A stretch of 64,000 bases of DNA from NCBI RefSeq assembly GCF_024360925.2, contig NZ_CP113517.1, positions 1,736,001 through 1,800,000 on the forward strand, read 5' to 3'. Each line of letters starts with the position of its first letter. The stretch's first letter is position 1. The notes beneath the pieces were generated by a model. The model was given only the letters and a program-made list of their open reading frames with translations. It was not told the DNA's origin and did not search any database. Below, piece after piece: positions 1 through 64,000 of this stretch. This DNA is from Methylomonas rapida. GTDB taxonomy: Bacteria > Pseudomonadota > Gammaproteobacteria > Methylococcales > Methylomonadaceae. The translations under genes were made by a program, and so were the position numbers.

Positions 1-1
1 T

Positions 2-418
2 TTTAATTCACGCCTGCGCCCGGAAGAAGATAACGCCGATGCCATCAATCTGACGCCATTGATAGACATGGTGTTCATCCTGCTGATCTTTTTTTTGGTG
101 ACGGCCTCTTTCATTCGAGAGTCATCGGTCACGGTGCGCAGACCCCAGGCCGCCACGGCGCTTCCTCAGTCCGGCGCCGAACTGATCGTGACCATTACCG
201 CCGACGAACAAATCTGGCTAAACGACGCGGTGGTCGATATTCGTCGTCTGCGGGCGCGCATTGAAGAGTTGAAACTGACGAGTTCCAAACGTTCCGCAAT
301 TATCCTGGCCGATCAGCAAACCAGCACCGGCTTGCTGGTGAAAACCATGGATCAATTGCGTTTGGCCGGCTTTGCCGATATTTCCGTAGCCGCGAGTTCG
401 GCGGGCGAAGCGCTATGA
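2..418 (+). CDS. exbD: ExbD/TolR-family biopolymer transport protein (5' end missing)
   Basis: Inner-membrane component of the proton-driven ExbB-ExbD-TonB motor. The frame is open from the window edge, so the start lies upstream; about 138 residues are visible. Seen: a short cytoplasmic tail, then NLTPLIDMVFILLIFFLV, the conserved ExbD membrane segment whose Asp is the proton-path residue, followed by a periplasmic domain of about 90 residues. The stop overlaps the next start (ATGA), which is a TonB gene, so the two are an operon with translational coupling. An upstream exbB is expected but is outside the window. TolR is the alternative family member; the TonB neighbour favours ExbD. Confidence 0.93.
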   Translation, partial: FNSRLRPEEDNADAINLTPLIDMVFILLIFFLVTASFIRESSVTVRRPQAATALPQSGAELIVTITADEQIWLNDAVVDIRRLRARIEELKLTSSKRSAIILADQQTSTGLLVKTMDQLRLAGFADISVAASSAGEAL

Positions 419-1215
419 CACTCGCCTTCGCGGCCGACAAACCGAATCGAAAAATGTTGGTGATGAGCGGGGCGATCATTGCTGCCATGACCATCAACGT
501 CGGTTTATTGCTGTTGATCGGTGGCCTGATCAGCGAACGGCAGCGGGAATTGGCGCAAACGCCCAATCTGCAGCCGGTGGATTTCGTGCGATTTCGCCCC
601 ACCCGTAAAGAGCCGCCAACGCCGGCAGTCGAGGCCAAGGAGATGGTGACCGACAAGCCGGCTGCGACAAAACCCAAGCCTGCGGCCGAAAATACTACTA
701 CCGTCGGCAAAAAGCCGGCAGCCAGAACCGGGAAACCGGCCAAATCCCCAATAAAGCAGCCTGGCGTGGCTGCGCCGCGGCTGGATATTCCGGCGCATGG
801 CGATGGTGTGGTCTTTCCAGGCGTGCCGGGCACGGACGAGCGTCTGACCGCGCCGCCCGGCCAATGGAACGTGGCCAAAAAGCCCGAGCCGCGCGAGAGC
901 GCTGGCGGAGACGAACATGGGGAGGGGGCAGGTTATGCGAAAAGCCGCTTGGTGGTTTTATCCCGCGTATTGCCCGATTACCCGCCCAGGGCGCGTTCCC
1001 TGGGCATACAAGGCTGGGTGCAGCTGGAAATCATCGTGAACCCGTCGGGCAAAGTCAGCGCGGCCAAAGTCGTCGATGCCAAGCCCAAAGAGGTATTCGA
1101 GGAAGCTGCCTTAGCGGCCATCAAACAATGGCGTTTCCAGCCGGCCTATAAAAACGGGCAAGCGATTGAACAGCGGGCTTTGCAACGCGTCGATTTTCGG
1201 CTTGAAACACGTTGA
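415..1215 (+). CDS. tonB: TonB-family energy transducer
   Basis: Periplasm-spanning protein that passes proton-motive energy from ExbB/ExbD to outer-membrane receptors. Seen in 266 residues: an N-terminal membrane anchor (about 14-40), a Pro/Lys/Ala-rich stretch (about 60-105) typical of the extended TonB linker, and a C-terminal TonB fold (about 175-266) with the motif DYPPRARSLGIQGWVQLE and later AALAAIKQWRFQPA. It overlaps exbD by four bases, supporting a shared mRNA. The receptor it serves is not in the window. Confidence 0.93.
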   Translation: MTLAFAADKPNRKMLVMSGAIIAAMTINVGLLLLIGGLISERQRELAQTPNLQPVDFVRFRPTRKEPPTPAVEAKEMVTDKPAATKPKPAAENTTTVGKKPAARTGKPAKSPIKQPGVAAPRLDIPAHGDGVVFPGVPGTDERLTAPPGQWNVAKKPEPRESAGGDEHGEGAGYAKSRLVVLSRVLPDYPPRARSLGIQGWVQLEIIVNPSGKVSAAKVVDAKPKEVFEEAALAAIKQWRFQPAYKNGQAIEQRALQRVDFRLETR

Positions 1216-1238
1216 CGGCTTTTGAAAGAAGTTATACT
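1212..1238 (+). promoter_or_regulatory. possible sigma70-like promoter after tonB
   Basis: TTGACG (1212-1217, overlapping the tonB stop) and TATACT (1233-1238) are separated by 15 bases, slightly short for sigma70. It would read into a stretch of about 420 bases with no gene before the PepSY gene. Sequence match only. Confidence 0.25.
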
Positions 1239-1661
1239 AGTCCGCGTTGTAATGGGCATGGAATAAATCAGGGAATTGCGCGAATTCATTCGCCTACGTG
1301 AGGAAGTTATTTTATGCGCGCTCCGTTGCGCAAAGACCATCAGTGGACTGGCGCGCGGATTCATGCATGAAAAAATATCCCGTTGCCGAGAAAGGTTGAC
1401 AACGGGATGATTAAAGCCCAATAGTCGCCAGCGTCGTGCCATGCGCGCATTGACGGTGGTGCTTAGGAATGAACATGAAATAATCTATGCAAGTATTCGG
1501 TGTAGGTGCGGATTTATCCGCACAGTGCGATTGAATTCTCACCTACCATTGTCGAGCTTATTTCCCACACATTCCTTAGGACCGTGCCCGAATGGTCCGA
1601 AATAGTGGCGCCCGGCTTTGAGACGGGTACCGTTCGTTTATTTTGTTATGAGGTATCAATC
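1216..1661. other. 446-bp intergenic region
   Basis: No convincing coding frame. It contains a possible promoter, a perfect 9-bp inverted repeat (ATCCCGTTG 1377-1385 with CAACGGGAT 1400-1408) without a T-run, and a family A dispersed repeat (1464-1578). The in-frame extension upstream of the PepSY gene runs through the repeat and is not taken as coding. Confidence 0.6.
1464..1578. repeat. Dispersed repeat family A, copy 1
   Basis: About 115 bp beginning TAGGAATGAACATGAAATAA and ending CACATTCCTTA. The ends form a short inverted repeat around GGAATG. The centre holds the palindrome GTGCGGATTTATCCGCAC. Closely related copies lie at 38589-38684 and 39728-39831. MITE-like or palindromic intergenic repeat. 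Confidence 0.75.
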
Positions 1662-2189
1662 ATGAAAACCCGTAAAAAGTCACAATATTTGTTCGCTACG
1701 GCCTTGTTGAGCGGCTGCGTCGGCGTTGCTCACGCGCAATTCCCGAAAACCGAATTCGGTCTGGAGCATTGCCTGCATGCCGCGCTGGCCGAGAAAAACG
1801 GCGGGGTCGTCAAGGTCGAATTGAAAATGGAGAACAATGTTCCCACCTACGAGTTCGATATCGAAACGCCGGACGGCAAGGCCTGGGATATCGAATGCAA
1901 CACCAAAACCGGCAAGATCAGCGAAATTGAAGAAGAAGTCAAAGATGCCGACGAGGCGCAATTCAAGGGCAAACTGAAAATCAGCGAGGAAGAAGCGCGG
2001 AAAATTGCTTTGGCGGCTTATCCGGGTGACATCGTCGAAGTCGAATATGAAATCGAGCCCGACGGCGCGGCGTCCTACGAATTCGATATCAAGGGCAAGG
2101 ACGGCAAGGAGATGAAAGTCGAAGTCGATGCCACCAGTGGCAAAATCGTCGAAGCCAATAGTGAAATCTATCAAATCGGCAAAGAATAA
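1662..2189 (+). CDS. Secreted PepSY-domain protein
   Basis: Predicted exported protein of 175 residues with two PepSY repeats; PepSY proteins are usually periplasmic or envelope proteins linked to inhibition of peptidases or to redox/metal functions. Start chosen at ATG 1662, behind GAGGTA, because it gives a clean signal peptide (KTRKK, hydrophobic core, AHA/Q cleavage). Seen: two copies of a pattern in which (Y/F)EFDI is followed by a Lys/Asp-rich strand and then (D/N)..(T/S)GKI (residues about 55-105 and 115-170). The mature protein is very acidic. It stands alone, not coupled to a neighbour, and no two-component gene is adjacent. The precise role cannot be read from sequence. Confidence 0.85.
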
Positions 2190-2612
2190 GCGCAATCTCC
2201 ACTCAGTCTGTCAACTCCTAGCAGGCCCTGGAAGTCAGCGGGAATGAGTTGACAGGCTCGGGTTCTTCAAACCTGGAAAAAGGCTTTGGTCCACGAAAGA
2301 CACAGAATTTGTCTTGAGCGCGGGCGAAGGGAGCACGAAAATTTCAAACAGGTATCACCTAGAACAATGCCAGCCAACAGGTGAATGCATAAAGTTGATA
2401 ACACATGGATTGCTTGCGTGTATTTCGTGCTTTTCGTGGGCTACTGATGTTTTTAGGTTCAAACAAACTCCATCCTCTCTCGTATCGGAGCGATTTTCAC
2501 GACAGTCACCAGGGACTGCGGGGGATGACATTAAGCATATGACCATTCGTCGCCTATCATCAAGCCCTGTAGAGAGACCAATGGCGTGGTCTCGAAAATC
2601 CGTGGATCCGGC
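2190..2612. other. 423-bp intergenic region
   Basis: No supported gene. It holds a perfect 10-bp inverted repeat, CTGTCAACTC (2208-2217) with GAGTTGACAG (2246-2255), just after the PepSY gene, and then a family B element (2270-2459). The frame at 2314-2616 runs through that element and is rejected. Confidence 0.6.
2270..2459. repeat. MITE-like element family B, copy 1
   Basis: 190 bp bounded by imperfect inverted ends: ACCTGGAAAAA followed by GGTCCACGAAAGACAC on the left, and GTGCTTTTCGTGGGCTACTG then TTTTTAGGT on the right. The interior differs between copies. Other copies: 11748-12087, 13986-14134, 59175-59330. No coding capacity, so if mobile it is non-autonomous. Confidence 0.75.
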
Positions 2613-3923
2613 ATGACATCGTCACTTCAAAACCTTCACTGTCTTACTCGTTATCTTCAGACCAGCCTGCGACGGATGAGGCTGTTGACGTCGGTGATGA
2701 TGCGCGAATTGCATGACGATGGGTTGGCGTTACGAGCCAAGAGTTTGGTTTACACCAGCTTGTTGTCCTTGGCGCCGCTTTTGGCCGTGAGTTTTTCCAT
2801 CCTCAAGGGCTTTGGGGTACACAACCAGATAGAGCCTCTGCTGCGGGAATTCCTGGCGCCATTGGGTGAAAAAGGCGTGGAGATTTCCGGCAATATCATT
2901 TTCTTCGTGGAAAACATCCAGGTCGGGGTGTTGGGTTTCGTCGGTTTCCTGATGTTGTTCTACACCGTGGTATCGCTGCTGGAACAGATCGAGGATTGTT
3001 TCAATCACATTTGGCGAGTCGACAAGCCGCGCTCCTTATACCGGCGCTTCAGTGATTATTTGAGCGTCGTTTTGATAGGCCCGGTCTTGTTGTTTTCCGC
3101 GATCGGCATCACCGCATCGATGCGGAATCTGGCTGTCGTGCAGCATTTGATAGCGCTGGAGCCTTTCGGTACTGCCTATTATCTGGCTGGTTTGATCTTG
3201 CCTTATGTATTGGTCGCCGCGGCTTTTAGTTTTGCCTATTCGTTTATTCCCAACACCACGGTCAAATTGGGGCCAGCTGTCTTGGGGGGATTTTTTGCCG
3301 GCGTGGCATGGAAGATCATCGGAATGCTGTTTGGGCTATTCATCGCCAATTCCGCGCAATATAGCGCCATCTATTCCGGTTTTGCGTTGATCTTGCTGTC
3401 GATGGTTTGGTTGTATATCAGCTGGCTGATTCTGTTGCTGGGCGGCGTGTTTGTATTTTACCGGCAATTTCCGCGTTATTTGGGCTATGCCAAACGCCGG
3501 CCTCATTTGAGTATCGAATCCCAGGAGCAGTTGGCCATCTTGCTGATGAGCCTGATAGGACGCCAGCACCTGACAGGCGGTAAGCTTTGCACGTTGCAAG
3601 ATTTGGCCGACCGGGTCGATTTGCCGTGGGAGCCCGTCGTGGAAATATTGAGCTGTTTGATGAAAAACGGCTTTTTGGTCCAGTCGGAAGACGATGGGGG
3701 CGGCTACGTGCTGGCTCACGATACCGATGCGATCCTGCTGCGGGACATCGTGCGGGTCATTCGAGCCACGGGCGATCAGTTGACTCGGCATGGCGAAGCT
3801 GAAACGGTCGTGCAGGTGCTGTTGGATGATTTGGCTCAGTATCCCCGGCAGCTTTTACGGGAGCGCAGTTTGCGGGATATCGTCAAAGATATTGCCGGTA
3901 CCCGGCCGTCAGGATGCGAATGA
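2613..3923 (+). CDS. YihY/virulence-factor BrkB family membrane protein
   Basis: Polytopic inner-membrane protein of the YihY (UPF0761, formerly called ribonuclease BN) family; its function is not firmly established. Start at ATG 2613 (MTSSLQNL) is chosen over an earlier in-frame start because the extra residues come from repeat-rich DNA. Seen in 436 residues: the family signature ALRAKSLVYTSLLSLAPLLA near the start, about six membrane segments up to residue 300, GFALILLSMVWLYISWLILL in the last, then a soluble C-terminal region of about 125 residues resembling a winged helix (LQDLADRVDLPWEPVVEIL). The N-terminal assignment is secure; the C-terminal DNA-binding-like fold is inferred. Confidence 0.88.
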   Translation: MTSSLQNLHCLTRYLQTSLRRMRLLTSVMMRELHDDGLALRAKSLVYTSLLSLAPLLAVSFSILKGFGVHNQIEPLLREFLAPLGEKGVEISGNIIFFVENIQVGVLGFVGFLMLFYTVVSLLEQIEDCFNHIWRVDKPRSLYRRFSDYLSVVLIGPVLLFSAIGITASMRNLAVVQHLIALEPFGTAYYLAGLILPYVLVAAAFSFAYSFIPNTTVKLGPAVLGGFFAGVAWKIIGMLFGLFIANSAQYSAIYSGFALILLSMVWLYISWLILLLGGVFVFYRQFPRYLGYAKRRPHLSIESQEQLAILLMSLIGRQHLTGGKLCTLQDLADRVDLPWEPVVEILSCLMKNGFLVQSEDDGGGYVLAHDTDAILLRDIVRVIRATGDQLTRHGEAETVVQVLLDDLAQYPRQLLRERSLRDIVKDIAGTRPSGCE

Positions 3924-3989
3924 CCTGACTTACGGGCTACCGGCATGCGTCCGCTTCGGCGCCGGTGGGCGCCGTAGCGAGGGGCTTGA

Positions 3990-5714
3990 TCAGTCTTTGT
4001 TTTTGCCGCGTTTCGAAGTCGAGCCGACGCGCTTTTTGTTCTTGGCTTTTTTGATCAAAGCAGGGTCGAGTTTGGAAATGTTCAGCGGTTTGCCCGCCAC
4101 GCGCACTTTTTTCAAGGCCTGGAATAAATCCTTGGGCATGCCGGCGGGCAATTCCACCGTGCTGTAGGTTTCCTCGATTTTGATGCGGGCGATATGATCG
4201 CCGTCGATGCCGGTTTCGTTGGCGATGGCGCCTACGATGTTGCCCGGCTTGACGCCGTCGTTGTGGCCAACCTCGATACGGAACAATTCCATCTCGACGG
4301 CACCGGCGCGGCTTCTTTCGCGTTTCGGGCCGCGTTCCTTGTCCTGGCGTTTGTCTTCCGAGGTTTCCTTGCGCGGTTTTTTGCCGGCATCTTTCAATAG
4401 CAACGGGGTGTCGCCTTGCAGCAATTTGGCCAGCGCGGCGGCAATGTCGATGGCCGGTACGTCATGTTCGACCTGATATTGATTGATCAATTGCGTGTAA
4501 AAGCTCAATTCCTCGGTCGCCAGCGTGTCGGTAATCTTTTGTTTGAACTTGTTGATTCTGGCGTTGTTGATGAATTCGGTCGAAGGCAGTTGCATTTCTT
4601 CAACTTTTTGCTTGGTGGCCTGTTCGATATTGGCCAGCAGGCGCTTTTCCCGTGGGGAGACGAACAAAATAGCGTCGCCGGTGCGGCCGGCGCGACCGGT
4701 ACGGCCGATGCGGTGCACGTAGGATTCGGTGTCGTAGGGAATGTCGTAATTGACGACGTGGGTGATGCGGTCGACGTCCAGGCCACGGGCCGCGACGTCG
4801 GTGGCGATCAAAATGTCCAGCTTGCCGCTTTTCAGATTTTCAATCGCACGTTCCCTGAGGGCCTGCGACATGTCACCGTTGATCGCCGACGCGGAAAAAC
4901 CGCGCGCTTCCAGTTTTTCCGCCACTTCAATCGTGGCGGTTTTGGTTCTAACGAAAATGATCATGCCATCGAAGTTTTCCGCTTCCAGAATGCGGGTCAG
5001 GGCGTCCATTTTGTGCAGGCCGCTGACGAACCAGTAACGCTGGCGGATGTTGGCGGCCGTGGTGGTTTTGACCTTGATCGTGACTTGTTCAGGATTGTTC
5101 AGATACTGCTGAGCGATCTTGCGGATTTCGGTCGGCATGGTCGCCGAGAACAGCGCGGTCTGGCGGCTGGACGGCGTTTGTTCCAGAATCCATTCGACAT
5201 CGTCGATGAAGCCCATGCGCAGCATTTCGTCGGCTTCGTCCAACACCAGGGTTTTCAATTGATCCAGCTTCAAGGTGCCGCGGCGCATATGATCCATGAC
5301 CCGGCCGGGCGTGCCGACCACGACGTGGGCACCGCGATTCAGGTGGCGCAATTGCACGCTGTAATCCTGGCCGCCGTAAATCGGCAGCACATGAAAGCCT
5401 TTGATATGGGCGGCGTAGCTTTGGAAGGCTTCGGCCACCTGAATCGCCAATTCACGGGTAGGCGCCAAGACCAAGGCTTGCGGTTCTTTTTGTTTAATGT
5501 CGATGCGTGTCAGTATCGGCAGGGCAAAGGCGGCGGTTTTACCGGTACCGGTTTGAGCCTGGCCGAGTACGTCGCGGCCCGCCATCACGAAGGGGATGAT
5601 TTGCGCCTGGATCGGTGAAGGAGTTTCGTATCCGATGGTTTGCAGGGCTTTTAAAACCGGCTCGGATAATGCTAAATCTTTGAAGGAAGGTGTGAGGGTG
5701 GGGCTATCGGACAT
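3990..5714 (-). CDS. deaD: DEAD-box ATP-dependent RNA helicase (DeaD/CsdA type)
   Basis: Cytoplasmic RNA helicase for ribosome assembly and mRNA remodelling, classically important at low temperature. Start chosen at 5714 (MSDSPTL) with CAGGT seven bases upstream. Seen in 574 residues: Q motif region (ETPSPIQAQIIP), Walker A AQTGTGKT, PTRELA, DEADEML, SATMP, ARGLDVDR and HRIGRTGR, then an acidic/basic linker (about 440-485), the DbpA-like RNA-binding domain (ELFRIEVGHNDGVKPGNIVG) and a Lys/Arg-rich tail. Length fits CsdA rather than the shorter RhlE/RhlB. A 7-bp hairpin (TGCCTGC/GCAGGCA, 5743-5761) lies in the 5' leader; whether it is regulatory is unknown. Confidence 0.95.
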   Translation of the reverse strand: MSDSPTLTPSFKDLALSEPVLKALQTIGYETPSPIQAQIIPFVMAGRDVLGQAQTGTGKTAAFALPILTRIDIKQKEPQALVLAPTRELAIQVAEAFQSYAAHIKGFHVLPIYGGQDYSVQLRHLNRGAHVVVGTPGRVMDHMRRGTLKLDQLKTLVLDEADEMLRMGFIDDVEWILEQTPSSRQTALFSATMPTEIRKIAQQYLNNPEQVTIKVKTTTAANIRQRYWFVSGLHKMDALTRILEAENFDGMIIFVRTKTATIEVAEKLEARGFSASAINGDMSQALRERAIENLKSGKLDILIATDVAARGLDVDRITHVVNYDIPYDTESYVHRIGRTGRAGRTGDAILFVSPREKRLLANIEQATKQKVEEMQLPSTEFINNARINKFKQKITDTLATEELSFYTQLINQYQVEHDVPAIDIAAALAKLLQGDTPLLLKDAGKKPRKETSEDKRQDKERGPKRERSRAGAVEMELFRIEVGHNDGVKPGNIVGAIANETGIDGDHIARIKIEETYSTVELPAGMPKDLFQALKKVRVAGKPLNISKLDPALIKKAKNKKRVGSTSKRGKNKD

Positions 5715-5831
5715 TAAATTACCTGTAGAGAATAAAGAGAACTGCCTGCAGACGGCAGGCAATAGTGGCATTGTACCGCAGATTGGCGGCACAATGCTCG
5801 ATTGATGGAACCACGGGCTAAATTGTAGGTA

Positions 5832-6827
5832 TCACGCGCGGGTTTCGCGCCACGAATAATGCAGGCAGATGAAGAGAAAAAATTGCGCGCCGAAGATCAA
5901 ATTCGCCATCAATAAATGAATCGGTTGGGCCAAGGCCGGAAAACCCAGTCTGTCCAGGCTGACGCCGGCCAGAATCGCCGTGACGATCAGGCCCATCAAG
6001 GCATAAGCCACTTTCAATAACAAGCTGTGTGCTTCGACGTTTTTGTACACGGTCCAGGCCAGCCAGGCATTGGTGAACAAAATGAGCGACGAAAACGAGC
6101 GATGCACATAAAAGATGATGGGAAAGCTGTCGCGCCAATATTGTCTGTCGATATAACTATGTTCGTGGGCGATGTAATCGACCGCCTCCCGCACCTGAGT
6201 GCCCATCGCTACCTGAATCAAGGTCATGCCCATCGCGATTTTCAATATCAAAGCAAAGCGCGGGCTGACCCAGTCGGTATTCAAGCCAGCCAGCAGCGTT
6301 TTTTGCGAGCGGCTGATCGCGTAGATCAACAAGGCGACGATGAACAAGGCCAGCAGCATGTGCAGCGTGATCATCAGCGGTTTCAAGTTGCTGGCGACGA
6401 CGGCCGAGCCCAGCCATCCCTGGAAACCGACCAGGAAAAAGGCCGACAAGGCCAGATAAAACGTAGGTTTATCGGTTTTCAGATAGATGCGCGACGACCA
6501 GGCGGTCAAGAAAATCAAAAAGCCTATCGTTACCCCAACCAGGCGGTTGGTGTATTCGGTCCAGGTCTTGACCGGGTTGAAGTCGGTGTTTTCGTAGCCG
6601 CGCGCCGCGTAAATTTCATGGTAATTGGGCGGCAATTGCGATTCGTCGGTCGGCGGCACCCATTGGCCGAAGCAGGTCGGCCAGTCTGGGCAGCCCATGC
6701 CGGCACCCGAGGCGCGGACGATGCCGCCCACGAGGATGACGAAATATACGGCAAATATGGTCAGCGTGCCTAAGCGGCGAAAACGGGCTGCGGCTTTTGA
6801 GTCTATCATCGTCGGATTGAACGTCAT
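5832..6827 (-). CDS. ctaA: Heme A synthase (COX15/CtaA family)
   Basis: Integral membrane enzyme that oxidises the C8 methyl group of heme O to give heme A for cytochrome c oxidase. Seen in 331 residues: eight predicted membrane segments, the first loop RASGAGMGCPDWPTCFG with the conserved Cys pair, TEYTNRLVG, and conserved helix histidines (ITLHMLLAL, FYVHRSFSS, QPIHLLMAN). The ATG at 6827 overlaps the stop of the upstream HDOD gene (ATGA), so the start is well placed and translation is probably coupled. A second start at 6809 is possible. No cox genes are adjacent; heme O synthase would be elsewhere. Confidence 0.95.
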   Translation of the reverse strand: MTFNPTMIDSKAAARFRRLGTLTIFAVYFVILVGGIVRASGAGMGCPDWPTCFGQWVPPTDESQLPPNYHEIYAARGYENTDFNPVKTWTEYTNRLVGVTIGFLIFLTAWSSRIYLKTDKPTFYLALSAFFLVGFQGWLGSAVVASNLKPLMITLHMLLALFIVALLIYAISRSQKTLLAGLNTDWVSPRFALILKIAMGMTLIQVAMGTQVREAVDYIAHEHSYIDRQYWRDSFPIIFYVHRSFSSLILFTNAWLAWTVYKNVEAHSLLLKVAYALMGLIVTAILAGVSLDRLGFPALAQPIHLLMANLIFGAQFFLFICLHYSWRETRA

Positions 6828-7666
6828 ATGAGCATGGCTTGGGCGAGTTCGATTTCTTCGGAAACGCCTTCGATTTCCAGGATTTCCACGTCGGTTTGCA
6901 GGCCGACCTTGGCGAATGCCGGCACGGTGGACCAATCGACGCGGCAGGCGGGGTGGTCGGTGCCTGCTATGCTTTGCAAGAAAGCCACTTGGACCAGATC
7001 GACATAATCGGCCGAGCCTGGATGGTCGCGTTGGAAGTCGACGTAGTCCGAAGCTACGGATTTCAGTTCCTGTGGAAAATTCCAGGTATCCATGATGATC
7101 TTGCCGACGTGTGGGTGGGCTTTTTCCAGTAACTTTTCCATGCGGGATGGGCTGTCCCTGAATTCGGGGATTTTTTCGGCCAACGTCAAAATCGGCAACT
7201 TGCCGATCTGGTGAATCAGTCCGGCCAGCATGGCTTCGTCGGAATTCAGGTGGGGGACCAATGCCGCCAGGGCGCGGCTGATGGCGGAAACGTTGACACC
7301 CTGTTCCCAGATCGTGCGGAAATAATGTTCCAGCAAGGCCGAGGTCGGTTTGAACATCTGTTGCATGACCAAACTGGTGATCAGCGTGCGAATGGTACTA
7401 TTGCCGAGGCGGGTGACCGCCATCTGGATGTTTTTGATTTCGTTGGTGCCGCGGTACAACGGGCTGTTGACGACCTGGATCAGGCGCGCCGAGATTGCGG
7501 GATCGGTTGCAATCATCTCTGCCAGTTCCTGCGCGGACGCATCTCCCTTGGAAACGGCATCGCGAACTTTCAAGGCAATGTCCGGCAAAGTCGGCAGCAC
7601 CAGGCGGTTGGCTTCCAGTTCGGCTTTGACATGAACAAGAAAGTCTTGAACAGATTTGAATTGCAT
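6824..7666 (-). CDS. HDOD-domain protein
   Basis: Cytoplasmic signalling protein of the HDOD family (an HD-related fold lacking the catalytic HD pair), usually tied to c-di-GMP or two-component control. Seen in 280 residues: LPTLPDIALKVRDAVSK near the start, DPAISARLIQVVNSPLY, MAVTRLGNSTIRTLITSLVM and LAGLIHQIGKLPIL, the standard HDOD order over residues about 20-205; the last 70 residues carry no other recognised domain. The stop overlaps the ctaA start by four bases. The family is shared with the gene at 9098, but the two are not close copies. The target is unknown. Confidence 0.9.
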   Translation of the reverse strand: MQFKSVQDFLVHVKAELEANRLVLPTLPDIALKVRDAVSKGDASAQELAEMIATDPAISARLIQVVNSPLYRGTNEIKNIQMAVTRLGNSTIRTLITSLVMQQMFKPTSALLEHYFRTIWEQGVNVSAISRALAALVPHLNSDEAMLAGLIHQIGKLPILTLAEKIPEFRDSPSRMEKLLEKAHPHVGKIIMDTWNFPQELKSVASDYVDFQRDHPGSADYVDLVQVAFLQSIAGTDHPACRVDWSTVPAFAKVGLQTDVEILEIEGVSEEIELAQAMLI

Positions 7667-7680
7667 GATCGGAATTTTGG

Positions 7681-8595
7681 CTATTGAAAGGAAATCAGCG
7701 CGACAGGCGTTTGTTCGCAGTCGTCAAGTATAAGGTTTTTTGCTTCACCATCAACTGTTTGTAGGACTATCAGCAAACGCGTGGTCTCGCCAAGCGCTTG
7801 CAAATCGAGGACTTCGCCGATTTTTTCTTGTGTTTGCGCGTCTTTTACCGAAAGGTTGCTTATCATTGTCAGGCCACGGTTGCATTCCGCCAGCACCAGT
7901 TGCCGTTTGGCTTTGCCCAGGTAATGCGTGCGGGCGACGATTTCCTGGCCGGTATAACAGCCTTTGTTGAAACTGATGCCGCCTAGTTGATCGATATTCA
8001 GCATTTGTGGAATGTGCCGTTCGGATTGTTCCAGGTCGAACCATGGAAAACCCGCCGATATGTCCCGATAACGCCAGGTTTCGCCATTACCGCGGATGAA
8101 GTCTTTGAATATTCCGCTTGCGTCCGTTGCCTGGTCCATGATGCAAAGAAATCGCCGGGTGGTTGAGGGCAGTTTAATACTCAGGCAGCCGGTGGCAAGG
8201 AGGCGGCACTGAAAATCGTCCGTTGGCAATGGCAGTTCCGTATTCGGCCAATCGAGTCCCGCCAAGCTCAGCGCATCGCTTTTGTCGCCAAGTTGCACCT
8301 TGGAGCGCAAGACGTACATTTTCAGCTTGTTCAGGACTTTATCCAGCAAGCTGCGAGGCAAGATCAACAGAAAACGGGCTTCGGTTTTGATGATCAATAG
8401 CGTGCTGATAACGCGTCCCTTGGGGTTGCAGAACGCGGCGATACTGGCTTTGTCATCGCTCAATTCCTTGATGTTGCATGTCAGTTGTCCCTGCAAAAAC
8501 TGAATCACGTCGTCGCCAGCCGCTTCAATGATGGCAAGATGATTCAGGGGGTATAAGGTGTTGATGGAGGGCGTTTCCAGATTATGAACAGTCAT
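7681..8595 (-). CDS. ygfZ: Folate-binding protein YgfZ
   Basis: Tetrahydrofolate-dependent protein of the GcvT-like YgfZ/COG0354 family that helps maintain Fe-S enzymes such as the tRNA methylthiotransferase MiaB. Seen in 304 residues: N-terminal GDDVIQFLQGQLTCNI, AAFCNPKGRV, and the family signature KGCYTGQEIVAR at about residue 209 with its conserved Cys. It lies back to back with a cptA-like gene, as in enterobacteria where ygfZ, sdhE and ygfX cluster, which supports the call. No sdhE is visible between them. Confidence 0.94.
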   Translation of the reverse strand: MTVHNLETPSINTLYPLNHLAIIEAAGDDVIQFLQGQLTCNIKELSDDKASIAAFCNPKGRVISTLLIIKTEARFLLILPRSLLDKVLNKLKMYVLRSKVQLGDKSDALSLAGLDWPNTELPLPTDDFQCRLLATGCLSIKLPSTTRRFLCIMDQATDASGIFKDFIRGNGETWRYRDISAGFPWFDLEQSERHIPQMLNIDQLGGISFNKGCYTGQEIVARTHYLGKAKRQLVLAECNRGLTMISNLSVKDAQTQEKIGEVLDLQALGETTRLLIVLQTVDGEAKNLILDDCEQTPVALISFQ

Positions 8596-8666
8596 TGCTT
8601 TAAGATGAACGGCAGGGAATATTGAAACCTATTTTACACGTTACGCTCTGATTTAACGGTTCGAGG

Positions 8667-9101
8667 ATGTCAAAAAATTGCCAAGAAAGCTTTCGTTTTC
8701 AGGTTCTTCCATCACGGCGCCTGCAACAGTTGACCGAGGTTTTGCATGGCTGCGCGATTTTGGCGTGCTGGCTCAATGGCCTGCAAATCCTGTATCAGCT
8801 ATTGCTAATGGCCATCGTTGTTTTGCTTTGGTGGCATTACGCAATGCGGCGCGAAGCAAGGCCAGCCTATCTGCGTTATACTGAAAACAAGCGATGGGAG
8901 GTATCGATGGATCAATTTACTTACCAGCCCGCAGTGATTTTAGATACGACTGTCATAACCAGCGCGGTGATATTTTTGCACTACAAGACTGACGATCAAT
9001 CGAGTGGAACGCTAGTGATTGTTGGCGATTCATTATCCGCGAACGATTTCAGGCGCTTGAGAGTCAGGTTGGCAATTTATGGGCGTGACGAGGCGCGATG
9101 A
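8667..9101 (+). CDS. cptA: YgfX/CptA-family membrane protein
   Basis: Small inner-membrane protein of the YgfX (CptA) family, described in E. coli as the toxin-like partner of SdhE (CptB). Seen in 144 residues: a basic N-terminus, two hydrophobic segments close together (about 25-60), and a soluble C-terminus ending with the family pattern GDSLSANDFRRLRVRLAIYG. The position beside ygfZ is the conserved one. The next gene starts in an ATGA overlap. Its usual partner sdhE is absent here, so a toxin role should not be assumed. Confidence 0.75.
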   Translation: MSKNCQESFRFQVLPSRRLQQLTEVLHGCAILACWLNGLQILYQLLLMAIVVLLWWHYAMRREARPAYLRYTENKRWEVSMDQFTYQPAVILDTTVITSAVIFLHYKTDDQSSGTLVIVGDSLSANDFRRLRVRLAIYGRDEAR

Positions 9102-9967
9102 ACGACCCGATTAAGCACTCAGTCCAGTTGAAGATAAACAGGCTTAAAAGCCTGCCCGCATTGCCGGAAGCCAGCGTTAAAATTCTGGAAGCGATTCACG
9201 ATCCGGATGTTTCGATTGAAAAACTGGCGGAAGTATTGGCGTTGTCGCCGGGATTGGTGGCGCGCTTGCTGGGTTTGGCCAATTCGGCCTATTTTGGGCA
9301 GGCGCGGCAAATCAATGATTTGCGCACGGCCATCGTTCAGGTTCTGGGTCTGCAGCTGGTGAGAAGCCTGACGGTTGGCATAGTCTTGAACGTACAGATC
9401 GATAGCAGCCAGTGCAGGGGCTTCGATACCCATTCTTTCTGGATGCATTCGTTATTGACCGCCGTAGCCGCGCAAAAATTGGTGGCATGCGACCCGGGTA
9501 CAAGCGTCAACAGTTCCACCGTTTACACCGCGGGGCTGCTGTTGCACCTTGGCGTGTTGGTGATCGCCTACCTTTTTCCGCAAGAATTGGGGCCGCTGCT
9601 GGCAAACGAGCAGAGAGATTATCTGACCTTAAGCGATGAAATCAACCGGCAACTGGGCCTGAGTCATTATCAGGTCGCCTATATGTTGCTGAACAAATGG
9701 CAGCTGCCCGACGTTTACCAGATGATTTTGCGGCGTTTTGAAGACCTCGACTTGACCGGGGATGACGCGGAGCCTATCCATATCCTGCGGGCAAGCCAGC
9801 GGATGTGCTGCCTGTTAATCGAAGAAGGCTGCGCGGAGCCCGAGCGGCTCGAGCAGATCGCCTGGGAGTCTTTTATTGCCAAGGACGCCATTGTCAGCGT
9901 CTATGCCGAGCTTGTGGACAAAAAAGAAGCTATTCAAAAACTTGCGGATGCGATGGGAGCACGATGA
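9098..9967 (+). CDS. HDOD-domain protein, first gene of an HDOD-GGDEF pair
   Basis: Cytoplasmic regulatory protein of 289 residues with one HDOD domain: LKSLPALPEASVKILEAI, LSPGLVARLLGLANSAYFG, IVQVLGLQLVRSLTVGIVL and AGLLLHLGVLVIAYLFP (residues about 12-205). Its start overlaps cptA (ATGA) and its stop overlaps the start of the diguanylate cyclase (ATGATGA), so the three genes are translationally linked. The pairing suggests that it modulates, or acts with, that cyclase. No DNA-binding or receiver domain is visible. Confidence 0.9.
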   Translation: MNDPIKHSVQLKINRLKSLPALPEASVKILEAIHDPDVSIEKLAEVLALSPGLVARLLGLANSAYFGQARQINDLRTAIVQVLGLQLVRSLTVGIVLNVQIDSSQCRGFDTHSFWMHSLLTAVAAQKLVACDPGTSVNSSTVYTAGLLLHLGVLVIAYLFPQELGPLLANEQRDYLTLSDEINRQLGLSHYQVAYMLLNKWQLPDVYQMILRRFEDLDLTGDDAEPIHILRASQRMCCLLIEEGCAEPERLEQIAWESFIAKDAIVSVYAELVDKKEAIQKLADAMGAR

Positions 9968-11193
9968 TGCAATCAGTCAAAAAGGGCGACATCAGGAAAT
10001 GGGCCGGCGCCGGGGTGCAGGATTTAATCGTTGATCTGGTAAACGCCTTGTCCGCCGTCAAATCGCTGGCGGAAATCAGTTGTGAAATAGCCGATGAAAA
10101 AACGCTGATTCGACAAGCATTGGCAGGTTTGCTGCGTAATCAGGACATGGAGAGATGCTCTTTTTTTGTCGCCGATCACGAAGGTACGTTGACCAATGTC
10201 ACCGGCTTGAGCATCGTCGATTTGCCGGATGCCGAGCATGCCTGGGCTACAAGGCCCATGCAATTTCGGTTGGGCGAGGGCATCATAGGCCACGCGGCCA
10301 GCACGCGGACAATGCAGTACTGCGAAAATTGTTTCGAGGACCGGCGCTTCGCCAAGGTGGCCGATCAGGCCCATATGCCGGGATCGATCGTCTGTGCGCC
10401 GGTTTGTACATTGCACAATGTATTGATTGGCGTGTTGAACGTCTCCCATCCGCAAGCGCACTTTTTTACCGATTGGCACATGCGTTTGCTGGATGTCTAT
10501 GCCAATGTGCTGGGCCAGTTGATCACCAATCGGCGCCTGTTTCAACAAATGGAAATGGAGATTGCATCGAGAACGGCGGAGCTGGAACGTTTGGTCAATG
10601 AAACCCGGCGCTTGAAAGATCATTACGCCAATCTGTCGATGCATGACCAACTGACCGGTTTGCACAACAGGCGTTACTTTTACGATCAGGTTGAACTGGC
10701 CTTGGCGCAACATAAGCGCTATGGACAGCCTTTTTGCCTGTTGGTGATGGATATCGATCATTTCAAATCCATCAACGATTTGTACGGGCATGGTTTTGGC
10801 GATCAGGTATTGATCACCGTTGCCGACACCCTGAAGACTCAGGTCCGGAGTGCCGACATTCTGGTGCGGTTCGGCGGCGAGGAGTTCATCATCTTATTTA
10901 CCAACACCAGTTGCGAAAATGGCCGCGTCCTTGCCGAGAGGATTCGCGGCCAAGTCAAGGCCCTTGGATGGCCGGTAGAGGCCGAAAATGTGCGGGTTTC
11001 GCTGAGCATAGGCTTGTACTGCGCCCTGCCCAATTCCGCCGATGCCGATCAACAACTGGACATCGATGCGATCATTCATCGGGCCGATAGCGCCCTTTAC
11101 GCCGCCAAGGCCAAAGGCCGTGACCGGGTTGAGGTATTCGACACTTCTCCGCCCCATAATGGCGACTGCTCGGCTAAGCGAGAGCCAAGTTGA
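9964..11193 (+). CDS. GAF-GGDEF diguanylate cyclase
   Basis: Makes the second messenger c-di-GMP from two GTP. Start at 9964 (MMQSVKKG), inside the stop of the HDOD gene. Seen in 409 residues: a GAF sensor domain (about 45-185; KKGDIRKW lies before it and LGEGIIGHAA inside), a coiled-coil linker (about 190-225, MEMEIASRTAELERLVNE), then a GGDEF domain with DQLTGLHNRRYF, DIDHFKSIND, the active site GGEEF (about 303-307) and an RSAD inhibitory site five residues before it. It should therefore be an active, product-inhibited enzyme. No membrane segment is present, so its input is cytoplasmic and unknown. Confidence 0.95.
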   Translation: MMQSVKKGDIRKWAGAGVQDLIVDLVNALSAVKSLAEISCEIADEKTLIRQALAGLLRNQDMERCSFFVADHEGTLTNVTGLSIVDLPDAEHAWATRPMQFRLGEGIIGHAASTRTMQYCENCFEDRRFAKVADQAHMPGSIVCAPVCTLHNVLIGVLNVSHPQAHFFTDWHMRLLDVYANVLGQLITNRRLFQQMEMEIASRTAELERLVNETRRLKDHYANLSMHDQLTGLHNRRYFYDQVELALAQHKRYGQPFCLLVMDIDHFKSINDLYGHGFGDQVLITVADTLKTQVRSADILVRFGGEEFIILFTNTSCENGRVLAERIRGQVKALGWPVEAENVRVSLSIGLYCALPNSADADQQLDIDAIIHRADSALYAAKAKGRDRVEVFDTSPPHNGDCSAKREPS

Positions 11194-11338
11194 CGAGCTC
11201 CTGTAACCCAAAAAATTAAGTAACCATAGGGCTTTTATTTTATAATGTCCGGCCATTGCGGTTGGCAACGTAACGTAAGCGATCAGACGCGTTGGCCTCG
11301 TAAACAGATTACTTAATTGAACCCGAGAAAAATAAACC

Positions 11339-11662
11339 ATGAAAAACTTAAATGTTGTTTTGGTACGCTTGCTGCAATTTGTGGTATTCGCGCTGTTTAC
11401 TTTCTTTGTCCTGGTATATTTCGGCGCCATGGTGCTGTTGCCGCTGGATATCGTTGTGCTGATTTCCAAACTGTTGGGCGTGTTGGGTATCAATACTCTG
11501 TTTGGTGCCATTTTGGCGGTGCCGGTCGTCGCTTACTTGGGCAAAATCGTCTACAACACGCCTGGCCTGATTCAAATGATCATCGACAATGGCATCGATT
11601 TGGCCAATACCGGCAAACAGCGCGTCGAAGCATTTAACAAATTGGCCGAAGCCGCCAAATAA
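11339..11662 (+). CDS. Small two-helix membrane protein, unknown function
   Basis: 107 residues with two long hydrophobic stretches (about 6-33 and 38-70) and a short amphipathic C-terminus (GKQRVEAFNKLAEAAK). I do not recognise the family. A possible -10 (TATAAT, 11241-11246) and a strong terminator at 11680-11712 suggest it is transcribed alone. Confidence 0.7.
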   Translation: MKNLNVVLVRLLQFVVFALFTFFVLVYFGAMVLLPLDIVVLISKLLGVLGINTLFGAILAVPVVAYLGKIVYNTPGLIQMIIDNGIDLANTGKQRVEAFNKLAEAAK

Positions 11663-11679
11663 CAGCGCTTCGGATCGCT

Positions 11680-11712
11680 AAAAAAGGGCTATTTCATATA
11701 GCCCTTTTTTTT
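11680..11712 (+). terminator. Rho-independent terminator
   Basis: AAAAAAGGGCTAT and ATAGCCCTTTTTTT form a 13-bp stem with a 5-base loop and a T-run, 17 bases after the small membrane protein gene. Confidence 0.9.
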
Positions 11713-11747
11713 GCCTGCTAAACAGTGTTCTCTATCTTGCTTGACTA

Positions 11748-12087
11748 AACCTAGAAAAATCATTTGGTCCACGAAACACACGAAAATCACGAAAAGTTGC
11801 AAGCATTTATCATCCTAACGCTCATGAAGGCTGTGCCTCGCCCCGGCAAATGAAAATAGTCTTCAGGGTAAGGTTGCTTGCCGGACAGGCCGCCGTGAAT
11901 ACATCCATGTTGGCTCGACGGCGGCATCCTTGCCGCCGACGCCTGTCCAACAAGCAACCGCACCCTCACATTTTGCTGCTTTCAGAGTAAAGAGTTGCAC
12001 CGAACAGCTGAATCGATATGCGTTCATAACGTAATGATTTATTTGGTGTGTTTTGTGCTTTTCGTGGGCTGCTGATGTTTTTAGGTT
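11748..12087. repeat. MITE-like element family B, copy 2 (interrupted)
   Basis: Left end AACCTAGAAAAATCATTTGG then CCACGAAACACACGAAAATC; right end TTTTCGTGGGCTGCTGATG then TTTTTAGGTT. Its internal sequence matches the reverse complement of copy 4 (59175-59330) on both sides of the inserted family C element, which accounts for its greater length of 340 bp. Confidence 0.8.
11819..11987 (+). mobile_element. Family C miniature element, copy 1 (169 bp, nested)
   Basis: Begins CGCTCATGAAGGCT and ends CTTTCAGAG; flanked by TAA on both sides (11816-11818 and 11988-11990). It shares both ends with the copies at 57087-57206 and 62226-62345, but the interior is a different, longer hairpin (GGTTGCTTG..GGACAGGC pairing with GCCTGTCC..CAAGCAACC). 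No coding capacity. Confidence 0.78.
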
Positions 12088-12131
12088 AAACCATGGGACT
12101 GGCCTGGTATCGGCAATAGAAGGCTTGGCCA

Positions 12132-12518
12132 TTAAATGGAGTCTATGAACTCCCTATCCGACAGTCCGGTCAGTTCCATCAAGGATTGCGACGCCTTGAC
12201 CTGCAGATGGGCAAAGGCCTTGTGCAAGGTTTCCCAGCCTTCGAACGCAATGAGTTCCCAATGATGAGTGCGACGATCCCAGTCGGTGTCAAACAATGCT
12301 CCTGCTTCGACCAGCTGCCTGAAGATTTCATCGGAAGGCGAACCGATATAAGCCTTCGCCAGTTCCACATCGTTGCCCGAAATCAGTCGGGCCGCGGGCT
12401 TGTCGTTACTGGCATGGTGATTGGTGTACATCACGTAACCCGCGTCGATACCGACTCTCTTCAAGGTCTGACAATAACCCTCAAAGTTTTGAAACTGAAA
12501 CGATAAGTGATTGTTCAT
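12132..12518 (-). CDS. Conserved hypothetical protein (128 aa)
   Basis: Soluble acidic protein of unknown function; I do not recognise the family. The start at 12518 has an AAGGAG ribosome-binding site six bases upstream. Visible features: aromatic N-terminus (LSFQFQNFEGYCQTLKRV), WDRRTHHWELIAFEGW in the middle, and no signal peptide or membrane segment. It lies 23 bases downstream of the TIGR04282 glycosyltransferase on the same strand, so it may be the last gene of that operon. Confidence 0.65.
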   Translation of the reverse strand: MNNHLSFQFQNFEGYCQTLKRVGIDAGYVMYTNHHASNDKPAARLISGNDVELAKAYIGSPSDEIFRQLVEAGALFDTDWDRRTHHWELIAFEGWETLHKAFAHLQVKASQSLMELTGLSDREFIDSI

Positions 12519-12541
12519 GTTTGCTCCTTACGCGATGGTGG

Positions 12542-13180
12542 CTAAACAGAGGGATGCTGTCCTTGTGTGAAACAAAAACGACGCCATCCATCCATGTCAT
12601 CCACATCCCACTGAGTGGGTAACTCAAAGACTTCAAGGCCCGCTTTGGCGGCTGAGTCGCGCGTTTGTGCCATTACGCGCTCGCTACCCCAGCTTATGTT
12701 TTCAAATAGCATGGCTTCAGGCTCGTTTAGACCCAGCAGCACATAGCCGCCGTCTTCGGCCGGACCGAACACGGCGTCGCAGCTATCTCGTAATGCGGTG
12801 AAGGCCAGCGACAACTCGGAGACGGTCAGGCTGGGGCAATCACAGCCTATGAGGATGGCATGACGATGGACGGCCAGCGCCTTGGTAAAGGCGTTCGACA
12901 TTCTTTGTCCCAGGTCGTGTCCGCGTTGCGTCATGAGCGTTAGTGGGTAATCCTTCGCGCATTGGCGAAAAAAAGGATGCTCGTTGTCGGGGGTGCAGTA
13001 GAGCTGTACCGGACATAGGGGCTCTGCAAAGGCTCTGGCCAACGTCAGTCTGGTCAACTGCCTGTGCGCGGCTACGGCTTGTTCCGCGCTCAATGCCGGT
13101 TGCAATCGGGTCTTGACTTGGCCTGGGACGGGCGCCTTGCAGAAGATCAGCAACACGCTGTCCGGGAACAGATAGTTCAT
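12542..13180 (-). CDS. TIGR04282-family arsenosugar-type glycosyltransferase
   Basis: Nucleotide-sugar transferase-like protein (DUF2064/TIGR04282) repeatedly found with ArsS and TIGR04283 genes and assigned to arsenosugar-type biosynthesis by that context. Seen in 212 residues: LLIFCKAPVPGQVKTRLQP at the N-terminus (nucleotide-binding-type loop of the GT-A fold), ILIGCDCPSL (acidic metal-binding motif), FGPAEDGGYVLLGL and TQWDVDDMDGW. Its ATG directly follows the stop of the hydroxylase gene, so they are one operon. The substrate is inferred from context. Confidence 0.88.
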   Translation of the reverse strand: MNYLFPDSVLLIFCKAPVPGQVKTRLQPALSAEQAVAAHRQLTRLTLARAFAEPLCPVQLYCTPDNEHPFFRQCAKDYPLTLMTQRGHDLGQRMSNAFTKALAVHRHAILIGCDCPSLTVSELSLAFTALRDSCDAVFGPAEDGGYVLLGLNEPEAMLFENISWGSERVMAQTRDSAAKAGLEVFELPTQWDVDDMDGWRRFCFTQGQHPSV

Positions 13181-13975
13181 TCAGCGCTGGCGTAAAGCTT
13201 GGAATGGCAAGGCCAGCATGCGGACAACGCCCAATTCGCTGGCATTGCGAAAACCGTTCAAGCCTATCGGCATGTCGGTTTGCGGCTGGCGAGGATAGGC
13301 GCAATAGGTCTTGAACAGTCTGTCCCAGCACGGCAACGAAAAGCCGTAATTGCTGTCGGTTTCTGGCTGATAGGTCGAATGGTGGATGCGGTGCATGTCG
13401 GGCGTCACCAGCAAATAGCGCAAGCGGTGCTCGAAGCCTTCGGGCAGGTAGACATTGCCGTGATTGAACAGCGCGCAGCCGTTAAGAATCATCTCGAAGG
13501 TGATTACCGCGGCGGGTGCCGCGCCCAGCAAGATCACCAGCACCACTTTGTACAGCATCGAAAGCATGATTTCCAACGGGTGAAAGCGTATCGCCGTGGT
13601 AGTGTCGAAATCCAGATCGGTGTGATGGACTTGATGCAGGCGCCAGAACCAGCGCCAACGGTGCGCGGCGATATGCTGGGCGTAGATCGCAAGATCCAAC
13701 AGCAGCAGGCTCAAGACGATGCCTAGCCAGTCCGGCAGCGAAACCAGATTGAATAAGCCGATATGGTTCTCGGCGGCCCATTGCGCCGCCAGCCAGGCCG
13801 CCGCCCCGATGCTGACCCGCATCACGGCGACATTCAACGTCGCCAGTCCCAGGTTGACGGGCCAGCGCCGTCGGCGCGGCAAGGATAAACGGCGCTTGGG
13901 GCTCAACGCTTCCCAAGCGGTCATGACCGACAAAATCAACAAAAAAACGCCGAAACGTAACAAGGCTTCCATCAA
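13181..13975 (-). CDS. Sterol desaturase/fatty acid hydroxylase family protein
   Basis: Membrane-bound di-iron oxygenase of the FA_hydroxylase superfamily. Seen in 264 residues: several N-terminal membrane helices and the histidine clusters HIAAH, HQVHH, HGNVYLP and MHRIHHS that ligate the iron pair. It is directly followed by the TIGR04282 gene with no gap. A lipid hydroxylase or desaturase inside an arsenosugar-type cluster could act on a lipid to which the sugar is attached, but that is inference. Confidence 0.9.
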   Translation of the reverse strand: MMEALLRFGVFLLILSVMTAWEALSPKRRLSLPRRRRWPVNLGLATLNVAVMRVSIGAAAWLAAQWAAENHIGLFNLVSLPDWLGIVLSLLLLDLAIYAQHIAAHRWRWFWRLHQVHHTDLDFDTTTAIRFHPLEIMLSMLYKVVLVILLGAAPAAVITFEMILNGCALFNHGNVYLPEGFEHRLRYLLVTPDMHRIHHSTYQPETDSNYGFSLPCWDRLFKTYCAYPRQPQTDMPIGLNGFRNASELGVVRMLALPFQALRQR

Positions 13976-13985
13976 GATCTCCGAT

Positions 13986-14134
13986 AATCCTGGAAAAAGA
14001 TTTTAGTCCACGAAAGATACAAAAATCACTAAAAATTTCAGACGGTTATCGTTATAAATAGTGATGCCAGATAGGTGCAGGCACAAATTTAATCACCCCT
14101 TGATGGCTTTCGTGGACTACTGATGTTTTTTCGG
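13986..14134. repeat. MITE-like element family B, copy 3
   Basis: 149 bp: left end TCCTGGAAAAAGA followed by TAGTCCACGAAAGATAC; right end GGCTTTCGTGGACTACTGAT then TTTTTTCGGG. Its right end overlaps the 3' end of the TIGR04283 gene and supplies that gene's last codons (PKKHQ) and stop. Confidence 0.7.
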
Positions 14135-14806
14135 GTAATAACGGGCGGCCAGAACCGCGGCATCGGCGCCGAAAAAATAGGTCAGGCGCAAGCGCCACAT
14201 CAGCACAATGGTTTTGAGTATGCCGTGCCGTTGCCAGCGTCGGGCCGAGGTCGTGACTTTAGCGCGTAAACAACAAGGCTTGCCGAGTTTTTTCAGCCGG
14301 CTGCTTAAGGTGATGTCTTCCATCAGCGCGATGTCCGGAAAGCCGCCCACTGCCTCGAACGCTTTACGCGTCAGGAAAATCGCCTGATCGCCGGTAGCGA
14401 TGCCGCTCAGTCGCGAGCGCAGGTTCATCATCCATGCGATCAGCTTGAAGATGGGTTGCGGAGCGTCGAATTGCACGTCGAAACGGCCCCAGTTCCAGCC
14501 GTCTTCGATGACTTTTGTTATAAGGTCAACGGAGCCATCGGGTAAGGCTGTGTCGGCATGCAGAAATAAAAATATATCGGCTTTGGCTGCGTCCGCGCCG
14601 GCGTTCATCTGCTTGGCGCGGCCGCGCGGCGAGGATACGACTTTGTCGGCCAGCGGCGGAGCCATGGCAAGGCTGAGGTCGGTGCTGCCGCCGTCAACGA
14701 CGATCAACTCGCAATCCAGCCTCAAGACTTGCAGCGCTTGCAAGGCGACGCCAAGGCACTCGCCTTCGTTCAGAACCGGCAGGATGATGCTGAGTCTGGG
14801 TTTCAT
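14117..14806 (-). CDS. TIGR04283-family arsenosugar-type glycosyltransferase
   Basis: Family 2 glycosyltransferase of the TIGR04283 group. Start at 14806 (MKPRLSIILP) overlaps the arsS stop (ATGA). Seen in 229 residues: LSIILPVLNEGECLG, LIVVDGGSTD, AKQMNAGADAAKADIFLFLH followed by ADTALP (metal-binding DxD equivalent) and DQAIFLTRKAFEAVGGFP. The C-terminus ends inside a family B repeat, so the last few residues (PKKHQ) are probably acquired from the element. The role in arsenosugar-type product formation is from gene context. Confidence 0.88.
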   Translation of the reverse strand: MKPRLSIILPVLNEGECLGVALQALQVLRLDCELIVVDGGSTDLSLAMAPPLADKVVSSPRGRAKQMNAGADAAKADIFLFLHADTALPDGSVDLITKVIEDGWNWGRFDVQFDAPQPIFKLIAWMMNLRSRLSGIATGDQAIFLTRKAFEAVGGFPDIALMEDITLSSRLKKLGKPCCLRAKVTTSARRWQRHGILKTIVLMWRLRLTYFFGADAAVLAARYYPKKHQ

Positions 14807-15777
14807 GCTTTGTGACTGTCCAACGCGCCGCCGCAACTGCTGCCTTGGCCGGCCGTGCAGCCGTAGCAATGGGCGGCCGTGGCGATGGGGGCGCCGTTCA
14901 ACTTGGTCAACGCCAATTGGCTGATATGCGTCCCGGCTTTATCCAGCCCTGCCAGCGGCATTTGCAGCATCTGGTTGAAGTCGCAATCGTAAACATAACC
15001 TTGCCAATCCACGCTGAGGGTGTTGCGGCACATCAAATTATCCAGGTTTTCGGCACGGAAACTGGCGCGCAGCAAAGCCAAATAGGCGTCGAAACGGCCT
15101 TGGCTGACCAGCATGCTGCCGAAACGTTGAATCGGCATGTTGGCGATGGCATAGAGCTTATTGAAAACGATGCCGAAATCCTGCTGCAAATGCTGTTTAT
15201 AGGCTTGCTCGAGTGGTTGCTGGTTGGGCGGCAACACCGCATCTTGCGGGTTGAACACCAGATTGAGCTGCAGGCCGCTATCGGCCTGGCCGTAACCCAG
15301 GCGATTCAAACGCCGCAAGGCCGCCAGGCTGGCTTGAAACACGCCTTTGCCGCGTTGTTTGTCGACGTTTTCTTCCAGATAGCAGGGCAGGGAGGCCACG
15401 ATTTCGACGCGGTGATCGGCCAGAAATTCGGCCAGGCCGGCGAAGCCGGGGTCTTCCAATATCGTCAGATTGCAGCGGTCTATGACCTTGACGCCAAGGT
15501 TGCGAGCGCCTGTCACCAGCTCGCGGAATTTGGGATGCATCTCGGGCGCGCCGCCGGTCAAGTCGAAGGCTCGAATACCGACGGCTTCGATGAATTTTAA
15601 TACCTGTTCCAAAGTTGTATCGCTCATCAGTTCCGTGCGTTTGGGGCCGGCATTGACGTGGCAATGCACGCAGCTCAGGTTGCACAGATAGCCCAGGTTG
15701 ATCTGCAGGATTTCCAGCGGTTTGCGGAACAGGGCCGGAAAGTCGCTATCGGCCAGCAAAGGTCGGGTGTCGTGCAC
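14803..15777 (-). CDS. arsS: Radical SAM protein ArsS
   Basis: Radical S-adenosylmethionine enzyme of the ArsS family (C-terminal DUF3641), linked to making deoxyadenosyl-type arsenosugar precursors. Seen in 324 residues: CNLSCVHC (Cys32, 36, 39) for the 4Fe-4S cluster, DLTGGAPEMHP, a core to about residue 200, and the C-terminal MCRNTLSVDWQGYVYDCDFN and CYGCTAGQGSSCGG cysteine motifs. Some family members use selenocysteine in the last motif; here I see no in-frame TGA. It overlaps the TIGR04283 gene and follows DUF3047 by two bases. No arsM arsenite methyltransferase is present in the window. Confidence 0.92.
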   Translation of the reverse strand: MHDTRPLLADSDFPALFRKPLEILQINLGYLCNLSCVHCHVNAGPKRTELMSDTTLEQVLKFIEAVGIRAFDLTGGAPEMHPKFRELVTGARNLGVKVIDRCNLTILEDPGFAGLAEFLADHRVEIVASLPCYLEENVDKQRGKGVFQASLAALRRLNRLGYGQADSGLQLNLVFNPQDAVLPPNQQPLEQAYKQHLQQDFGIVFNKLYAIANMPIQRFGSMLVSQGRFDAYLALLRASFRAENLDNLMCRNTLSVDWQGYVYDCDFNQMLQMPLAGLDKAGTHISQLALTKLNGAPIATAAHCYGCTAGQGSSCGGALDSHKA

Positions 15778-15779
15778 GT

Positions 15780-16424
15780 TTAGTCCTTGGAAAACCAGAT
15801 GTCGCCATAATAAGCCAAAACCTGTCCGCCGCTGTTATCGGTGTCGCTCATCAACGCAACGGCGTCGATATAGCGGATGTCCTCGCCGAGCAGTTTTTTC
15901 AGGTCGGCCTGGACGTTGCGTTTTTCCTGCAGCCAGGCATTTAACGGCGCTTCCGGACCGCGCAAAGCCAGCATCATCGCATGCTCGCCGGCGAAGGCAT
16001 TGGGCCAGACCGTGTCCTTGGAGGTGCTTCCGGCCCAGACGTAATTGACGGCGCGGGTGCGCCAAAAAGCCAAACCGCCGCTGACGATGACGTAGACGCG
16101 CGCGGCATAATCGTCGCCGGGCTTGCTTTGTTCGTTCAAGCCTTGCAAGCGCTTGCTGATGCGCCAGGACCAATTCAAATAGGGCGTTTGCTCCAGATCG
16201 ATGCGTTGTTCTTTGTACAGGCCCGATGCCGCATCGTCGCTGACCGCGCGCAATACCGTCGTGCCGTCCAAATCTTGCAGGCTATAGTCGGTCTGGTGTT
16301 TGAAGCTCTTGCTTTCCCAGCCGGCCAGGCTGTTGCGGCTGAATTCGCCGATCGGCAAACGGTTTTCGGCGTTTGCCGCGCTTGTCAGTAATAGTGCCAG
16401 TGACAGGATGGCCAAGGTTTTCAT
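15780..16424 (-). CDS. DUF3047-domain secreted protein
   Basis: Predicted periplasmic protein of unknown function (DUF3047). Seen in 214 residues: a signal peptide (MKTLAILSLALLLTSAANA/E), a lectin-like beta-rich body with NWSWRISK, DDYAARVYVIVSGG and the family end DTDNSGGQVLAYYGDIWF. It lies two bases upstream of arsS, so it is probably co-transcribed with it. The link to arsenosugars is positional only. Confidence 0.88.
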   Translation of the reverse strand: MKTLAILSLALLLTSAANAENRLPIGEFSRNSLAGWESKSFKHQTDYSLQDLDGTTVLRAVSDDAASGLYKEQRIDLEQTPYLNWSWRISKRLQGLNEQSKPGDDYAARVYVIVSGGLAFWRTRAVNYVWAGSTSKDTVWPNAFAGEHAMMLALRGPEAPLNAWLQEKRNVQADLKKLLGEDIRYIDAVALMSDTDNSGGQVLAYYGDIWFSKD

Positions 16425-16491
16425 CGGACACGTCGGGTAGTTGAATCAATCGGCGAATAGTAGCAGGCCGGCAAAAAAGCGACAGCTCGAA

Positions 16492-17622
16492 TCAGATGAA
16501 TCTGGGGGCTGACGAAAACAGCGACCAGCGCCGGAACGACATGGCTTTTTTGAGACGCGCGGCAGCCAGATCGATGGCGGCTTTCCGGGGAAGCACGTTT
16601 TCCCGGCGGGAGATTTCCAGCACTTGCTGGGTGTTCTGGCGGATTTTTTCTTCGATGGACTGCAAGGCGGACGTGACGGTAGCGCCGTGGTATTCACGCG
16701 CTGCGCAAATCACACCCCCGGCGTTGGCGATGAAGTCTGGAATGATCAATACGCCGCGTTCATGTAGAATTTTTTCGGCGCCCAAGGTGATGGGGATATT
16801 GGCGCCTTGCACGATCAATCGGGTCTTGAGCTGGTTCACGTTAGCTTCTGAAATCACGTCGGGGCGGGCGGCCGGAATCCAGATGTCGCAGGCTATGCCT
16901 ATGATGTCGTCCCGATGCGATGCCTGGCCGCCGGGGTAGTCGGCCACGCTTTTGCCTTCATCCTTCAGTTTGAACAAGGCTGCGACATCCAGGCCGTCGG
17001 GATTGTATATCGTGCCGTGCGAGTCGTTCGCGGCGATGATTTTGGCGCCTTGTTCGGCCAGGAAACGGGCCGCATGTTTTCCGACCGAACCGAAGCCCTG
17101 GATCGCCACGGTGGCGTTGTGCAGTTCCAGATTCATGAAACGCAAGGCCTCTTCGGTGGCGTGGCGCACGCCCCAGCCGGTCACGCCGATTTCGTCCAGC
17201 GGGATGCCGCCGATTTCGCGTGGCAAGCCCACCGCACGGCCATTTTCGTCCCTGACCCAGGCCATGCATTCCTCATTGGTGCCCATGTCCGGGCCGAAGA
17301 TGTAATCGACTTCATGACGCAACGAGGCGGCCGCGGCCCGCATCAGCTTTTCCTTGCGTTCTCTGGGCATCTTGGGGTCGCCAAAGATCACCATCTTGCC
17401 GCCGCCATGTGCAAGCCCCGCCGCGGCGTTTTTGAACGTCATCGCCCGCGCCAGGCGGAAACACTCCTCTACGCTGACATCCGGCGCAATGCGGACGCCG
17501 CCAATCGAAGGCCCCATCGCCACATTGTCGACAACCAAGATTCCCTTCAAGTCCGCGGAGGGTTCGTAGATATGAATGATTTTCGCTGGGCCGAATTCAT
17601 CGGCAAAATGAAAAAGATCCAT
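16492..17622 (-). CDS. Glu/Leu/Phe/Val dehydrogenase family protein
   Basis: NAD(P)-dependent amino-acid dehydrogenase that reversibly deaminates a glutamate-, leucine-, valine- or phenylalanine-like substrate. Seen in 376 residues: the substrate-domain motif GLAHGGGKMVIFGDP with the active-site Lys, GPDMGTNEECMAWV, the Rossmann motif VAIQGFGSVGKHAA, and IIPDFIANAGGVICA. Length and the short N-terminus are nearer to leucine/valine dehydrogenases than to hexameric glutamate dehydrogenase. Substrate preference cannot be read safely. The promoter region is shared with the divergent DUF2784 gene. Confidence 0.9.
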   Translation of the reverse strand: MDLFHFADEFGPAKIIHIYEPSADLKGILVVDNVAMGPSIGGVRIAPDVSVEECFRLARAMTFKNAAAGLAHGGGKMVIFGDPKMPRERKEKLMRAAAASLRHEVDYIFGPDMGTNEECMAWVRDENGRAVGLPREIGGIPLDEIGVTGWGVRHATEEALRFMNLELHNATVAIQGFGSVGKHAARFLAEQGAKIIAANDSHGTIYNPDGLDVAALFKLKDEGKSVADYPGGQASHRDDIIGIACDIWIPAARPDVISEANVNQLKTRLIVQGANIPITLGAEKILHERGVLIIPDFIANAGGVICAAREYHGATVTSALQSIEEKIRQNTQQVLEISRRENVLPRKAAIDLAAARLKKAMSFRRWSLFSSAPRFI

Positions 17623-17720
17623 GCTGTTCTCCTTGGGTAAAGGTTAAAGTGCTTGGCACTAAATATAGAATGCTTTTGGGGTAACGGGGAGTTTGCGCAA
17701 ATGATCGCTGGAGGGCTGTA

Positions 17721-18095
17721 ATGTTTTTTCGACTGAGTGCCGATGCCGTGATTTTGCTGCATCTGGCTTTTATACTCTTCGTCGTTTTCGGCGCGGCATT
17801 GGCTTTCCGCTGGCGCTGGATACCGTTTATCCATCTGCCGGCGGCAGCCTGGGGCATTTTCATCGAATTGACCAGCGGCATTTGCCCGCTGACCTATCTG
17901 GAAAATCATCTGCGTCGACAAGCGGGGCAGGCGGGTTATTCCGGCGGATTCATCGAACACTATGTGCTGAACATCATTTATCCGGCGGGTCTTACGCCTC
18001 AAATACAGTATGTGTTGGCCGGCATCGTCTTGGTGACTAACATCGGATTTTATCTCTGGTTGATTCTAGATCGGCGTGGACGACGTTCAGCCTAG
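17721..18095 (+). CDS. DUF2784 family membrane protein
   Basis: Small inner-membrane protein of 124 residues (DUF2784), function unknown. Seen: three membrane segments, LHLAFILFVVFGAAL, the family motif GICPLTYLENHLR, and a GYSGGFIEHYVLNIIYP segment. It is divergent from the dehydrogenase and convergent with mobA. Confidence 0.88.
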   Translation: MFFRLSADAVILLHLAFILFVVFGAALAFRWRWIPFIHLPAAAWGIFIELTSGICPLTYLENHLRRQAGQAGYSGGFIEHYVLNIIYPAGLTPQIQYVLAGIVLVTNIGFYLWLILDRRGRRSA

Positions 18096-18130
18096 AGCCG
18101 GCGACCGGACTGGGGACAGGGCCTTGGACG

Positions 18131-18733
18131 CTACGCGATTTTTACCGATTCGAGGCTTTCAAGCGTCCGCAATTCCTCGGGCGTGTTGATGTTGGCGAAT
18201 ACGGCCGGCTCAGCGCTGAAATCGACCTTGGCCAAGCGTTGATGATTGAACCAGTTTTGCAACTTGCGTTCGCCGCTTTGCAGGTAGCGTTTCAAGTCGG
18301 TTTGCAAATGAGTTTTCAGCGCGGCGAAAACCGGATGCATGCGCGCGCCGTCGTCGGCAACGGCAATGTCGACGTTCGCATCCAGGCTGGAAAGCAGGCG
18401 TTGCAAATGCTCGGTCTGAATCAGCGGCGAATCGCACGGCATCACCAATAACAGCGGATGATGCGCCGCTTGCATCGCCGCCAGGATGCCGGCCAGAGGG
18501 CCGTCGAAATGGCAATTCTCATCGCTGATGGTCGGATAGCCGAATGTTGCATAGTGTGCTTGATTGCGGTTGGCGCTGATCAACAGTTCATCGACCAGCG
18601 GGGCCATGGCGGCGATGGCGTAACTGACCAGCGGGCGACTGTGAAACAGGAGTAAGCCCTTGTCCAGCCGGCCCATGCGTCGCGCCATGCCGCCGGCCAG
18701 CACGACGCCGCTGACTTTGTTTTGCCCGCTCAT
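18131..18733 (-). CDS. mobA: Molybdenum cofactor guanylyltransferase MobA
   Basis: Transfers GMP from GTP to molybdopterin-Mo to give the MGD cofactor used by DMSO-reductase-family enzymes. Start at 18733 (MSGQNKVSG) is preferred to a longer in-frame form. Seen in 200 residues: GVVLAGGMARRMGRLDKGLL (GTP-binding loop), LLISANRNQAHYA, DGPLAGILAAMQ, VMPCDSPLI (catalytic Asp) and NINTPEEL at the end. The start lies 17 bases from the divergent DUF302 gene. Confidence 0.94.
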   Translation of the reverse strand: MSGQNKVSGVVLAGGMARRMGRLDKGLLLFHSRPLVSYAIAAMAPLVDELLISANRNQAHYATFGYPTISDENCHFDGPLAGILAAMQAAHHPLLLVMPCDSPLIQTEHLQRLLSSLDANVDIAVADDGARMHPVFAALKTHLQTDLKRYLQSGERKLQNWFNHQRLAKVDFSAEPAVFANINTPEELRTLESLESVKIA

Positions 18734-18756
18734 GATGTTAAGCTTTTGTGATGTTG

Positions 18757-19221
18757 ATGAAAGCCGCCATTGTCGCAAGTCTGTTGCTGATTGCAAGCTG
18801 CGCCACGCCGCCGCGTTCGCCCAACGTTCAGCGCGAGTGGGTGGATTATTATCAGGTGGAAACCACGAAGCCTTATGATGAGGTATTGGCCGAGCTGGAA
18901 ATCGCCATCGGCGAGCATAATTTTCGTATCACTGGGCACAGCCGGGTCGGCAAGGTGATACGAGGCCGCGGCGCGGAGGGCTTTCCGGAATACGATACCG
19001 TGCAGTTCTGCAATCTGACGCTGGCCAGGAGCATCCTGGAAATCACGCCGCATGCGATCAGATACATGCCTTGCAATGTGGTGACGTATCAATTCGAGGG
19101 CAAAACCATCGTCAGGACACATTTGCTGCCGGAACAGGGCGATAATGCCGAATTGAACCGATTTGCCGCGGATATGAATCGGCAATTGAAACAAATCGTC
19201 GATTTTGCCGCCGAGAATTAA
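18757..19221 (+). CDS. DUF302-type lipoprotein
   Basis: Predicted lipoprotein: a short signal with lipobox LIASC, Cys near residue 13. Start placed at ATG 18757; ATG 18751 is an alternative. The body (about 150 residues) resembles DUF302, with YDEVLAELEIAIGEHNFRIT and the DTVQFCNLTLA strand-helix pattern. DUF302 proteins are small ligand-binding-like folds of unknown function. A second lipoprotein gene follows 30 bases downstream, so they are probably co-transcribed. Confidence 0.78.
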   Translation: MKAAIVASLLLIASCATPPRSPNVQREWVDYYQVETTKPYDEVLAELEIAIGEHNFRITGHSRVGKVIRGRGAEGFPEYDTVQFCNLTLARSILEITPHAIRYMPCNVVTYQFEGKTIVRTHLLPEQGDNAELNRFAADMNRQLKQIVDFAAEN

Positions 19222-19251
19222 ACTTTCTTGTAACCAACCTTAACGAGCCTC

Positions 19252-19632
19252 ATGAAAAAATCACTGCTAGCCGCTTTTTTGCTTTCCTTTCTGGCGGGTT
19301 GCGCCTTTACCCAGGAGGGTGCCAGCCTGGAACCCGGCGTTGGGCGCATCAACGATTTTCCTACCCGCGAGCGGGTGGATTATGTGTTGGAATGCGTGGC
19401 CAAACACGGCGGTCTGAACTACATCAATCAATACGCCTGCGGCTGCAAAATCGACAAAATCGCCGAGCAGCTGACGTTCGAGGAATATGAAGCCGCGCGC
19501 ACCTTCACGCAGATGATCAAAACGCCCGGCGAAGCCGGCTCCGCATTCCGTGATCCCCAACAATCCAAGGATCTGCGCACCAAATTGAAGGAAGCCGATG
19601 CGGCAGCCGAGAAGGCTTGCTTCGTAAAATGA
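19252..19632 (+). CDS. Small cysteine-containing lipoprotein, unknown function
   Basis: 126 residues with a clear lipoprotein signal (lipobox LAGC, Cys17). The mature protein has four further cysteines (LECVAK, YACGCKID, EKACFVK), compatible with two disulfides in the periplasm, and a helical Lys/Glu-rich second half. I do not recognise the family. Its stop overlaps the next start (ATGA), coupling it to a membrane protein gene. Confidence 0.75.
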   Translation: MKKSLLAAFLLSFLAGCAFTQEGASLEPGVGRINDFPTRERVDYVLECVAKHGGLNYINQYACGCKIDKIAEQLTFEEYEAARTFTQMIKTPGEAGSAFRDPQQSKDLRTKLKEADAAAEKACFVK

Positions 19633-20192
19633 CGGTTGCCGGGCTGCGTCTGTCATTGCCCGCGTTGCAGTATCCAAAAACCAAACTGCTGATCTTGACG
19701 TTACTGACGGTCAACATGATCGTCTATGCCGTGGTCGACACGTTGACCACGGCCATCGATGCCGCCACCTGGCTGGTATTGCTGCTGATATACGAGTGGG
19801 AAGCCCATGGCAACGGCTTACCCGTTGCCGAAAGCACAATGAAAAAGGTGCGGACGGGCCTGATTGCCGTGATCGTCTCGGTGTTTTTCAGTTACCTGGA
19901 CGATAGCGAGTGGCTGGATGTCGGCAATTCTTTGTTGTGGTTTGCCTTGATTGCCGTGATGGAACTGGAAGTCCGGCGGCCGGGCATCGTGATGAAGCAT
20001 GCCAATCTGTTTTGGTTGCTGACCCTGACGATTTTTGCCGGCCTGATCGGGACGGCGGGGATTTGGCTGTGGCAGCAGGCCTGGCTCGATGCCTACGATG
20101 CGCTGTTATGGATCGTGGCGTTCGGTTTTATCGAGGTGGACCTCTTTGATTTCTTGAAACGCAGGCAGCCGCATGACCTGTCTAATCAATGA
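19629..20192 (+). CDS. Polytopic membrane protein, unknown function
   Basis: 187 residues, start at ATG 19629 inside the stop of the upstream lipoprotein gene. About five hydrophobic segments are visible, and a Glu-Trp-Glu-containing loop (YEWEAHGNG) follows the second. No family motif recognised. The overlap suggests that it works with the lipoprotein. Its end overlaps the convergent alkB gene by 11 bases. Confidence 0.75.
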   Translation: MTVAGLRLSLPALQYPKTKLLILTLLTVNMIVYAVVDTLTTAIDAATWLVLLLIYEWEAHGNGLPVAESTMKKVRTGLIAVIVSVFFSYLDDSEWLDVGNSLLWFALIAVMELEVRRPGIVMKHANLFWLLTLTIFAGLIGTAGIWLWQQAWLDAYDALLWIVAFGFIEVDLFDFLKRRQPHDLSNQ

Positions 20193-20778
20193 TGTTGCGA
20201 AAGGTCAAATTGATGCGGGGCTGTTTCGGCCGGCGGGTTTTGGGCAATTCGTGCCGCCAATGCTGCTGCAGTTCGCCGGCCATGATCAATAAATCGCCAT
20301 GCATCAATTCTATGTCGAGTCGTCGACTGCTTTGCGGGTGGCGAAAACGCAGCAAGCGGGTTTCGCCGAAGCTCAATGATGCAATGACGGGGTTGGGGCC
20401 CAGTTCCTTTTCATCGTCCGCGTGACAGCCCATGGAGTCGCGCCCGTCTCGGTACAGGTTGGCCAGCACGCTATTGAAGCTTTGGCCGCAAACGCTTTGC
20501 ATATCCAGGCGCAGCGTCTGCAGTTCGGGCGTCCATGGCAATGGCGGGTGATCGACGCCGGAATAACGATAATGCGCAGCGGGCTCGCCATACCATGCCA
20601 TCAAACGCGGCACGGGCAGCCACCGGCCATAAATGAACAAGTTTTCCTGTTGCCAGGTGAGGTTTTGATAGAGCCGCTGGAAATAGCTATCGGCCTGTTC
20701 CTGCGGGTAAAACCGGGGCCAATGATATAACTGGCCGTCATAGGGAATGAGATTGCCCCGCGCTTGCAATAACGGCAT
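20182..20778 (-). CDS. alkB: AlkB-like 2-oxoglutarate/Fe(II) dioxygenase
   Basis: Oxidative demethylase that repairs alkylated bases such as 1-methyladenine and 3-methylcytosine. Seen in 198 residues: DSMGCHADDEKELG containing the HxD iron ligands, ASLSFGETRLLRFRH, LMHGDLLIMAG, the distal His in QQHWRHELPK and the 2-oxoglutarate-binding Arg pair in PRINLTFR. Length and motif layout fit the short bacterial/ALKBH2-3-like branch. It stands alone; no Ada operator-like region was recognised. Confidence 0.93.
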   Translation of the reverse strand: MPLLQARGNLIPYDGQLYHWPRFYPQEQADSYFQRLYQNLTWQQENLFIYGRWLPVPRLMAWYGEPAAHYRYSGVDHPPLPWTPELQTLRLDMQSVCGQSFNSVLANLYRDGRDSMGCHADDEKELGPNPVIASLSFGETRLLRFRHPQSSRRLDIELMHGDLLIMAGELQQHWRHELPKTRRPKQPRINLTFRNIID

Positions 20779-20787
20779 GGGGTGAAC

Positions 20788-22455
20788 TCAATTGACCAGG
20801 AGGATGATCAATTGGGCGGAAATGATCCTGAGCAGCATCACTAACGGGTAAACCGTCGCATAGGCAATCGAGACCGCAGCCGAGGGATGCATATTGTTTG
20901 CGAAGGCGAGCGCCGGCGGATCGGTCATGCTGCCGGCCAGCAAACCGCACAAGGTCAGATAGTTCAGCTTGTTGGTCAGACGCGCAACCAAGCCGATGAT
21001 CAGCAGAGGCAAGACGGTAATCAGTGCCGCGCAGCCCATCCAGTATAAGCCGTTGCCATTGAACAAGGTTTCAAAAAACTGGTCGCCGGAATTCAAGCCC
21101 ACGCATGCCAGAAACAACACGATGCCGATGTCTTTCAGGATCATGTTGGAGCTTTTGGGCAAATGCCAGGTCATCGTGCCCCAATTGCCGATTTGGCTGA
21201 GCATGATGGCCACCAACAATGGGCCGCCGGCCATGCCCAGTTTCAATGCCGAAGGGATGCCGGGCAAATAGAAGGGCCAACTGCCGAGCAATACGCCCAA
21301 CGTAATGCCGATGAAGATAGGGATGATTTGCGGATGGTCCAGTTCTTCCAGCGAATTACCCAAGGCCTTTTCGATGTTGGCCAGCGCATCGCGGCTGCCG
21401 ACCACCAGCACTTCGTCGCCAAATTGCACATGCAGCGCGCTGCTTGGGGTGAATTCGACGTCAGGCCTATGCACGCGAGAAATCGTGACGTCATGGCGCA
21501 TGCATAAATCGCCGATGGTTTGATTGATCGCGGCCTTATTGGTGACGACCAAACGTTTGGTATGTAAGTTTTTGGCGATCTCCTGCAGGTTGATTTCGGC
21601 ATCGGGGCCGATGACGATTTTTAGTCGTTGCAGCAGTTTGGGCTCGCCGACCAGGCGAATAATGTCGCCGACCCGCAAAACCGTGTCGCGCCGGGCGATG
21701 CAAACATCCGTTTCACCCTGATGCAAGATACGGGTGACCACTACATTCATGCTTTCGAAAAAAGGGATTTGTCCGACTGTCAATCCGTTCAAGTTGGGGT
21801 TTTGTACCACCAGATCCTCTGAAACCGGGATGTTCGCCAGTTGCCGCTGCTTATCGGCAAAATCATTGGCTTCGGTGGCGATATTGACCCTGAATGCCCA
21901 TTTGATCAGCAGCATCGACAGAATGATGCCGATGATGCCGAAGGGATAGGCGATTGCGTACCCGAGGCCGGGCATTTTTAAAACGTTGCCGTCTATTCCG
22001 GGTAAACCGACCAAAACCTGTTGTGCTGCCGCCAGTGAAGGCGTATTGGTGGTGGCGCCGGAGAACAATCCTACCGCGACCGGCATCGGGATCTTGCCGA
22101 TCATGCTGATGCCCACCGTGATCAGCGCGCCCATGAGTACCACGCTGGCCGCCATCGCATTCAGCTTGAGACCGTGTTTGAAAAACGAACTGACGAAACT
22201 TGGCCCAACCTGTAAACCGATGGCATAGACAAACAAAATCAAACCGAACTCGCGCAGGAAATGCATCACTTCGGCATTGAGGGTCAGATCGAAATGACCA
22301 AAAATGAGCCCCGAGAACAGTACGCCGGCAATGCCCAAGCGTATGCCCGCCAGGGAGACGTTGCCCAAGACCAAGCCTATGGAAATAACCAGGCTGATGA
22401 TCAGCATCGCATGAGGTACTGAATCTTGATTGAATAGTTGTATCAGCCAGGGCAT
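20788..22455 (-). CDS. Aspartate:alanine exchanger (AAE/YidE-YbjL) family transporter
   Basis: Membrane transporter of the AAE family. Seen in 555 residues: an N-terminal membrane domain (about 10-190) with FGLILFVYAIGLQVGPSF and GLFSGATTNTPSLAAAQ, two TrkA-C-like cytosolic domains (about 205-275 and 290-365, RVGDIIRLVGEP and FGDEVLVVGS), then a second membrane domain (about 380-555) with GIVLFLACVGLNSGDQF and LLAGSMTDPPALAFA. The paired membrane halves and central TrkA-C pair match YidE/YbjL/AspT. The substrate is unknown. Confidence 0.92.
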   Translation of the reverse strand: MPWLIQLFNQDSVPHAMLIISLVISIGLVLGNVSLAGIRLGIAGVLFSGLIFGHFDLTLNAEVMHFLREFGLILFVYAIGLQVGPSFVSSFFKHGLKLNAMAASVVLMGALITVGISMIGKIPMPVAVGLFSGATTNTPSLAAAQQVLVGLPGIDGNVLKMPGLGYAIAYPFGIIGIILSMLLIKWAFRVNIATEANDFADKQRQLANIPVSEDLVVQNPNLNGLTVGQIPFFESMNVVVTRILHQGETDVCIARRDTVLRVGDIIRLVGEPKLLQRLKIVIGPDAEINLQEIAKNLHTKRLVVTNKAAINQTIGDLCMRHDVTISRVHRPDVEFTPSSALHVQFGDEVLVVGSRDALANIEKALGNSLEELDHPQIIPIFIGITLGVLLGSWPFYLPGIPSALKLGMAGGPLLVAIMLSQIGNWGTMTWHLPKSSNMILKDIGIVLFLACVGLNSGDQFFETLFNGNGLYWMGCAALITVLPLLIIGLVARLTNKLNYLTLCGLLAGSMTDPPALAFANNMHPSAAVSIAYATVYPLVMLLRIISAQLIILLVN

Positions 22456-22585
22456 GAATGTCCTTTGTCATGGCGGAGGGAAGGGGGATTTCCAGTTGCA
22501 CAATAGGTATTTGGCTGCGTATGATGCGAGCTAGTCACGTGCTATTGGTTTCAAAATTGTACAACAAGCCAACGAGGATATTGCA

Positions 22586-23149
22586 ATGAACAAACATGAC
22601 TTCAAAATGGGTTTCATCCTTTTATTGACATTGTGCATAATGCCGGCCCGGGCTGCGGATATCAACGCTGGCAAAAGCAAGGCCGCCGTTTGCGCGGGCT
22701 GCCACGGCAGCGCCGGAGTCAGTAACAACCCGATGTGGCCAACGCTGGCCGGCCAGAGTAGTGCCTATCTTGAAAAACAGTTGAAGAATTTCAAAGCCGG
22801 CTTGCGCGAAAACTCCACGATGAGCGCAATTGCCAAGGATTTAAGCGATGCCGACATGCAAAACCTGGCCGCTTATTTTGCCAGTCTGCCTGGCAAGTCG
22901 GCGGGTGGTGATGCGGCGTTCGCGGCGAAAGGAAAGGAAAAAGCCGCCATGTGCATGGGCTGCCATGGCCAGGAATTGAAAGGGAATGGCCAATTTCCAA
23001 AACTGGCGGGCCAGCATCCCGACTATCTGGCCAAGCAGTTGCATGATTTCAAAAGCGGCGAACGTAAGTCGGGCCAGATGAATGCGATATCCAAAACCTT
23101 GTCCGATGATGACATAAAAGCCTTGGCTGAGTACTTGGGAGCGCTGTAA
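22586..23149 (+). CDS. Diheme cytochrome c4
   Basis: Periplasmic electron carrier with two class I c-heme domains, typically feeding terminal oxidases. Seen in 187 residues: signal peptide (KMGFILLLTLCIMPARAA), heme sites CAGCH (about residue 36) and CMGCH (about 127), each followed by a Met-containing ligand region (NSTMSAIAKDLSD and SGQMNAISKTLSD). The near-duplicate halves show internal duplication. The start has AGGA upstream, and a strong hairpin follows the stop. Confidence 0.93.
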   Translation: MNKHDFKMGFILLLTLCIMPARAADINAGKSKAAVCAGCHGSAGVSNNPMWPTLAGQSSAYLEKQLKNFKAGLRENSTMSAIAKDLSDADMQNLAAYFASLPGKSAGGDAAFAAKGKEKAAMCMGCHGQELKGNGQFPKLAGQHPDYLAKQLHDFKSGERKSGQMNAISKTLSDDDIKALAEYLGAL

Positions 23150-23168
23150 ATCTTCACATTCAAACGGC

Positions 23169-23194
23169 TCCCCCTGGCGTGAACTCCAGGGGGA
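23169..23194. terminator. Hairpin terminator between convergent genes
   Basis: TCCCCCTGG (23169-23177) pairs perfectly with CCAGGGGGA (23186-23194) around an 8-base loop, 19 bases after cytochrome c4. A short T-rich run follows. Confidence 0.7.
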
Positions 23195-23224
23195 ACTGTT
23201 CTTTGCAATGAGCCGCAGACTGGT

Positions 23225-23455
23225 TTAAGCCAGTTTTCTTATGCCGACGAACTTGTTCTGCGCGGTCAATTCCATTTCAAAATAGCCCTGTATGCCGTCC
23301 TTGGTCAGGTAACGCTGGATTTTGCCGGCTGGGAACAGGATGCGGCGGCCATCGTCGGCCAGGACGGTGACGTTTTTGGCAACCCCTTGGTAAACCGCTA
23401 AATACTGGTCGTAACCGAGATTGAGTCTGAAGCGGATCAATTGATTGGTGGGCAT
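23225..23455 (-). CDS. DUF2835 family protein
   Basis: Small cytoplasmic protein of 76 residues. Seen: FRLNLGYDQYLAVYQGVAKNV near the start, GRRILFPAGKIQRYLTKDGI, and FEMELTAQNKFVGIRKL at the end, which is the DUF2835 pattern. Function unknown. It is followed 44 bases upstream in map coordinates by the htpX gene on the same strand. Confidence 0.88.
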   Translation of the reverse strand: MPTNQLIRFRLNLGYDQYLAVYQGVAKNVTVLADDGRRILFPAGKIQRYLTKDGIQGYFEMELTAQNKFVGIRKLA

Positions 23456-23498
23456 GACACGAGAGTGCCGGCTGGCGCCGGCACTGATAGGGCGTCAA

Positions 23499-24374
23499 TC
23501 AACGTTGGCTTTGCAAGGCTTCGATGCGTTCTTCCAGTGGCGGATGGCTCATGAACAAGCGTTGCATGCCACCGCCATTGATGCCGAAAGCCGCCAGTTC
23601 GCCGGGCATTTGTGCCGGCTCATGCGAACGCTGCAAGGCTCTCAAGGCGCTGATCATTTTTTGCCGCCCAGCCAATTGCGCACCACCGGCATCGGCCCGG
23701 AATTCGCGGTAGCGGGAGAACCACATCACCAGCATCGACGCCAAGATGGACAACGCGATTTGCGCGATCATCTGAGTAATGTAATAAGCCGGACCATAGC
23801 CACGTTCAGTCTTGAACACGGTGCGATCGACGATATGACCGATCACGCTGGCGAAAAAGTACACGAAGGTGTTGACCACGCCTTGCATCAAGGCCATTGT
23901 CACCATGTCGCCATTGGCGACGTGGCTGATTTCATGGCCCAGCACCGCTTCGACTTCATCCGCATTCATGTTCTGCAACAAGCCGGTACTGACGGCCACT
24001 AGCGCGCTGTTTCGATTGGCGCCGGTAGCGAAGGCATTGGCTTCGGGCGCGTCGAAGATACCAACTTCCGGCATGCCGATGCCGGCTTGGCGGGCCAGTC
24101 TCTCGACGGTGCCAACCAGCCATTGTTCGGTTTGATTTTGCGGTCTGTCGATCACGTGTACGCCCATCGCGCTTTTGGCGGACCATTTGGACATGAACAG
24201 CGAGATCACGGAACCCGTCATGCCGATGATCGCCGACATCACCAAAAGAGCGTCCAGATTCAGACCGATGCCTTGGGCATCCAATGTGCTTTTCAAGCCT
24301 AAAACATTGAAAATGATGCTGATCGCAATCATGATGGCCACGTTGGTGGCCAAAAACAGCAATATTCTCATCAT
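23499..24374 (-). CDS. htpX: Membrane zinc metalloprotease HtpX
   Basis: Heat-shock-type M48 protease of the inner membrane involved in quality control of membrane proteins. Seen in 291 residues: two N-terminal membrane segments ([18 protein letters not shown] and [18 protein letters not shown]), [20 protein letters not shown], zinc motif HEISH (about residue 145), two later hydrophobic segments, and the third zinc ligand Glu in the [12 protein letters not shown] helix. Length is normal. The start may be either of two adjacent ATGs. Confidence 0.95.
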
Positions 24375-24483
24375 GATAAAAATCCTGTGTTGTGTTGAGG
24401 TGAAAACGAGGTGGAGGCGGAATAGTTAAATTCAAGCCTTAGAGTGATAAGATGAAGCAAAGTTTATTTTAGAGGACTGAAAA

Positions 24484-25593
24484 ATGAAAGGGTTAAAGTC
24501 GCTATTGTTGTTGATAGCTACGACATCTTTATGCTCGGCCGCCAAACCAGAGCAGGAAGCAGTCTTGAAGCAGCTGCATTTGCCGTATGGCTTTAAAATT
24601 TCTATTTTTGCCGAGAACGTACCCAGCGCACGCCAAATGGCGTTAGGCGAACGCGGCGTGGTGTTTGTCGGCACGCGCGATGGCTTTGTTTATGCCGTGC
24701 AGGATGCCGATGGCGATGGTGTGGCCGAACGCCAATACGCGCTGGCCAAGGGCCTGTATTTGCCCAACGGCGTGGCCTTCAGGAGTGGTGCCTTGTACGT
24801 GGCCGAGATCAACCGGATCATTCGTTACGACGAAATCGAGGCTAATTTGGACAATCCGCCAAGCCCCGTGGTGGTGTTCGATAAACTGCCTTCCGACAGG
24901 CATCACGGCTGGAAATATCTGCGCTTCGGTCCGGATGGCAAACTTTACAGCGCCGTCGGTGCGCCATGCAATGTCTGCGATCCGCAAGAAGAGAACTATG
25001 CCTCGCTGTTTCGCCTCAACCCCGACGGCAGCGGTTTCGAGATAATCGCCAAAGGCATACGCAATAGCGTTGGCTTCGACTGGGAGCCACATACCCATCA
25101 TTTATTTTTCAACGACAATGGACGGGACAATTTGGGCGATGACGTGCCGCCCGATGAACTGAATCAGTGGACGGGCAGCAAGGAGCATTATGGTTTTCCT
25201 TATTGCCACGCGGGAAATATTCCCGATCCCGAGTTTGGCGGCAACAAGAAATGCGGCCAGTACAAGGGGCCGGTCTGGAATTACAAGGCGCATATCGCGC
25301 CTTTGGGCATGCGCTTTTATACCGGCTCGCAATTTCCGGAAAACTATTACAAGCAGCTGTTCGTCGCTCAGCATGGTTCCTGGAATCGGAGCGTGCCTCA
25401 AGGCTATCAAGTGGCGCAGATAAGGTTCAGCAGTTCCGAGCCCATAAGCGAACAGAGTTTCGTGTCCGGTTGGCTGACGCCGGACGGCAAGGTCTTGGGG
25501 CGGCCCGTGGATATTCTGCAATATACCGACGGCAGTTTGTTGATCAGCGATGATCAGCTGGGCGTCATCTACAGAGTCGAGTACAAGCCTTGA
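24484..25593 (+). CDS. Sorbosone dehydrogenase-like (PQQ-type) periplasmic protein
   Basis: Exported six-bladed beta-propeller of the glucose/sorbosone dehydrogenase superfamily; some members bind PQQ and oxidise aldoses. Seen in 369 residues: a signal peptide (MKGLKSLLLLIATTSLCSA), LHLPYGFKISIFAENVPSAR, GVVFVGTRDG, HGWKYLRFGPDGKLYSAVGA, IAKGIRNSVGFDWEP, FNDNGRDNLGDDVPPDELN and HGSWNRSVPQGYQV. Four cysteines in the propeller could pair. Actual substrate and PQQ use are not shown by sequence. Its stop overlaps the TTG start of nudF. Confidence 0.88.
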   Translation: MKGLKSLLLLIATTSLCSAAKPEQEAVLKQLHLPYGFKISIFAENVPSARQMALGERGVVFVGTRDGFVYAVQDADGDGVAERQYALAKGLYLPNGVAFRSGALYVAEINRIIRYDEIEANLDNPPSPVVVFDKLPSDRHHGWKYLRFGPDGKLYSAVGAPCNVCDPQEENYASLFRLNPDGSGFEIIAKGIRNSVGFDWEPHTHHLFFNDNGRDNLGDDVPPDELNQWTGSKEHYGFPYCHAGNIPDPEFGGNKKCGQYKGPVWNYKAHIAPLGMRFYTGSQFPENYYKQLFVAQHGSWNRSVPQGYQVAQIRFSSSEPISEQSFVSGWLTPDGKVLGRPVDILQYTDGSLLISDDQLGVIYRVEYKP

Positions 25594-26201
25594 GTAGCAA
25601 ACAGTTCGAAGTCCTGGAAAAAGAAATCGTCTATCAAGGCTTTTTCAGACTGGAACAATACACCCTGAAACATACCTTGTTCAAAGGTGGCTGGAGCCAA
25701 CCCATTACCCGGGAATTGTTTCGGCGCGGCAATTGCGTGGGGGTGTTGTTGTACGACCCCGACCGCGATGAGGTGGTATTGATCGAACAATTCCGGGTTG
25801 GCGCGGTTTTCCAGCCTCAGCGGGCGTGGTTGGTCGAAATCGTTGCCGGCGCCATCGAAGAGGGCGAGAGCGCGGAAGAAGTCGCTTATCGCGAAGCCCT
25901 GGAAGAAGCGGGTTGTGAAATTCAGGAGTTGTTGAAAATTCAGGAGTTTTATACCACGCCGGGCGGTTGCTCCGAGCGCATTACCTTGTTCTGCGGCCGC
26001 GTCGATAGCCGTTCGGTCGGCGGCATTCATGGCTTGGCCGAAGAAGATGAGGACATACACGTCACCGCGGTCAAATTCGCGGAGGTCTTCAAGATGCTGG
26101 AAGACGGCCAAATCGAATCGGGTATTCCCATCATCGCCATTCAATGGCTCTATATTCACCGTGATCAGTTGAGGGCGCGTTGGCGCAAAGCCGATTTATA
26201 A
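25590..26201 (+). CDS. nudF: ADP-ribose pyrophosphatase (Nudix)
   Basis: Hydrolyses ADP-ribose to AMP and ribose-5-phosphate. Seen in 203 residues: the Nudix box GAIEEGESAEEVAYREALEE followed by AG (about residues 89-110), preceded by DEVVLIEQFRVGAV and WLVEIVAG, and the later ADPRase-specific region FYTTPGGCSERITLFCG. Start is TTG overlapping the upstream stop (TTGA), so translation may be coupled to the sorbosone-dehydrogenase-like gene. Confidence 0.93.
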   Translation: MSSKQFEVLEKEIVYQGFFRLEQYTLKHTLFKGGWSQPITRELFRRGNCVGVLLYDPDRDEVVLIEQFRVGAVFQPQRAWLVEIVAGAIEEGESAEEVAYREALEEAGCEIQELLKIQEFYTTPGGCSERITLFCGRVDSRSVGGIHGLAEEDEDIHVTAVKFAEVFKMLEDGQIESGIPIIAIQWLYIHRDQLRARWRKADL

Positions 26202-26363
26202 AACCGTAAGGTTTCATGCGAGAATAGTCGCCTTTTGATCGTATCACTAATGTGATTTAGGATAGGGCCGCAATAAACCGGGTGTCACAAACATCTCGCA
26301 ACGCTATTTGGGGCCCTTTATCGGTATCGAACCAGTTGCCAGTAAACCAACAACCATTACAAC

Positions 26364-27005
26364 GTGGCGAATATTCTGATTTATTCAAATAATCCGCAAC
26401 TGACCGCCGAGTGGACGCATGCATTGATCAGCGACCATCACGTCAGCCGTTTGTTGAATGCACATAACGATTACCAGGCGGACGCGGTGATATTCGATGC
26501 CAGGAAACTCGATGACGATCCCACGTTGATCTCCATTTTTGCCAATAAGCAAACGCGCTTTTTGGTATTGGGCTCGGATTGGCCGGAACATAAACAAATC
26601 GAGGTTTTGGTACATGGCGCGGCGGGGTATTGCGAGCAAGCCGAGGCGGCCAATCTACTGAAACGCGCCGTCGACTGCATCCTGAAAGGGGATATTTGGA
26701 TGCGACGCGCGTTGGTGCCCAAGGTGATCGGAATCTTGACCGGTAGCCTGAACAACTCGAACAACCATTATCTGTCGCAGGATGAACTGAATAAGTTGAC
26801 CAAGATGATAGATTCCTTGTCCGCGCGCGAGCTTGAAGTGGCCGACATGATACGGCAGGGCCAAAACAATAAGAATATCGCGCTGGCGATGAACATCTCG
26901 GAGCGCACCGTAAAAGCCCATCTCTCCTCGATTTTCAGGAAATTCGGCGTCGATGATCGTTTGCACCTGGCCATACGCCTGAAAGAAATCGACCGCTATC
27001 GCTGA
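26364..27005 (+). CDS. LuxR-type response-regulator-like protein with degenerate receiver
   Basis: Transcription regulator of 213 residues with a GTG start. The C-terminus is a standard LuxR/NarL helix-turn-helix (LSARELEVADMIRQGQNNKN, then ERTVKAHLSSIFRKFG). The N-terminal 120 residues have the size and strand spacing of a receiver, but the acidic pair is replaced by SNN (ILIYSNNPQ) and the Lys-Pro position reads EQ; one Asp (VIFDARK) remains. It is therefore probably not controlled by ordinary phosphorylation. It converges on the sensor operon with a gap of only 14 bases, so overlapping transcripts are likely. Confidence 0.85.
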   Translation: MANILIYSNNPQLTAEWTHALISDHHVSRLLNAHNDYQADAVIFDARKLDDDPTLISIFANKQTRFLVLGSDWPEHKQIEVLVHGAAGYCEQAEAANLLKRAVDCILKGDIWMRRALVPKVIGILTGSLNNSNNHYLSQDELNKLTKMIDSLSARELEVADMIRQGQNNKNIALAMNISERTVKAHLSSIFRKFGVDDRLHLAIRLKEIDRYR

Positions 27006-27019
27006 CCCGGCCAGGCGAG

Positions 27020-29659
27020 CTATTCCGGTTGAGCTTGACCGTTACGACAAAGTTTTGCCACCAGGTCGAAACGGTACACTTCCGTCCAGATTCTGATTGC
27101 CTTGGCGATCTCCGGATGCTCAGGCTGCAAATGCGCCAAGATGGCCTTAATCTTCTCGGCGTCAAGCAGCTCCGCGGCTTCCGCCAATTCGGCGCGTAAT
27201 TCGGGGCTTAACGTTGACAGGTCCAGGGCCCCGTTCGAACGGGGCAATTCGCTGGCGTTGCCACTGACTTCGTCCGCATAACGGTAACGCAATCCGAGTT
27301 GGTCCCCCATGACTTTCAATAGTTTTTGTTCATCCACGGGTTTGGCCAGCATGTCGTCGCAACCGGCGGCTAGAATGCCGTCTTTGTCTTCACGGAAGGC
27401 GCTGGCCGTCAGCGCGGCAATTTTGACTTTGTTGCCGCCGGGCAGGGCGCGGATGGCTTTGGTGGCCTCGTAACCGTTCATGACCGGCATGCGCATATCC
27501 ATCCAGATGAACCAGGGGCGCCAGGTCTGGAAACAATCCACCGCTTGTTGTCCGTTTTCGACGGTTTTGACCTCAAACCCGATATTGCTCAACAACAGCC
27601 TGATCAATTCGCGATTGTCATTATTGTCTTCGGCCACCAGTACCCTGACCGTCGGCTGGTCGGGCGCCAAGCCGATGACCTGACTGGGTGGGGCGGAAAG
27701 CGCGGGCGCCTCGGCCTCCGGCAACGGTACCGTGAATACAAAGGTACTGCCTTTGCCCGGCTCACTGCTGACGTCGATCGTGCCGCCCATCAAGCGCACG
27801 AATTCGCGGCTGATGGTCAGGCCGAGTCCTGTGCCTTCGCCTTGGGCGGCGCCCTTTTCGGTTTGGTAAAACGCCTGGAAGATGCGCGGCAAGTCTGCTT
27901 CGGCAATGCCCGCGCCGGTATCGGACACTTCGAATCGAATATTGTCGCCTTCTGCCTGCACATGCAGCCTGACCGATCCTTGCGCAGTATATTTGACCGC
28001 ATTGCTCAGCAGATTCAACAGGATTTGACGTAAATGGTGGGCATCGCCGACGACATAGCGTGGCAGTTCGCCATCGCGCAGGCTGGCGAAGTGCAAACCT
28101 TTCGACTCGGCGCGCAGCCGAATCATGTCTTCGGCCGACGTCAGCATTTCGGTCAGCGAAAACACTTCGTTTTGGACTTCGGTGCGTCCTGCTTCGATGC
28201 GGGAAATTTCCAGTACATCGTTGATCAACGCCAGCAGATGACTACCGCTGCGGTTTATGGTTTCCAGCTTGCTGTGCTGCTCGTCGGTCAGTGAGGGGTC
28301 GCGCCGGAGAATCTGGGCAAAGCCTAAAATGGCGTTCAACGGCGTGCGTAATTCGTGCGACATGTTCGCCAGGAACACGCTCTTGGCGCGGTTGGCCGCT
28401 TCGGCAGCGTCCCTGGCCTCGATGAGAGCCGCCTCCGCCTGTTTGCGCGCCAGGATCTCGTTGTCGCGCTCACGCACCTTGATCTCCAGGCCGGTATAGA
28501 GTTCCGCCAGCCGGGCGCTCATCTGATTGAAAGCGGCGGCGAGTTCACGTAATTCCCGCGGTCCCGTGGGCGTGGCTTTGATGTTGAAGTTTTTGCGCGT
28601 CATCTGCTGGGTGGCCGCGATCAGATTTATCAACGGTTTTGTCATGATTCGGCTGAAATAAATTGCCAATAGACTGATCGCGCAGGTCAAGACAAACAAG
28701 ACCGCAACCGTGAGCTGTTGCATGCGCCGCAAGGGGGCAAGGGCCTCGTCCGTGTCGATTTTGACCACCATGCCCCAGCGTAACGCGGGCAGATAACGCC
28801 AGGCGGATACGGTCGATTGGCGGGCGTAGTCGGCAATCATCACGCTGTATCCCGACTGTCCGCTCAAGGCGTGTTTCATCGGAACGGCTACTTCGGCGAA
28901 CGGAATCCGGTAGCGGAAGGCGGCGTTTTCGATGTGTTGAAGCGGCGAGGTGTACAGCACAAAATCGCCGTCCTTCTGTGCCAGCACCGTTTCTCCGCTA
29001 GTCCCGAGACCGGTGCGATCGGTGGCTACCGACGCCAGTCTGTCCCAGTTGAATTGCAAGGCTACGACCCCGATGGGTTTGCCATCGTGCAATACCGGGC
29101 TGATCAGAAAACTGGCTTCCTTGTCTTGCGAAGGCGCGTAAGGCGCGAATATCGTTTGGCCGGTTTGCAGCAAATTCAGCGCCGTTTCGACGTCTTCGGC
29201 AAAGTGAGTGTCTCTGTAAGGTCCGCTAAACAAATTGGTGGCGAAATCGGCTTCACGCGCCACCGAATACAGGACATTGCCGCCCTTATCGATCAACAGT
29301 AAATCGTAATAATCTCCCGATTCCAGAAAAGACAGCATGGATTTGTCCAGACTTTCGCTGAGCCGTTGATAGGAAGGGCTGTGCGGACCTTGGGCTTGCC
29401 AAAGCTGGCTCAATTCCAGGATCGCATTTTGAACGGAGGTTCGATTGGCGAGCAGTGTTATGTCGTTATAACGTTCCTGGAAAAAACGGTCGATTTGGTC
29501 GTATTTCTTGTTGGTGATTTGCACCAGGTTATTGGCGACGGTTTCCCGCAGCGCATTTTCATAGATATGCAAAAAATACCAGCCGCCTCCCAGTAGTGGC
29601 GCCAGCGCCAGCAACAAGAAGGCTGCCAACAACCAGGCGTGGATGCGGCCGCCGTTCAT
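27020..29659 (-). CDS. Cache-HAMP hybrid sensor histidine kinase with receiver
   Basis: Inner-membrane hybrid kinase, 879 residues, last gene of the sensor operon. Domains: membrane segment (about 8-30), periplasmic double-Cache-like region (about 35-310, DLLLIDKGGNVLYSV), second membrane segment (about 318-340), HAMP (340-395), coiled coil, HisKA with ANMSHELRTPLNAI (about 435), HATPase (DTGAGIAE, GEGTGLGLTI), receiver with phospho-Asp in FIWMDMRMPVMNGYEA (about 720), and a C-terminal region of 100 residues without an HPt His motif. Its start overlaps the stop of the binding-lipoprotein gene, so that protein may present a ligand to it. Related in layout to the hybrid at 30872. Confidence 0.93.
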   Translation of the reverse strand: MNGGRIHAWLLAAFLLLALAPLLGGGWYFLHIYENALRETVANNLVQITNKKYDQIDRFFQERYNDITLLANRTSVQNAILELSQLWQAQGPHSPSYQRLSESLDKSMLSFLESGDYYDLLLIDKGGNVLYSVAREADFATNLFSGPYRDTHFAEDVETALNLLQTGQTIFAPYAPSQDKEASFLISPVLHDGKPIGVVALQFNWDRLASVATDRTGLGTSGETVLAQKDGDFVLYTSPLQHIENAAFRYRIPFAEVAVPMKHALSGQSGYSVMIADYARQSTVSAWRYLPALRWGMVVKIDTDEALAPLRRMQQLTVAVLFVLTCAISLLAIYFSRIMTKPLINLIAATQQMTRKNFNIKATPTGPRELRELAAAFNQMSARLAELYTGLEIKVRERDNEILARKQAEAALIEARDAAEAANRAKSVFLANMSHELRTPLNAILGFAQILRRDPSLTDEQHSKLETINRSGSHLLALINDVLEISRIEAGRTEVQNEVFSLTEMLTSAEDMIRLRAESKGLHFASLRDGELPRYVVGDAHHLRQILLNLLSNAVKYTAQGSVRLHVQAEGDNIRFEVSDTGAGIAEADLPRIFQAFYQTEKGAAQGEGTGLGLTISREFVRLMGGTIDVSSEPGKGSTFVFTVPLPEAEAPALSAPPSQVIGLAPDQPTVRVLVAEDNNDNRELIRLLLSNIGFEVKTVENGQQAVDCFQTWRPWFIWMDMRMPVMNGYEATKAIRALPGGNKVKIAALTASAFREDKDGILAAGCDDMLAKPVDEQKLLKVMGDQLGLRYRYADEVSGNASELPRSNGALDLSTLSPELRAELAEAAELLDAEKIKAILAHLQPEHPEIAKAIRIWTEVYRFDLVAKLCRNGQAQPE

Positions 29660-30888
29660 GGCGATTTCCTGAGCTGCTTGGCCAGCTCACGCCATTCGCG
29701 CCGGCTGCGATAAAGCGGGTAGGGGACAGGCCTCAAGGCGTTCTTGGAGTCGTAGATAATGTCGAAATTGCCATGCGCGTTGGCCTTGCCGATTTTCACG
29801 TTCTTCCATAAATGCCGGGTGCCGGGATCGACCGCAAGTATGCCAGAAGGGGCTTCGATACTCTGGCGCACGATCGCAAAATTGACCTGCTCGACGTCGT
29901 CGCAGCCTACTTCTTTCACGGCCTGGGCCCATAATTTGACGCCGGTGTAAGCCGCTTCGACGGGGTCGGAAGTGGGTCTGTCGCTACCATAGCGTTGCTG
30001 GTAAGCCTGGACGAAACGACGATTGCTGTCGCTATCGACGCTTTGAAAATAACTCCAGACCGCGTAATGCGCATTGAGATGAACTTCGGGCTGTGCGTTC
30101 AGCTCGCCTTCAGCCACGCTGAAGGATACGATGGCCTGGTCGCTCAGGCCGGCGTCGCGCATGGCGCTGAACAGATGCAAGTTGCTGTCGCCGTTGACCG
30201 TGTTGATGACGACATCCGGCCGCAGTCTTTGAATTTCCTGAATTTCCTGGCTGAAGTCCGTGTTGCCGAGCGGTTGGTAGCGCTCGGCCAGAATCTCGGC
30301 CCCGGACGCCTTGGCCAAATCGGTGATGATCAGGTTGGCAACGCGCGGAAACACGTAATCGGAACCGATCAGGTAGAGGCGCTTGCCGAGATGTTGCAGC
30401 GCCCAATAGATGCCCGGCACGATTTGCTGATTGGGCGCGGAGCCCGTGTAAATGATATTGGTCGATTCTTCCAGCCCTTCGTATTGCACCGGATAAAACA
30501 GCAGGTGACGATGTTTTTCCACCACCGGTTTCAGCGCGATGCGGCAAGCCGAGGTCCAGCAGGCGAACAGGGCTGAGACGTGTTGTTCCTGTATCAAGCG
30601 TTCGGCCTCTTCGGCCGCGATTTCAGGGCTGGAGCGACTGTCGGCGACCACCATTTCCACGGGGCGTCCCAGCAAGCCGCCGGCGGCATTGATTTCTTCC
30701 ACCGCCAGCCGGACCGCATCCACCAATGGTGTTTCGCTGATCGCCATGTTGCCGGTCAGTGAATGGATGACACCGATACGGATGCTTGGCGGCTGTGCCG
30801 GTTGGCAGGAAATCAGACCTGCGGCGAGAAGCCAGAAACCGAACATGAGATAACGGCGACTGATTTTGTGCTCATTCTGCATTGCCAT
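29656..30888 (-). CDS. UrtA/AmiC-like periplasmic binding lipoprotein
   Basis: Type I periplasmic binding protein of the branched-chain amino acid/amide/urea group. Start at 30888 (MAMQNEHKISRR) has AAGGAG eight bases before it; longer in-frame forms are rejected. Seen in 410 residues: lipobox LISC, RIGVIHSLTGNMA, DAVRLAVEEINAAGGLLGRP, ACWTSACR, LFYPVQYEGLEES and GNTDFSQEIQEIQRLRPDVV. No permease or ATPase gene is nearby; it is sandwiched between two kinase genes with overlaps on both sides, so a sensory role is more likely than transport. The ligand is unknown, perhaps an amide or urea-like compound. Confidence 0.88.
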   Translation of the reverse strand: MAMQNEHKISRRYLMFGFWLLAAGLISCQPAQPPSIRIGVIHSLTGNMAISETPLVDAVRLAVEEINAAGGLLGRPVEMVVADSRSSPEIAAEEAERLIQEQHVSALFACWTSACRIALKPVVEKHRHLLFYPVQYEGLEESTNIIYTGSAPNQQIVPGIYWALQHLGKRLYLIGSDYVFPRVANLIITDLAKASGAEILAERYQPLGNTDFSQEIQEIQRLRPDVVINTVNGDSNLHLFSAMRDAGLSDQAIVSFSVAEGELNAQPEVHLNAHYAVWSYFQSVDSDSNRRFVQAYQQRYGSDRPTSDPVEAAYTGVKLWAQAVKEVGCDDVEQVNFAIVRQSIEAPSGILAVDPGTRHLWKNVKIGKANAHGNFDIIYDSKNALRPVPYPLYRSRREWRELAKQLRKSP

Positions 30889-32743
30889 GGCGCTTCTCCT
30901 TGGCGTTGATGCCGGCATCGGCGGCGCGTTGAATTTGCTCGAAACGGAATTCGTTGACCCAGCGCTGTAAAATCGGGGCAACCGTAGGCTGGCTGTCGCG
31001 CAGTTGTTCGATGATGTCGCCGAATCCCGCCAAATCCAGGGTTTCGGCGGCGTATTTGATGGCGAGGCAGAGTTCCAGGCTGGTCGTCGTCAAATCCAAT
31101 TCCGTGGTTTCGATGTGGTTGACGGTTTCATCATAACGGTATTTGACATTCAGAAGCTCGGCCATGATCTGGAACAGGCGCTCTTCTTCGAAGGGTTTTC
31201 CCAGTACATCGTCGCAGCCGGCCTGTAAAATATCGCCCAGGCGTTCCTGAAACACACTAGCCGTCAGCGCGACTATTTTGACGCTATCGCCACCCGGCAA
31301 GGCACGAATTTGCCGGGTGGCGGCATAGCCATCCATGACCGGCATGCGGATATCCATCCAGATGAAGTGGGGGTGCCAGGTTTTAAACGTCTCGATGGCT
31401 TGCAGGCCATTTTCTACCGCGCGCACTTCGAAACCCACGCTGGTCAGCAAGCGCACGATGAATTCCCGGCTATCGGCCGCATCCTCGGCGATGAGAATGC
31501 GTACGGGGGCCTGTCCTGCTTGCAAGCCTAAAACCCTGGCATGCGGTAAAGTCGTGGGCGGGCTGTCAGCGGCGGGCAGCGGCACGCTGAAGCTGAAGAT
31601 GCTGCCTTGACCGGGTTGACTTTGCACGCTGATTTCACCGCCCATCATGTGCACGAACTCGCGGCTGAGAGTGAGCCCCAAACCGGTGCCTTCGCCCAGC
31701 GAAAGGCCAACGTCGGTCTGGTAAAAGGCCTGGAAGATGCGTGTCTGTTCGTCCGGGGCGATGCCGACACCGGTGTCACTGACCTCGAAGCGGATATGCT
31801 CGTTGCAGGGCGTCATGCGCAGGTTGATTTCGCCGTGTTCGGTGTATTTGACGGCATTGCCCAGTAAATTGAGCAAGACTTGTTTTAACCGCTGGCCGTC
31901 GCCAACCACCGAAGATGGCAGCTCACCGTGTTGCTCGAGTTTGAATGTCAAGCCTTTTGCCGCCGCGCGCAAGCGGATCATTTCTTCGACGCTATGCAGC
32001 ATGTCGACGAAATCGAAGGGTTTGTTCTGTATCAGGGTATGGCCCGCCTCGATGCGGGAGATTTCCAGTACATCGTTGATCAAGGCCAGCAAATGGCGGC
32101 CGCTGCGGTTGATGGTTTGCAACTCGCGGCGGTGGTCGCTGTCCAGGGCAGGGTCGCGTTCCATCAATTGAGCGAAACCCAGAATGGCGTTCAGCGGTGT
32201 GCGCAGTTCATGGCTCATGTTGGCCAGAAACGCGGTTTTGGCGCGGTTGGCGGATTCGGCGGCTTCCTTCGCCAGCGCCAGTTCGGCGGTGCGGTGGGTG
32301 ACCAATTCCTCCAAATGAAAGCGGTATTCCGCCAGTTCGCGTTCCAGTTTGGTGCGATGCAGGGTATAAAAAATGGTTCTGGCCAGACCGTCATAGCCAA
32401 AGTCGCCTTTCACCAGATATTCGGTGGCGCCGGCTTTTAGCGTGTTCAGGCCGAATTCGGTATCGGTCTGGCCGGTCAGCACGATGATGGGTGTCAGGCT
32501 GGCCACCGCCAATATCCGTTCGACGGTGTTGATGCCCGCGGAATCCGGCAAGGTCAGATCGAGCAAGATGACATCATACGTTTGCTGGCCCATGCTTTCC
32601 AGCGCTTTTGCCAGGGTTTGTACCCAGGCCACGCTGAAATGCGCATTACGGAAGTCGCGCAAGGCCAGTTGAGCCAAACCCGCATCGCCGGCTTCGTCTT
32701 CAATCAGCAATACCCGAATCGGTGCGGCGCTGTCGTCGGTCAT
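30872..32743 (-). CDS. Receiver-kinase-receiver hybrid protein
   Basis: Soluble hybrid of 623 residues. Domains: N-terminal receiver with phospho-Asp in VILLDLTLPDSAG (about 60), a coiled-coil linker (about 125-165), HisKA with ANMSHELRTPLNAI (about 178), HATPase (DTGVGIAP, GEGTGLGLTL), second receiver with FIWMDIRMPVMDGYAA (about 465), and a C-terminal tail without an HPt motif. It has no membrane segment, so its input should come from another kinase through the first receiver. It overlaps the preceding receiver gene by four bases and the following lipoprotein gene by 17. Confidence 0.93.
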   Translation of the reverse strand: MTDDSAAPIRVLLIEDEAGDAGLAQLALRDFRNAHFSVAWVQTLAKALESMGQQTYDVILLDLTLPDSAGINTVERILAVASLTPIIVLTGQTDTEFGLNTLKAGATEYLVKGDFGYDGLARTIFYTLHRTKLERELAEYRFHLEELVTHRTAELALAKEAAESANRAKTAFLANMSHELRTPLNAILGFAQLMERDPALDSDHRRELQTINRSGRHLLALINDVLEISRIEAGHTLIQNKPFDFVDMLHSVEEMIRLRAAAKGLTFKLEQHGELPSSVVGDGQRLKQVLLNLLGNAVKYTEHGEINLRMTPCNEHIRFEVSDTGVGIAPDEQTRIFQAFYQTDVGLSLGEGTGLGLTLSREFVHMMGGEISVQSQPGQGSIFSFSVPLPAADSPPTTLPHARVLGLQAGQAPVRILIAEDAADSREFIVRLLTSVGFEVRAVENGLQAIETFKTWHPHFIWMDIRMPVMDGYAATRQIRALPGGDSVKIVALTASVFQERLGDILQAGCDDVLGKPFEEERLFQIMAELLNVKYRYDETVNHIETTELDLTTTSLELCLAIKYAAETLDLAGFGDIIEQLRDSQPTVAPILQRWVNEFRFEQIQRAADAGINAKEKRHGNAE

Positions 32744-33189
32744 ATTTTGTTTTCGCGTGGCAGTCGGGTCAGCACGAACCAGTAATCGCTCAATTGCGAG
32801 ATGGCGGCGGTAAATTGCTGCATGTCGACCGGCTTGGTGATATAGCCGGCCGCGCCATGCTTGAAACTGGCTTCGACGTCGCGTTCGACTTCCGAGGTGG
32901 TCAGCACCACGACCGGGATGTCGCGAAAATTTTCATCGGCCTTGACCGCGGCGAGAAACTCGTGGCCGTTCATGCGCGGCATGTTCAAATCCAGCAAGAT
33001 CAAATCCGGCCGCGGAGCCGATTCGAAGGGCTGCTTGCGCTGTAAAAAGTCCAGGCCTTCGCGGCCGTCGAGCAGGTGGTGCAACTGGCAATGCACCCGC
33101 GCTTCTTTCAACGAAACGCGGACCAGATGGGCGTCGGCCGGCTCATCTTCCAAAAGCAGGATTTCGAAGGGGTTAATCTCGAACGTCAT
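32740..33189 (-). CDS. Single-domain response regulator (Rcp1-like)
   Basis: Receiver-only protein of 149 residues of the Rcp1 group commonly paired with phytochrome-type kinases. Seen: acidic cluster LLLEDEPADA, phospho-Asp in LILLDLNMPRMNGHEFL, Thr in VVVLTTSE and the conserved Lys in GYITKPVDM. It overlaps the heme-kinase gene by 17 bases upstream and the hybrid gene by four bases downstream, so it is likely to shuttle phosphate between them. No output domain. Confidence 0.93.
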   Translation of the reverse strand: MTFEINPFEILLLEDEPADAHLVRVSLKEARVHCQLHHLLDGREGLDFLQRKQPFESAPRPDLILLDLNMPRMNGHEFLAAVKADENFRDIPVVVLTTSEVERDVEASFKHGAAGYITKPVDMQQFTAAISQLSDYWFVLTRLPRENKI

Positions 33190-34648
33190 TATTAAGAACT
33201 CCGGTTGGCAGGTCGAATATTACGGCGATACCGCCCATGTCTGAGGATTCTATCCATATTTTGCCGTTCCGGCTGTTTACGATGCGCTCGACGATGGCCA
33301 GGCCGATGCCGGTTCCGGCCAATGGGTTGGGCTTGAGTTGTTCGAATACGCCGAATACGCGCCGGCGATATTCTGGCTCGATGCCGGGGCCATTGTCCTC
33401 GATCACGATGCGCACGGCGGATTTTTCGGCTTGCGCCGCAATCCGGACGCGGGGTGGGACGTCCAGGCGCGCGTGAATGATGGCGTTGTTCAGCAGGATT
33501 TCGAACAAATCGGCCAGACGCGGTAAGTCCAGGTAAACGGGCGGCAAAGCGGTCACGTCGAGCTCTACCTTGTTGTCGGCGATCAGCTTGGCCAAACGGC
33601 GGCGGGCTTCGGTCAAGGCCGCGCCGGGATCGTTCAATTGCATGGGGCCGCGCGCGGTGCTGGCGGCCAGATAGCGCTCGATGTCCCGCAGCAAGTCACG
33701 CATGCGGGCCGCGCCTTTTTCGATGTATTCCAGCGACAAAAGCGCGTCTTCATCCTCCTGTATCCGGCTGCCGAGTCGCGTGCGCAAGCGCTGGGCGTAC
33801 GACAGCAATCTACGCGCGGGTTCCATCAGGTGGTGAGCGGAAATATTGGCGAAGTGCGTCAGCTCGGCATTGGCGCGTTCGATGGCTGCATGTTGCTGGC
33901 CGATTTGCGCGGTGATGCGGTCTTTTTCCAGCAGACGCCGTTTGCTCAGCAAACTCCAGCTGATGATAGCGGCCAAGCCTATTAGCCAGATGGCACCATA
34001 CATCGCTATCTTTTTATGAATCTGTTCGTCAAGTTCTTGCCAATAAGGCCGCATCGGTATCGAAACGCCGACGCCGCCGCGTACTTCGCCGAGTTTGTAA
34101 CCTTGAGAGCCATGGCATTTCAAGCAACCTTGCTGCACCAGCATCGCGGCCATCAAGCGCAAATACGGTTCTCCATCGATGTTGGCGAATTCGAAAACTT
34201 CTTTTGCTCCACGCTCAAACTGATGCATGGCTTCCGCTTCCCAGGCATCGGGGGCATTGATGGGATTCATTAACTTGAAACTGGTGATTTTGCCCCGGAT
34301 GCCATACAACTCGCCGAAATCTTCCATTAGTTGGCGCAGCATATAGGCGGGATTCATCAGCGTCAGTTTCCTGCCCGATGGGGTTTGAATATCGCGCTCG
34401 GGAATCTGGGCCAGTGCCGGATTGGGTGGGGTTCTGCTGTCGATTGGCACATAGACGCCGCCGTGGCTGGTCGCCCATAAACGAAAAGCTAGATCCTTGT
34501 CGAAGTTGGCCCTGGCTTCCTTGCGGGCAAGTGCCTCGGTGTGCTGTCTGGCTAAGCTGATGTCGTAATGGCAAAAACCAGCCAGCAAGGCGCTCCAGGC
34601 AAAAACAGCGGCAAACGTGCTCAATTTGAGATGGCGCAGCTCTTTCAT
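33173..34648 (-). CDS. Histidine kinase with periplasmic c-type heme (DUF3365/Tll0287-like) sensor
   Basis: Inner-membrane kinase of 491 residues. Domains: membrane segment (about 10-27), periplasmic DUF3365-type domain with MNPAYMLRQLMEDFGE and a c-type heme site CLKCH (about residue 174), second membrane segment (about 212-235), coiled coil, a bacteriophytochrome-like dimerisation helix with phospho-His in ISAHHLMEPARR (about 273), and HATPase (EDNGPGIEP, GTGIGLAIVE). The heme motif indicates covalent heme in the periplasm and thus a redox or gas input; that role is inferred. It overlaps the PAS-kinase gene by four bases and the Rcp1-like regulator by 17. Confidence 0.9.
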   Translation of the reverse strand: MKELRHLKLSTFAAVFAWSALLAGFCHYDISLARQHTEALARKEARANFDKDLAFRLWATSHGGVYVPIDSRTPPNPALAQIPERDIQTPSGRKLTLMNPAYMLRQLMEDFGELYGIRGKITSFKLMNPINAPDAWEAEAMHQFERGAKEVFEFANIDGEPYLRLMAAMLVQQGCLKCHGSQGYKLGEVRGGVGVSIPMRPYWQELDEQIHKKIAMYGAIWLIGLAAIISWSLLSKRRLLEKDRITAQIGQQHAAIERANAELTHFANISAHHLMEPARRLLSYAQRLRTRLGSRIQEDEDALLSLEYIEKGAARMRDLLRDIERYLAASTARGPMQLNDPGAALTEARRRLAKLIADNKVELDVTALPPVYLDLPRLADLFEILLNNAIIHARLDVPPRVRIAAQAEKSAVRIVIEDNGPGIEPEYRRRVFGVFEQLKPNPLAGTGIGLAIVERIVNSRNGKIWIESSDMGGIAVIFDLPTGVLNNDVRD

Positions 34649-36471
34649 GGTGCTGGTTGGTCACTTGCCGTCAACGGCAGTTCAAACCAAAAACTGCTGC
34701 CTTGCCCTTCGCCAGCGGATTCCACGCCAATTCGGCCGCCATGATGTTCGACGATTTTGCGGCATAAAGCCAAACCCACGCCGACGCCTTCGAAACGGGA
34801 TTGCGCCTGCAGGCGGGAAAATACCTGAAATAACCGGCCAATTTGGCTGGGATCGATGCCGACGCCTTGATCGGCTATTTCGCAGTGCCAGGCATTGGCT
34901 TGCAGTGTGCCGGTAATGTTGACGACCGGTGCCTTGCCGGTTTCGTGATACTTCAAGGCGTTGCCCACCAAGTTTTGGAACAGGCGCACCATTTCGTCGC
35001 GACTGGCGACCACGCGCGGCCAGTCGCCGTCGATTTTGATTTCTGTCGCATTGGCGTTGATTTCCGGCCCCAGAAAGGCCAGGGCTTCATCCAATGTTTC
35101 GCGAACGTCCAACTCGGCCATGGGCAGGGTTTTGCGGCCGACTCGGGAAAAATCCAGTAACGCCAGGATCATGCCGTCCATGCGGCGAGCGCCATCGGTG
35201 GCGAAATGCAAAAATTGCCGGGTATCGTCGTCCAGTTGTTCCTTCAGGGTTTTTTCGATCAATTGCAGATAACTGTTGACCATGCGCAGCGGCTGGCGCA
35301 TGTCGTGCGATACGGCGTAGGCAAATTGTTCCAGCTCGCCATTCGAGCGTTTCAATTCCGCTTCGACCCGCTTGATTTGGGTGAGGTCGTAATTGACGCC
35401 CACCATGCGCGCGGGGTGGCCGTTTTCGTCGCGTATCAATTGTGCCGCCGATTTCAGATAGTGTATGGAACCATCCGGCCAAATGACGCGAAATTCGGAA
35501 TCGTAGTCATGCTTGCCGCTTAAGGTTTTCAGAACATCGCGCCGCGCCGCACGGCGATCTTGCGGATGCAGCAAGTTCAGCCAGGCTTGCGGCGTGCCGG
35601 CGAATGCCTGAACCTGAATGCCGTAGAGTCGACACATGACTTCGTCCCAGATCAACTCATCGGTGACCGCATCCCACTCCCAAATGCCGATGATGCCGGC
35701 TCGGGTCGCGGCTTGCAAGCGTTCGTTGGCCAGGCGCAGGGCTAGATCGCGCGCCGCCAGCGTGTCCAGCATCGCGTCGAAGGCGCTACCGAGCGCCGCG
35801 GCTTCGTCGATGCCGCTCAGGTGAACGCGACGCTTGCGCTCTCCGGCCTGAATCGCATCGCTGGCCTCGCGGATGATTTCCAGGCGGCGGGTCAAGCGCC
35901 AGCCCATAATGCCCACCCACAACGAACTGATCACGATTGATGCCAAGGCGAACAGAACGCCATCGCGATAAATACTTTGCAAACGCGCATTCATGGTTTG
36001 TCTGGTCAAGCCGACCCTGACCCAGCCGATCCGATACGACGACAGCATGATGGGGCTGACGACATCCACCAAGGCCAGACTGCGCTGCTGAATGTAGACG
36101 TCGGCCGGTTCCGCGGTCTCCGCTGGCAGATCGAGTATGTATTGATTCAGATGCGCAGGGTCGTTATGGGCGACGATGCGTCCGCGCTTATCCAGAATCA
36201 TGGCGTATTGCAGTTCTGGATAACGTTTTTGCGCGCGTATGATTTCCTGCAAGCCTTGAAAGTCTCGGGTCGATAGCCAGCTCGCGGACGAAGAGGCCAC
36301 GCTTTGCGTCAACGCAATCGCATACTCGGTTTGCCGATCCAATAGCATCTGCTTCTGGCGTTCGCTGGCGTCCCAGACGAACATGGCCATGATCAGCGCA
36401 TTGGTGACGGCGACTCCGATGATCAACTGGCGCCGTAACGAGCCAAAAAAAAGCTTCTGCAGCCAATTCAT
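34645..36471 (-). CDS. Membrane PAS sensor histidine kinase
   Basis: Kinase of 608 residues. Domains: membrane segment (about 14-32), periplasmic sensor (about 35-175), second membrane segment (about 177-195), HAMP-like region (about 195-245), PAS/PAC domain (about 255-375; GIWEWDAVTDELIWDEVMC and EFRVIWPDGSIHYLK), a phytochrome-like dimerisation helix with AVSHDMRQPLRMV (about 390), and HATPase (ADQGVGIDP, GVGVGLALCRKIVEHHGG). It is transcribed between the PhnD-like gene (40-base gap) and the heme kinase (ATGA overlap). The PhnD-like protein may be its periplasmic partner. Confidence 0.93.
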   Translation of the reverse strand: MNWLQKLFFGSLRRQLIIGVAVTNALIMAMFVWDASERQKQMLLDRQTEYAIALTQSVASSSASWLSTRDFQGLQEIIRAQKRYPELQYAMILDKRGRIVAHNDPAHLNQYILDLPAETAEPADVYIQQRSLALVDVVSPIMLSSYRIGWVRVGLTRQTMNARLQSIYRDGVLFALASIVISSLWVGIMGWRLTRRLEIIREASDAIQAGERKRRVHLSGIDEAAALGSAFDAMLDTLAARDLALRLANERLQAATRAGIIGIWEWDAVTDELIWDEVMCRLYGIQVQAFAGTPQAWLNLLHPQDRRAARRDVLKTLSGKHDYDSEFRVIWPDGSIHYLKSAAQLIRDENGHPARMVGVNYDLTQIKRVEAELKRSNGELEQFAYAVSHDMRQPLRMVNSYLQLIEKTLKEQLDDDTRQFLHFATDGARRMDGMILALLDFSRVGRKTLPMAELDVRETLDEALAFLGPEINANATEIKIDGDWPRVVASRDEMVRLFQNLVGNALKYHETGKAPVVNITGTLQANAWHCEIADQGVGIDPSQIGRLFQVFSRLQAQSRFEGVGVGLALCRKIVEHHGGRIGVESAGEGQGSSFWFELPLTASDQPAP

Positions 36472-36511
36472 GGATGATTATTCCCGCAAAAAAATGGCAT
36501 GCTGGTCGCCG

Positions 36512-37423
36512 TCATGGTTGCTCGACCGGCCTGACGGTGCTTTCGAACTCGGTGATGTAATCGCGCACCCGTTGATAGCTGGTATCGTCGGCATCGTGAA
36601 AACGGGCGGTTTCCATGCTGGCTAGAATCGCCTGGCCTTCATAGGAATCGAACAACGCCAGGAGCCTGGCTTTGATGGCATCGCGCGTGCTGGCCGGCAC
36701 ATTGTCGCGTACCATCACCGAATTATTCATCAGCGGGGGTGTTTGCCAGGCGACCGTCAATTCGGCCGCTTGTTGGGGATGGTTTTTTTGAAACAGGCGC
36801 CAAGGAGGAGGCCAGGTCGCTCCGGCCGAGGCCTCGCCCAAATAGACGTTCATGATCGAGGATTCCTGCGAGCCGACATAGCGGTTTTCGATGTCGTGAA
36901 TGACATCGAGGCCCTGGTTGTGCAGGAAATACTGCGGCATGATGCAAGCGGCCAGCGCGGTGGGCGATGGATAGCTGACGACCTTGCCTTTCAAATCCAG
37001 CGGCGATTGGATGCCGCTGTCCTTGCGTATGATGAATATGCCTTTGAAGTCTTCGGCATCGCCGGCCATTGCGATGACGTGATAGCCCACCTTCATGGCT
37101 TCCAGGGTTTGCCACGGATTCGGCAATAACAACTCGGGTTGGCGGTCGCGGAATTTGGCTTCGTAATTTTGGTAATCGCGCGAGGCTTCCAGTTCAAACT
37201 GGACTTCGCTGATATGAAGGTTCAGGTAATCGACCAGCGGTTGGTAAGCCTCGGCCAGTTTGGCCGGATTATGCAAGGGATGGACCGCAAAACGGTAGAG
37301 GGGTTTCTCGGTATCGAGCGGTGCGTTAGCGTATTTGGGCCCTTGTGGCGCATCGTTTTCGGAGCCGCAGCCAACTATCACGGCAAACAGCGCGAAAACG
37401 AGAGGGCGGTACAGGGGGGGCAT
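36512..37423 (-). CDS. PhnD-like periplasmic binding lipoprotein
   Basis: Phosphate/phosphonate-type solute-binding protein of 303 residues. Seen: lipobox VIVGC, YRFAVHPLHNPAKLAEAYQP, PELLLPNPWQTLEAMKVGY, LKGKVVSYPSPTALAA, and NRYVGSQESSIMNVYLGEAS. No phn transport or lyase gene is near, and the next gene downstream is a kinase, so it probably serves as a signal-presenting subunit, as known for several PhnD-like/kinase pairs. It follows the HD-GYP gene by two bases. Confidence 0.88.
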   Translation of the reverse strand: MPPLYRPLVFALFAVIVGCGSENDAPQGPKYANAPLDTEKPLYRFAVHPLHNPAKLAEAYQPLVDYLNLHISEVQFELEASRDYQNYEAKFRDRQPELLLPNPWQTLEAMKVGYHVIAMAGDAEDFKGIFIIRKDSGIQSPLDLKGKVVSYPSPTALAACIMPQYFLHNQGLDVIHDIENRYVGSQESSIMNVYLGEASAGATWPPPWRLFQKNHPQQAAELTVAWQTPPLMNNSVMVRDNVPASTRDAIKARLLALFDSYEGQAILASMETARFHDADDTSYQRVRDYITEFESTVRPVEQP

Positions 37424-37425
37424 TG

Positions 37426-38499
37426 CTAGGTTCTCTTGATCAACTCGGGAAGCATGTAGCCCTTTTCCTCGAACAGACGTAAACAGGCGGCCGCGACATC
37501 GGCGTCATAAATACGACCGGCTCCCGCGCGAATCTCCTTCAATGCGTGTTCCAAACCCAGTGCCGGCCGATAAGGACGATGAGAGGCGATGGCTTCGACG
37601 ATGTCCGACACGCTGATGATTTGCGATTCCAGCAGTATCTCGCCGCGCTTCAAGCCGCGCGGATAGCCGCTGCCATCGAGGCGTTCGTGGTGTTGCAGAA
37701 TCATGTCCGCCACCGGCCAAGGGAATTGCACATGCTTGACGATGTCGTAACCGACTTCCGGGTGGGTTTTGATGAAGGAAAATTCGATATCGGACAAGGC
37801 GCCAGGGCGTGTCAGAATTTCGACCGGGACATAGATCTTGCCGATGTCATGCACCATTCCGCCCAAGCGGATGCCTTCGATTCGATCCGCGCTCATCCCA
37901 AGTTCGTGGGCGATCTCGGCGGCTATCAAGGAAACCCGCCACTGGTGGCCGGCTGTGTACGGGTCGCGTTTCTCGATGGTCATCGAAATCGCCAGGATCA
38001 TTTCTTCCAGGATCTTGGAATACTTTTTTTGACTTTCGCTCAAGGATTCCAGCGTCATGCGCAAGTCTTGCGTGCGGGTCTCGATGACGTTTTGCAGGTT
38101 GCATTGCAAGCGATAAAGCTTGATGTGAGCCTGAACCCTCGCCAGGACTTCTTCCATCTGAAAGGGTTTGGCCACGTAATCGACGCCGCCGACACGGAAG
38201 GCGTTCAGCTTGTCTTCCATGTCTTGTAGCGCACTGATGAAAATGACCGGGATTTCCCGGGTTTGTTCATCGGCCTTCAGGTGGCGGCAAACCTCGTAGC
38301 CATCCATTTCGGGCATGCGGATGTCCAATAAAATCAGATCGGGCGGGCTGGATTTGATCGACTGCAGCGCGAATTTTCCGTCCAGGGCGGGGCGTACCTT
38401 GTAGCCTGCTTGCTGCAGGATGCCGCTCAAGACTCGCAGATTGTTGGGCTGATCGTCCACGATAACAATGTTGCCCTGGTTGTCGCCTGAATTATTCAT
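37426..38499 (-). CDS. Receiver-HD-GYP c-di-GMP phosphodiesterase
   Basis: Two-component output protein, first gene of the sensor operon. Start at 38499 (MNNSGDNQG) is preferred to a longer form. Seen in 357 residues: receiver with IVIVDDQPNN, phospho-Asp in LILLDIRMPEMDGYEV and PVIFISA, a coiled-coil linker, then a full HD-GYP domain with HDIGKIYVP (about 217) and HHERLDGSGYP (about 276). All catalytic residues are present, so it should degrade c-di-GMP in response to phosphorylation, opposing the cyclase encoded at 9964. Confidence 0.94.
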   Translation of the reverse strand: MNNSGDNQGNIVIVDDQPNNLRVLSGILQQAGYKVRPALDGKFALQSIKSSPPDLILLDIRMPEMDGYEVCRHLKADEQTREIPVIFISALQDMEDKLNAFRVGGVDYVAKPFQMEEVLARVQAHIKLYRLQCNLQNVIETRTQDLRMTLESLSESQKKYSKILEEMILAISMTIEKRDPYTAGHQWRVSLIAAEIAHELGMSADRIEGIRLGGMVHDIGKIYVPVEILTRPGALSDIEFSFIKTHPEVGYDIVKHVQFPWPVADMILQHHERLDGSGYPRGLKRGEILLESQIISVSDIVEAIASHRPYRPALGLEHALKEIRAGAGRIYDADVAAACLRLFEEKGYMLPELIKRT

Positions 38500-38936
38500 G
38501 CCTTGAATCCTGCAGTGATCTTTTGTTTGAATTTCCATAATGGCGCAAGCTGCCGTCGTAAAAGCGCCCTCTCCTCGTGGGAGGGGGGTAAGGAATGAAC
38601 ATGAAATAATCTATGCAAGTATCCGGTGCAGGTGCGGATTTATCCGCACCTGCCATTGCCGAGCTTGTTTCCCGCACATTCCTAAATGATTTAAATACCT
38701 GAGGTAAAATTAATTAGCCACTAACTAGTGGTATTTTGCAAGTTCCTCGCCTGATTTAATCCCTTCATCCCAACCTTCTTCCGGCGGGAGAAGACGCTGT
38801 TTTGACTTTTACGACGGCCTTCTAAGTGCGACAGTTTAACTTGATAGTCCAGGTAATTCACGGTGAATTTCAACGGTTATTCACAAAAATGGCCCTTGTT
38901 GCGCGGGGCAAAGCGGGGGCGCTTGCGGGGTAGCGA
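38500..38936. other. 437-bp region upstream of the sensor operon
   Basis: No gene. It must hold the operon promoter but no clear -35/-10 pair was recognised. It includes the family A repeat at 38589-38684 and an AT-rich stretch (about 38685-38740). Confidence 0.55.
38589..38684. repeat. Dispersed repeat family A, copy 2
   Basis: 96 bp starting TAAGGAATGAACATGAAATA and ending CACATTCCTAA, with the same central palindrome around GTGCGGATTTATCCGCAC as copy 1. It lies 90 bp upstream of the sensor operon start. Confidence 0.75.
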
Positions 38937-39686
38937 TCACGGCACAAAATCAGTCAAGTTCAGACTGACAAAGCCCTGTTGTTTGGCGCGTGATTTATCG
39001 CTGTCGGTGTTATAGCCCCATGTCGCAAACAGCAATTTCACGGCAGCCAGCTCCGGATGTTTTTGCACGTTGAGCAAGGTCGGCAGGCGATCCTCGATAA
39101 ACTGCAATTCTTGACCCGGATGGGTTTTTAATAAGCCTTGCAAGACTTCGACCTTGCTCAAATTGCGGTCGAGGCCAAAAATCCTTTCGTCGGCCAGTTC
39201 GATGGCGTTGGCTTGCAGGATGTGTTTGACGAAGCGTTCTTGTTTGGTGGTGACGACATACCAGGTTTCCGTCCGCCCAAGCTGTTGCAATTTTTCCGCA
39301 ATCCCCGGAAATAACGGATTCATCGCAATCCAGGATGCCAGGTCGTTTGCTATCCAGTGATCGCGGGTTTCGCCAAACCGTTTTTTCAATTGCTCGACGC
39401 TGACTTGCGCTTGCCGTAGCAATTGCTGGGTTTTTTCCTGGTAGTCGCGGAAAATGGCGTCGCAGCTGTCGCCCAGATATAACAAGCGCATCGCCAGGAT
39501 CGCCTCATAACCGGTTTCGATGATGGGGCGAATCTGGCGGAATTTTTCGATCATGTCGGGCGGCGTCTCGGTGGGCATGTCGCCCCAGAGTTGGCCGGCG
39601 GCTTTCCAGCCGGTGATGGCGGTTTCCACGGCGCTGTCACAGATGACGCCGTCAAAATCATAGGCGTGAATTATCGGATTGCTCAT
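38937..39686 (-). CDS. HAD-family hydrolase
   Basis: Phosphatase-like protein of 249 residues. Seen: HAYDFDGVICDSAVET (motif I with both Asp), VVTTKQERFVKHIL (motif II Thr), Lys in LSKVEVLQGLL, and the acidic motif LQFIEDRLPTL. The cap domain lies between residues about 20 and 110. Substrate unknown. Similar proteins occur in cyanobacteria and methanotrophs, but no pathway is indicated by the neighbours. Confidence 0.88.
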   Translation of the reverse strand: MSNPIIHAYDFDGVICDSAVETAITGWKAAGQLWGDMPTETPPDMIEKFRQIRPIIETGYEAILAMRLLYLGDSCDAIFRDYQEKTQQLLRQAQVSVEQLKKRFGETRDHWIANDLASWIAMNPLFPGIAEKLQQLGRTETWYVVTTKQERFVKHILQANAIELADERIFGLDRNLSKVEVLQGLLKTHPGQELQFIEDRLPTLLNVQKHPELAAVKLLFATWGYNTDSDKSRAKQQGFVSLNLTDFVP

Positions 39687-39727
39687 CAGGGTATCAGGAT
39701 AGAGTAAATGGTCGGATTAACCGAGCT

Positions 39728-39831
39728 TAGGAATGAACATGAAATAATCTATGCAAGTATTCGGTGTAGGCGCGGATTTATCCGCGCAGTGCGAATGAAT
39801 TCGCGCCTACCTCATTTCTCACACATTATTG
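39728..39831. repeat. Dispersed repeat family A, copy 3
   Basis: About 104 bp starting TAGGAATGAACATGAAATAA, with central GCGCGGATTTATCCGCGC. The right end (ACACATTATTG) is decayed compared with copies 1 and 2. Confidence 0.7.
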
Positions 39832-39874
39832 TAGCCGATGGCGCCTAGCTCGAGCCCACAAATAGGTGCCGGGA

Positions 39875-40090
39875 TTATTTGCGCAAGCACAAATTGACTA
39901 TCAGTGTCAGTAACAGGCTGATGACAAGCATGGACGTAATCGGTATGAAGACACGGCCATGGGTGCTTTGGATGTCGATATCGCCTGGCAGTTTGCCAAA
40001 CCAGTTGATCAACCATGGCGCATACTTCATTATCAGGCCCAAGGTCAGGATCAAGAGGCCGGCGCTGATCAGCAGTTTGTCGGTGGCCAT
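39875..40090 (-). CDS. DUF2905 family small membrane protein
   Basis: 71 residues with two membrane helices (LLISAGLLILTLGLIMKYAP and FIPITSMLVISLLLTLIVN) joined by the family motif WFGKLPGDIDIQ. Start at 40090 is chosen because AGGA lies seven bases upstream; longer forms lack a site. Function unknown. Confidence 0.88.
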   Translation of the reverse strand: MATDKLLISAGLLILTLGLIMKYAPWLINWFGKLPGDIDIQSTHGRVFIPITSMLVISLLLTLIVNLCLRK

Positions 40091-40364
40091 TGGCATTCCT
40101 GCAAAGTAACAATCAGGGCGCATTTTAATTTCAATCATCCTTGCCGGAAAGCCTTGTCGGCTAGGGGCGGCCGTAACTTTCGATAGTGGATGGTTCTGGG
40201 TGCGCAACCGTGTTTAGCCTCGGTGCCGTCAAGCCGCCAGGTAAGGGTTATCGACGACGGTCTTCGCTCGCTATGTCACAAGGTTGCCAGGGATAGAATG
40301 CGGCGTTATTTTTTGTCCGATTTCTTGGAATAGCCTGTCGCAAATATTTTATGGGGGTGTCCGA

Positions 40365-40901
40365 ATGACAAATGATTTAGTCCATGTGGTGCAAGCGGAT
40401 TTGACTACTCTGAACGTCGACGCCATCGTGAATGCCGCGAATCCCTCGCTATTGGGCGGTGGTGGCGTCGATGGCGCCATTCATCGTCGAGCTGGTCCCG
40501 AATTGCTCGCGGAGTGCCGAACATTGGGCGGCTGTATTACGGGGGAGGCCAAAATCACCGCGGGTTACCGGCTGCAGGCAAAATACGTGATTCACACCGT
40601 CGGTCCAGTCTGGCGCGACGGTCAGCATGACGAAACGGATTTGTTGGCAAGCTGCTATCGAAATTGCCTGAATTTGGCGAGGGAACGCCACATACAATCA
40701 ATTGCCTTTCCGTGCATCAGCACCGGTATTTACGGGTTTCCAAAATCGCTGGCGGCTCGGATTGCCCTATCAAGCGTCAAGGCTTTTTTACGCGGGCATG
40801 ATGAAGGCATGCAGGTGTATTTTTGCTGTTTCTCTGAAACCGACGCGGATATTTATCGGCATTTGCTACAACACTCAAGTGAAGACATGCGCTACCCGTG
40901 A
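40365..40901 (+). CDS. Macrodomain O-acetyl-ADP-ribose deacetylase (YmdB-like)
   Basis: Binds ADP-ribose derivatives and removes acetyl or ADP-ribosyl groups. Start at ATG 40365 (MTNDLVHVVQADLT) behind a G-rich site. Seen in 178 residues: VDAIVNAANPSLLGGGGVDG followed by AIHRRAGP (ligand-binding loop), CITGEAKITAGYRL, YVIHTVGPVW and FPCISTGIYGFP (second phosphate loop). Length fits a stand-alone macrodomain. No ADP-ribosyltransferase toxin was recognised nearby. Confidence 0.93.
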   Translation: MTNDLVHVVQADLTTLNVDAIVNAANPSLLGGGGVDGAIHRRAGPELLAECRTLGGCITGEAKITAGYRLQAKYVIHTVGPVWRDGQHDETDLLASCYRNCLNLARERHIQSIAFPCISTGIYGFPKSLAARIALSSVKAFLRGHDEGMQVYFCCFSETDADIYRHLLQHSSEDMRYP

Positions 40902-40917
40902 GACTTTCGGGATGGTC

Positions 40918-41478
40918 TCAATCCGCCCACAGCGCGCCCAAATGGAAACTGGTTGCGTCAAACGGCGCGATCGAAACGGTATCGTCGTTTTCGAACGCGT
41001 CTAGCAATAACCAGCCGTTAGGCGTGTTTGCAAAAACTTCCAGTGTGCGCACTAGGGGATCGATCAGCCAAATATGGCTCACGCCATGTCTTGCATAGAG
41101 CGGCATTTTTTCGACCCGGTCGATTCGTGCCGTGCCGGGTGATAACACTTCGCAAACCCAATCGGGCGAAATATCGAAATAAGCGCCTTCCGGTAATTTG
41201 GGCAGGCGCTCCCGCCGCCAGCCGGCCAAATCCGGCACCACGATATCAAAACCTAAATGGCATTCCGGTTCGTCCAATATCCACCAGCCACCGGGGCCAC
41301 CACGCCCCTTGTCATAAGGTCCAACGATTTCATCGCCAAGCGATGACGAAGCCCTTGCATGGCGCGGCGAGGGGCGAGGATGCGTATAAAGCGTGCCGTT
41401 TATGATTTCCGCCACCAAATGAGCCGGTACAGCGCAGAGGTCGGCATAGGTTGCTGGTTTGAATTCTGGTAAGCCCAT
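40918..41478 (-). CDS. Uma2-family PD-(D/E)XK endonuclease-like protein
   Basis: 186 residues of the Uma2 (DUF820) family, abundant in cyanobacteria and often multicopy; the biochemical role is unclear. Seen: YADLCAVPAHLVAEIINGTL, FDIVVPDLAGWRRERLP with the active-site Asp, and DWVCEVLSPGTARIDRVEK carrying the ExL version of the nuclease core, then YARHGVSHIWLIDPLVRTLE. It borders the Rpn array, another PD-(D/E)XK family. Confidence 0.9.
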   Translation of the reverse strand: MGLPEFKPATYADLCAVPAHLVAEIINGTLYTHPRPSPRHARASSSLGDEIVGPYDKGRGGPGGWWILDEPECHLGFDIVVPDLAGWRRERLPKLPEGAYFDISPDWVCEVLSPGTARIDRVEKMPLYARHGVSHIWLIDPLVRTLEVFANTPNGWLLLDAFENDDTVSIAPFDATSFHLGALWAD

Positions 41479-41660
41479 GTGTTTGCGTCAATGAATTTGG
41501 TTGAACAGGTTTATCCGATAGGATGCATCGATGTTAGCGTAATGCGTCGAATGATCAAAATCCATCGTGCGGCGCAATAGGGCTATCGCCTATTGACGCC
41601 CTACGGATTGCACCTCTAACTAAATCCGGTTGCATGCATTGCATATCCGTGGCTATTTTA

Positions 41661-41750
41661 CCTGGTTCCCACGGTTCTCCGTGGGAACCCTGCGGCGTGC
41701 TTGTTTGGCAGGTGGCGTATGCATTCCCACGCGGGAGCGTGGGAATGAGG
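41661..41750. repeat. Double-hairpin repeat family E, copy 1 (complete)
   Basis: Hairpin 1 (41664-41689; GGTTCCCACGG with its complement CCGTGGGAACC), a spacer CTGCGGCGTGCTTGTTTGGC.., and hairpin 2 (41722-41747; CATTCCCACGCGGGAGCGTG..). It lies directly beyond the 3' end of the first Rpn gene. Confidence 0.85.
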
Positions 41751-41754
41751 GGAA

Positions 41755-42780
41755 TCAATGCATGGAATTATCGGATTCGAATACCGCTTCTAGCGTAGGC
41801 GCATCGATGATATTGTCCAGCCATTGCTCTAATTCGGCTTGACCGGCTTGTTCGATGCGTTGCTCCGCCCAGGCGGGCAAGGTTTTGAACCGGCGGATAA
41901 TCTGACGCCGCAGCGTGTTTTGTTCGGCTTTTTCCATCCCTTTTTCCATTCCCTTTTCCATGCCCTTTTCCATTCCCTTTTCCATCCCTCTTTCCATGCC
42001 AATTCGTTCCACACTTGATATATATCGCATTTTGCCATCCTCCTCGAGTTCATGAATGTTTTGCCATAATTGCCGTTCTAGCTCTTTCGGCAACCGCATC
42101 ATCCAGTCGATCACCTGAAACAGGTCAATGATACGCTGCTTGTCCCAACCTCGCTCATACAGCAAACGGATCAGGCGCCACTTGGCCTGAAAACGAACAT
42201 CGTCATCGCCGCGGGTTTGCTGGGTCAGAATATGCGCCGCCGTCACCATGGCAAACGGATTGGGTTGAGTCAGCAAGTTTTCCAGCTGATCATGGTAATC
42301 GGTAATCTTGGCGACAGGAAACCGAATCGAAGTCTCGCTGCCCAGCAGGCTATAGCCGAAACGATCAGGCTTCCAGTCGGGATGTTCGTCAGCCAGCACC
42401 GCCAAACTGGCCACGGGACGATCATAACGATCGAAAATCCGGTAGTTGTAGGTAAACATGCGCTTGGCAAAGCCTGCCTGTCTGGCGCCTTGCACTTCGA
42501 TATGGACATAGACCCATTGCTCGGCCCCATCCAGCAATGTCACCTGAACCAATTTGTCGACGAAGCGCTTGCCCAATGTCGCATCCCGCACCACCGCGCG
42601 CAGTTCCTGATCCAAAAACGTATAGGCTTGGCGCCAGTCGATCAGGTTCGCGGCAGCCGGAAAATAAAACGCCATGAATTCCGGAAAGTAGCGCTCGACG
42701 GCTTCTTTCCAAGGGCTATCGTATTCGTCCGGGGCGGAATCGTTCATAACAGTAACAGCGTTCATGTCTGGAGCGGTCAT
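41755..42780 (-). CDS. Rpn-family recombination-promoting nuclease/putative transposase, copy 1
   Basis: 341-residue protein of the Rpn/YhgA-like group (PD-(D/E)XK transposase_31 relatives with a DUF4351-like C-terminus); E. coli Rpn proteins promote RecA-independent recombination. Seen: DSPWKEAVERYFPEFMAFYF, Asp75 in KRFVDKLVQV, the catalytic-type ExQ in VHIEVQG (95-97), YNYRIFDRYDRPVASLAVLA, then a low-complexity run of MEKG repeats (one MERG plus five MEKG) and a helical C-terminus (LEQWLDNIIDAPTLEAVFES). Nearly identical to the copies at 45835 and 46886. The number of MEKG repeats differs between copies. Confidence 0.88.
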   Translation of the reverse strand: MTAPDMNAVTVMNDSAPDEYDSPWKEAVERYFPEFMAFYFPAAANLIDWRQAYTFLDQELRAVVRDATLGKRFVDKLVQVTLLDGAEQWVYVHIEVQGARQAGFAKRMFTYNYRIFDRYDRPVASLAVLADEHPDWKPDRFGYSLLGSETSIRFPVAKITDYHDQLENLLTQPNPFAMVTAAHILTQQTRGDDDVRFQAKWRLIRLLYERGWDKQRIIDLFQVIDWMMRLPKELERQLWQNIHELEEDGKMRYISSVERIGMERGMEKGMEKGMEKGMEKGMEKAEQNTLRRQIIRRFKTLPAWAEQRIEQAGQAELEQWLDNIIDAPTLEAVFESDNSMH

Positions 42781-42878
42781 TCTACGCTATTCGGGCAAAA
42801 GACAATGAGGACGGCGTCCATGTTGGTCGCGTCGGATGAGTGTTGTAACCCGACGCGAATTGGTCTACCTGGTTCCCA

Positions 42879-42888
42879 CGGTCTTCCG
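42879..42888. repeat. Target-site duplication, left of IS copy 1
   Basis: CGGTCTTCCG, repeated at 44348-44357. It is the loop of hairpin 1 of a family E repeat (CCCACGGTCTTCCGTGGG when rejoined). Confidence 0.9.
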
Positions 42889-44347
42889 CTCATCGTTATA
42901 CACAAGTCCCTCAAAGACTAAACTACAAGGAGACACAGAAACAGGAGAAAGGCGATGAGCAACTGGGCCGAAGAAGAAGTGCAAACTGCCAATTTGGAAG
43001 ATCAACGTCTAAACAAGAGATTGGCCTTGCTATTGGAGCAATTGGGCGAGCATCCACAACTCAGTATTCCGGCGGCCTGCGGAGGCTGGAAGGAGACGAT
43101 GGGAGCCTATCGCTTCTTCAATAACGCTAAGACGACATTCGAGAAGATACTGGCGCCGCATCGAGATGCCACGATCGAGCGCATGAAGAGCAGCCCAATC
43201 GTGCTGCTGGCACAGGACACCACCGAGGACGATAAGAATATTTGCTTGGGGCCGAAGGGACTTGGCACAGTGAAAGACGTGGAGAAACACTTGCGCCGCC
43301 TGCATCCGACAGTTGCCTTTACGCCATCGCGTATTTGTTTGGGTGTCGTGAAAGCATCGTATTGGCCTCGAGAGATCCCAAGCCAAAGGAGTGAACGACT
43401 TCACAAAGGCGTAGACGAAAAAGAGAGTCGCCATTGGCTGGAAAGTTACCAGGACAGTTGCGCTTTACAGGCGCAAATGCCGGACACCCTGCTGATCAAT
43501 CTTGCCGACAGGGAGGGCGATATTTACGAGTGGTTTGCCGAATACCATGACTACGCACCTGCGGTACGGGCTCAATGGATCGTACGTGCGGCGCAAAACC
43601 GAGTGTTGGCTTCGCCGGAGAACGGTACGAAATGCCTGTGGGCCGCCGTGGAGCAAGCTCCTGTATTGGGTTACTCTGAGGTGAACGTCAAACCGCGACC
43701 GAACCGCACGGCGCGACTGGCGCATATCACGTTACGCGCCATTACAGTGACCCTCAAACCGCCTAAGCGGATAGGGTATCGGCTACCGGAACTCACCATC
43801 AATGCGGTGCTGGCACGCGAAGATGCACCACCGTCTGGCGTGGAACGTTTGGAATGGCTATTGTTGACTAGCTTGCCGATCGATTGTTTCGAACAGGCGG
43901 CAACGATCGTCATGTGGTACGCCGTGCGGTGGTGCATTGAAGTGTACTTCCATGTGCTCAAGAGCGGATGCCAGATTAAGCGACTGCATCTGGAAACCGA
44001 GGACCGACTGCTACCTTGTTTAGCGTTGTACATGGTTATTGCCTGGCGGGTATTGTTCACGCTGATGTTGGGACGGACTACGCCGGACATGGATTGTGAA
44101 ATTATCTTCGATCCACAGGAGTGGCGGGCTGCTTACATTGTGGTTAAGCTTTGCCCGCCGCCGCTTACGCCACCTCGCTTGGGCGAAGTGATTCTCTTGG
44201 TGGCGAGCTTGGGCGGTTATCTCGGACGCAAGCATGACGGGCCGCCGGGTGCCAAAGCCATGTGGATCGGACTGCAGCGTTTGCGCGATTTTGTCATTGC
44301 ATTGGAAGCTCAGCAGGTTGTCGCACAGAGATGTGTATAACGATGAG
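42889..44347 (+). mobile_element. IS4-family, IS50/Tn5-like insertion sequence, copy 1 (1459 bp)
   Basis: Ends are 16-bp perfect inverted repeats CTCATCGTTATACACA. The right end, read inward, continues as CTCATCGTTATACACATCT, sharing TTATACACATCT with the Tn5 mosaic end. One transposase gene fills the element and its stop codon lies inside the right inverted repeat. Flanked by a 10-bp duplication. Intact and identical to the copy at 48262-49720, so recently active. Confidence 0.95.
42955..44340 (+). CDS. IS4-family transposase (Tn5-like), copy 1
   Basis: Cut-and-paste DDE transposase of 461 residues. Seen: the Tn5-like N-terminus (NWAEEEVQTANLEDQRLNKR, GAYRFFNN), first catalytic Asp in LLAQDTTE, second in INLADREGDIYEW, and the YREK signature YAVRWCIEVYFHVLK with exact spacing (Y-2-R-3-E-6-K) that carries the catalytic Glu. 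GAGAAAGGCG provides a ribosome-binding site. Length matches Tn5 transposase (476). No inhibitor-type internal start is obvious. Confidence 0.95.
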   Translation: MSNWAEEEVQTANLEDQRLNKRLALLLEQLGEHPQLSIPAACGGWKETMGAYRFFNNAKTTFEKILAPHRDATIERMKSSPIVLLAQDTTEDDKNICLGPKGLGTVKDVEKHLRRLHPTVAFTPSRICLGVVKASYWPREIPSQRSERLHKGVDEKESRHWLESYQDSCALQAQMPDTLLINLADREGDIYEWFAEYHDYAPAVRAQWIVRAAQNRVLASPENGTKCLWAAVEQAPVLGYSEVNVKPRPNRTARLAHITLRAITVTLKPPKRIGYRLPELTINAVLAREDAPPSGVERLEWLLLTSLPIDCFEQAATIVMWYAVRWCIEVYFHVLKSGCQIKRLHLETEDRLLPCLALYMVIAWRVLFTLMLGRTTPDMDCEIIFDPQEWRAAYIVVKLCPPPLTPPRLGEVILLVASLGGYLGRKHDGPPGAKAMWIGLQRLRDFVIALEAQQVVAQRCV

Positions 44348-44424
44348 CGGTCTTCCGTGGGAACCCTGCGGCGTGCTTGTTTAGCAGGTGGCGTATGCGT
44401 TCCCACGCGGGAGCGTGGGAACGA
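44348..44424. repeat. Family E repeat, right part of the copy split by IS copy 1
   Basis: Starts with the second target duplication CGGTCTTCCG, continues GTGGGAACCCTGCGGCGTGC, and ends with hairpin 2 (44399-44424). Its left part is 42871-42888. Confidence 0.85.
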
Positions 44425-44488
44425 GGGGACCCGACCTACCTGGCTTACCATGTTGACGGATTGCTTGGGGGCAAATCCGCCTTACGGG

Positions 44489-44950
44489 TTATGGATTGCT
44501 CCTTATCCCGTTATGCTCGACTTCCCAACCCTTGCAGGCCAGTAGCACTGTTTTCGGGATATGACGTGATCCCGTGCGATAGTGAGCAATCATCCGCCGC
44601 GTCATACCTAGCGATTCAGCTGCCGCGCTCAGAGACAAATTATTTCTCAGCATCCAGTCATTAAACTGCTTGGCAGGACCGCCGGTTTGCTCTTCCGCTA
44701 AGCGACGAATGGCCGTTGCGGCGATGGTGCAATCGCCGCCATTGTCCCACGTGACATCAAAGCCCCATTCGCCGACGGCCAATTTTTCAAACAGGGCAGG
44801 CGATTGCAATGGGATCAGTGCAGGGTGCGCCGCGATAAAATCCGACAAATCAACATCGGCGCTCCAGCCGTCGGCAAACGTGATCTTCAAGCGCTGGGAT
44901 TGCAAGGGATAAGCGGCGTCAATGCGGTGCTGTTGTGGGGTTTTCATCAT
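44489..44950 (-). CDS. DUF2442-HTH fusion protein
   Basis: 153 residues. The N-terminal half matches DUF2442 (RLKITFADGWSADVDLSDFI, ALFEKLAVGEWGFDVTWDNG); the C-terminal half is a helix-turn-helix (MLRNNLSLSAAAESLGMTRR, then RTGSRHIPKTVLLACKGWE). DUF2442 proteins commonly follow DUF4160 genes in toxin-antitoxin-like pairs and may act as the antitoxin or repressor; that is inference. The start has GGAG six bases upstream and lies three bases after the DUF4160 stop. Confidence 0.85.
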   Translation of the reverse strand: MMKTPQQHRIDAAYPLQSQRLKITFADGWSADVDLSDFIAAHPALIPLQSPALFEKLAVGEWGFDVTWDNGGDCTIAATAIRRLAEEQTGGPAKQFNDWMLRNNLSLSAAAESLGMTRRMIAHYRTGSRHIPKTVLLACKGWEVEHNGIRSNP

Positions 44951-44953
44951 GGG

Positions 44954-45181
44954 TTACTCCGGGTTAAGGCGTTGCCATTCGGTTTCCAGCTCGGCTCGAT
45001 GTTGTATGGCCCAGGCCAGCGCTTTGGCCAATGGCTTGCGGGGTGCGCCGGCCTGAATTTCAGCCAGTGTAGTCAAATCAATCAAAGACTCGCCGTCCGG
45101 CGTAATTACATGAAAATGCGGCGGATTATGATCCGCGTATACCGCTATTTTCATCTTGCCATGCCGATAAAGTGTGTTCAT
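44954..45181 (-). CDS. DUF4160 family protein
   Basis: 75 residues starting at ATG 45181; a TTG six bases upstream is possible. Seen: KIAVYADHNPPHFHVITPDG, the DUF4160 hallmark, and a C-terminal helix (KALAWAIQHRAELETEWQRL). First gene of a two-gene operon with DUF2442-HTH. Proposed toxin-antitoxin-like module; activity is not shown by sequence. Confidence 0.85.
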   Translation of the reverse strand: MNTLYRHGKMKIAVYADHNPPHFHVITPDGESLIDLTTLAEIQAGAPRKPLAKALAWAIQHRAELETEWQRLNPE

Positions 45182-45281
45182 GGTCAAATAATAGTGTAAT
45201 TATTTCACCGCATCAACCACCGAGAAAAATTTTCAGTTGTTAGGTGCATATTGCGTATCTGCTACTGCAGGGGAGGCATGA

Positions 45282-45653
45282 TTACGGGGGACGATCATAA
45301 CGATCGAAAATCCGGTAGTTGTAGGTAAACATGCGCTTGGCAAAGCCTGCCTGTCTGGCGCCTTGCGCTTCGATATGGACATAGACCCATTGCTCGGCCC
45401 CATCCAGCAATGTCACCTGAACCAATTTGTCGACGAAGCGCTTGCCCAATGTCGCATCCCGCACCACCGCGCGCAGTTCCTGATCCAAAAACGTATAGGT
45501 TTGGCGCCAGTCGATCAGGTTCGCGGCAGCCGGAAAATAAAACGCCATGAATTCCGGAAAGTAGCGCTCGACGGCTTCTTTCCAAGGGCTATCGTATTCG
45601 TCCGGGGCGGAATCGTTCATAACAGTAACAGCGTTCATGTCTGGAGCGGTCAT
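45282..45653 (-). pseudogene. Truncated Rpn-family gene, copy 2
   Basis: Keeps codons 1 to about 121 of the Rpn protein (including D75 and an EAQ in place of EVQ) and then breaks off at about 45289 into unrelated sequence, with a stop soon after. The break falls at the GACGATCATAACGATCG palindrome-like stretch. The upstream leader is intact. Remnant of a rearrangement. Confidence 0.85.
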
Positions 45654-45830
45654 TCTACGCTATTCGAGCAAAAGACAATGAGGACGGCGTCCATGTTGGT
45701 CGCGTCGGATGAGTGTTGTAACCCGACGCGACTTGGTCTACCTGGTTCCCACGGTCTTCCGTGGGAACCCTGCGGCGTTCTTGTTTGGCAGGTGGCGTAT
45801 GCATTCCCACGCGGGAGCGTGGGAACGAGG
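45654..45830. repeat. Rpn leader plus family E repeat, copy 3
   Basis: A 90-bp leader (ATTCGAGCAAAAGACAATGA.. to ..TTGGTCTACCTG) followed by hairpin 1 (45744-45769), the spacer, and hairpin 2 (45802-45827). The same leader precedes the other Rpn copies at 42781, 47888 and 48155. Confidence 0.85.
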
Positions 45831-45834
45831 GGAA

Positions 45835-46848
45835 TCAATGCATGGAATTATCGGATTCGAATACCGCTTCTAGCGTAGGCGCATCGATGATATTGTCCAG
45901 CCATTGCTCTAATTCGGCTTGACCGGCCTGTTCGATGCGTTGCTCCGCCCAGGCGGGCAAGGTTTTAAATCGGCGGGAAATCTGACGCCGCAGGGTGTTT
46001 TGCTCCGCTTCCAATTTTCCTTTTTCCAGGCCTCTCTCCATGCCCTTTTCCATCCCTCGTTCTATGCCAATCCGTTCCACACTTGATATATATCGCATTT
46101 TGCCATCCTCCTCGAGTTCATGAATGTTTTGCCATAATTGCCGTTCCAGCTCTTTCGGCAACCGCATCATCCAGTCGATCACCTGAAACAGGTCAATGAT
46201 ACGCTGCTTGTCCCAACCTCGCTCATACAGCAAACGGATCAGGCGCCACTTGGCCTGAAAACGAACATCGTCATCGCCGCGGGTTTGCTGGGTCAGAATA
46301 TGCGCCGCCGTCACCATGGCAAACGGATTGGGTTGAGTCAGCAAGTTTTCCAGCTGATCATGGTAATCGGTAATCTTGGCGACAGGAAACCGAATCGAAG
46401 TCTCGCTGCCCAGCAGGCTATAGCCGAAACGATCAGGCTTCCAGTCGGGATGTTCGTCAGCCAGCACCGCCAAACTGGCCACGGGACGATCATAACGATC
46501 GAAAATCCGGTAGTTGTAGGTAAACATGCGCTTGGCAAAGCCTGCCTGTCTGGCGCCTTGCACTTCGATATGAACATAGACCCATTGCTCGGCCCCATCC
46601 AGCAATGTCACCTGAACCAATTTGTCGACGAAGCGCTTGCCCAATGTCGCATCCCGCACCACCGCGCGCAGTTCCTGATCCAAAAACGTATAGGCTTGGC
46701 GCCAGTCGATCAGGTTCGCGGCAGCCGGGAAATAAAACGCCATGAATTCCGGAAAGTAGCGCTCGACAGCTTCTTTCCAAGGGCTATCGTATTCGTCCGG
46801 GGCGGAATCGTTCATAACAGTAACAGCGGTCATGTCTGGAGCGGTCAT
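45835..46848 (-). CDS. Rpn-family recombination-promoting nuclease/putative transposase, copy 3
   Basis: 337 residues, nearly identical to copy 1 through residue about 265, including D75 and E95-V96-Q97. The low-complexity segment is diverged (IERG MEKG MERG LEKG KLEAEQ), and nearby codons also differ. The gene starts only about four bases from a lone hairpin 2, so the usual leader and hairpin 1 have been deleted and expression may be altered. Confidence 0.87.
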   Translation of the reverse strand: MTAPDMTAVTVMNDSAPDEYDSPWKEAVERYFPEFMAFYFPAAANLIDWRQAYTFLDQELRAVVRDATLGKRFVDKLVQVTLLDGAEQWVYVHIEVQGARQAGFAKRMFTYNYRIFDRYDRPVASLAVLADEHPDWKPDRFGYSLLGSETSIRFPVAKITDYHDQLENLLTQPNPFAMVTAAHILTQQTRGDDDVRFQAKWRLIRLLYERGWDKQRIIDLFQVIDWMMRLPKELERQLWQNIHELEEDGKMRYISSVERIGIERGMEKGMERGLEKGKLEAEQNTLRRQISRRFKTLPAWAEQRIEQAGQAELEQWLDNIIDAPTLEAVFESDNSMH

Positions 46849-46852
46849 TATG

Positions 46853-46878
46853 CATTCCCACGCGGGAGCGTGGGAACG
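46853..46878. repeat. Family E hairpin 2 only, copy 4
   Basis: CATTCCCACGCGGGAGCGTG and complement, between two head-to-tail Rpn genes. Leader and hairpin 1 are missing compared with copies 3 and 5. Confidence 0.85.
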
Positions 46879-46885
46879 AGGGGAA

Positions 46886-47887
46886 TCAATGCATGGAATT
46901 ATCGGATTCGAATACCGCTTCTAGCGTAGGCGCATCGATGATATTGTCCAGCCATTGCTCTAATTCGGCTTGACCGGCTTGTTCGATGCGTTGCTCCGCC
47001 CAGGCGGGCAAGGTTTTGAACCGGCGGATAATCTGACGCCGCAGCGTGTTTTGTTCGGCTTTTTCCATCCCTTTTTCCATTCCCTTTTCCATCCCTCTTT
47101 CCATGCCAATTCGTTCCACACTTGATATATATCGCATTTTGCCATCCTCCTCGAGTTCATGAATGTTTTGCCATAATTGCCGTTCCAGCTCTTTCGGCAA
47201 CCGCATCATCCAGTCGATCACCTGAAACAGGTCAATGATACGCTGCTTGTCCCAACCTCGCTCATACAGCAAACGGATCAGGCGCCACTTGGCCTGAAAA
47301 CGAACATCGTCATCGCCGCGGGTTTGCTGGGTCAGAATATGCGCCGCTGTCACCATGGCAAACGGATTGGGTTGAGTCAGCAAGTTTTCCAGCTGATCAC
47401 GGTAATCGGTAATCTTGGCGACAGGAAACCGAATCGAAGTCTCGCTGCCCAGCAGGCTATAGCCGAAACGATCAGGCTTCCAGTCGGGATGTTCGTCAGC
47501 CAGCACCGCCAAACTGGCCACGGGACGATCATAACGATCGAAAATCCGGTAGTTGTAGGTAAACATGCGCTTGGCAAAGCCTGCCTGTCTGGCGCCTTGC
47601 ACTTCGATATGAACATAGACCCATTGCTCGGCCCCATCCAGCAATGTCACCTGAACCAATTTGTCGACGAAGCGCTTGCCCAATGTCGCATCCCGCACCA
47701 CCGCGCGCAGTTCCTGATCCAAAAACGTATAGGCTTGGCGCCAGTCAATCTGGTTCGCGGCAGCCGGAAAATAAAACGCCATGAATTCCGGAAAGTAGCG
47801 CTCGACGGCTTCTTTCCAAGGGCTATCGTATTCGTCCGGGGCGGAATCGTTCATAACAGTAACAGCGGTCATGTCTGGAGCGGTCAT
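46886..47887 (-). CDS. Rpn-family recombination-promoting nuclease/putative transposase, copy 4
   Basis: 333 residues, almost identical to copy 1, with D75 and E95-V96-Q97. The repeat segment is shorter (one MERG plus three MEKG), which explains the eight-residue difference from copy 1. It keeps the full leader and hairpin 1 upstream. Function as for copy 1: a DNA nuclease of the PD-(D/E)XK type is expected from the family. Confidence 0.88.
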   Translation of the reverse strand: MTAPDMTAVTVMNDSAPDEYDSPWKEAVERYFPEFMAFYFPAAANQIDWRQAYTFLDQELRAVVRDATLGKRFVDKLVQVTLLDGAEQWVYVHIEVQGARQAGFAKRMFTYNYRIFDRYDRPVASLAVLADEHPDWKPDRFGYSLLGSETSIRFPVAKITDYRDQLENLLTQPNPFAMVTAAHILTQQTRGDDDVRFQAKWRLIRLLYERGWDKQRIIDLFQVIDWMMRLPKELERQLWQNIHELEEDGKMRYISSVERIGMERGMEKGMEKGMEKAEQNTLRRQIIRRFKTLPAWAEQRIEQAGQAELEQWLDNIIDAPTLEAVFESDNSMH

Positions 47888-48056
47888 TCTACGCTATTCG
47901 AGCAAAAGACAATGAGGACGGCGTCCATGTTGGTCGCGTCGGATGAGTGTTGTAACCCGACGCGACTTGGTCTACCTGGTTCCCACGGTCTTCCGTGGGA
48001 ACCCTGCGGCGTGCTTGTTTAGCAGGTGGCGTATGCGTTCCCACGCGGGAGCGTGG
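47888..48056. repeat. Rpn leader plus family E repeat, copy 5 (hairpin 2 truncated)
   Basis: Leader, hairpin 1 (47978-48003), spacer and most of hairpin 2, which changes at GCGTGGGGAAAGTAGC into the N-terminal part of another Rpn gene. The switch occurs at a short shared GGAA. Confidence 0.8.
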
Positions 48057-48057
48057 G

Positions 48058-48154
48058 GAAAGTAGCGCTCGACGGCTTCTTTCCACGGGCTATCGTATTC
48101 GTCCGGGGCGGAATCGTTCATAACAGTAACAGCGGTCATGTCTGGAGCGATCAT
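48058..48154 (-). pseudogene. Rpn-family N-terminal fragment, copy 5
   Basis: Only codons 1 to about 33 (MIAPDMTAVTVMNDSAPDEY.. to ..ERYFP) remain before the frame enters a hairpin repeat. Its leader (48155-48243) is present and leads to the family E copy that hosts IS copy 2. Confidence 0.85.
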
Positions 48155-48261
48155 TCTACGCTATTCGGGCAAAAGACAACGAGGATGGCGTCCATGTTGG
48201 TCGAGTCGGGTTAGTGTGTAACCCGACTCGACTTGGTCTACCTGGTTCCCACGGTCCTCCG
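48155..48261. repeat. Rpn leader and left part of the family E repeat split by IS copy 2
   Basis: Leader with a few substitutions, then GGTTCCCACGG and the target duplication CGGTCCTCCG (48252-48261). The right part is 49721-49795. Confidence 0.85.
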
Positions 48262-49720
48262 CTCATCGTTATACACAAGTCCCTCAAAGACTAAACTACA
48301 AGGAGACACAGAAACAGGAGAAAGGCGATGAGCAACTGGGCCGAAGAAGAAGTGCAAACTGCCAATTTGGAAGATCAACGTCTAAACAAGAGATTGGCCT
48401 TGCTATTGGAGCAATTGGGCGAGCATCCACAACTCAGTATTCCGGCGGCCTGCGGAGGCTGGAAGGAGACGATGGGAGCCTATCGCTTCTTCAATAACGC
48501 TAAGACGACATTCGAGAAGATACTGGCGCCGCATCGAGATGCCACGATCGAGCGCATGAAGAGCAGCCCAATCGTGCTGCTGGCACAGGACACCACCGAG
48601 GACGATAAGAATATTTGCTTGGGGCCGAAGGGACTTGGCACAGTGAAAGACGTGGAGAAACACTTGCGCCGCCTGCATCCGACAGTTGCCTTTACGCCAT
48701 CGCGTATTTGTTTGGGTGTCGTGAAAGCATCGTATTGGCCTCGAGAGATCCCAAGCCAAAGGAGTGAACGACTTCACAAAGGCGTAGACGAAAAAGAGAG
48801 TCGCCATTGGCTGGAAAGTTACCAGGACAGTTGCGCTTTACAGGCGCAAATGCCGGACACCCTGCTGATCAATCTTGCCGACAGGGAGGGCGATATTTAC
48901 GAGTGGTTTGCCGAATACCATGACTACGCACCTGCGGTACGGGCTCAATGGATCGTACGTGCGGCGCAAAACCGAGTGTTGGCTTCGCCGGAGAACGGTA
49001 CGAAATGCCTGTGGGCCGCCGTGGAGCAAGCTCCTGTATTGGGTTACTCTGAGGTGAACGTCAAACCGCGACCGAACCGCACGGCGCGACTGGCGCATAT
49101 CACGTTACGCGCCATTACAGTGACCCTCAAACCGCCTAAGCGGATAGGGTATCGGCTACCGGAACTCACCATCAATGCGGTGCTGGCACGCGAAGATGCA
49201 CCACCGTCTGGCGTGGAACGTTTGGAATGGCTATTGTTGACTAGCTTGCCGATCGATTGTTTCGAACAGGCGGCAACGATCGTCATGTGGTACGCCGTGC
49301 GGTGGTGCATTGAAGTGTACTTCCATGTGCTCAAGAGCGGATGCCAGATTAAGCGACTGCATCTGGAAACCGAGGACCGACTGCTACCTTGTTTAGCGTT
49401 GTACATGGTTATTGCCTGGCGGGTATTGTTCACGCTGATGTTGGGACGGACTACGCCGGACATGGATTGTGAAATTATCTTCGATCCACAGGAGTGGCGG
49501 GCTGCTTACATTGTGGTTAAGCTTTGCCCGCCGCCGCTTACGCCACCTCGCTTGGGCGAAGTGATTCTCTTGGTGGCGAGCTTGGGCGGTTATCTCGGAC
49601 GCAAGCATGACGGGCCGCCGGGTGCCAAAGCCATGTGGATCGGACTGCAGCGTTTGCGCGATTTTGTCATTGCATTGGAAGCTCAGCAGGTTGTCGCACA
49701 GAGATGTGTATAACGATGAG
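48262..49720 (+). mobile_element. IS4-family, IS50/Tn5-like insertion sequence, copy 2 (1459 bp)
   Basis: Same ends, length and orientation as copy 1, with no difference noticed in the coding sequence. Its 10-bp duplication is CGGTCCTCCG, one base different from copy 1 but identical on both sides of this copy. The site is again the loop of hairpin 1 of a family E repeat. Confidence 0.95.
48328..49713 (+). CDS. IS4-family transposase (Tn5-like), copy 2
   Basis: 461 residues, identical in protein sequence to the transposase at 42955, with intact catalytic Asp (AQDTTE), Asp (LADREGD) and YREK Glu (RWCIEVYFHVLK). The stop again lies in the right inverted repeat. It should be active. Confidence 0.95.
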   Translation: MSNWAEEEVQTANLEDQRLNKRLALLLEQLGEHPQLSIPAACGGWKETMGAYRFFNNAKTTFEKILAPHRDATIERMKSSPIVLLAQDTTEDDKNICLGPKGLGTVKDVEKHLRRLHPTVAFTPSRICLGVVKASYWPREIPSQRSERLHKGVDEKESRHWLESYQDSCALQAQMPDTLLINLADREGDIYEWFAEYHDYAPAVRAQWIVRAAQNRVLASPENGTKCLWAAVEQAPVLGYSEVNVKPRPNRTARLAHITLRAITVTLKPPKRIGYRLPELTINAVLAREDAPPSGVERLEWLLLTSLPIDCFEQAATIVMWYAVRWCIEVYFHVLKSGCQIKRLHLETEDRLLPCLALYMVIAWRVLFTLMLGRTTPDMDCEIIFDPQEWRAAYIVVKLCPPPLTPPRLGEVILLVASLGGYLGRKHDGPPGAKAMWIGLQRLRDFVIALEAQQVVAQRCV

Positions 49721-49795
49721 CGGTCCTCCGTGGGAACCTTGCGGCGTGCTTGTTTAGCAGGTGCGTATGCATTCCCACGCGGGAGCGTGGGAACG
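49721..49795. repeat. Family E repeat, right part of the copy split by IS copy 2
   Basis: Second copy of the duplication CGGTCCTCCG, the spacer, and hairpin 2 (49770-49795). It ends 11 bases from the stop of the large pilV gene, so a family E hairpin terminates the pilin operon side of the island. Confidence 0.85.
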
Positions 49796-49806
49796 AGGAG
49801 GGGTAG

Positions 49807-52107
49807 TTAACAACCAGTATTTGATTCCGTGATACTTATATCTTTGGTTTGAGGGCCGTTGACAGTCCCCAAATCTATAACAAGCTGGCCCGGTTGCACT
49901 TGTGTTGCCCCCGAAGCCGAGAGGCTGTATCGCTTAGCGGGGTTGCTGTTCGAGCAAGTTGGAGAAATAGCTAGAGTGATAGAGTTACTGCCTCCATAAA
50001 TGCTGCAGCTATAGGTACCACTCTTATTCTTTTTCCAGCCCCCACTAGGCGGTGTAATTGTGCAGCCGACGCCTGCAGGATTAGCTGCATTGACCGTGAC
50101 TGATGTCAAATTGTCAACATTATTCCCAAGGCTGATCGATCCGCTAACGGTATAAGTAGATACCGCAGCCACAATAAAATCATTATCGGGCGAGGGTACA
50201 ACCACGCTGCCGCCAGTGCCCGATAGCGATGAAATTGTATAGTTGCTCGGCGAGACGGTATAACCGCCAGTTACTGATGCATGTATCGAGATGCTGGTAT
50301 TGTTTGTGGCAACTGTGCAAGTGTAAGTGCTCGAGGTGCCGTTGAATACCGTTCTGTCTGGACATGGAATGACCTTGTCGCCATCCTGTATTTCCAACGA
50401 CAACGCAGTTACCGCAGCAGCGCTGGCGGCACGGATCACACCGGTAATTGTGTAAGTTGGCATGGTGATAAACGCCAATGAGCAGCCGGTTGGAGATGTA
50501 ACGCTTGTAGTCAGAGCCAAATTGCAGCTTTGAGCCTGACTGTTATAGATGCCGCTAATATTGACCGAACTTGCGCTTGTAGTGATGGCACACGTATAAG
50601 ATGAGCTTGTAACGGTGCAGGTTTGCGTTGTCGAGCCATCGGTAACCGTAACGGTGGGGGTGCTTGCCGCTCCGGTGATTTCTCCGGTTATGCTGTAAGC
50701 TGTGCCGGTGGTACCGGTACAAAAACTGGTGTCAATGGTGGGGTCATATAAATTCGCACCTGAAGAAATCGTGCGTTGGATGTTTTTGGAGGCCAAGGTA
50801 AATCCACCAATCGCCTCGGCTTGTTTGACGCATTCATCGTGAATTTTGGGATTGGTGGATTGGCCATTGATGATCAAGAAATCATGGCAGCTATAAGGTT
50901 TGTTGATGCCTTCGTTGATATTGTTTCTCAGAGCGTAATAATTCCGTGCCGTATCCAGGGACGCGGGCGACGAGGCGATTTCTTCCTGGAAGCAGACGTT
51001 CCTAAAGTTGTTACTGGAACCGGCAACGCCTAACAAGCCTACTTTCCCACGCCAGCCGCCAGGGCCTACTTTGGCGGAGGCGTAAGCGCCATTCGGACAT
51101 TTTGTAACATCGGCGTCATCACAAGTTGAAGGGGTGGTGTCGGTACAAACGAATCCCGAGCAATTGCCGCCCACATAACAGACATAGGGAGCGCTTTTGG
51201 CGCCATCAGCGGGTTTAAAAATACAGTAAGCACCGGTTTCGGAAGCATTAAAAGTAAACAAGTCAACATCCAAATAGGTAGTCGTATTGCCTTGTTTTGA
51301 GGTAGCGCCGGAGTGAACGATGCCGCGAATCGGAATGATCACGCCGCCATTGAAACGGATGCGGGGAATGCAATAGTTCGTGCTATCGAATGTCACTTGT
51401 TCGTATAGTTCGATGGCTTCGTTGCCGGTGACGCCATCATGATTGGTGCGGCGCGTATATAGGCCGTTTTCGAACGCGCTCAAACCTAAAGTAGAGCAAA
51501 GGTAAGCGCCGGTCCCCTTGGTGCGGCTGTCTTCGCGTATCCAGATTTTGTTTTCGTTATCAGGATCTTGTACATAGCTACCCGGTTCGCCGTCTGGCAG
51601 AGTTTTGGTTTCGGTGATTTCATCGGATGATTCCGCGTTGGTGCTGGGGCCGCCGGCTAAGGACAAACCTGATTGGGCATCCTTGAGGTTTTTGGCCGCA
51701 TTGCCTACGTCGTCGTAAACCAGCACGCTTTGCACGGCAACGTTATCGCTGCATGCACCGGCCGGCCAGCAGACGTTGACACTGACTTGTTTGCGTGCTG
51801 GAGAGGTTTGATTGGTAACGGTCCAGGTGCGGCTGAACGTTTCGGTCACGCCGCCGATGCTTTCCGCTGCTGTCGAAGAAGCCAAGGCGTCGAATCCCGT
51901 TTTGACGACGGTATCCCGTAACTGCTCGATTTTGGCGTCGGCAAGGGCCTTGGCCTCGGCGCGGGTTTTATTGTCCCGGCTGCTGCCGATCAGATTGCCT
52001 TGCAACGAGGCAACGGCCAACAAGCCGACGGCGATGACCACGGTGGTGATCAAGACTTCGATCAGGCCAATGCCGGCGTTTTTTTTACAAAAATTCATAG
52101 TATTCAT
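49807..52107 (-). CDS. pilV: Large PilV-like minor pilin with C-terminal repeat domains
   Basis: 766-residue type IV pilus minor pilin; ordinary PilV proteins are under about 200 residues. Seen: prepilin signal NAGIGLIEVLITTVVIAVGL, PilV-type helix (SSRDNKTRAEAKALADAKIE), a large middle region (about 180-470) with many cysteines (CYVGGNCSGFVC), then three modules of 80-100 residues beginning AYSITGEITG, TYTITGVIRA and TYTVSGSISL, each with paired Cys and Ser/Thr-rich strands. Such modules look like Ig-like or carboxypeptidase-regulatory-like adhesin domains. AGGACAAGACC precedes the start. Last gene of the minor pilin operon; its 3' end faces an IS-bearing repeat. Confidence 0.9.
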   Translation of the reverse strand: MNTMNFCKKNAGIGLIEVLITTVVIAVGLLAVASLQGNLIGSSRDNKTRAEAKALADAKIEQLRDTVVKTGFDALASSTAAESIGGVTETFSRTWTVTNQTSPARKQVSVNVCWPAGACSDNVAVQSVLVYDDVGNAAKNLKDAQSGLSLAGGPSTNAESSDEITETKTLPDGEPGSYVQDPDNENKIWIREDSRTKGTGAYLCSTLGLSAFENGLYTRRTNHDGVTGNEAIELYEQVTFDSTNYCIPRIRFNGGVIIPIRGIVHSGATSKQGNTTTYLDVDLFTFNASETGAYCIFKPADGAKSAPYVCYVGGNCSGFVCTDTTPSTCDDADVTKCPNGAYASAKVGPGGWRGKVGLLGVAGSSNNFRNVCFQEEIASSPASLDTARNYYALRNNINEGINKPYSCHDFLIINGQSTNPKIHDECVKQAEAIGGFTLASKNIQRTISSGANLYDPTIDTSFCTGTTGTAYSITGEITGAASTPTVTVTDGSTTQTCTVTSSSYTCAITTSASSVNISGIYNSQAQSCNLALTTSVTSPTGCSLAFITMPTYTITGVIRAASAAAVTALSLEIQDGDKVIPCPDRTVFNGTSSTYTCTVATNNTSISIHASVTGGYTVSPSNYTISSLSGTGGSVVVPSPDNDFIVAAVSTYTVSGSISLGNNVDNLTSVTVNAANPAGVGCTITPPSGGWKKNKSGTYSCSIYGGSNSITLAISPTCSNSNPAKRYSLSASGATQVQPGQLVIDLGTVNGPQTKDISITESNTGC

Positions 52108-52130
52108 GGTCTTGTCCTCTAATGCATTGA

Positions 52131-53420
52131 CTACCAGTCTTTCCAGGTGCCGGCGATTACCGTACCCGTACCTTTTTGAAAGGGGGTGTCATCGCCGCTG
52201 CCATCGCCCCAGGGTTTGAATACAAGGGTAGAGGTTGCCGACATCGAATGAGTAGCCGCGGTTTTTTCCGCAATGATCGAGCCCGTAATCACTGGCGTAC
52301 CGGTACCTTTGATGTCCCCAGTCACGTAAACAATCCCAAAAAAGTCGATGTTGCCGTTGATGGTCAAGTCTCCGTTCACGATCAGGGTTACCGGTTTGGT
52401 GGAACTGCCCAGACTTGGCAAGCTGTAATCACCTTCCACCCAAACCAAGCCGCTGACGGTGTTCGGTGGCGTGGTCGTGGTGTAAAGCTGTCCGGATTTC
52501 TCGGCCATCTCCTTGATGCCTTGTTTGGTTTCGGAGAAATACATGTCAAAGAATTGATTTTGGGCCGTACTATTCAAATTGGCATTGTCGGTTGAAGAAG
52601 TTTTGCTGGACAAAAAGGCGTCGCTGGTAATGACATCCAGGCCTATGCCGGAATTGCGGTCGGATACTTTTTGCGTGTTTGCGGTGGTAGCGCTGTCGAG
52701 TTCTGCGGTGGTGTAATCGGCAATTTGCTTATCCGCCGGGCGGATATAAGTATCGTAAGCCGCGCTAGATCCGCCATAATCACCGCCTGCCCAGACGTTG
52801 GTATTGGTGTAGCGATTGATGATGGTGCCTGTACCGTTGACCCCGACGCCGGCCTTACTGACCCAGGCTTGTTCGGGGGCCACGCCATTTTTGAAATAAC
52901 CCACGGTGCCCACGCATTGGGTGATGGTACGGACAGCGGTGCAGTCGTCGCTCCAGCCACGCGCCACTATGATGCCGCGCTTCATGTTGGGTGTTTCGGC
53001 TGGGCAAATGTCGTTGGGGTCGGCTGGGTTTCGGGTGTTGTCGAAATAGAATTGGGAAAAGGTGGTTTGTGTGCCGGTTGGATTGGTATTTGAAAAATTG
53101 AAAGGATTGTTATTAATGCTGTTGGCCTGTAAAGCACAGGCGCCGGCTGACGGTTCGGCCCCTGGACCAGGATAGTCGAGTACGTTGTTACCGTCGGCAT
53201 CGAAACCATTTTCCATGAAATAGGCTACGCCTCTGTCCATCGCGGCGCTGGCGGCCGAGAAGGCCTGGCTGGTTCTATAATTGTCGGCGGTGATTTGGGT
53301 TTCCACCAAGACGGTTTTCGCGGTGAGCAAGGCAATCAGGGTGATGCAAATCAGCAAGACTAGCGCTGTTAACAGGGAGGCGGCGCCGCGTTGTTTCTGA
53401 AGGGAAGATTTAGCGTTCAT
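52131..53420 (-). CDS. pilX: PilX-like minor pilin assembly protein
   Basis: 429 residues, longer than standard PilX (about 170-200). Seen: PilX N-terminal pattern RGAASLLTALVLLICITLIA, the helix EILS-like segment (ETQITADNYRTSQAFSAASA), and a long Thr/Gly/Asn-rich C-terminal domain ending with strand-rich TLIVNGDLTINGNIDFFGIV, a parallel-beta-like pattern. Start at ATG 53420; an upstream TTG is not preferred. It sits between pilW and pilV in the normal order. Confidence 0.88.
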   Translation of the reverse strand: MNAKSSLQKQRGAASLLTALVLLICITLIALLTAKTVLVETQITADNYRTSQAFSAASAAMDRGVAYFMENGFDADGNNVLDYPGPGAEPSAGACALQANSINNNPFNFSNTNPTGTQTTFSQFYFDNTRNPADPNDICPAETPNMKRGIIVARGWSDDCTAVRTITQCVGTVGYFKNGVAPEQAWVSKAGVGVNGTGTIINRYTNTNVWAGGDYGGSSAAYDTYIRPADKQIADYTTAELDSATTANTQKVSDRNSGIGLDVITSDAFLSSKTSSTDNANLNSTAQNQFFDMYFSETKQGIKEMAEKSGQLYTTTTPPNTVSGLVWVEGDYSLPSLGSSTKPVTLIVNGDLTINGNIDFFGIVYVTGDIKGTGTPVITGSIIAEKTAATHSMSATSTLVFKPWGDGSGDDTPFQKGTGTVIAGTWKDW

Positions 53421-53464
53421 GGGCAAAACCTGGGGCTAGGGTTGAATACAAGCACGTTCTCAAT

Positions 53465-54241
53465 TTAAGGGCAGTTCGCGCCATCCCACACACAAATCCG
53501 GTTATTACGGATTTCCGTAGTGCCTAACAATGTTTTGGTGACGGCCTGGTCGGCGCTGACTCGGCCTGACAGGCGGATGTTGACGATGCGGTTTTGGATG
53601 ATGTAATCGCCATTGGCGCCACCGGTGCAAGCCAGTTGATTGGTGCTGGTTTTTTGGGTTTGATTCCAACAGCGCGAAGTGGCCGGCAAGTCTCCGGGAT
53701 CTGTGGTGTCGCCATCGCCATTGACGTCGATGGGGGCAAAACTGAATTGCAATGCGGTAATAGTCAGTTGGTTGTTATCGATGAAGTTTTGCCAAGTATC
53801 GTTTGCATCGTTGCAGTTAGTCGTGCTTGATCCGCTTAAACGCATCATGATGGTGTTGTTCTGCAGTTTGAATCCGTAAAACTCATTATTGACTATAGTG
53901 ATGGGAGAGGGGTTGTCTGCGTCATAGCTGTAAAGGATGCAGGTACCATTTTCGAGAATATTGACATTGGTTACGGCCCCTGCTGTTGCATCCGTGTTGG
54001 TAAAAGGGTTGTTATCATCCTCGTTGTCGGCCGCCCCTTCCCAGTAACCGGCTCTGCGGATGTCGTTGGCCATCAGGGTCATCACGGATTCGAGATCATG
54101 GTTGAGGCGGCTGGAGCGAATGGTGCTGGCGCTGCTGCCGACGGTAGCGATATAGATGCTGATGGTGGCGCCGACGACGATCAAGCCCAGCAGCAGCGCA
54201 ATCATGATTTCTATCAGTGTGAAACCCGTTTGTTTTTTCAT
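53465..54241 (-). CDS. pilW: PilW minor pilin
   Basis: 258 residues; start at 54241 has AGGAGA seven bases before it. Seen: prepilin signal KKQTGFTLIEIMIALLLGLI (Gly-Phe cleavage, Glu5), the PilW pattern SSRLNHDLESVMTLMANDIR followed by RAGYW, and a C-terminal beta-rich domain with a Cys near the end. Part of the minor pilin set that primes pilus assembly in the inner membrane. It lies 17 bases after the FimT-like gene. Confidence 0.92.
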   Translation of the reverse strand: MKKQTGFTLIEIMIALLLGLIVVGATISIYIATVGSSASTIRSSRLNHDLESVMTLMANDIRRAGYWEGAADNEDDNNPFTNTDATAGAVTNVNILENGTCILYSYDADNPSPITIVNNEFYGFKLQNNTIMMRLSGSSTTNCNDANDTWQNFIDNNQLTITALQFSFAPIDVNGDGDTTDPGDLPATSRCWNQTQKTSTNQLACTGGANGDYIIQNRIVNIRLSGRVSADQAVTKTLLGTTEIRNNRICVWDGANCP

Positions 54242-54258
54242 GGCTCTCTCCTGTTGGG

Positions 54259-54792
54259 TTAGCAGCCTGGGTATCCCGGCAATCCGGTCGTACCTGTAGG
54301 CGTGCAAATCACAACCCTTCCCGCGCTGTTGACATTGATTCGAGTGGTGTAATGCGTCGTGGCAAATGTAACGTTGGTAGTCGCGGAGGGTATGCCGCGC
54401 CTGAAGTCAAACGTGCTGCTGCCGGTTGAGGCCGTCATGGAAACTGCCGCACTAAAGCCGCTACCGGCTACGGTTTTAATCCCGCAGGAACCGGCTGTGC
54501 CACAGGTGCAGGCAGTTGATAGATTCAAACCATAACACCAGGCGCCGGCGTTACCGGTGGTTGGCGATAGCACAACGTTTTGGCTGCGTTTGATTGCCTC
54601 GGTCCGGGCAAACTGCATGTCGGACTTTAATGATTCGACTACCTGTTTCAACCGGTTGCGTTCTATCAAGTCCTGGTAAGACGGCACGGCAAAGCCCGCT
54701 ATGATGCCGATGATGGCGATGACGATCATCAATTCGGTCAGCGTGACGCCGCGATTTTGATGGATTTGCGATCTTAACGGTTTCATGTTCAT
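54259..54792 (-). CDS. fimT: FimT/GspH-like minor pilin, copy 2
   Basis: 177 residues with prepilin signal RGVTLTELMIVIAIIGIIAG followed by FAVPSYQDLIERNRLKQ, the FimT/GspH pattern, and a C-terminal domain with several Cys (CTCGTAGSCGIK). FimT-like proteins have been tied to DNA uptake as well as pilus assembly. It is a paralogue of the gene just upstream, sharing the arrangement around ..GAWCYGL.. and the terminal Cys. Confidence 0.9.
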   Translation of the reverse strand: MNMKPLRSQIHQNRGVTLTELMIVIAIIGIIAGFAVPSYQDLIERNRLKQVVESLKSDMQFARTEAIKRSQNVVLSPTTGNAGAWCYGLNLSTACTCGTAGSCGIKTVAGSGFSAAVSMTASTGSSTFDFRRGIPSATTNVTFATTHYTTRINVNSAGRVVICTPTGTTGLPGYPGC

Positions 54793-54814
54793 GGCAGCGA
54801 ATGAATTTGAAAGT

Positions 54815-55378
54815 TCAGCAAGCGGTTTGAATGTTAGGTAAAGCTTCTTTATCTGCCGGCAGTGGATCGGGGCTGCAAAGTCTGACGCGGCCTACGTCGC
54901 TGAAAACCACGCGAACCGCGTAATGGCTGGTGCTGAACGTGGCGCCGCCGGCGTTGGTCGTGCCTCGCCTAGAGTTAAAAGTATTATTGTTGATAGTGGC
55001 AGCTTCCATGTTGGTTTGCGTAAAGTTGTTACCCATTATGCGTTTGATGTCGCAAAAATTATTCGCCGCGGGATCGGTTTCGTTGCAATTGCAACTGGTC
55101 TTGCTGGCGGTTCTGACAGCCAAGCCGTAACACCATGCACCGTCGTTGCCGGCCTGTCGCGATACCACGATGTTTTGGCTTCGTTTCAGGGCGGCGCTTC
55201 TTGCATATTGTAAGTCGGATTTAAAGGATTCGGCGGCTTGCCGAAGGCGGTTGCGTTCTATCATGCCTTGGTAGGAAGGTATGGCGAATCCTAATAATGT
55301 GCCGGTGATTGCGACGACGACAAGCGTTTCGGTCAGCGTGACACCTTGTTGATCGTTGTGCGATGCGCGAATTCCCAT
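54815..55378 (-). CDS. FimT/GspH-like minor pilin, copy 1
   Basis: 187 residues; start at 55378 (MGIRASHN) with GAGGGA upstream is preferred to a longer form. Seen: QQGVTLTETLVVVAITGTLL, FAIPSYQGMIERNRLRQAAE, SDLQYARSAALKRSQNIVVS and NDGAWCYGLAV. First gene of the five-gene minor pilin operon (FimT-like, FimT-like, PilW, PilX, PilV). The tandem pair indicates an old duplication. Confidence 0.9.
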   Translation of the reverse strand: MGIRASHNDQQGVTLTETLVVVAITGTLLGFAIPSYQGMIERNRLRQAAESFKSDLQYARSAALKRSQNIVVSRQAGNDGAWCYGLAVRTASKTSCNCNETDPAANNFCDIKRIMGNNFTQTNMEAATINNNTFNSRRGTTNAGGATFSTSHYAVRVVFSDVGRVRLCSPDPLPADKEALPNIQTAC

Positions 55379-55881
55379 GGTTTGTCCCTCACCATCATAG
55401 TCAAAAATCCTTTTGTCCCTGCGCAAACGACGATGCAAGCCATTGGAATGCTGGCAGTTAGCCAATGTGTGCATCAAGCCGTTGGCCAGGGTGACTGAAT
55501 CGCCGTGCGCGCCGCTGGCGGCGGGATTGGCAATACGGCGATCGATTGGTTTTCAGTATAGTCGAAGTTTTCGGCTTGCTTGTGAGGCTTGGCTGTTTTG
55601 ACGGTGCTTGCCCGGATCGGGCCGGTGATTGCTGGAAAAAGCTGAAGCTTTTTTACTCCAGACGGCGTGCGAGCTTTAGCTTTTGTCGGATGGCGTTGGC
55701 GTTTTTACTTTGGCGGCAGTCTCCAGCGGACGAGTGGCAAAATACGGAAATTATTTTTACGGCATCCATGAATTGCATTTCAACCGGCACTCGGTTTTGA
55801 GCCCTATTTCGCCGGCAAACAGGCTATACTTCTCGGCCAATAAGTATGGTTTTTCAACTGATTCTAAAACGGGATTTTGAA
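55379..55881. other. 503-bp divergent region between the minor pilin operon and pilE
   Basis: It must hold both promoters. TATACT (55825-55830) is a possible -10 for pilE without a clear -35. A small inverted repeat (family F, 55633-55685) lies in the middle. The short plus-strand frames at 55413 and 55546 show no start site or domain and are not called. Confidence 0.5.
55633..55685. repeat. Small inverted repeat family F, copy 1
   Basis: AAAAAGCTGAAGCTTTTTT then ACTCC, pairing imperfectly with GAGCTTTAGCTTTT. A similar copy lies at 57005-57066. Confidence 0.55.
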
Positions 55882-56376
55882 ATGGCACACAAGCTATCGA
55901 AAAAGATACGCGCATTCACGCTGATAGAGCTGATGATCGTGGTGGCGGTGGTGGGAATATTGGCGGCGATTGCCTATCCGTCTTATACGGAATATGTGAT
56001 GAAAAGCAGGCGTTCGGATGCGAAAGCGGGTTTGCTGAGTTTGCAATTGACCCAAGAGAAATATAGGGCTAATTGTATTCAGTATGCAGAAGATATTGAT
56101 ACCGCTGCGGCCAATTACAGCTGTGCGACTGGAAATTACACGCTTACACATGCGACTACTTCACCAGATGGGCATTATGATTTATCGGTTGTCTCGGTTC
56201 CTGGTGCCAATACTTCGCCGGTTGTTCCAGATAGTTATCGAATCAGGGCTACGCGTAAAAATGACGGGCGTCAGGCTAACGATAAATGCGGTAACTTTGA
56301 AATTGACACATCGTTTCCTAATCCCAAAGGGGTCATAAATGCTGCAAGTGGGTACGATGCGGCTACCTGTTGGTAA
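55882..56376 (+). CDS. pilE: Type IV pilin PilE
   Basis: 164-residue pilin-like protein. Start set at ATG 55882 (MAHKLSKKIRA) because it gives a normal short leader; ATG 55846 would add 12 residues. Seen: leader with Ala rather than Gly before FTLIELMIVVAVVGILAAIA, then PSYTEYVMKSRRSDAKAGLL and the PilE-type C-terminal Cys pair (KCGNFEID, AATCW). The Ala at -1 is unusual for PilD cleavage. Divergent from the minor pilin operon and likely part of the same pilus. Confidence 0.9.
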   Translation: MAHKLSKKIRAFTLIELMIVVAVVGILAAIAYPSYTEYVMKSRRSDAKAGLLSLQLTQEKYRANCIQYAEDIDTAAANYSCATGNYTLTHATTSPDGHYDLSVVSVPGANTSPVVPDSYRIRATRKNDGRQANDKCGNFEIDTSFPNPKGVINAASGYDAATCW

Positions 56377-56417
56377 AATTATTATCTCGTCTCCATGCTC
56401 TTGAGGGTGTAGGGCCC

Positions 56418-56495
56418 TAGGATGTGCTGAACAGCGTGAAGCGCATCGTTCGCGATCGGTGCAGTTCGTAAACTCACCACACCCTACGCGCTGAA
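56418..56495 (+). repeat. Direct repeat family D, left copy
   Basis: 78 bp from TAGGATGTGCTGAACAGCG to CACCCTACGCGCTGAA. Its ends are also weakly inverted (GTAGG.TGTG type). It is repeated with only a few base differences at 56912-56989, flanking the HTH gene. Confidence 0.85.
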
Positions 56496-56549
56496 TGACA
56501 TTATGATTATTGATGTTGTAAAAATTGGCAGCCGGGGAGATGTGTACAC

Positions 56550-56906
56550 ATGAGCGTGCAATTCATTGAACAAAATGGCCAGCGGCAATATGCCATATTA
56601 CCGATGGCGGAATATGAGGCCTTGCTGGATAAGGTTGAAATGCTGGAGGATATTAAAGCCTATGATGAGGCCATGCGGCGCGATGAAGAAATGATCCCCG
56701 CCGAAGTGGTTTATCGCCTGCTGAATGAAAACAAGACCAAGGTTTGGCGGGAGTATCGCGGTCTGACGCAATCCGAACTCGCCGAATGCTGTGGCCTGGC
56801 ACAGGCTACCATTGCTCAAATCGAGGGTGGAAAGCGCACTGGATCAATAGACGTATTGAAAAAAATCGCCGCAGCGCTAACGTTGGATTTGGATGATTTG
56901 GTTTAG
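56550..56906 (+). CDS. XRE-family helix-turn-helix protein (antitoxin-like)
   Basis: 118 residues. N-terminal half: FIEQNGQRQYAILPMAEYEA and a helix (KVEMLEDIKAYDEAMRRDEE) resembling a Phd/RelB-type region; C-terminal half: a classic XRE helix-turn-helix (LTQSELAECCGLAQATIAQI, then EGGKRTGSIDVLKKIAAAL). Such proteins are often orphan antitoxins or regulators; no toxin gene is adjacent. The gene is enclosed by 78-bp direct repeats (family D), which suggests a mobile cassette. Confidence 0.85.
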   Translation: MSVQFIEQNGQRQYAILPMAEYEALLDKVEMLEDIKAYDEAMRRDEEMIPAEVVYRLLNENKTKVWREYRGLTQSELAECCGLAQATIAQIEGGKRTGSIDVLKKIAAALTLDLDDLV

Positions 56907-56911
56907 GATCG

Positions 56912-56989
56912 TAGGATGTGCTGAACAGCGTGAAGCGCATCGTTCGCGATCGGTGCGGTTCGTAAACTCACCACACCTTACGTGCTGAA
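56912..56989 (+). repeat. Direct repeat family D, right copy
   Basis: 78 bp, starting six bases after the HTH stop codon; same orientation as the left copy. Confidence 0.85.
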
Positions 56990-57004
56990 CCGCCAGCATT
57001 TTTC

Positions 57005-57066
57005 AAAAAAGCTAAAGCTTTTTACTCCTGAACCGCTGGCTGGAGTGCAATAGCTTTAGCTATTGC
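57005..57066. repeat. Small inverted repeat family F, copy 2
   Basis: AAAAAAGCTAAAGCTTTTTA then CTCC.. with TAGCTTTAGCTATTGC on the other side. Related to 55633-55685. Confidence 0.55.
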
Positions 57067-57086
57067 ATAACCGTACTTCATGTTTA

Positions 57087-57206
57087 CTCTGAAAGTCATT
57101 GTGGGAGCGACGCACAGTCGCGATAAATGGCTTCAATTCGCGACTATGCGTCGCTCCTACAGCCAGAACTTTCATTTGCCGGGGCGATGCCTAGCCTTCA
57201 TGAACG
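57087..57206 (-). mobile_element. Family C miniature element, copy 2 (120 bp)
   Basis: On the minus strand it runs from CGTTCATGAAGGCT to CTTTCAGAG and is flanked by TAA (TTA at 57084-57086 and 57207-57209 on the plus strand). The interior forms a stem of over 20 bp around GGAGCGACGCATAGTCGCGA. Length equals copy 3. Confidence 0.8.
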
Positions 57207-57251
57207 TTACTGGTTTTTTTCGTTTCGCCAATGGCTCCAGTGGGGAATGGC

Positions 57252-59093
57252 CTAAAAATCCAGCCATTCTTCGTCACTCGCCGCGCTTTGGTAGCTGCTA
57301 ACTGTTCTGGGTTCCGGTTTCGCGCTGGCTCGCGGCAAGTCCTTTGCGGCTGGACGTTGCCGAGGTGCCGCGCCGGTTGTGTCGTGCAGTTTGAAAAAGG
57401 CTAATTGCTCCATCATGTTGCTGGACAAGTCGCTCATCGATACGCTGGCCGCCGAAGCTTGTTCCGCCAAGGCCGCGTTTTGCTGGGTGATTTCGTCTAA
57501 TTGGGTGACCGCCTGATTGACTTGGGAGATGCCGGCCGATTGTTCGACGCTGGCGGACGCAATCATTGAGATGATGTCGCCCACTTTCTTGACGCTATCG
57601 ACGATTTCACTGAGCGCGTTGCCGGTTTGATTGACATATTCTCCGCCGGTGCGCACTTTTTGTACGCTGTTTTGGATCAGTTCCTTGCTTTCCTTGGCGG
57701 CGGTAGCGCAGCGTTTGGCCAGGTTTCGCACTTCGGTCGCCACCACCGAAAAACCGCGGCCCTGTTCGCCGGCTCTGGCGGCTTCTACCGAGGCGTTCAG
57801 CGCCAGCAAATTGGTTTGAAAGGCGATTTCGTCGATGACGCTGATGATCTCGGCGATTTTGCTGCTGCTGGCGTTGATGTCTTCCATCGCGGCGATGGCT
57901 GCAGCGACCACTTGGCCGCCTTTTTCCGCCAATTCTTTCGTATTATTGGCAACCAGATTGGCTTGTTGGGTATGGTCGGCGTTTTTCTTGACCGTGGCGG
58001 TCAGTTGTTCCATGCTGGCGGCGGTTTCTTCCAGATTGGCCGCTTGTTGTTCCGCGCGTTGCGACAGATTATTGTTGCCACTGGCGATTTCTTTTGACGT
58101 GTTGTTGATGATCTCGGCCGACTGGCTGATTTGCCCGAAAATTTCGCTTAATTTTTCTATCGTGCTGTTGATGGCGTTTTTGCAGTCGAGATAAACGCCG
58201 GTGTATTGGCCGGTAACTTTATGTGTTAGGTCTCCTTCGGCCGCATCGCTCATCACGCTGCCCACTTCGCTGAAAACCTGGGCCAAGGTTTGCTTGGTCA
58301 AGGTTTGCTCGGTGATGTCGGCGGCGTATTTAACGATTTTAAAGGGGTTGCCGTTGAGATCCAGGATAGGATTATAAGAAGCTTGCAGCCAAATGGCTTT
58401 GCCGCCTTTGCCGACGCGCTTGTATTCGCCGCCATCGAATTGGCCTTGATTGAGTTTTTGCCAGAATTGGCGGTACTCTTCGGATTCGGCTACGCCCGGT
58501 TCGGTGAACATGCGGTGGTGTTTGCCCTGGATTTCTTCTAACGAATAACCTACCGTTTTTAGAAACAACGCGTTGGCGGTGATGATGGTGCCGTCCATGT
58601 TGAATTGAATGACGGCTTGCGATTTGTTGATGGCTTCTATTTGTCCCAGATAATCGGCATTTCTGAGTTTGTCCGCGGTTACGTCCGTTGCATATTTGAC
58701 GACTTTGAACGGTTTGCCGTCGGGTCCGATGATGGGGTTATAGGTCGCTTGCAGCCAGATTTCCTTGCCGCCTTTGCCGTAGCGCTTGTATTCGCCGCTA
58801 TCGAATTCGCCGCGATTGAGTTTTTCCCAAAAATGCCGGTATTCCGGGCTTGCCGCCACGTCAGGCCCTACGAACAGGCTGTGATGCTGGCCGACGATTT
58901 CGTCCAAACGGTAACCGACCGCGTTCAGAAACAAGTCGTTGGCTTTGACGATGGTGCCGTCCATGTTGAAATGAATGACGGCCTGAGATTTTTCGATGGC
59001 GCTGATTTGCCCCAGATAGTCCGCTTCTATGGCGGCTTTTTCAGCGCTGGAAATGTGATGATGGTCTTTGTTATTGAACCAAGTGCTGAACAT
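57252..59093 (-). CDS. Cytoplasmic double-PAS methyl-accepting chemotaxis protein
   Basis: 613-residue receptor without a membrane segment. Domains: two tandem PAS/PAC units (about 30-150 and 150-275; FNMDGTIVKANDLFLNAVGY and FNMDGTIITANALFLKTVGY), which are duplicates of each other, then a methyl-accepting signalling domain (about 330-570) with the hairpin tip EIAFQTNLLALNASVEAARA. The C-terminus ends EEWLDF, matching the xWxxF tether for CheR/CheB. Layout is like BdlA/Aer-2-type soluble receptors sensing redox or gas through PAS. It is not in an operon with, but is close to, the cheY-cheA genes. Confidence 0.93.
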   Translation of the reverse strand: MFSTWFNNKDHHHISSAEKAAIEADYLGQISAIEKSQAVIHFNMDGTIVKANDLFLNAVGYRLDEIVGQHHSLFVGPDVAASPEYRHFWEKLNRGEFDSGEYKRYGKGGKEIWLQATYNPIIGPDGKPFKVVKYATDVTADKLRNADYLGQIEAINKSQAVIQFNMDGTIITANALFLKTVGYSLEEIQGKHHRMFTEPGVAESEEYRQFWQKLNQGQFDGGEYKRVGKGGKAIWLQASYNPILDLNGNPFKIVKYAADITEQTLTKQTLAQVFSEVGSVMSDAAEGDLTHKVTGQYTGVYLDCKNAINSTIEKLSEIFGQISQSAEIINNTSKEIASGNNNLSQRAEQQAANLEETAASMEQLTATVKKNADHTQQANLVANNTKELAEKGGQVVAAAIAAMEDINASSSKIAEIISVIDEIAFQTNLLALNASVEAARAGEQGRGFSVVATEVRNLAKRCATAAKESKELIQNSVQKVRTGGEYVNQTGNALSEIVDSVKKVGDIISMIASASVEQSAGISQVNQAVTQLDEITQQNAALAEQASAASVSMSDLSSNMMEQLAFFKLHDTTGAAPRQRPAAKDLPRASAKPEPRTVSSYQSAASDEEWLDF

Positions 59094-59762
59094 TTATTAC
59101 TCCGTTGCTTGAAAAAGTGTTTTCGCTCGGTAGGCTATGGGGTTATTGTAAACGGGTCAAGATTGATCGAATCAACCTAAAAACATCGATAGTTAACGAA
59201 AAGCACGAAAGCAATCATTGCGTCATGGGCGCTTATCGATTCACCTGTCCGGTGCAGCTCCTTAGGATGATGACTGTTTGCAACTTTTCGTGATTTTCGT
59301 GTGTTTCGTGGACTCAATGATTTTTCTAGGATCAAGCGAGAGTCATTGATTTTGTTCATTTTTGCAACGATAGGGCCGCCAGGGAAACGCTGGATAAAAC
59401 CGTCCGCCTGTGCTTGTTGCGCCAGGATCGGTTTTCATTTTTCGGCGTGATGTACTGGCCTCATGATCGATAAGTCTGTCGAATACGAGTTTTCCTTGGT
59501 GAGCCAAAAAAGCAAGCCCATCGGCAGGATTTTTTCGTGATTTGGAAAAGCCCGGTATTTGCTTTAGAGTATTTGGTTTAAAGCACCCGCTTACAGGGTT
59601 TTGGTAACGTTCGGCAAAAACCACGGGCTTGTTGAAAAGCTCTGGAAAAAGCAAATTTTTCTTCAGGAACGTCGCATAGTCGCGACTTGCGTCGTTCCTG
59701 CGAACAATGATGAATGGTTACGTTTTTGTACTTTATTTGAGCAAATTTTTTAGGAGTTAATT
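59094..59762. other. 669-bp region upstream of cheY
   Basis: It holds a family B element (59175-59330) and an imperfect palindrome (59665-59699, AGGAACG..CGTTCCT) related to the hairpin inside family C elements. No gene supported; frames at 59105 and 59343 cross repeats. Confidence 0.6.
59175..59330. repeat. MITE-like element family B, copy 4 (uninterrupted)
   Basis: 156 bp from ACCTAAAAACATCG to GGACTCAATGATTTTTCTAG. In reverse complement it matches copy 2 closely and shows the sequence before family C insertion: CATCCTAAGGAGCTGCACC. Confidence 0.8.
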
Positions 59763-60125
59763 GTGGCGACGATTCTTGCAGTCGATGATTCTGCATCCAT
59801 GAGACAAATGGTTTCCTTCACGTTAAAGGGAGCCGGTTACAACGTGGTCGAGGCGGTTGATGGCGTGGATGCCTTGAATAAAGCCAAGGCGCAAACCTTC
59901 GACTGTGTCGTGACCGACGTCAACATGCCCAACAAGGACGGCATCGAATTGATCAAGGACTTGCGGGCGCTGCCAAATTACAAATTTACCCCAATGCTGA
60001 TGCTGACCACCGAATCCGGCATGGACAAAAAACAGCAAGGCAAGGAAGCCGGCGCGACCGGCTGGATCGTCAAACCTTTCAATCCCGACCAATTACTGAA
60101 AACCATCAACAAGGTAATGGGTTAA
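59763..60125 (+). CDS. cheY: CheY-type response regulator
   Basis: Single receiver of 120 residues with a GTG start and AGGAG six bases upstream. Seen: LAVDDSASMRQ (acidic pair), phospho-Asp in DCVVTDVNMPNKDGIE, LMLTTES (Thr) and GWIVKPFNPDQL (Lys). First gene of the cheY-cheA-cheW-receptor cluster; carries phosphate from CheA to a flagellar or pilus output. Confidence 0.94.
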   Translation: MATILAVDDSASMRQMVSFTLKGAGYNVVEAVDGVDALNKAKAQTFDCVVTDVNMPNKDGIELIKDLRALPNYKFTPMLMLTTESGMDKKQQGKEAGATGWIVKPFNPDQLLKTINKVMG

Positions 60126-60170
60126 GTCCCTTGAAACCAGTAATGCAGATCGCAATCGGGTAGGGGGAGT

Positions 60171-62225
60171 ATGCCGATCGATATGGCGCAATTCCATCAG
60201 GTCTTCTTCGAGGAGAGCTTCGAAGGCCTCGATGCGATGGAGTCGGGATTGCTGAATCTTGACATGGGGGACGTGGATGTCGATGAAATCAACACCATTT
60301 TTCGTGCGGCGCACTCGATAAAGGGCGGTAGCGGCACCTTTGGCTTTAGTGTGGTGTCCGATTTCACCCACGTGATGGAAACCTTGCTCGACGAAATGCG
60401 CGATGGCCGGCGCAAGGTCACCCGGCAGGCCGTCAATGTGCTGCTGGGTTCGGTCGATTGCTTGCGTGAGATGCTGCATGCCATTCAAGATGGCGGCGAG
60501 ATCGATCGACAAAGCGTCAGCGCCCACAAAGCAGCGTTGGACAATGAGCTCAATGGCGCGGCCGCAAGCGATCAGGCGCAGTCGTCCGGCGAAGCGCGTG
60601 CCGTTGACCACGCACAACCGACAAGCACGCCAACGATGTCCGCTTGGAAGATTGCCTTCAGCCCTCATGCCCATCTATTGAAAACCGGCAACGATCCGGT
60701 CAGGATGTTTCGCGAATTGGCTACCCTGGGCGATTTGACGGTAACCGCCGATTTGCGCGGAATACCCGATCTTTATCAGCTCGACCCGGAGGAATGTCAT
60801 CTATCCTGGACCCTGGATTTGCAGGGCGAGGTTTCCGTCGGCGAGATCGATGATATTTTCGACTGGGTGGAAGACGACTGCGATCTGGCCAAGCAGCCGA
60901 TATATGCCGCGGAATCGCTGTTGCAGCCGCCTGGCGCCGTGGATGCCATTGCGGTCGAGCAGCCGCAGGAAATCGTTGCCGTTCCAGCCGTGCCCGAATC
61001 GATTGCGGCCGACAACAAGGAGGGCAAAAAAGAAGATGCCAAGGCGGCAAGCAAAGGTTCCAGCACGATACGCGTCGATACCAGCAAGATAGACACCTTG
61101 ATCAACATGGTGGGCGAGCTGGTGATCACTCAGTCCATGCTGAGCCTGATTGGCGAGCATTTTGAATTGAGCAAGCTGGATCAGCTGAAAAACGGTCTGT
61201 CGCAACTGGAGCGCCATACTCGCGAGTTGCAGGAAAGCGTGATGAACATTCGCATGCTGCCCATCAGTTTCGTGTTCAGCCGCTTCCCGAGGCTGGCGCA
61301 TGATTTGAGCAGCAAACTGGGTAAAAAAATCGAACTGAAACTGGTCGGCGAGCATACCGAGGTGGATAAAACCGTGGTGGAATTGCTCAGCGATCCGTTG
61401 GTGCATCTGGTCAGAAACAGTCTGGATCACGGCATCGAAATGCCGGATGTACGGCTGGCCGCCGGTAAGCCGGAAACCGGCACGGTGACGTTGGAGGCCT
61501 ATCATCGCGGCGGCAACATCGTCATCGAGGTCAGCGATGACGGTAAAGGCCTGGATAAGGACAAGCTGCGCGCCAAGGCCATAGAAAAAGGCTTGATAGA
61601 GCCGGACGCGGTTCTGACCGACAAGCAGACCTACGAGTTGATTTTCATGCCGGGTTTTTCCACCGCCGAAAAACTGACCGACATTTCCGGACGCGGCGTG
61701 GGCATGGATGTGGTGCGGCGCAATATTCAAGCCTTGGGCGGCAATATCGAAATCATCTCCACGCTGGGCAAGGGTTCCACCATATCGATACATTTGCCGT
61801 TGACGTTGGCGATCCTTGACGGTCAGTCGGTGGCGGTTGGCGACGAAACCTATATCGTGCCGCTCGGTGCCATCATCGAATCCTTGAACATCAAGGAAGA
61901 CAGGGTCAATCGGGTGGTGGGAAAAGGCGAGACGTTTCAATTGCGTGACCAGTATTTACCCATCATACGCATGCACGAGATTTTCAATGTCACGACGGCA
62001 AAACATACCAAGCTGACCGACGGCCTGCTGGTGGTCGTGGAAGGGCAGGGCGTGCGTTGCGGTTTGTTCGTCGACGATCTGCTCGGGCAGCAGCAAGTGG
62101 TGATCAAGTCGCTGGAGGCCAATTATCGTCGGGTTGAGGGCGTCTCCGGCGCCACCATACTGGGCGATGGTTCGGTGGCCTTGATTCTGGACATACCCGG
62201 TTTGGTGCGTCTGGCGAATCAGTAA
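60171..62225 (+). CDS. cheA: Chemotaxis histidine kinase CheA
   Basis: Phosphorylates CheY in response to receptor arrays. Seen in 684 residues: HPt domain with phospho-His in RAAHSIKGGSGTFGF (about residue 49), a P2-like region (about 155-250), dimerisation helices from IRVDTSKIDTLINMVGELVI, ATPase with LVRNSLDHGIE, VSDDGKGLDKDKL and DISGRGVGMDVVRRN, and a CheW-like C-terminus. The TAA stop is also the target duplication of a family C element that begins at the next base. Confidence 0.95.
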   Translation: MPIDMAQFHQVFFEESFEGLDAMESGLLNLDMGDVDVDEINTIFRAAHSIKGGSGTFGFSVVSDFTHVMETLLDEMRDGRRKVTRQAVNVLLGSVDCLREMLHAIQDGGEIDRQSVSAHKAALDNELNGAAASDQAQSSGEARAVDHAQPTSTPTMSAWKIAFSPHAHLLKTGNDPVRMFRELATLGDLTVTADLRGIPDLYQLDPEECHLSWTLDLQGEVSVGEIDDIFDWVEDDCDLAKQPIYAAESLLQPPGAVDAIAVEQPQEIVAVPAVPESIAADNKEGKKEDAKAASKGSSTIRVDTSKIDTLINMVGELVITQSMLSLIGEHFELSKLDQLKNGLSQLERHTRELQESVMNIRMLPISFVFSRFPRLAHDLSSKLGKKIELKLVGEHTEVDKTVVELLSDPLVHLVRNSLDHGIEMPDVRLAAGKPETGTVTLEAYHRGGNIVIEVSDDGKGLDKDKLRAKAIEKGLIEPDAVLTDKQTYELIFMPGFSTAEKLTDISGRGVGMDVVRRNIQALGGNIEIISTLGKGSTISIHLPLTLAILDGQSVAVGDETYIVPLGAIIESLNIKEDRVNRVVGKGETFQLRDQYLPIIRMHEIFNVTTAKHTKLTDGLLVVVEGQGVRCGLFVDDLLGQQQVVIKSLEANYRRVEGVSGATILGDGSVALILDIPGLVRLANQ

Positions 62226-62345
62226 CGCTCATGAAGGCTTTGCATCGCCCCGGCAAATGAAAGTTCTGGCTGTAGGAGCGACGCATAGTCGCGAATTGAA
62301 GCCATTTATCGCGACTGTGCGTCGCTCCCACAATGACTTTCAGAG
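62226..62345 (+). mobile_element. Family C miniature element, copy 3 (120 bp)
   Basis: CGCTCATGAAGGCT to CTTTCAGAG, flanked by TAA at 62223-62225 (the cheA stop codon) and 62346-62348. The internal hairpin GTAGGAGCGACGCATAGTCG pairs with CGACTGTGCGTCGCTCCCAC. Inserted without damaging cheA. Confidence 0.82.
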
Positions 62346-62381
62346 TAAATCTAAAAAAGGTCATGATTTTGGATTACGGAT

Positions 62382-62684
62382 ATGTTTTGGGTTTATATAC
62401 TTCGATGTGCTGACGGGAGTTATTACACTGGGCATACCGATGACCTTGAAAGACGCATGGGACAACATGCGACCGGAGGATTCTCAGGGTATACGGCATC
62501 GCGTCGTCCTTTGGTCCTTGTGTGGTCGCAGGAATGTTTTACTCGTGAAGAAGCCTTGGCAGCAGAGAGACAAGTCAAAGGTTGGAGTCGTAAGAAAAAA
62601 GAAGCAATGATTAGTGGTGATTGGGATGAGGTTTCTCGGCTAGCGAAAAGTAAATCCGTTCATCCTTCGACAGGCTCAGGATGA
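62382..62684 (+). CDS. GIY-YIG nuclease superfamily protein (YhbQ-like)
   Basis: 100 residues. Seen: the GIY-YIG variant FWVYILRCADGSYYTGHTDD (with VYI and YTG), LERRMGQHATGGFSGYTASR, catalytic-type Glu in EALAAERQVKGWSRKKKEA. Stand-alone GIY-YIG proteins of this size are common and may act in DNA repair or restriction-like processes. The last dozen codons (SKSVHPSTGSG) run into a 19-bp palindrome, so the C-terminal tail is probably repeat-derived. The gene breaks the expected cheA-cheW continuity. Confidence 0.85.
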   Translation: MFWVYILRCADGSYYTGHTDDLERRMGQHATGGFSGYTASRRPLVLVWSQECFTREEALAAERQVKGWSRKKKEAMISGDWDEVSRLAKSKSVHPSTGSG

Positions 62685-62697
62685 ACGGATTTACTTT
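62647..62697. terminator. 19-bp perfect palindrome (terminator-like repeat)
   Basis: AAAGTAAATCCGTTCATCC pairs perfectly with GGATGAACGGATTTACTTT around a 13-base loop TTCGACAGGCTCA. It overlaps the end of the GIY-YIG gene. A related repeat in opposite sense lies at 62772-62799 (TTCGTCCTGAGCCTAGTCGA..). Confidence 0.7.
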
Positions 62698-62771
62698 CTG
62701 ATGTCATTCAAACGAAGGGCTTAGGCCATGATTGACCATAACTTATTTATTATGCGATGCGGTTAATTTTT

Positions 62772-62799
62772 CCGTTCGTCCTGAGCCTAGTCGAAGGGC
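62772..62799. repeat. Short repeat related to the 62647 loop
   Basis: TTCGTCCTGAGCCTAGTCGA followed by AGGGCGAA, an inverted relative of TTCGACAGGCTCAGG in the upstream palindrome. Typical of dispersed intergenic repeats in proteobacteria. Confidence 0.5.
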
Positions 62800-62916
62800 G
62801 AATGGAAAAATCCCAGCTTCTTGCGTCAAGCCATTTGATGAGATTCAGTATCAAGTGCAGAACCTAGGAAAAAGCTGGGCCAGTTATTTATGATATTTGC
62901 CTGAACACAAAACGAC

Positions 62917-63432
62917 ATGTCGCAAATGGCCGAAATTAACGAAGCAGAACCGTCGAGCAAGAAAGTGCAAAGTACGAGCGCGCAATTTTTGAGTTTTACC
63001 TTGGGTAAGGAAGAATATGGGGTCGATATATTGAGGGTGCAGGAAATCAGGAGCTGGGAGCCGGTTTCGCGTATTCCCAATGTGCCGGCCTATGAAAAAG
63101 GCGTGGTGAATTTGCGTGGCGCCATCGTGCCCATCATCGATTTGCGCGAGCGGTTTGGCTTGGGCCGCAGTCACTACACCCCGCTGACGGTGGTCGTGGT
63201 GTTGCAGGCGCAAATCCGCGACAAGACCCGGGTGATGGGGGTCGTGGTCGATGCCGTGTCCGACGTGATAGACGTCGATAAGAAGAGCATTCAGAGTTCG
63301 CCCAACTTCGGCGCGAAAGTCAGTACCGAGTTCATTACCGGTTTGGTTTCGGTGAATCAACGCATGGTGATGCTGTTGGATGTGGATAAATTATTGAAAT
63401 TGGAAGGCGTGGACGATGACGATGAAAATTGA
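62917..63432 (+). CDS. cheW: Chemotaxis coupling protein CheW
   Basis: Adaptor linking receptors to CheA. Seen in 171 residues: FLSFTLGKEEYGVDILRVQE, VSRIPNVPAYEKGVVNLRGA, IVPIIDLRERFGLG and GVVVDAVSDVIDV, the standard CheW core, with an N-terminal extension of about 20 residues and an acidic tail (VDDDDEN). It is followed 39 bases later by a receptor gene. Confidence 0.95.
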   Translation: MSQMAEINEAEPSSKKVQSTSAQFLSFTLGKEEYGVDILRVQEIRSWEPVSRIPNVPAYEKGVVNLRGAIVPIIDLRERFGLGRSHYTPLTVVVVLQAQIRDKTRVMGVVVDAVSDVIDVDKKSIQSSPNFGAKVSTEFITGLVSVNQRMVMLLDVDKLLKLEGVDDDDEN

Positions 63433-63471
63433 ACGGCCAATAGCATGGCTATGTTTTGAGAGGGTTGGATA

Positions 63472-64000
63472 ATGAAAATCAATCACCCGGTGACCGATCG
63501 CGAAGTGATGATGAAGCCAGGCACCATATTGGTGACCCGAACCAATTTGAAGGGCATCATCACTTACGCCAATGATGCCTTCATCGAAATCAGCGGATTC
63601 AGCAAAGACGAGCTTATAGGCGCCAATCACAACGTGGTTCGCCACCCGGACATGCCGCCGGCGGCGTTCGAGGATTTGTGGCTGTGCCTGAAAGCCGGTA
63701 AGCCCTGGACCGCGCTGGTCAAGAATCGTACGAAGAGCGGCGATTATTATTGGGTGGAAGCCAATGTGACGCCGGTTTTCAAAGATGGCAAGGCGCGGGA
63801 ATATTTGTCGGTGCGTTATGCCCCGTCGCGCGAGCAGATCCAGCAAGCCGAAGCCCTTTACGCGAAGCTCAACGCCAATCAGGCGAGCATGCGTCCGACC
63901 GGTTTCAAGGCTGTGCTGCAAAAAATCACCGATATGAGCCTGGGCAGAAAAGCCGGACTTGCCTACCTGTTGTTGCTGTTGCCCATACTGGGGGCCTTGT
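63472..64000 (+). CDS. Aer-like PAS chemoreceptor (3' end outside window)
   Basis: The frame is open to the window end (176 codons seen). Start ATG 63472 behind GAGAGGG. Seen: an Aer-type PAS domain (about 10-125) with LKGIITYANDAFIEISGFSK, ANHNVVRHPDMPPAAFEDLW and KNRTKSGDYYWVEANVTPV, then LGRKAGLAYLLLLLPILGAL, the start of a membrane segment. A methyl-accepting domain is expected downstream. Aer PAS domains usually bind FAD and report redox state. Operon with cheW. Confidence 0.9.
   Translation, partial: MKINHPVTDREVMMKPGTILVTRTNLKGIITYANDAFIEISGFSKDELIGANHNVVRHPDMPPAAFEDLWLCLKAGKPWTALVKNRTKSGDYYWVEANVTPVFKDGKAREYLSVRYAPSREQIQQAEALYAKLNANQASMRPTGFKAVLQKITDMSLGRKAGLAYLLLLLPILGAL

Follow-up and report, generated by a model that had tools for sequence, protein, structure and literature searches.

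Closest described systems

Pairs of a binding protein and the receptor encoded beside it are already known, and the closest precedents for the operon described here (genes g1 to g8) are XAC2383-XAC2382 and AioX-AioS. The XAC2383-XAC2382 pair, a PhnD-fold binding protein adjoining a Cache receptor and tied to c-di-GMP, is reportedly spread over several phyla and linked to varying outputs, a pattern also found here. The two systems differ in that a GGDEF domain is fused to the receptor there, whereas a histidine kinase operon that includes an HD-GYP protein forms the output here, and in that the present operon has a second binding-protein/receptor pair. As in that system, the PhnD-fold gene g2 lies directly beside a Cache receptor gene, g3; in sequence, g2 gives a weak profile match to XAC2383 (E 1.2e-6, positions 112-271), and XAC2383 was not among the matches of L150, a PhnD-like protein of genome G153, when this was used as a bridge. 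The kinase boxes of g3 and g4, together with the small receiver g5, are presumably of the Cph1-Rcp1 type, differing from it in that Pfam reported no phytochrome domain in the eight proteins; the REC-HD-GYP protein g1 we take to be of the RpfG type. The second binding protein, g7, shares the Peripla_BP_5 domain with UrtA of the urea ABC transporter and with AmiC, but unlike UrtA its gene is followed by a dCache receptor and not by UrtB.

The arsenic sensors AioX-AioS-AioR and ArxX/ArrX, as described in an excerpt of PMC5908839, differ in their binding pocket, taken up below, and arsenic genes are absent from the present operon. BstB, a PhnD-fold sterol-binding protein of a methanotroph, is a trafficking protein with no receptor link (PMC10942540), at 10% identity. 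Searches of the open-licence literature gave no paper that, judged by title and abstract, describes a combination like g1-g8; the combination seems to be new, as does its naturally rewired kinase. The initial annotation knew of no described system of this composition, but the kind has precedents in XAC2383-XAC2382 and AioXSR.

Layout of the operon

The window, i.e. the whole stretch of DNA analysed, comprises 64,000 nucleotides of Methylomonas rapida. As called in it, the eight ORFs are adjacent on the minus strand, separated by gaps of at most 40 nt or overlapping: the gaps are 2 nt (g1/g2) and 40 nt (g2/g3), and the overlaps 4 nt (g3/g4), 17 nt (g4/g5), 4 nt (g5/g6), 14 nt (g6/g7) and 4 nt (g7/g8). 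ORFs and Pfam matches bear out the earlier description of eight compact same-strand genes, and the recurrence of their order in two relatives shows that the arrangement is not chance.

The REC-HD-GYP protein g1 (37426..38538, or from an ATG at 38499; Pfam HD_5 1.8e-35, Response_reg 5e-30) has the motifs HDxGK and HHExxDGSGYP as well as the receiver Asp; with its motifs intact it is a predicted c-di-GMP phosphodiesterase and likely the shared output. It is followed by g2 (36512..37423), a PhnD-fold lipoprotein (Pfam Phosphonate-bd; lipobox by eye), and g3 (34645..36471), with the domains sCache_3_2-HAMP-PAS_3-HisKA-HATPase. The label 'PAS kinase' originally given to g3 is incomplete, as it omits the periplasmic sCache_3_2 domain and HAMP. 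The product of g4 (33173..34648; PF11845 9.2e-23, HATPase_c 3.2e-18) is a Tll0287-like periplasmic CxxCH sensor kinase, with CLKCH near residue 175 and the box AHHLMEP; it is predicted to carry c-type heme, in agreement with its previous designation as a heme-c kinase. The remaining genes encode a single-domain, Rcp1-like receiver, g5 (32740..33189; Response_reg 6.5e-21); a soluble REC-HK-REC hybrid kinase, g6 (30872..32743; Pfam Response_reg-HisKA-HATPase-Response_reg); a UrtA/AmiC-like lipoprotein, g7 (29656..30885, counted from the probable ATG, whereas the earliest permitted start would put the beginning of the ORF at 30981; Peripla_BP_5 1.6e-140, lipobox by eye); and a dCache-HAMP-HK-REC hybrid receptor kinase, g8 (27020..29659; Pfam dCache_1-HAMP-HisKA-HATPase-Response_reg).

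Pfam reported neither a transporter subunit nor an Hpt domain among the eight, as had been noted from the sequence, and a complete His-Asp-His-Asp phosphorelay, with the HPt encoded alongside the hybrid kinases, is not found among these proteins. When the whole window was compared with Rfam at gathering scores, nothing matched, and a scan of 26900-39000 for promoters and terminators was not informative (promoter-like sites: 3, with 5.9 expected; terminator-like sites: 25, with 16.1 expected, sd 4.6). The convergent LuxR-type gene at 26364-27005 was considered as a member of the system and dropped, having no match near the two related operons.

Conservation as a block

In a search anchored on g2, the order g1-g8 was found, with changes, in 2 of 36 other genomes of the genus (G094 and G061), so that the expectation of a gene order conserved in relatives held there; with this one counted, only 3 of the 37 genomes of the genus have the whole operon. 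The flanking DNA of the three genomes has no mutual similarity by blastn or tblastx, or by tblastn with the flank proteins; since the order recurs amid unrelated flanks, the operon behaves as a block. The closest relationship among the three is that between G061 and G094; relative to this genome, their g1 is 78-80% and their g5 82-86% identical. In G061 an insertion splits g4, and the heme input thus seems dispensable there.

Two binding-protein/receptor pairs

Among 72 named loci with downstream DNA, an sCache receptor is the next gene after the g2-type gene in 69, the exceptions being L162, L174 and L178. The same holds for the PhnD-like gene in all 20 of the wide family regions, in L044 after the second of two tandem copies. 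In the g7 clade, a dCache receptor comes next in 42 of 46 loci, the window included (17/17 family loci and 25/29 phylum loci); the other four include L230 and L248, where a chemoreceptor is next, and L231, which has only 358 nt downstream. After transporter-type UrtA, in contrast, the next gene is UrtB in 13 of 13 loci, and no UrtB permease is co-located with g7. By these neighbour counts, the binding protein g2 is paired with the receptor g3, and g7 with the receptor g8.

The pocket of PtxB and ArrX has Ser-x-Ser and His, and an excerpt of PMC5908839 lists the corresponding AioX and PhnD residues. In 53 of 53 sequences of the g2 clade, Ala156, Ala158 and Gln186 stand in their place, i.e. Ala-x-Ala and Gln; as to the pocket Tyr positions, one is probably Phe126 (with an uncertainty of one column) and the other is kept as Tyr84 in 52 of 53. 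As the clade lacks the Ser-x-Ser and His expected of a binder of phosphonate, phosphite or arsenic oxyanions, phosphonate is an unlikely ligand of g2. The label 'PhnD-like' is apt for the fold but does not imply phosphonate, and we suggest that the annotation 'phosphonate-binding' is misleading for this clade. For g7, the best solved relatives are 8tg1 (E 1.5e-107), UrtA 7s6e and AmiC 1pea, structure comparisons being informative on the fold only; a literature search via the entry 8tg1 traced no ligand.

A proposed multi-input signalling operon

The reading we favour, with a probability of about 0.68, is that of a transferable multi-input signalling operon, in which two binding-protein/receptor inputs and a periplasmic heme input would feed kinases, these the receivers, and these in turn the HD-GYP protein g1. 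The lipoproteins g2 and g7 would each bind a ligand outside the cell and, so loaded, dock on the periplasmic Cache domain of the neighbouring receptor kinase, g2 on the sCache domain of g3 and g7 on the dCache domain of g8, with g4 contributing a heme input responsive to redox or gas. The kinases would hand phosphate round among the receivers of the operon: g3 and g4, which are not hybrids, most likely to g5 as a stand-alone receiver, to the receiver of g1 or to both, while the hybrids g6 and g8 likely use an HPt encoded elsewhere or act directly on receivers. Phosphorylation of g1 would set its phosphodiesterase activity and so lower c-di-GMP. The proposal of a single sensory system is upheld in so far as the genes form one unit, with two binding proteins beside receptors, a CxxCH kinase and intact HD-GYP motifs; the convergence of all kinases on the HD-GYP protein is what we infer beyond this.

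The genes could instead make up two systems that share an operon yet signal to different partners, one consisting of g1 and the PhnD-like/sCache genes and the other of the UrtA-like/dCache/REC-HK-REC genes, with much of the output elsewhere in the genome. Either pair does occur without the other in other genomes, the kinase cores are of two types (SHELRTPLN in the hybrids g6 and g8, SHDMRQ/AHHLME in the non-hybrids g3 and g4), and the genome has 13 Hpt matches, one of them inside the window (60192-60491). This arrangement is nevertheless unlikely, given that the genes stay together at three unrelated sites, that the HK-REC cores of g6, g8 and 3a (a gene of the relatives, see below) are 54-60% identical (g6 vs g8 55%), and that both pairs are seen elsewhere with REC-HD-GYP. 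For the UrtA-like/dCache pair, 4 of 7 loci of genus g15 have a REC-HD-GYP gene upstream in the same orientation, and in L250 one lies directly before the UrtA-like gene. The PhnD pair has an HD-GYP partner in a minority of cases: of 75 named loci, 5 carry the domain as part of the sCache receptor itself and 5 have a co-directional REC-HD-GYP within the locus; most loci have a kinase and no REC-HD-GYP nearby.

Exchange and probable rewiring of inputs

In a multi-input operon of this kind the inputs would be exchangeable, the binding protein and the sensor of its receptor being replaced jointly. In G061, an NMT1-type binding protein occupies the place of g7, and the sensor half of g8 is different while HK-REC is still 69% identical; judged from these sequences, G061 has exchanged g7 together with the sensor half of g8. 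The swapped pair was seen again in 1 of 5 other genomes that have a relative of this binding protein; in G096 a 45% relative of it has directly after it a receptor whose sensor is related (31%, E 5e-28). The operon offers a concrete system for the joint exchange of binding-protein input and receptor sensor, with kinase and output retained.

By its sequence, g3 consists of two genes fused in frame, 3a and 3b, which G094 and G061 both have as separate genes. Its first part (35389..36471), an sCache_3_2-HAMP-PAS receptor half, matches 3a; its second part (34645..35352), a HisKA-HATPase core with the box SHDMRQPLR, matches 3b (PocR-PAS-HK) at 63-65%; the junction (residues 362-373, 35353..35388) sits in between. 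A search of this genome for a PocR domain found none. The count of four kinases therefore needs qualification, as g3 combines two kinase genes and g6, g8 and 3a carry closely related HK-REC cores. We infer the direction of the event: a deletion in this genome would have joined the receptor half that goes with the PhnD-like protein to a different kinase core, so that the natural fusion reroutes one input. Three genomes alone do not fix the polarity, G061 and G094 being mutual closest relatives, and the single-gene form could be ancestral, with the two-gene form arising by insertion or duplication; this is rather improbable, since beyond this group it is common for sCache receptors to have HK-REC at their end, as 3a does, and the junction of g3 sits in a linker present in both 3a and 3b.

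That the binding proteins serve chiefly for uptake, with the kinases controlling a transporter encoded elsewhere, is very improbable: ABC transporters use both folds, but close relatives of both proteins, in which transporter neighbours were looked for, adjoin receptors and not permeases, the one other Peripla_BP_5 match that this genome has above the cut-off is part of a fusion with GGDEF-EAL-BLUF, and the pocket residues of the PhnD-like protein are changed.

The proposed PhnD-like cassette beyond this operon

Relatives of g2 with 53-71% identity occur in about 12 phyla (by record title), and the outputs behind their sCache receptors vary between kinase, GGDEF, GGDEF-EAL and HD-GYP. Pair distances of PhnD and sCache are correlated (r 0.63 over 69 loci, reached by 0 of 2000 permutations); in the 44 kinase-bearing loci the correlations are 0.59 for PhnD-sCache, 0.28 for PhnD-HK and 0.11 for sCache-HK, partly reflecting shared ancestry. 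Mean identities are 63% for PhnD, 51% for sCache and 32% for HK, the low last value being due in part to unrelated kinases. We tentatively propose, as somewhat less than an even chance, that the PhnD-like protein and the sCache domain form one conserved sensor cassette across these phyla, coupled to kinases, to diguanylate cyclases or to HD-GYP enzymes, and that this cassette would read a single widespread extracellular non-oxyanion ligand via an almost invariant pocket (TALAA, GSQES, ATWPxPW); operons would combine it with other cassettes, and deletions rewire them. Being better conserved than its kinases, the cassette points to a cue that many phyla may sense, sometimes directly through c-di-GMP enzymes.

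Elsewhere in this genome, two further PhnD-type genes (L274 and L275) have no recognised receptor adjoining, and a PhnD-type domain and a UrtA-type domain are each fused directly to GGDEF-EAL.

Domain composition of the operon

Eight genes (g1 to g8 in order of transcription) are arranged head to tail on the minus strand at 27020-38538. By Pfam they encode a REC-HD-GYP protein (g1, 37426-38538), a PhnD-like Phosphonate-bd protein (g2), an sCache_3_2-HAMP-PAS-HisKA-HATPase receptor (g3), a Tll0287-like-HATPase protein (g4), a single receiver (g5), a REC-HK-REC protein (g6, 30872-32743), a UrtA-like Peripla_BP_5 protein (g7), and a dCache_1-HAMP-HK-REC receptor (g8, 27020-29659); the initial annotation had these domains right except in g3, where the periplasmic sCache domain was omitted. 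Histidine boxes and receiver aspartates are present in the kinases and receivers, as are the CxxCH of g4 and the HD and HHExxDGSGYP motifs of g1. The absence of an HPt protein, also proposed initially, is borne out, as Pfam reports no Hpt match among the eight proteins; the whole genome has 13. Both g6 and g8 end in a tail of about 97 residues after the last receiver, in which we see by eye no HPt-type histidine motif and which has no Pfam match of its own.

Pairing of binding proteins with Cache receptors

Relatives of g2 at E <= 1e-20 occur in 35 of the 151 genomes of the family search. In 20/20 wide family regions an sCache receptor lies directly downstream on the same strand (at locus L044 it follows the second copy of a PhnD-like tandem pair), and in further regions downstream in 13 of 14, the exception (L150) being a 28% relative. 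In named genomes, 75 loci encode g2 relatives at 53-71% identity; by their titles, which we grouped ourselves and which nearly all denote metagenome-assembled genomes, they span Pseudomonadota, delta-proteobacteria, Nitrospirae, Chloroflexi, Bacteroidetes, Verrucomicrobia, Kiritimatiellales, Hydrogenedentota, Dependentiae, Wallbacteria, Spirochaetes, and Caldithrix (where the DNA stops at the PhnD-like gene itself). The sCache domain comes next in 69 of the 72 loci with DNA downstream (all but L162, L174, and L178), with a kinase as output in 47, HD-GYP in 5, GGDEF in 2, GGDEF and EAL in 2, a contig cut in 3, and another or unrecognised output in 10. PhnD and sCache distances correlate across the 69 loci (r 0.63); over the 44 kinase loci the correlation is 0.59 for PhnD-sCache, 0.28 for PhnD-HK, and 0.11 for sCache-HK, at mean identities of 63% (PhnD), 51% (sCache), and 32% (HK). 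This contrast is due in part to unrelated kinases joined to the same sensor; to our knowledge, a sensor pair better conserved than its kinase is unusual. Tandem PhnD-like genes precede a single sCache kinase at L044 2950-4802 and L140 6278-8191. Elsewhere in the Methylomonas rapida genome, a 1416-residue protein fuses a PhnD-type domain to PAS-GGDEF-EAL (L272 3170-7420, on G000:C1 at about 986 kb), and a further two PhnD-type genes (L274, L275) lack a recognised receptor next to them.

The family search for g7 yielded 30 loci. A dCache match lies directly downstream in all 17 at 48% identity or more (that of g7 included), and UrtB (query: BPD_transp_2 permease) in all 13 at 39% or less. Across the phylum, dCache is next in 25 of 29 loci encoding g7 relatives. 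The others are L231, with only 358 nt downstream; L250, where a REC-HD-GYP gene precedes the UrtA-like gene; and L230 and L248, where a chemoreceptor gene (4HB_MCP-MCPsignal) follows it, which suggests that binding proteins of this kind can also work in chemotaxis. A single further Peripla_BP_5 match passes the cut-off in the M. rapida genome, and it is a fusion to PAS-GGDEF-EAL-BLUF; L273 1063-4347 combines a Peripla_BP_5/6 domain, PAS-GGDEF-EAL, and a C-terminal BLUF, uniting amide-type and blue-light inputs in a single protein.

Such pairing has precedents: XAC2383-XAC2382 is reportedly a known pair of PhnD-fold protein and Cache receptor, and AioX already exemplifies control of kinases by this fold. 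A survey counts 13 of 22 solute-binding families as interacting with receptors (PMC9602780).

A separate binding-pocket clade

The AlphaFold model of g2 (pLDDT 89) matches PtxB, PhnD, ArrX, AioX, and XAC2383 in structure comparison. Ser161, Ser163, His192, Tyr88, and Tyr131 are described as common to AioX and PhnD (PMC5908839); AioX is absent from the sequence matches, so its numbering is transferred by motif. In profile alignments, the Ser-x-Ser of PtxB and ArrX falls on Ala156-x-Ala158 and their His on Gln186, both invariant in 53/53 members of the g2 clade; one pocket Tyr is probably replaced by Phe126 (53/53, with an uncertainty of one column), and the second corresponds to Tyr84, kept in 52/53. 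GSQES recurs in 15 of 17 further proteins, except L150 and the upstream copy of L044. These replacements across the clade make phosphonate an unlikely ligand, and other ligands fit the fold, as in the sterol binder BstB (PMC10942540). One of the L044 tandem copies has the GSQES pocket, the other the canonical GSH pocket.

Conservation and remodelling of the operon

Within the genus, PhnD relatives at E <= 1e-20 occur in 17 of 37 genomes, M. rapida included, and their neighbourhoods were fetched and mapped in the other 16. Among these genomes, which are the only ones the count covers, three have the eight-gene arrangement: M. rapida, G094, and G061. Both G094 and G061 have two genes for g3; in G061, moreover, g7 and the g8 sensor are replaced and g4 is interrupted. 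The latter two are closer to each other than either is to M. rapida (for g6, 79% vs 68-73%). Comparing the flanks of the three operons revealed no similarity; the block therefore holds together at different sites. At L032 5355-6672, the G061 heme kinase gene is split by an insertion of about 1.1 kb; the ORF in this insertion has no Pfam match and, by eye, may be antisense to a transposase.

The two genes for g3 in G094 and G061 encode an sCache-HAMP-PAS-HK-REC protein of 862 residues (3a) and a PocR-PAS-HK protein (3b). M. rapida g3 resembles 3a until the linker after PAS and 3b beyond it (63-65%), the junction (residues 362-373) lying inside a linker present in both; no PocR domain was found in the M. 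rapida genome. The simplest reading, in a direction that we infer, is a deletion by recombination at this linker repeat, which would have joined the PhnD-linked sensor to a non-hybrid kinase core.

In place of g7, G061 has an NMT1-type binding protein, and its g8 homologue has a different sensor on an HK-REC still 69% identical. Relatives of the NMT1-type protein occur in five other family genomes, in one of which (G096) the gene for a 45% relative is directly followed by one for a receptor whose sensor is related; a ready-made pair was therefore probably swapped into the G061 operon. The g6, g8, and 3a proteins share 54-60% identity in their HK-REC cores, consistent with growth of the operon by duplication and sensor exchange. 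The gene combination, pocket clade, co-swap, and fusion appear new as far as our literature searches can tell.

HD-GYP as the probable output

The M. rapida genome carries 12 HD_5 matches scoring above cut-off, so an HD-GYP gene next to a kinase operon is in itself nothing rare. Of the 75 named PhnD loci, five have REC-HD-GYP on the same strand as the pair, and a sixth (L204) has it on the opposite strand. In the genus labelled g15, it lies upstream of the UrtA-like/dCache pair, on the same strand, in 4/7 loci (G129, G097, G065, and G110); of the remaining three, two are cut off by a contig edge and G120 is a genuine miss. Outside the genus, the best match to g1 among REC-HD-GYP proteins of the fetched loci (52.6%) adjoins a PhnD pair in G065. 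The recurring neighbours and this match support g1 as the output of the operon, whichever kinase would feed it. According to a review, SBP_bac_3 domains were the only ones of the periplasmic-binding-protein clan to have been studied in c-di-GMP networks (PMC8846402). The gene run of G129 includes an Hpt domain fused to a hybrid kinase. In 5 of the 75 named loci, HD-GYP is itself fused to the sCache receptor adjoining the PhnD-like gene (L176, L180, L184, L186, and L219; four Chloroflexi/Anaerolineales records and one Rhodoferax).
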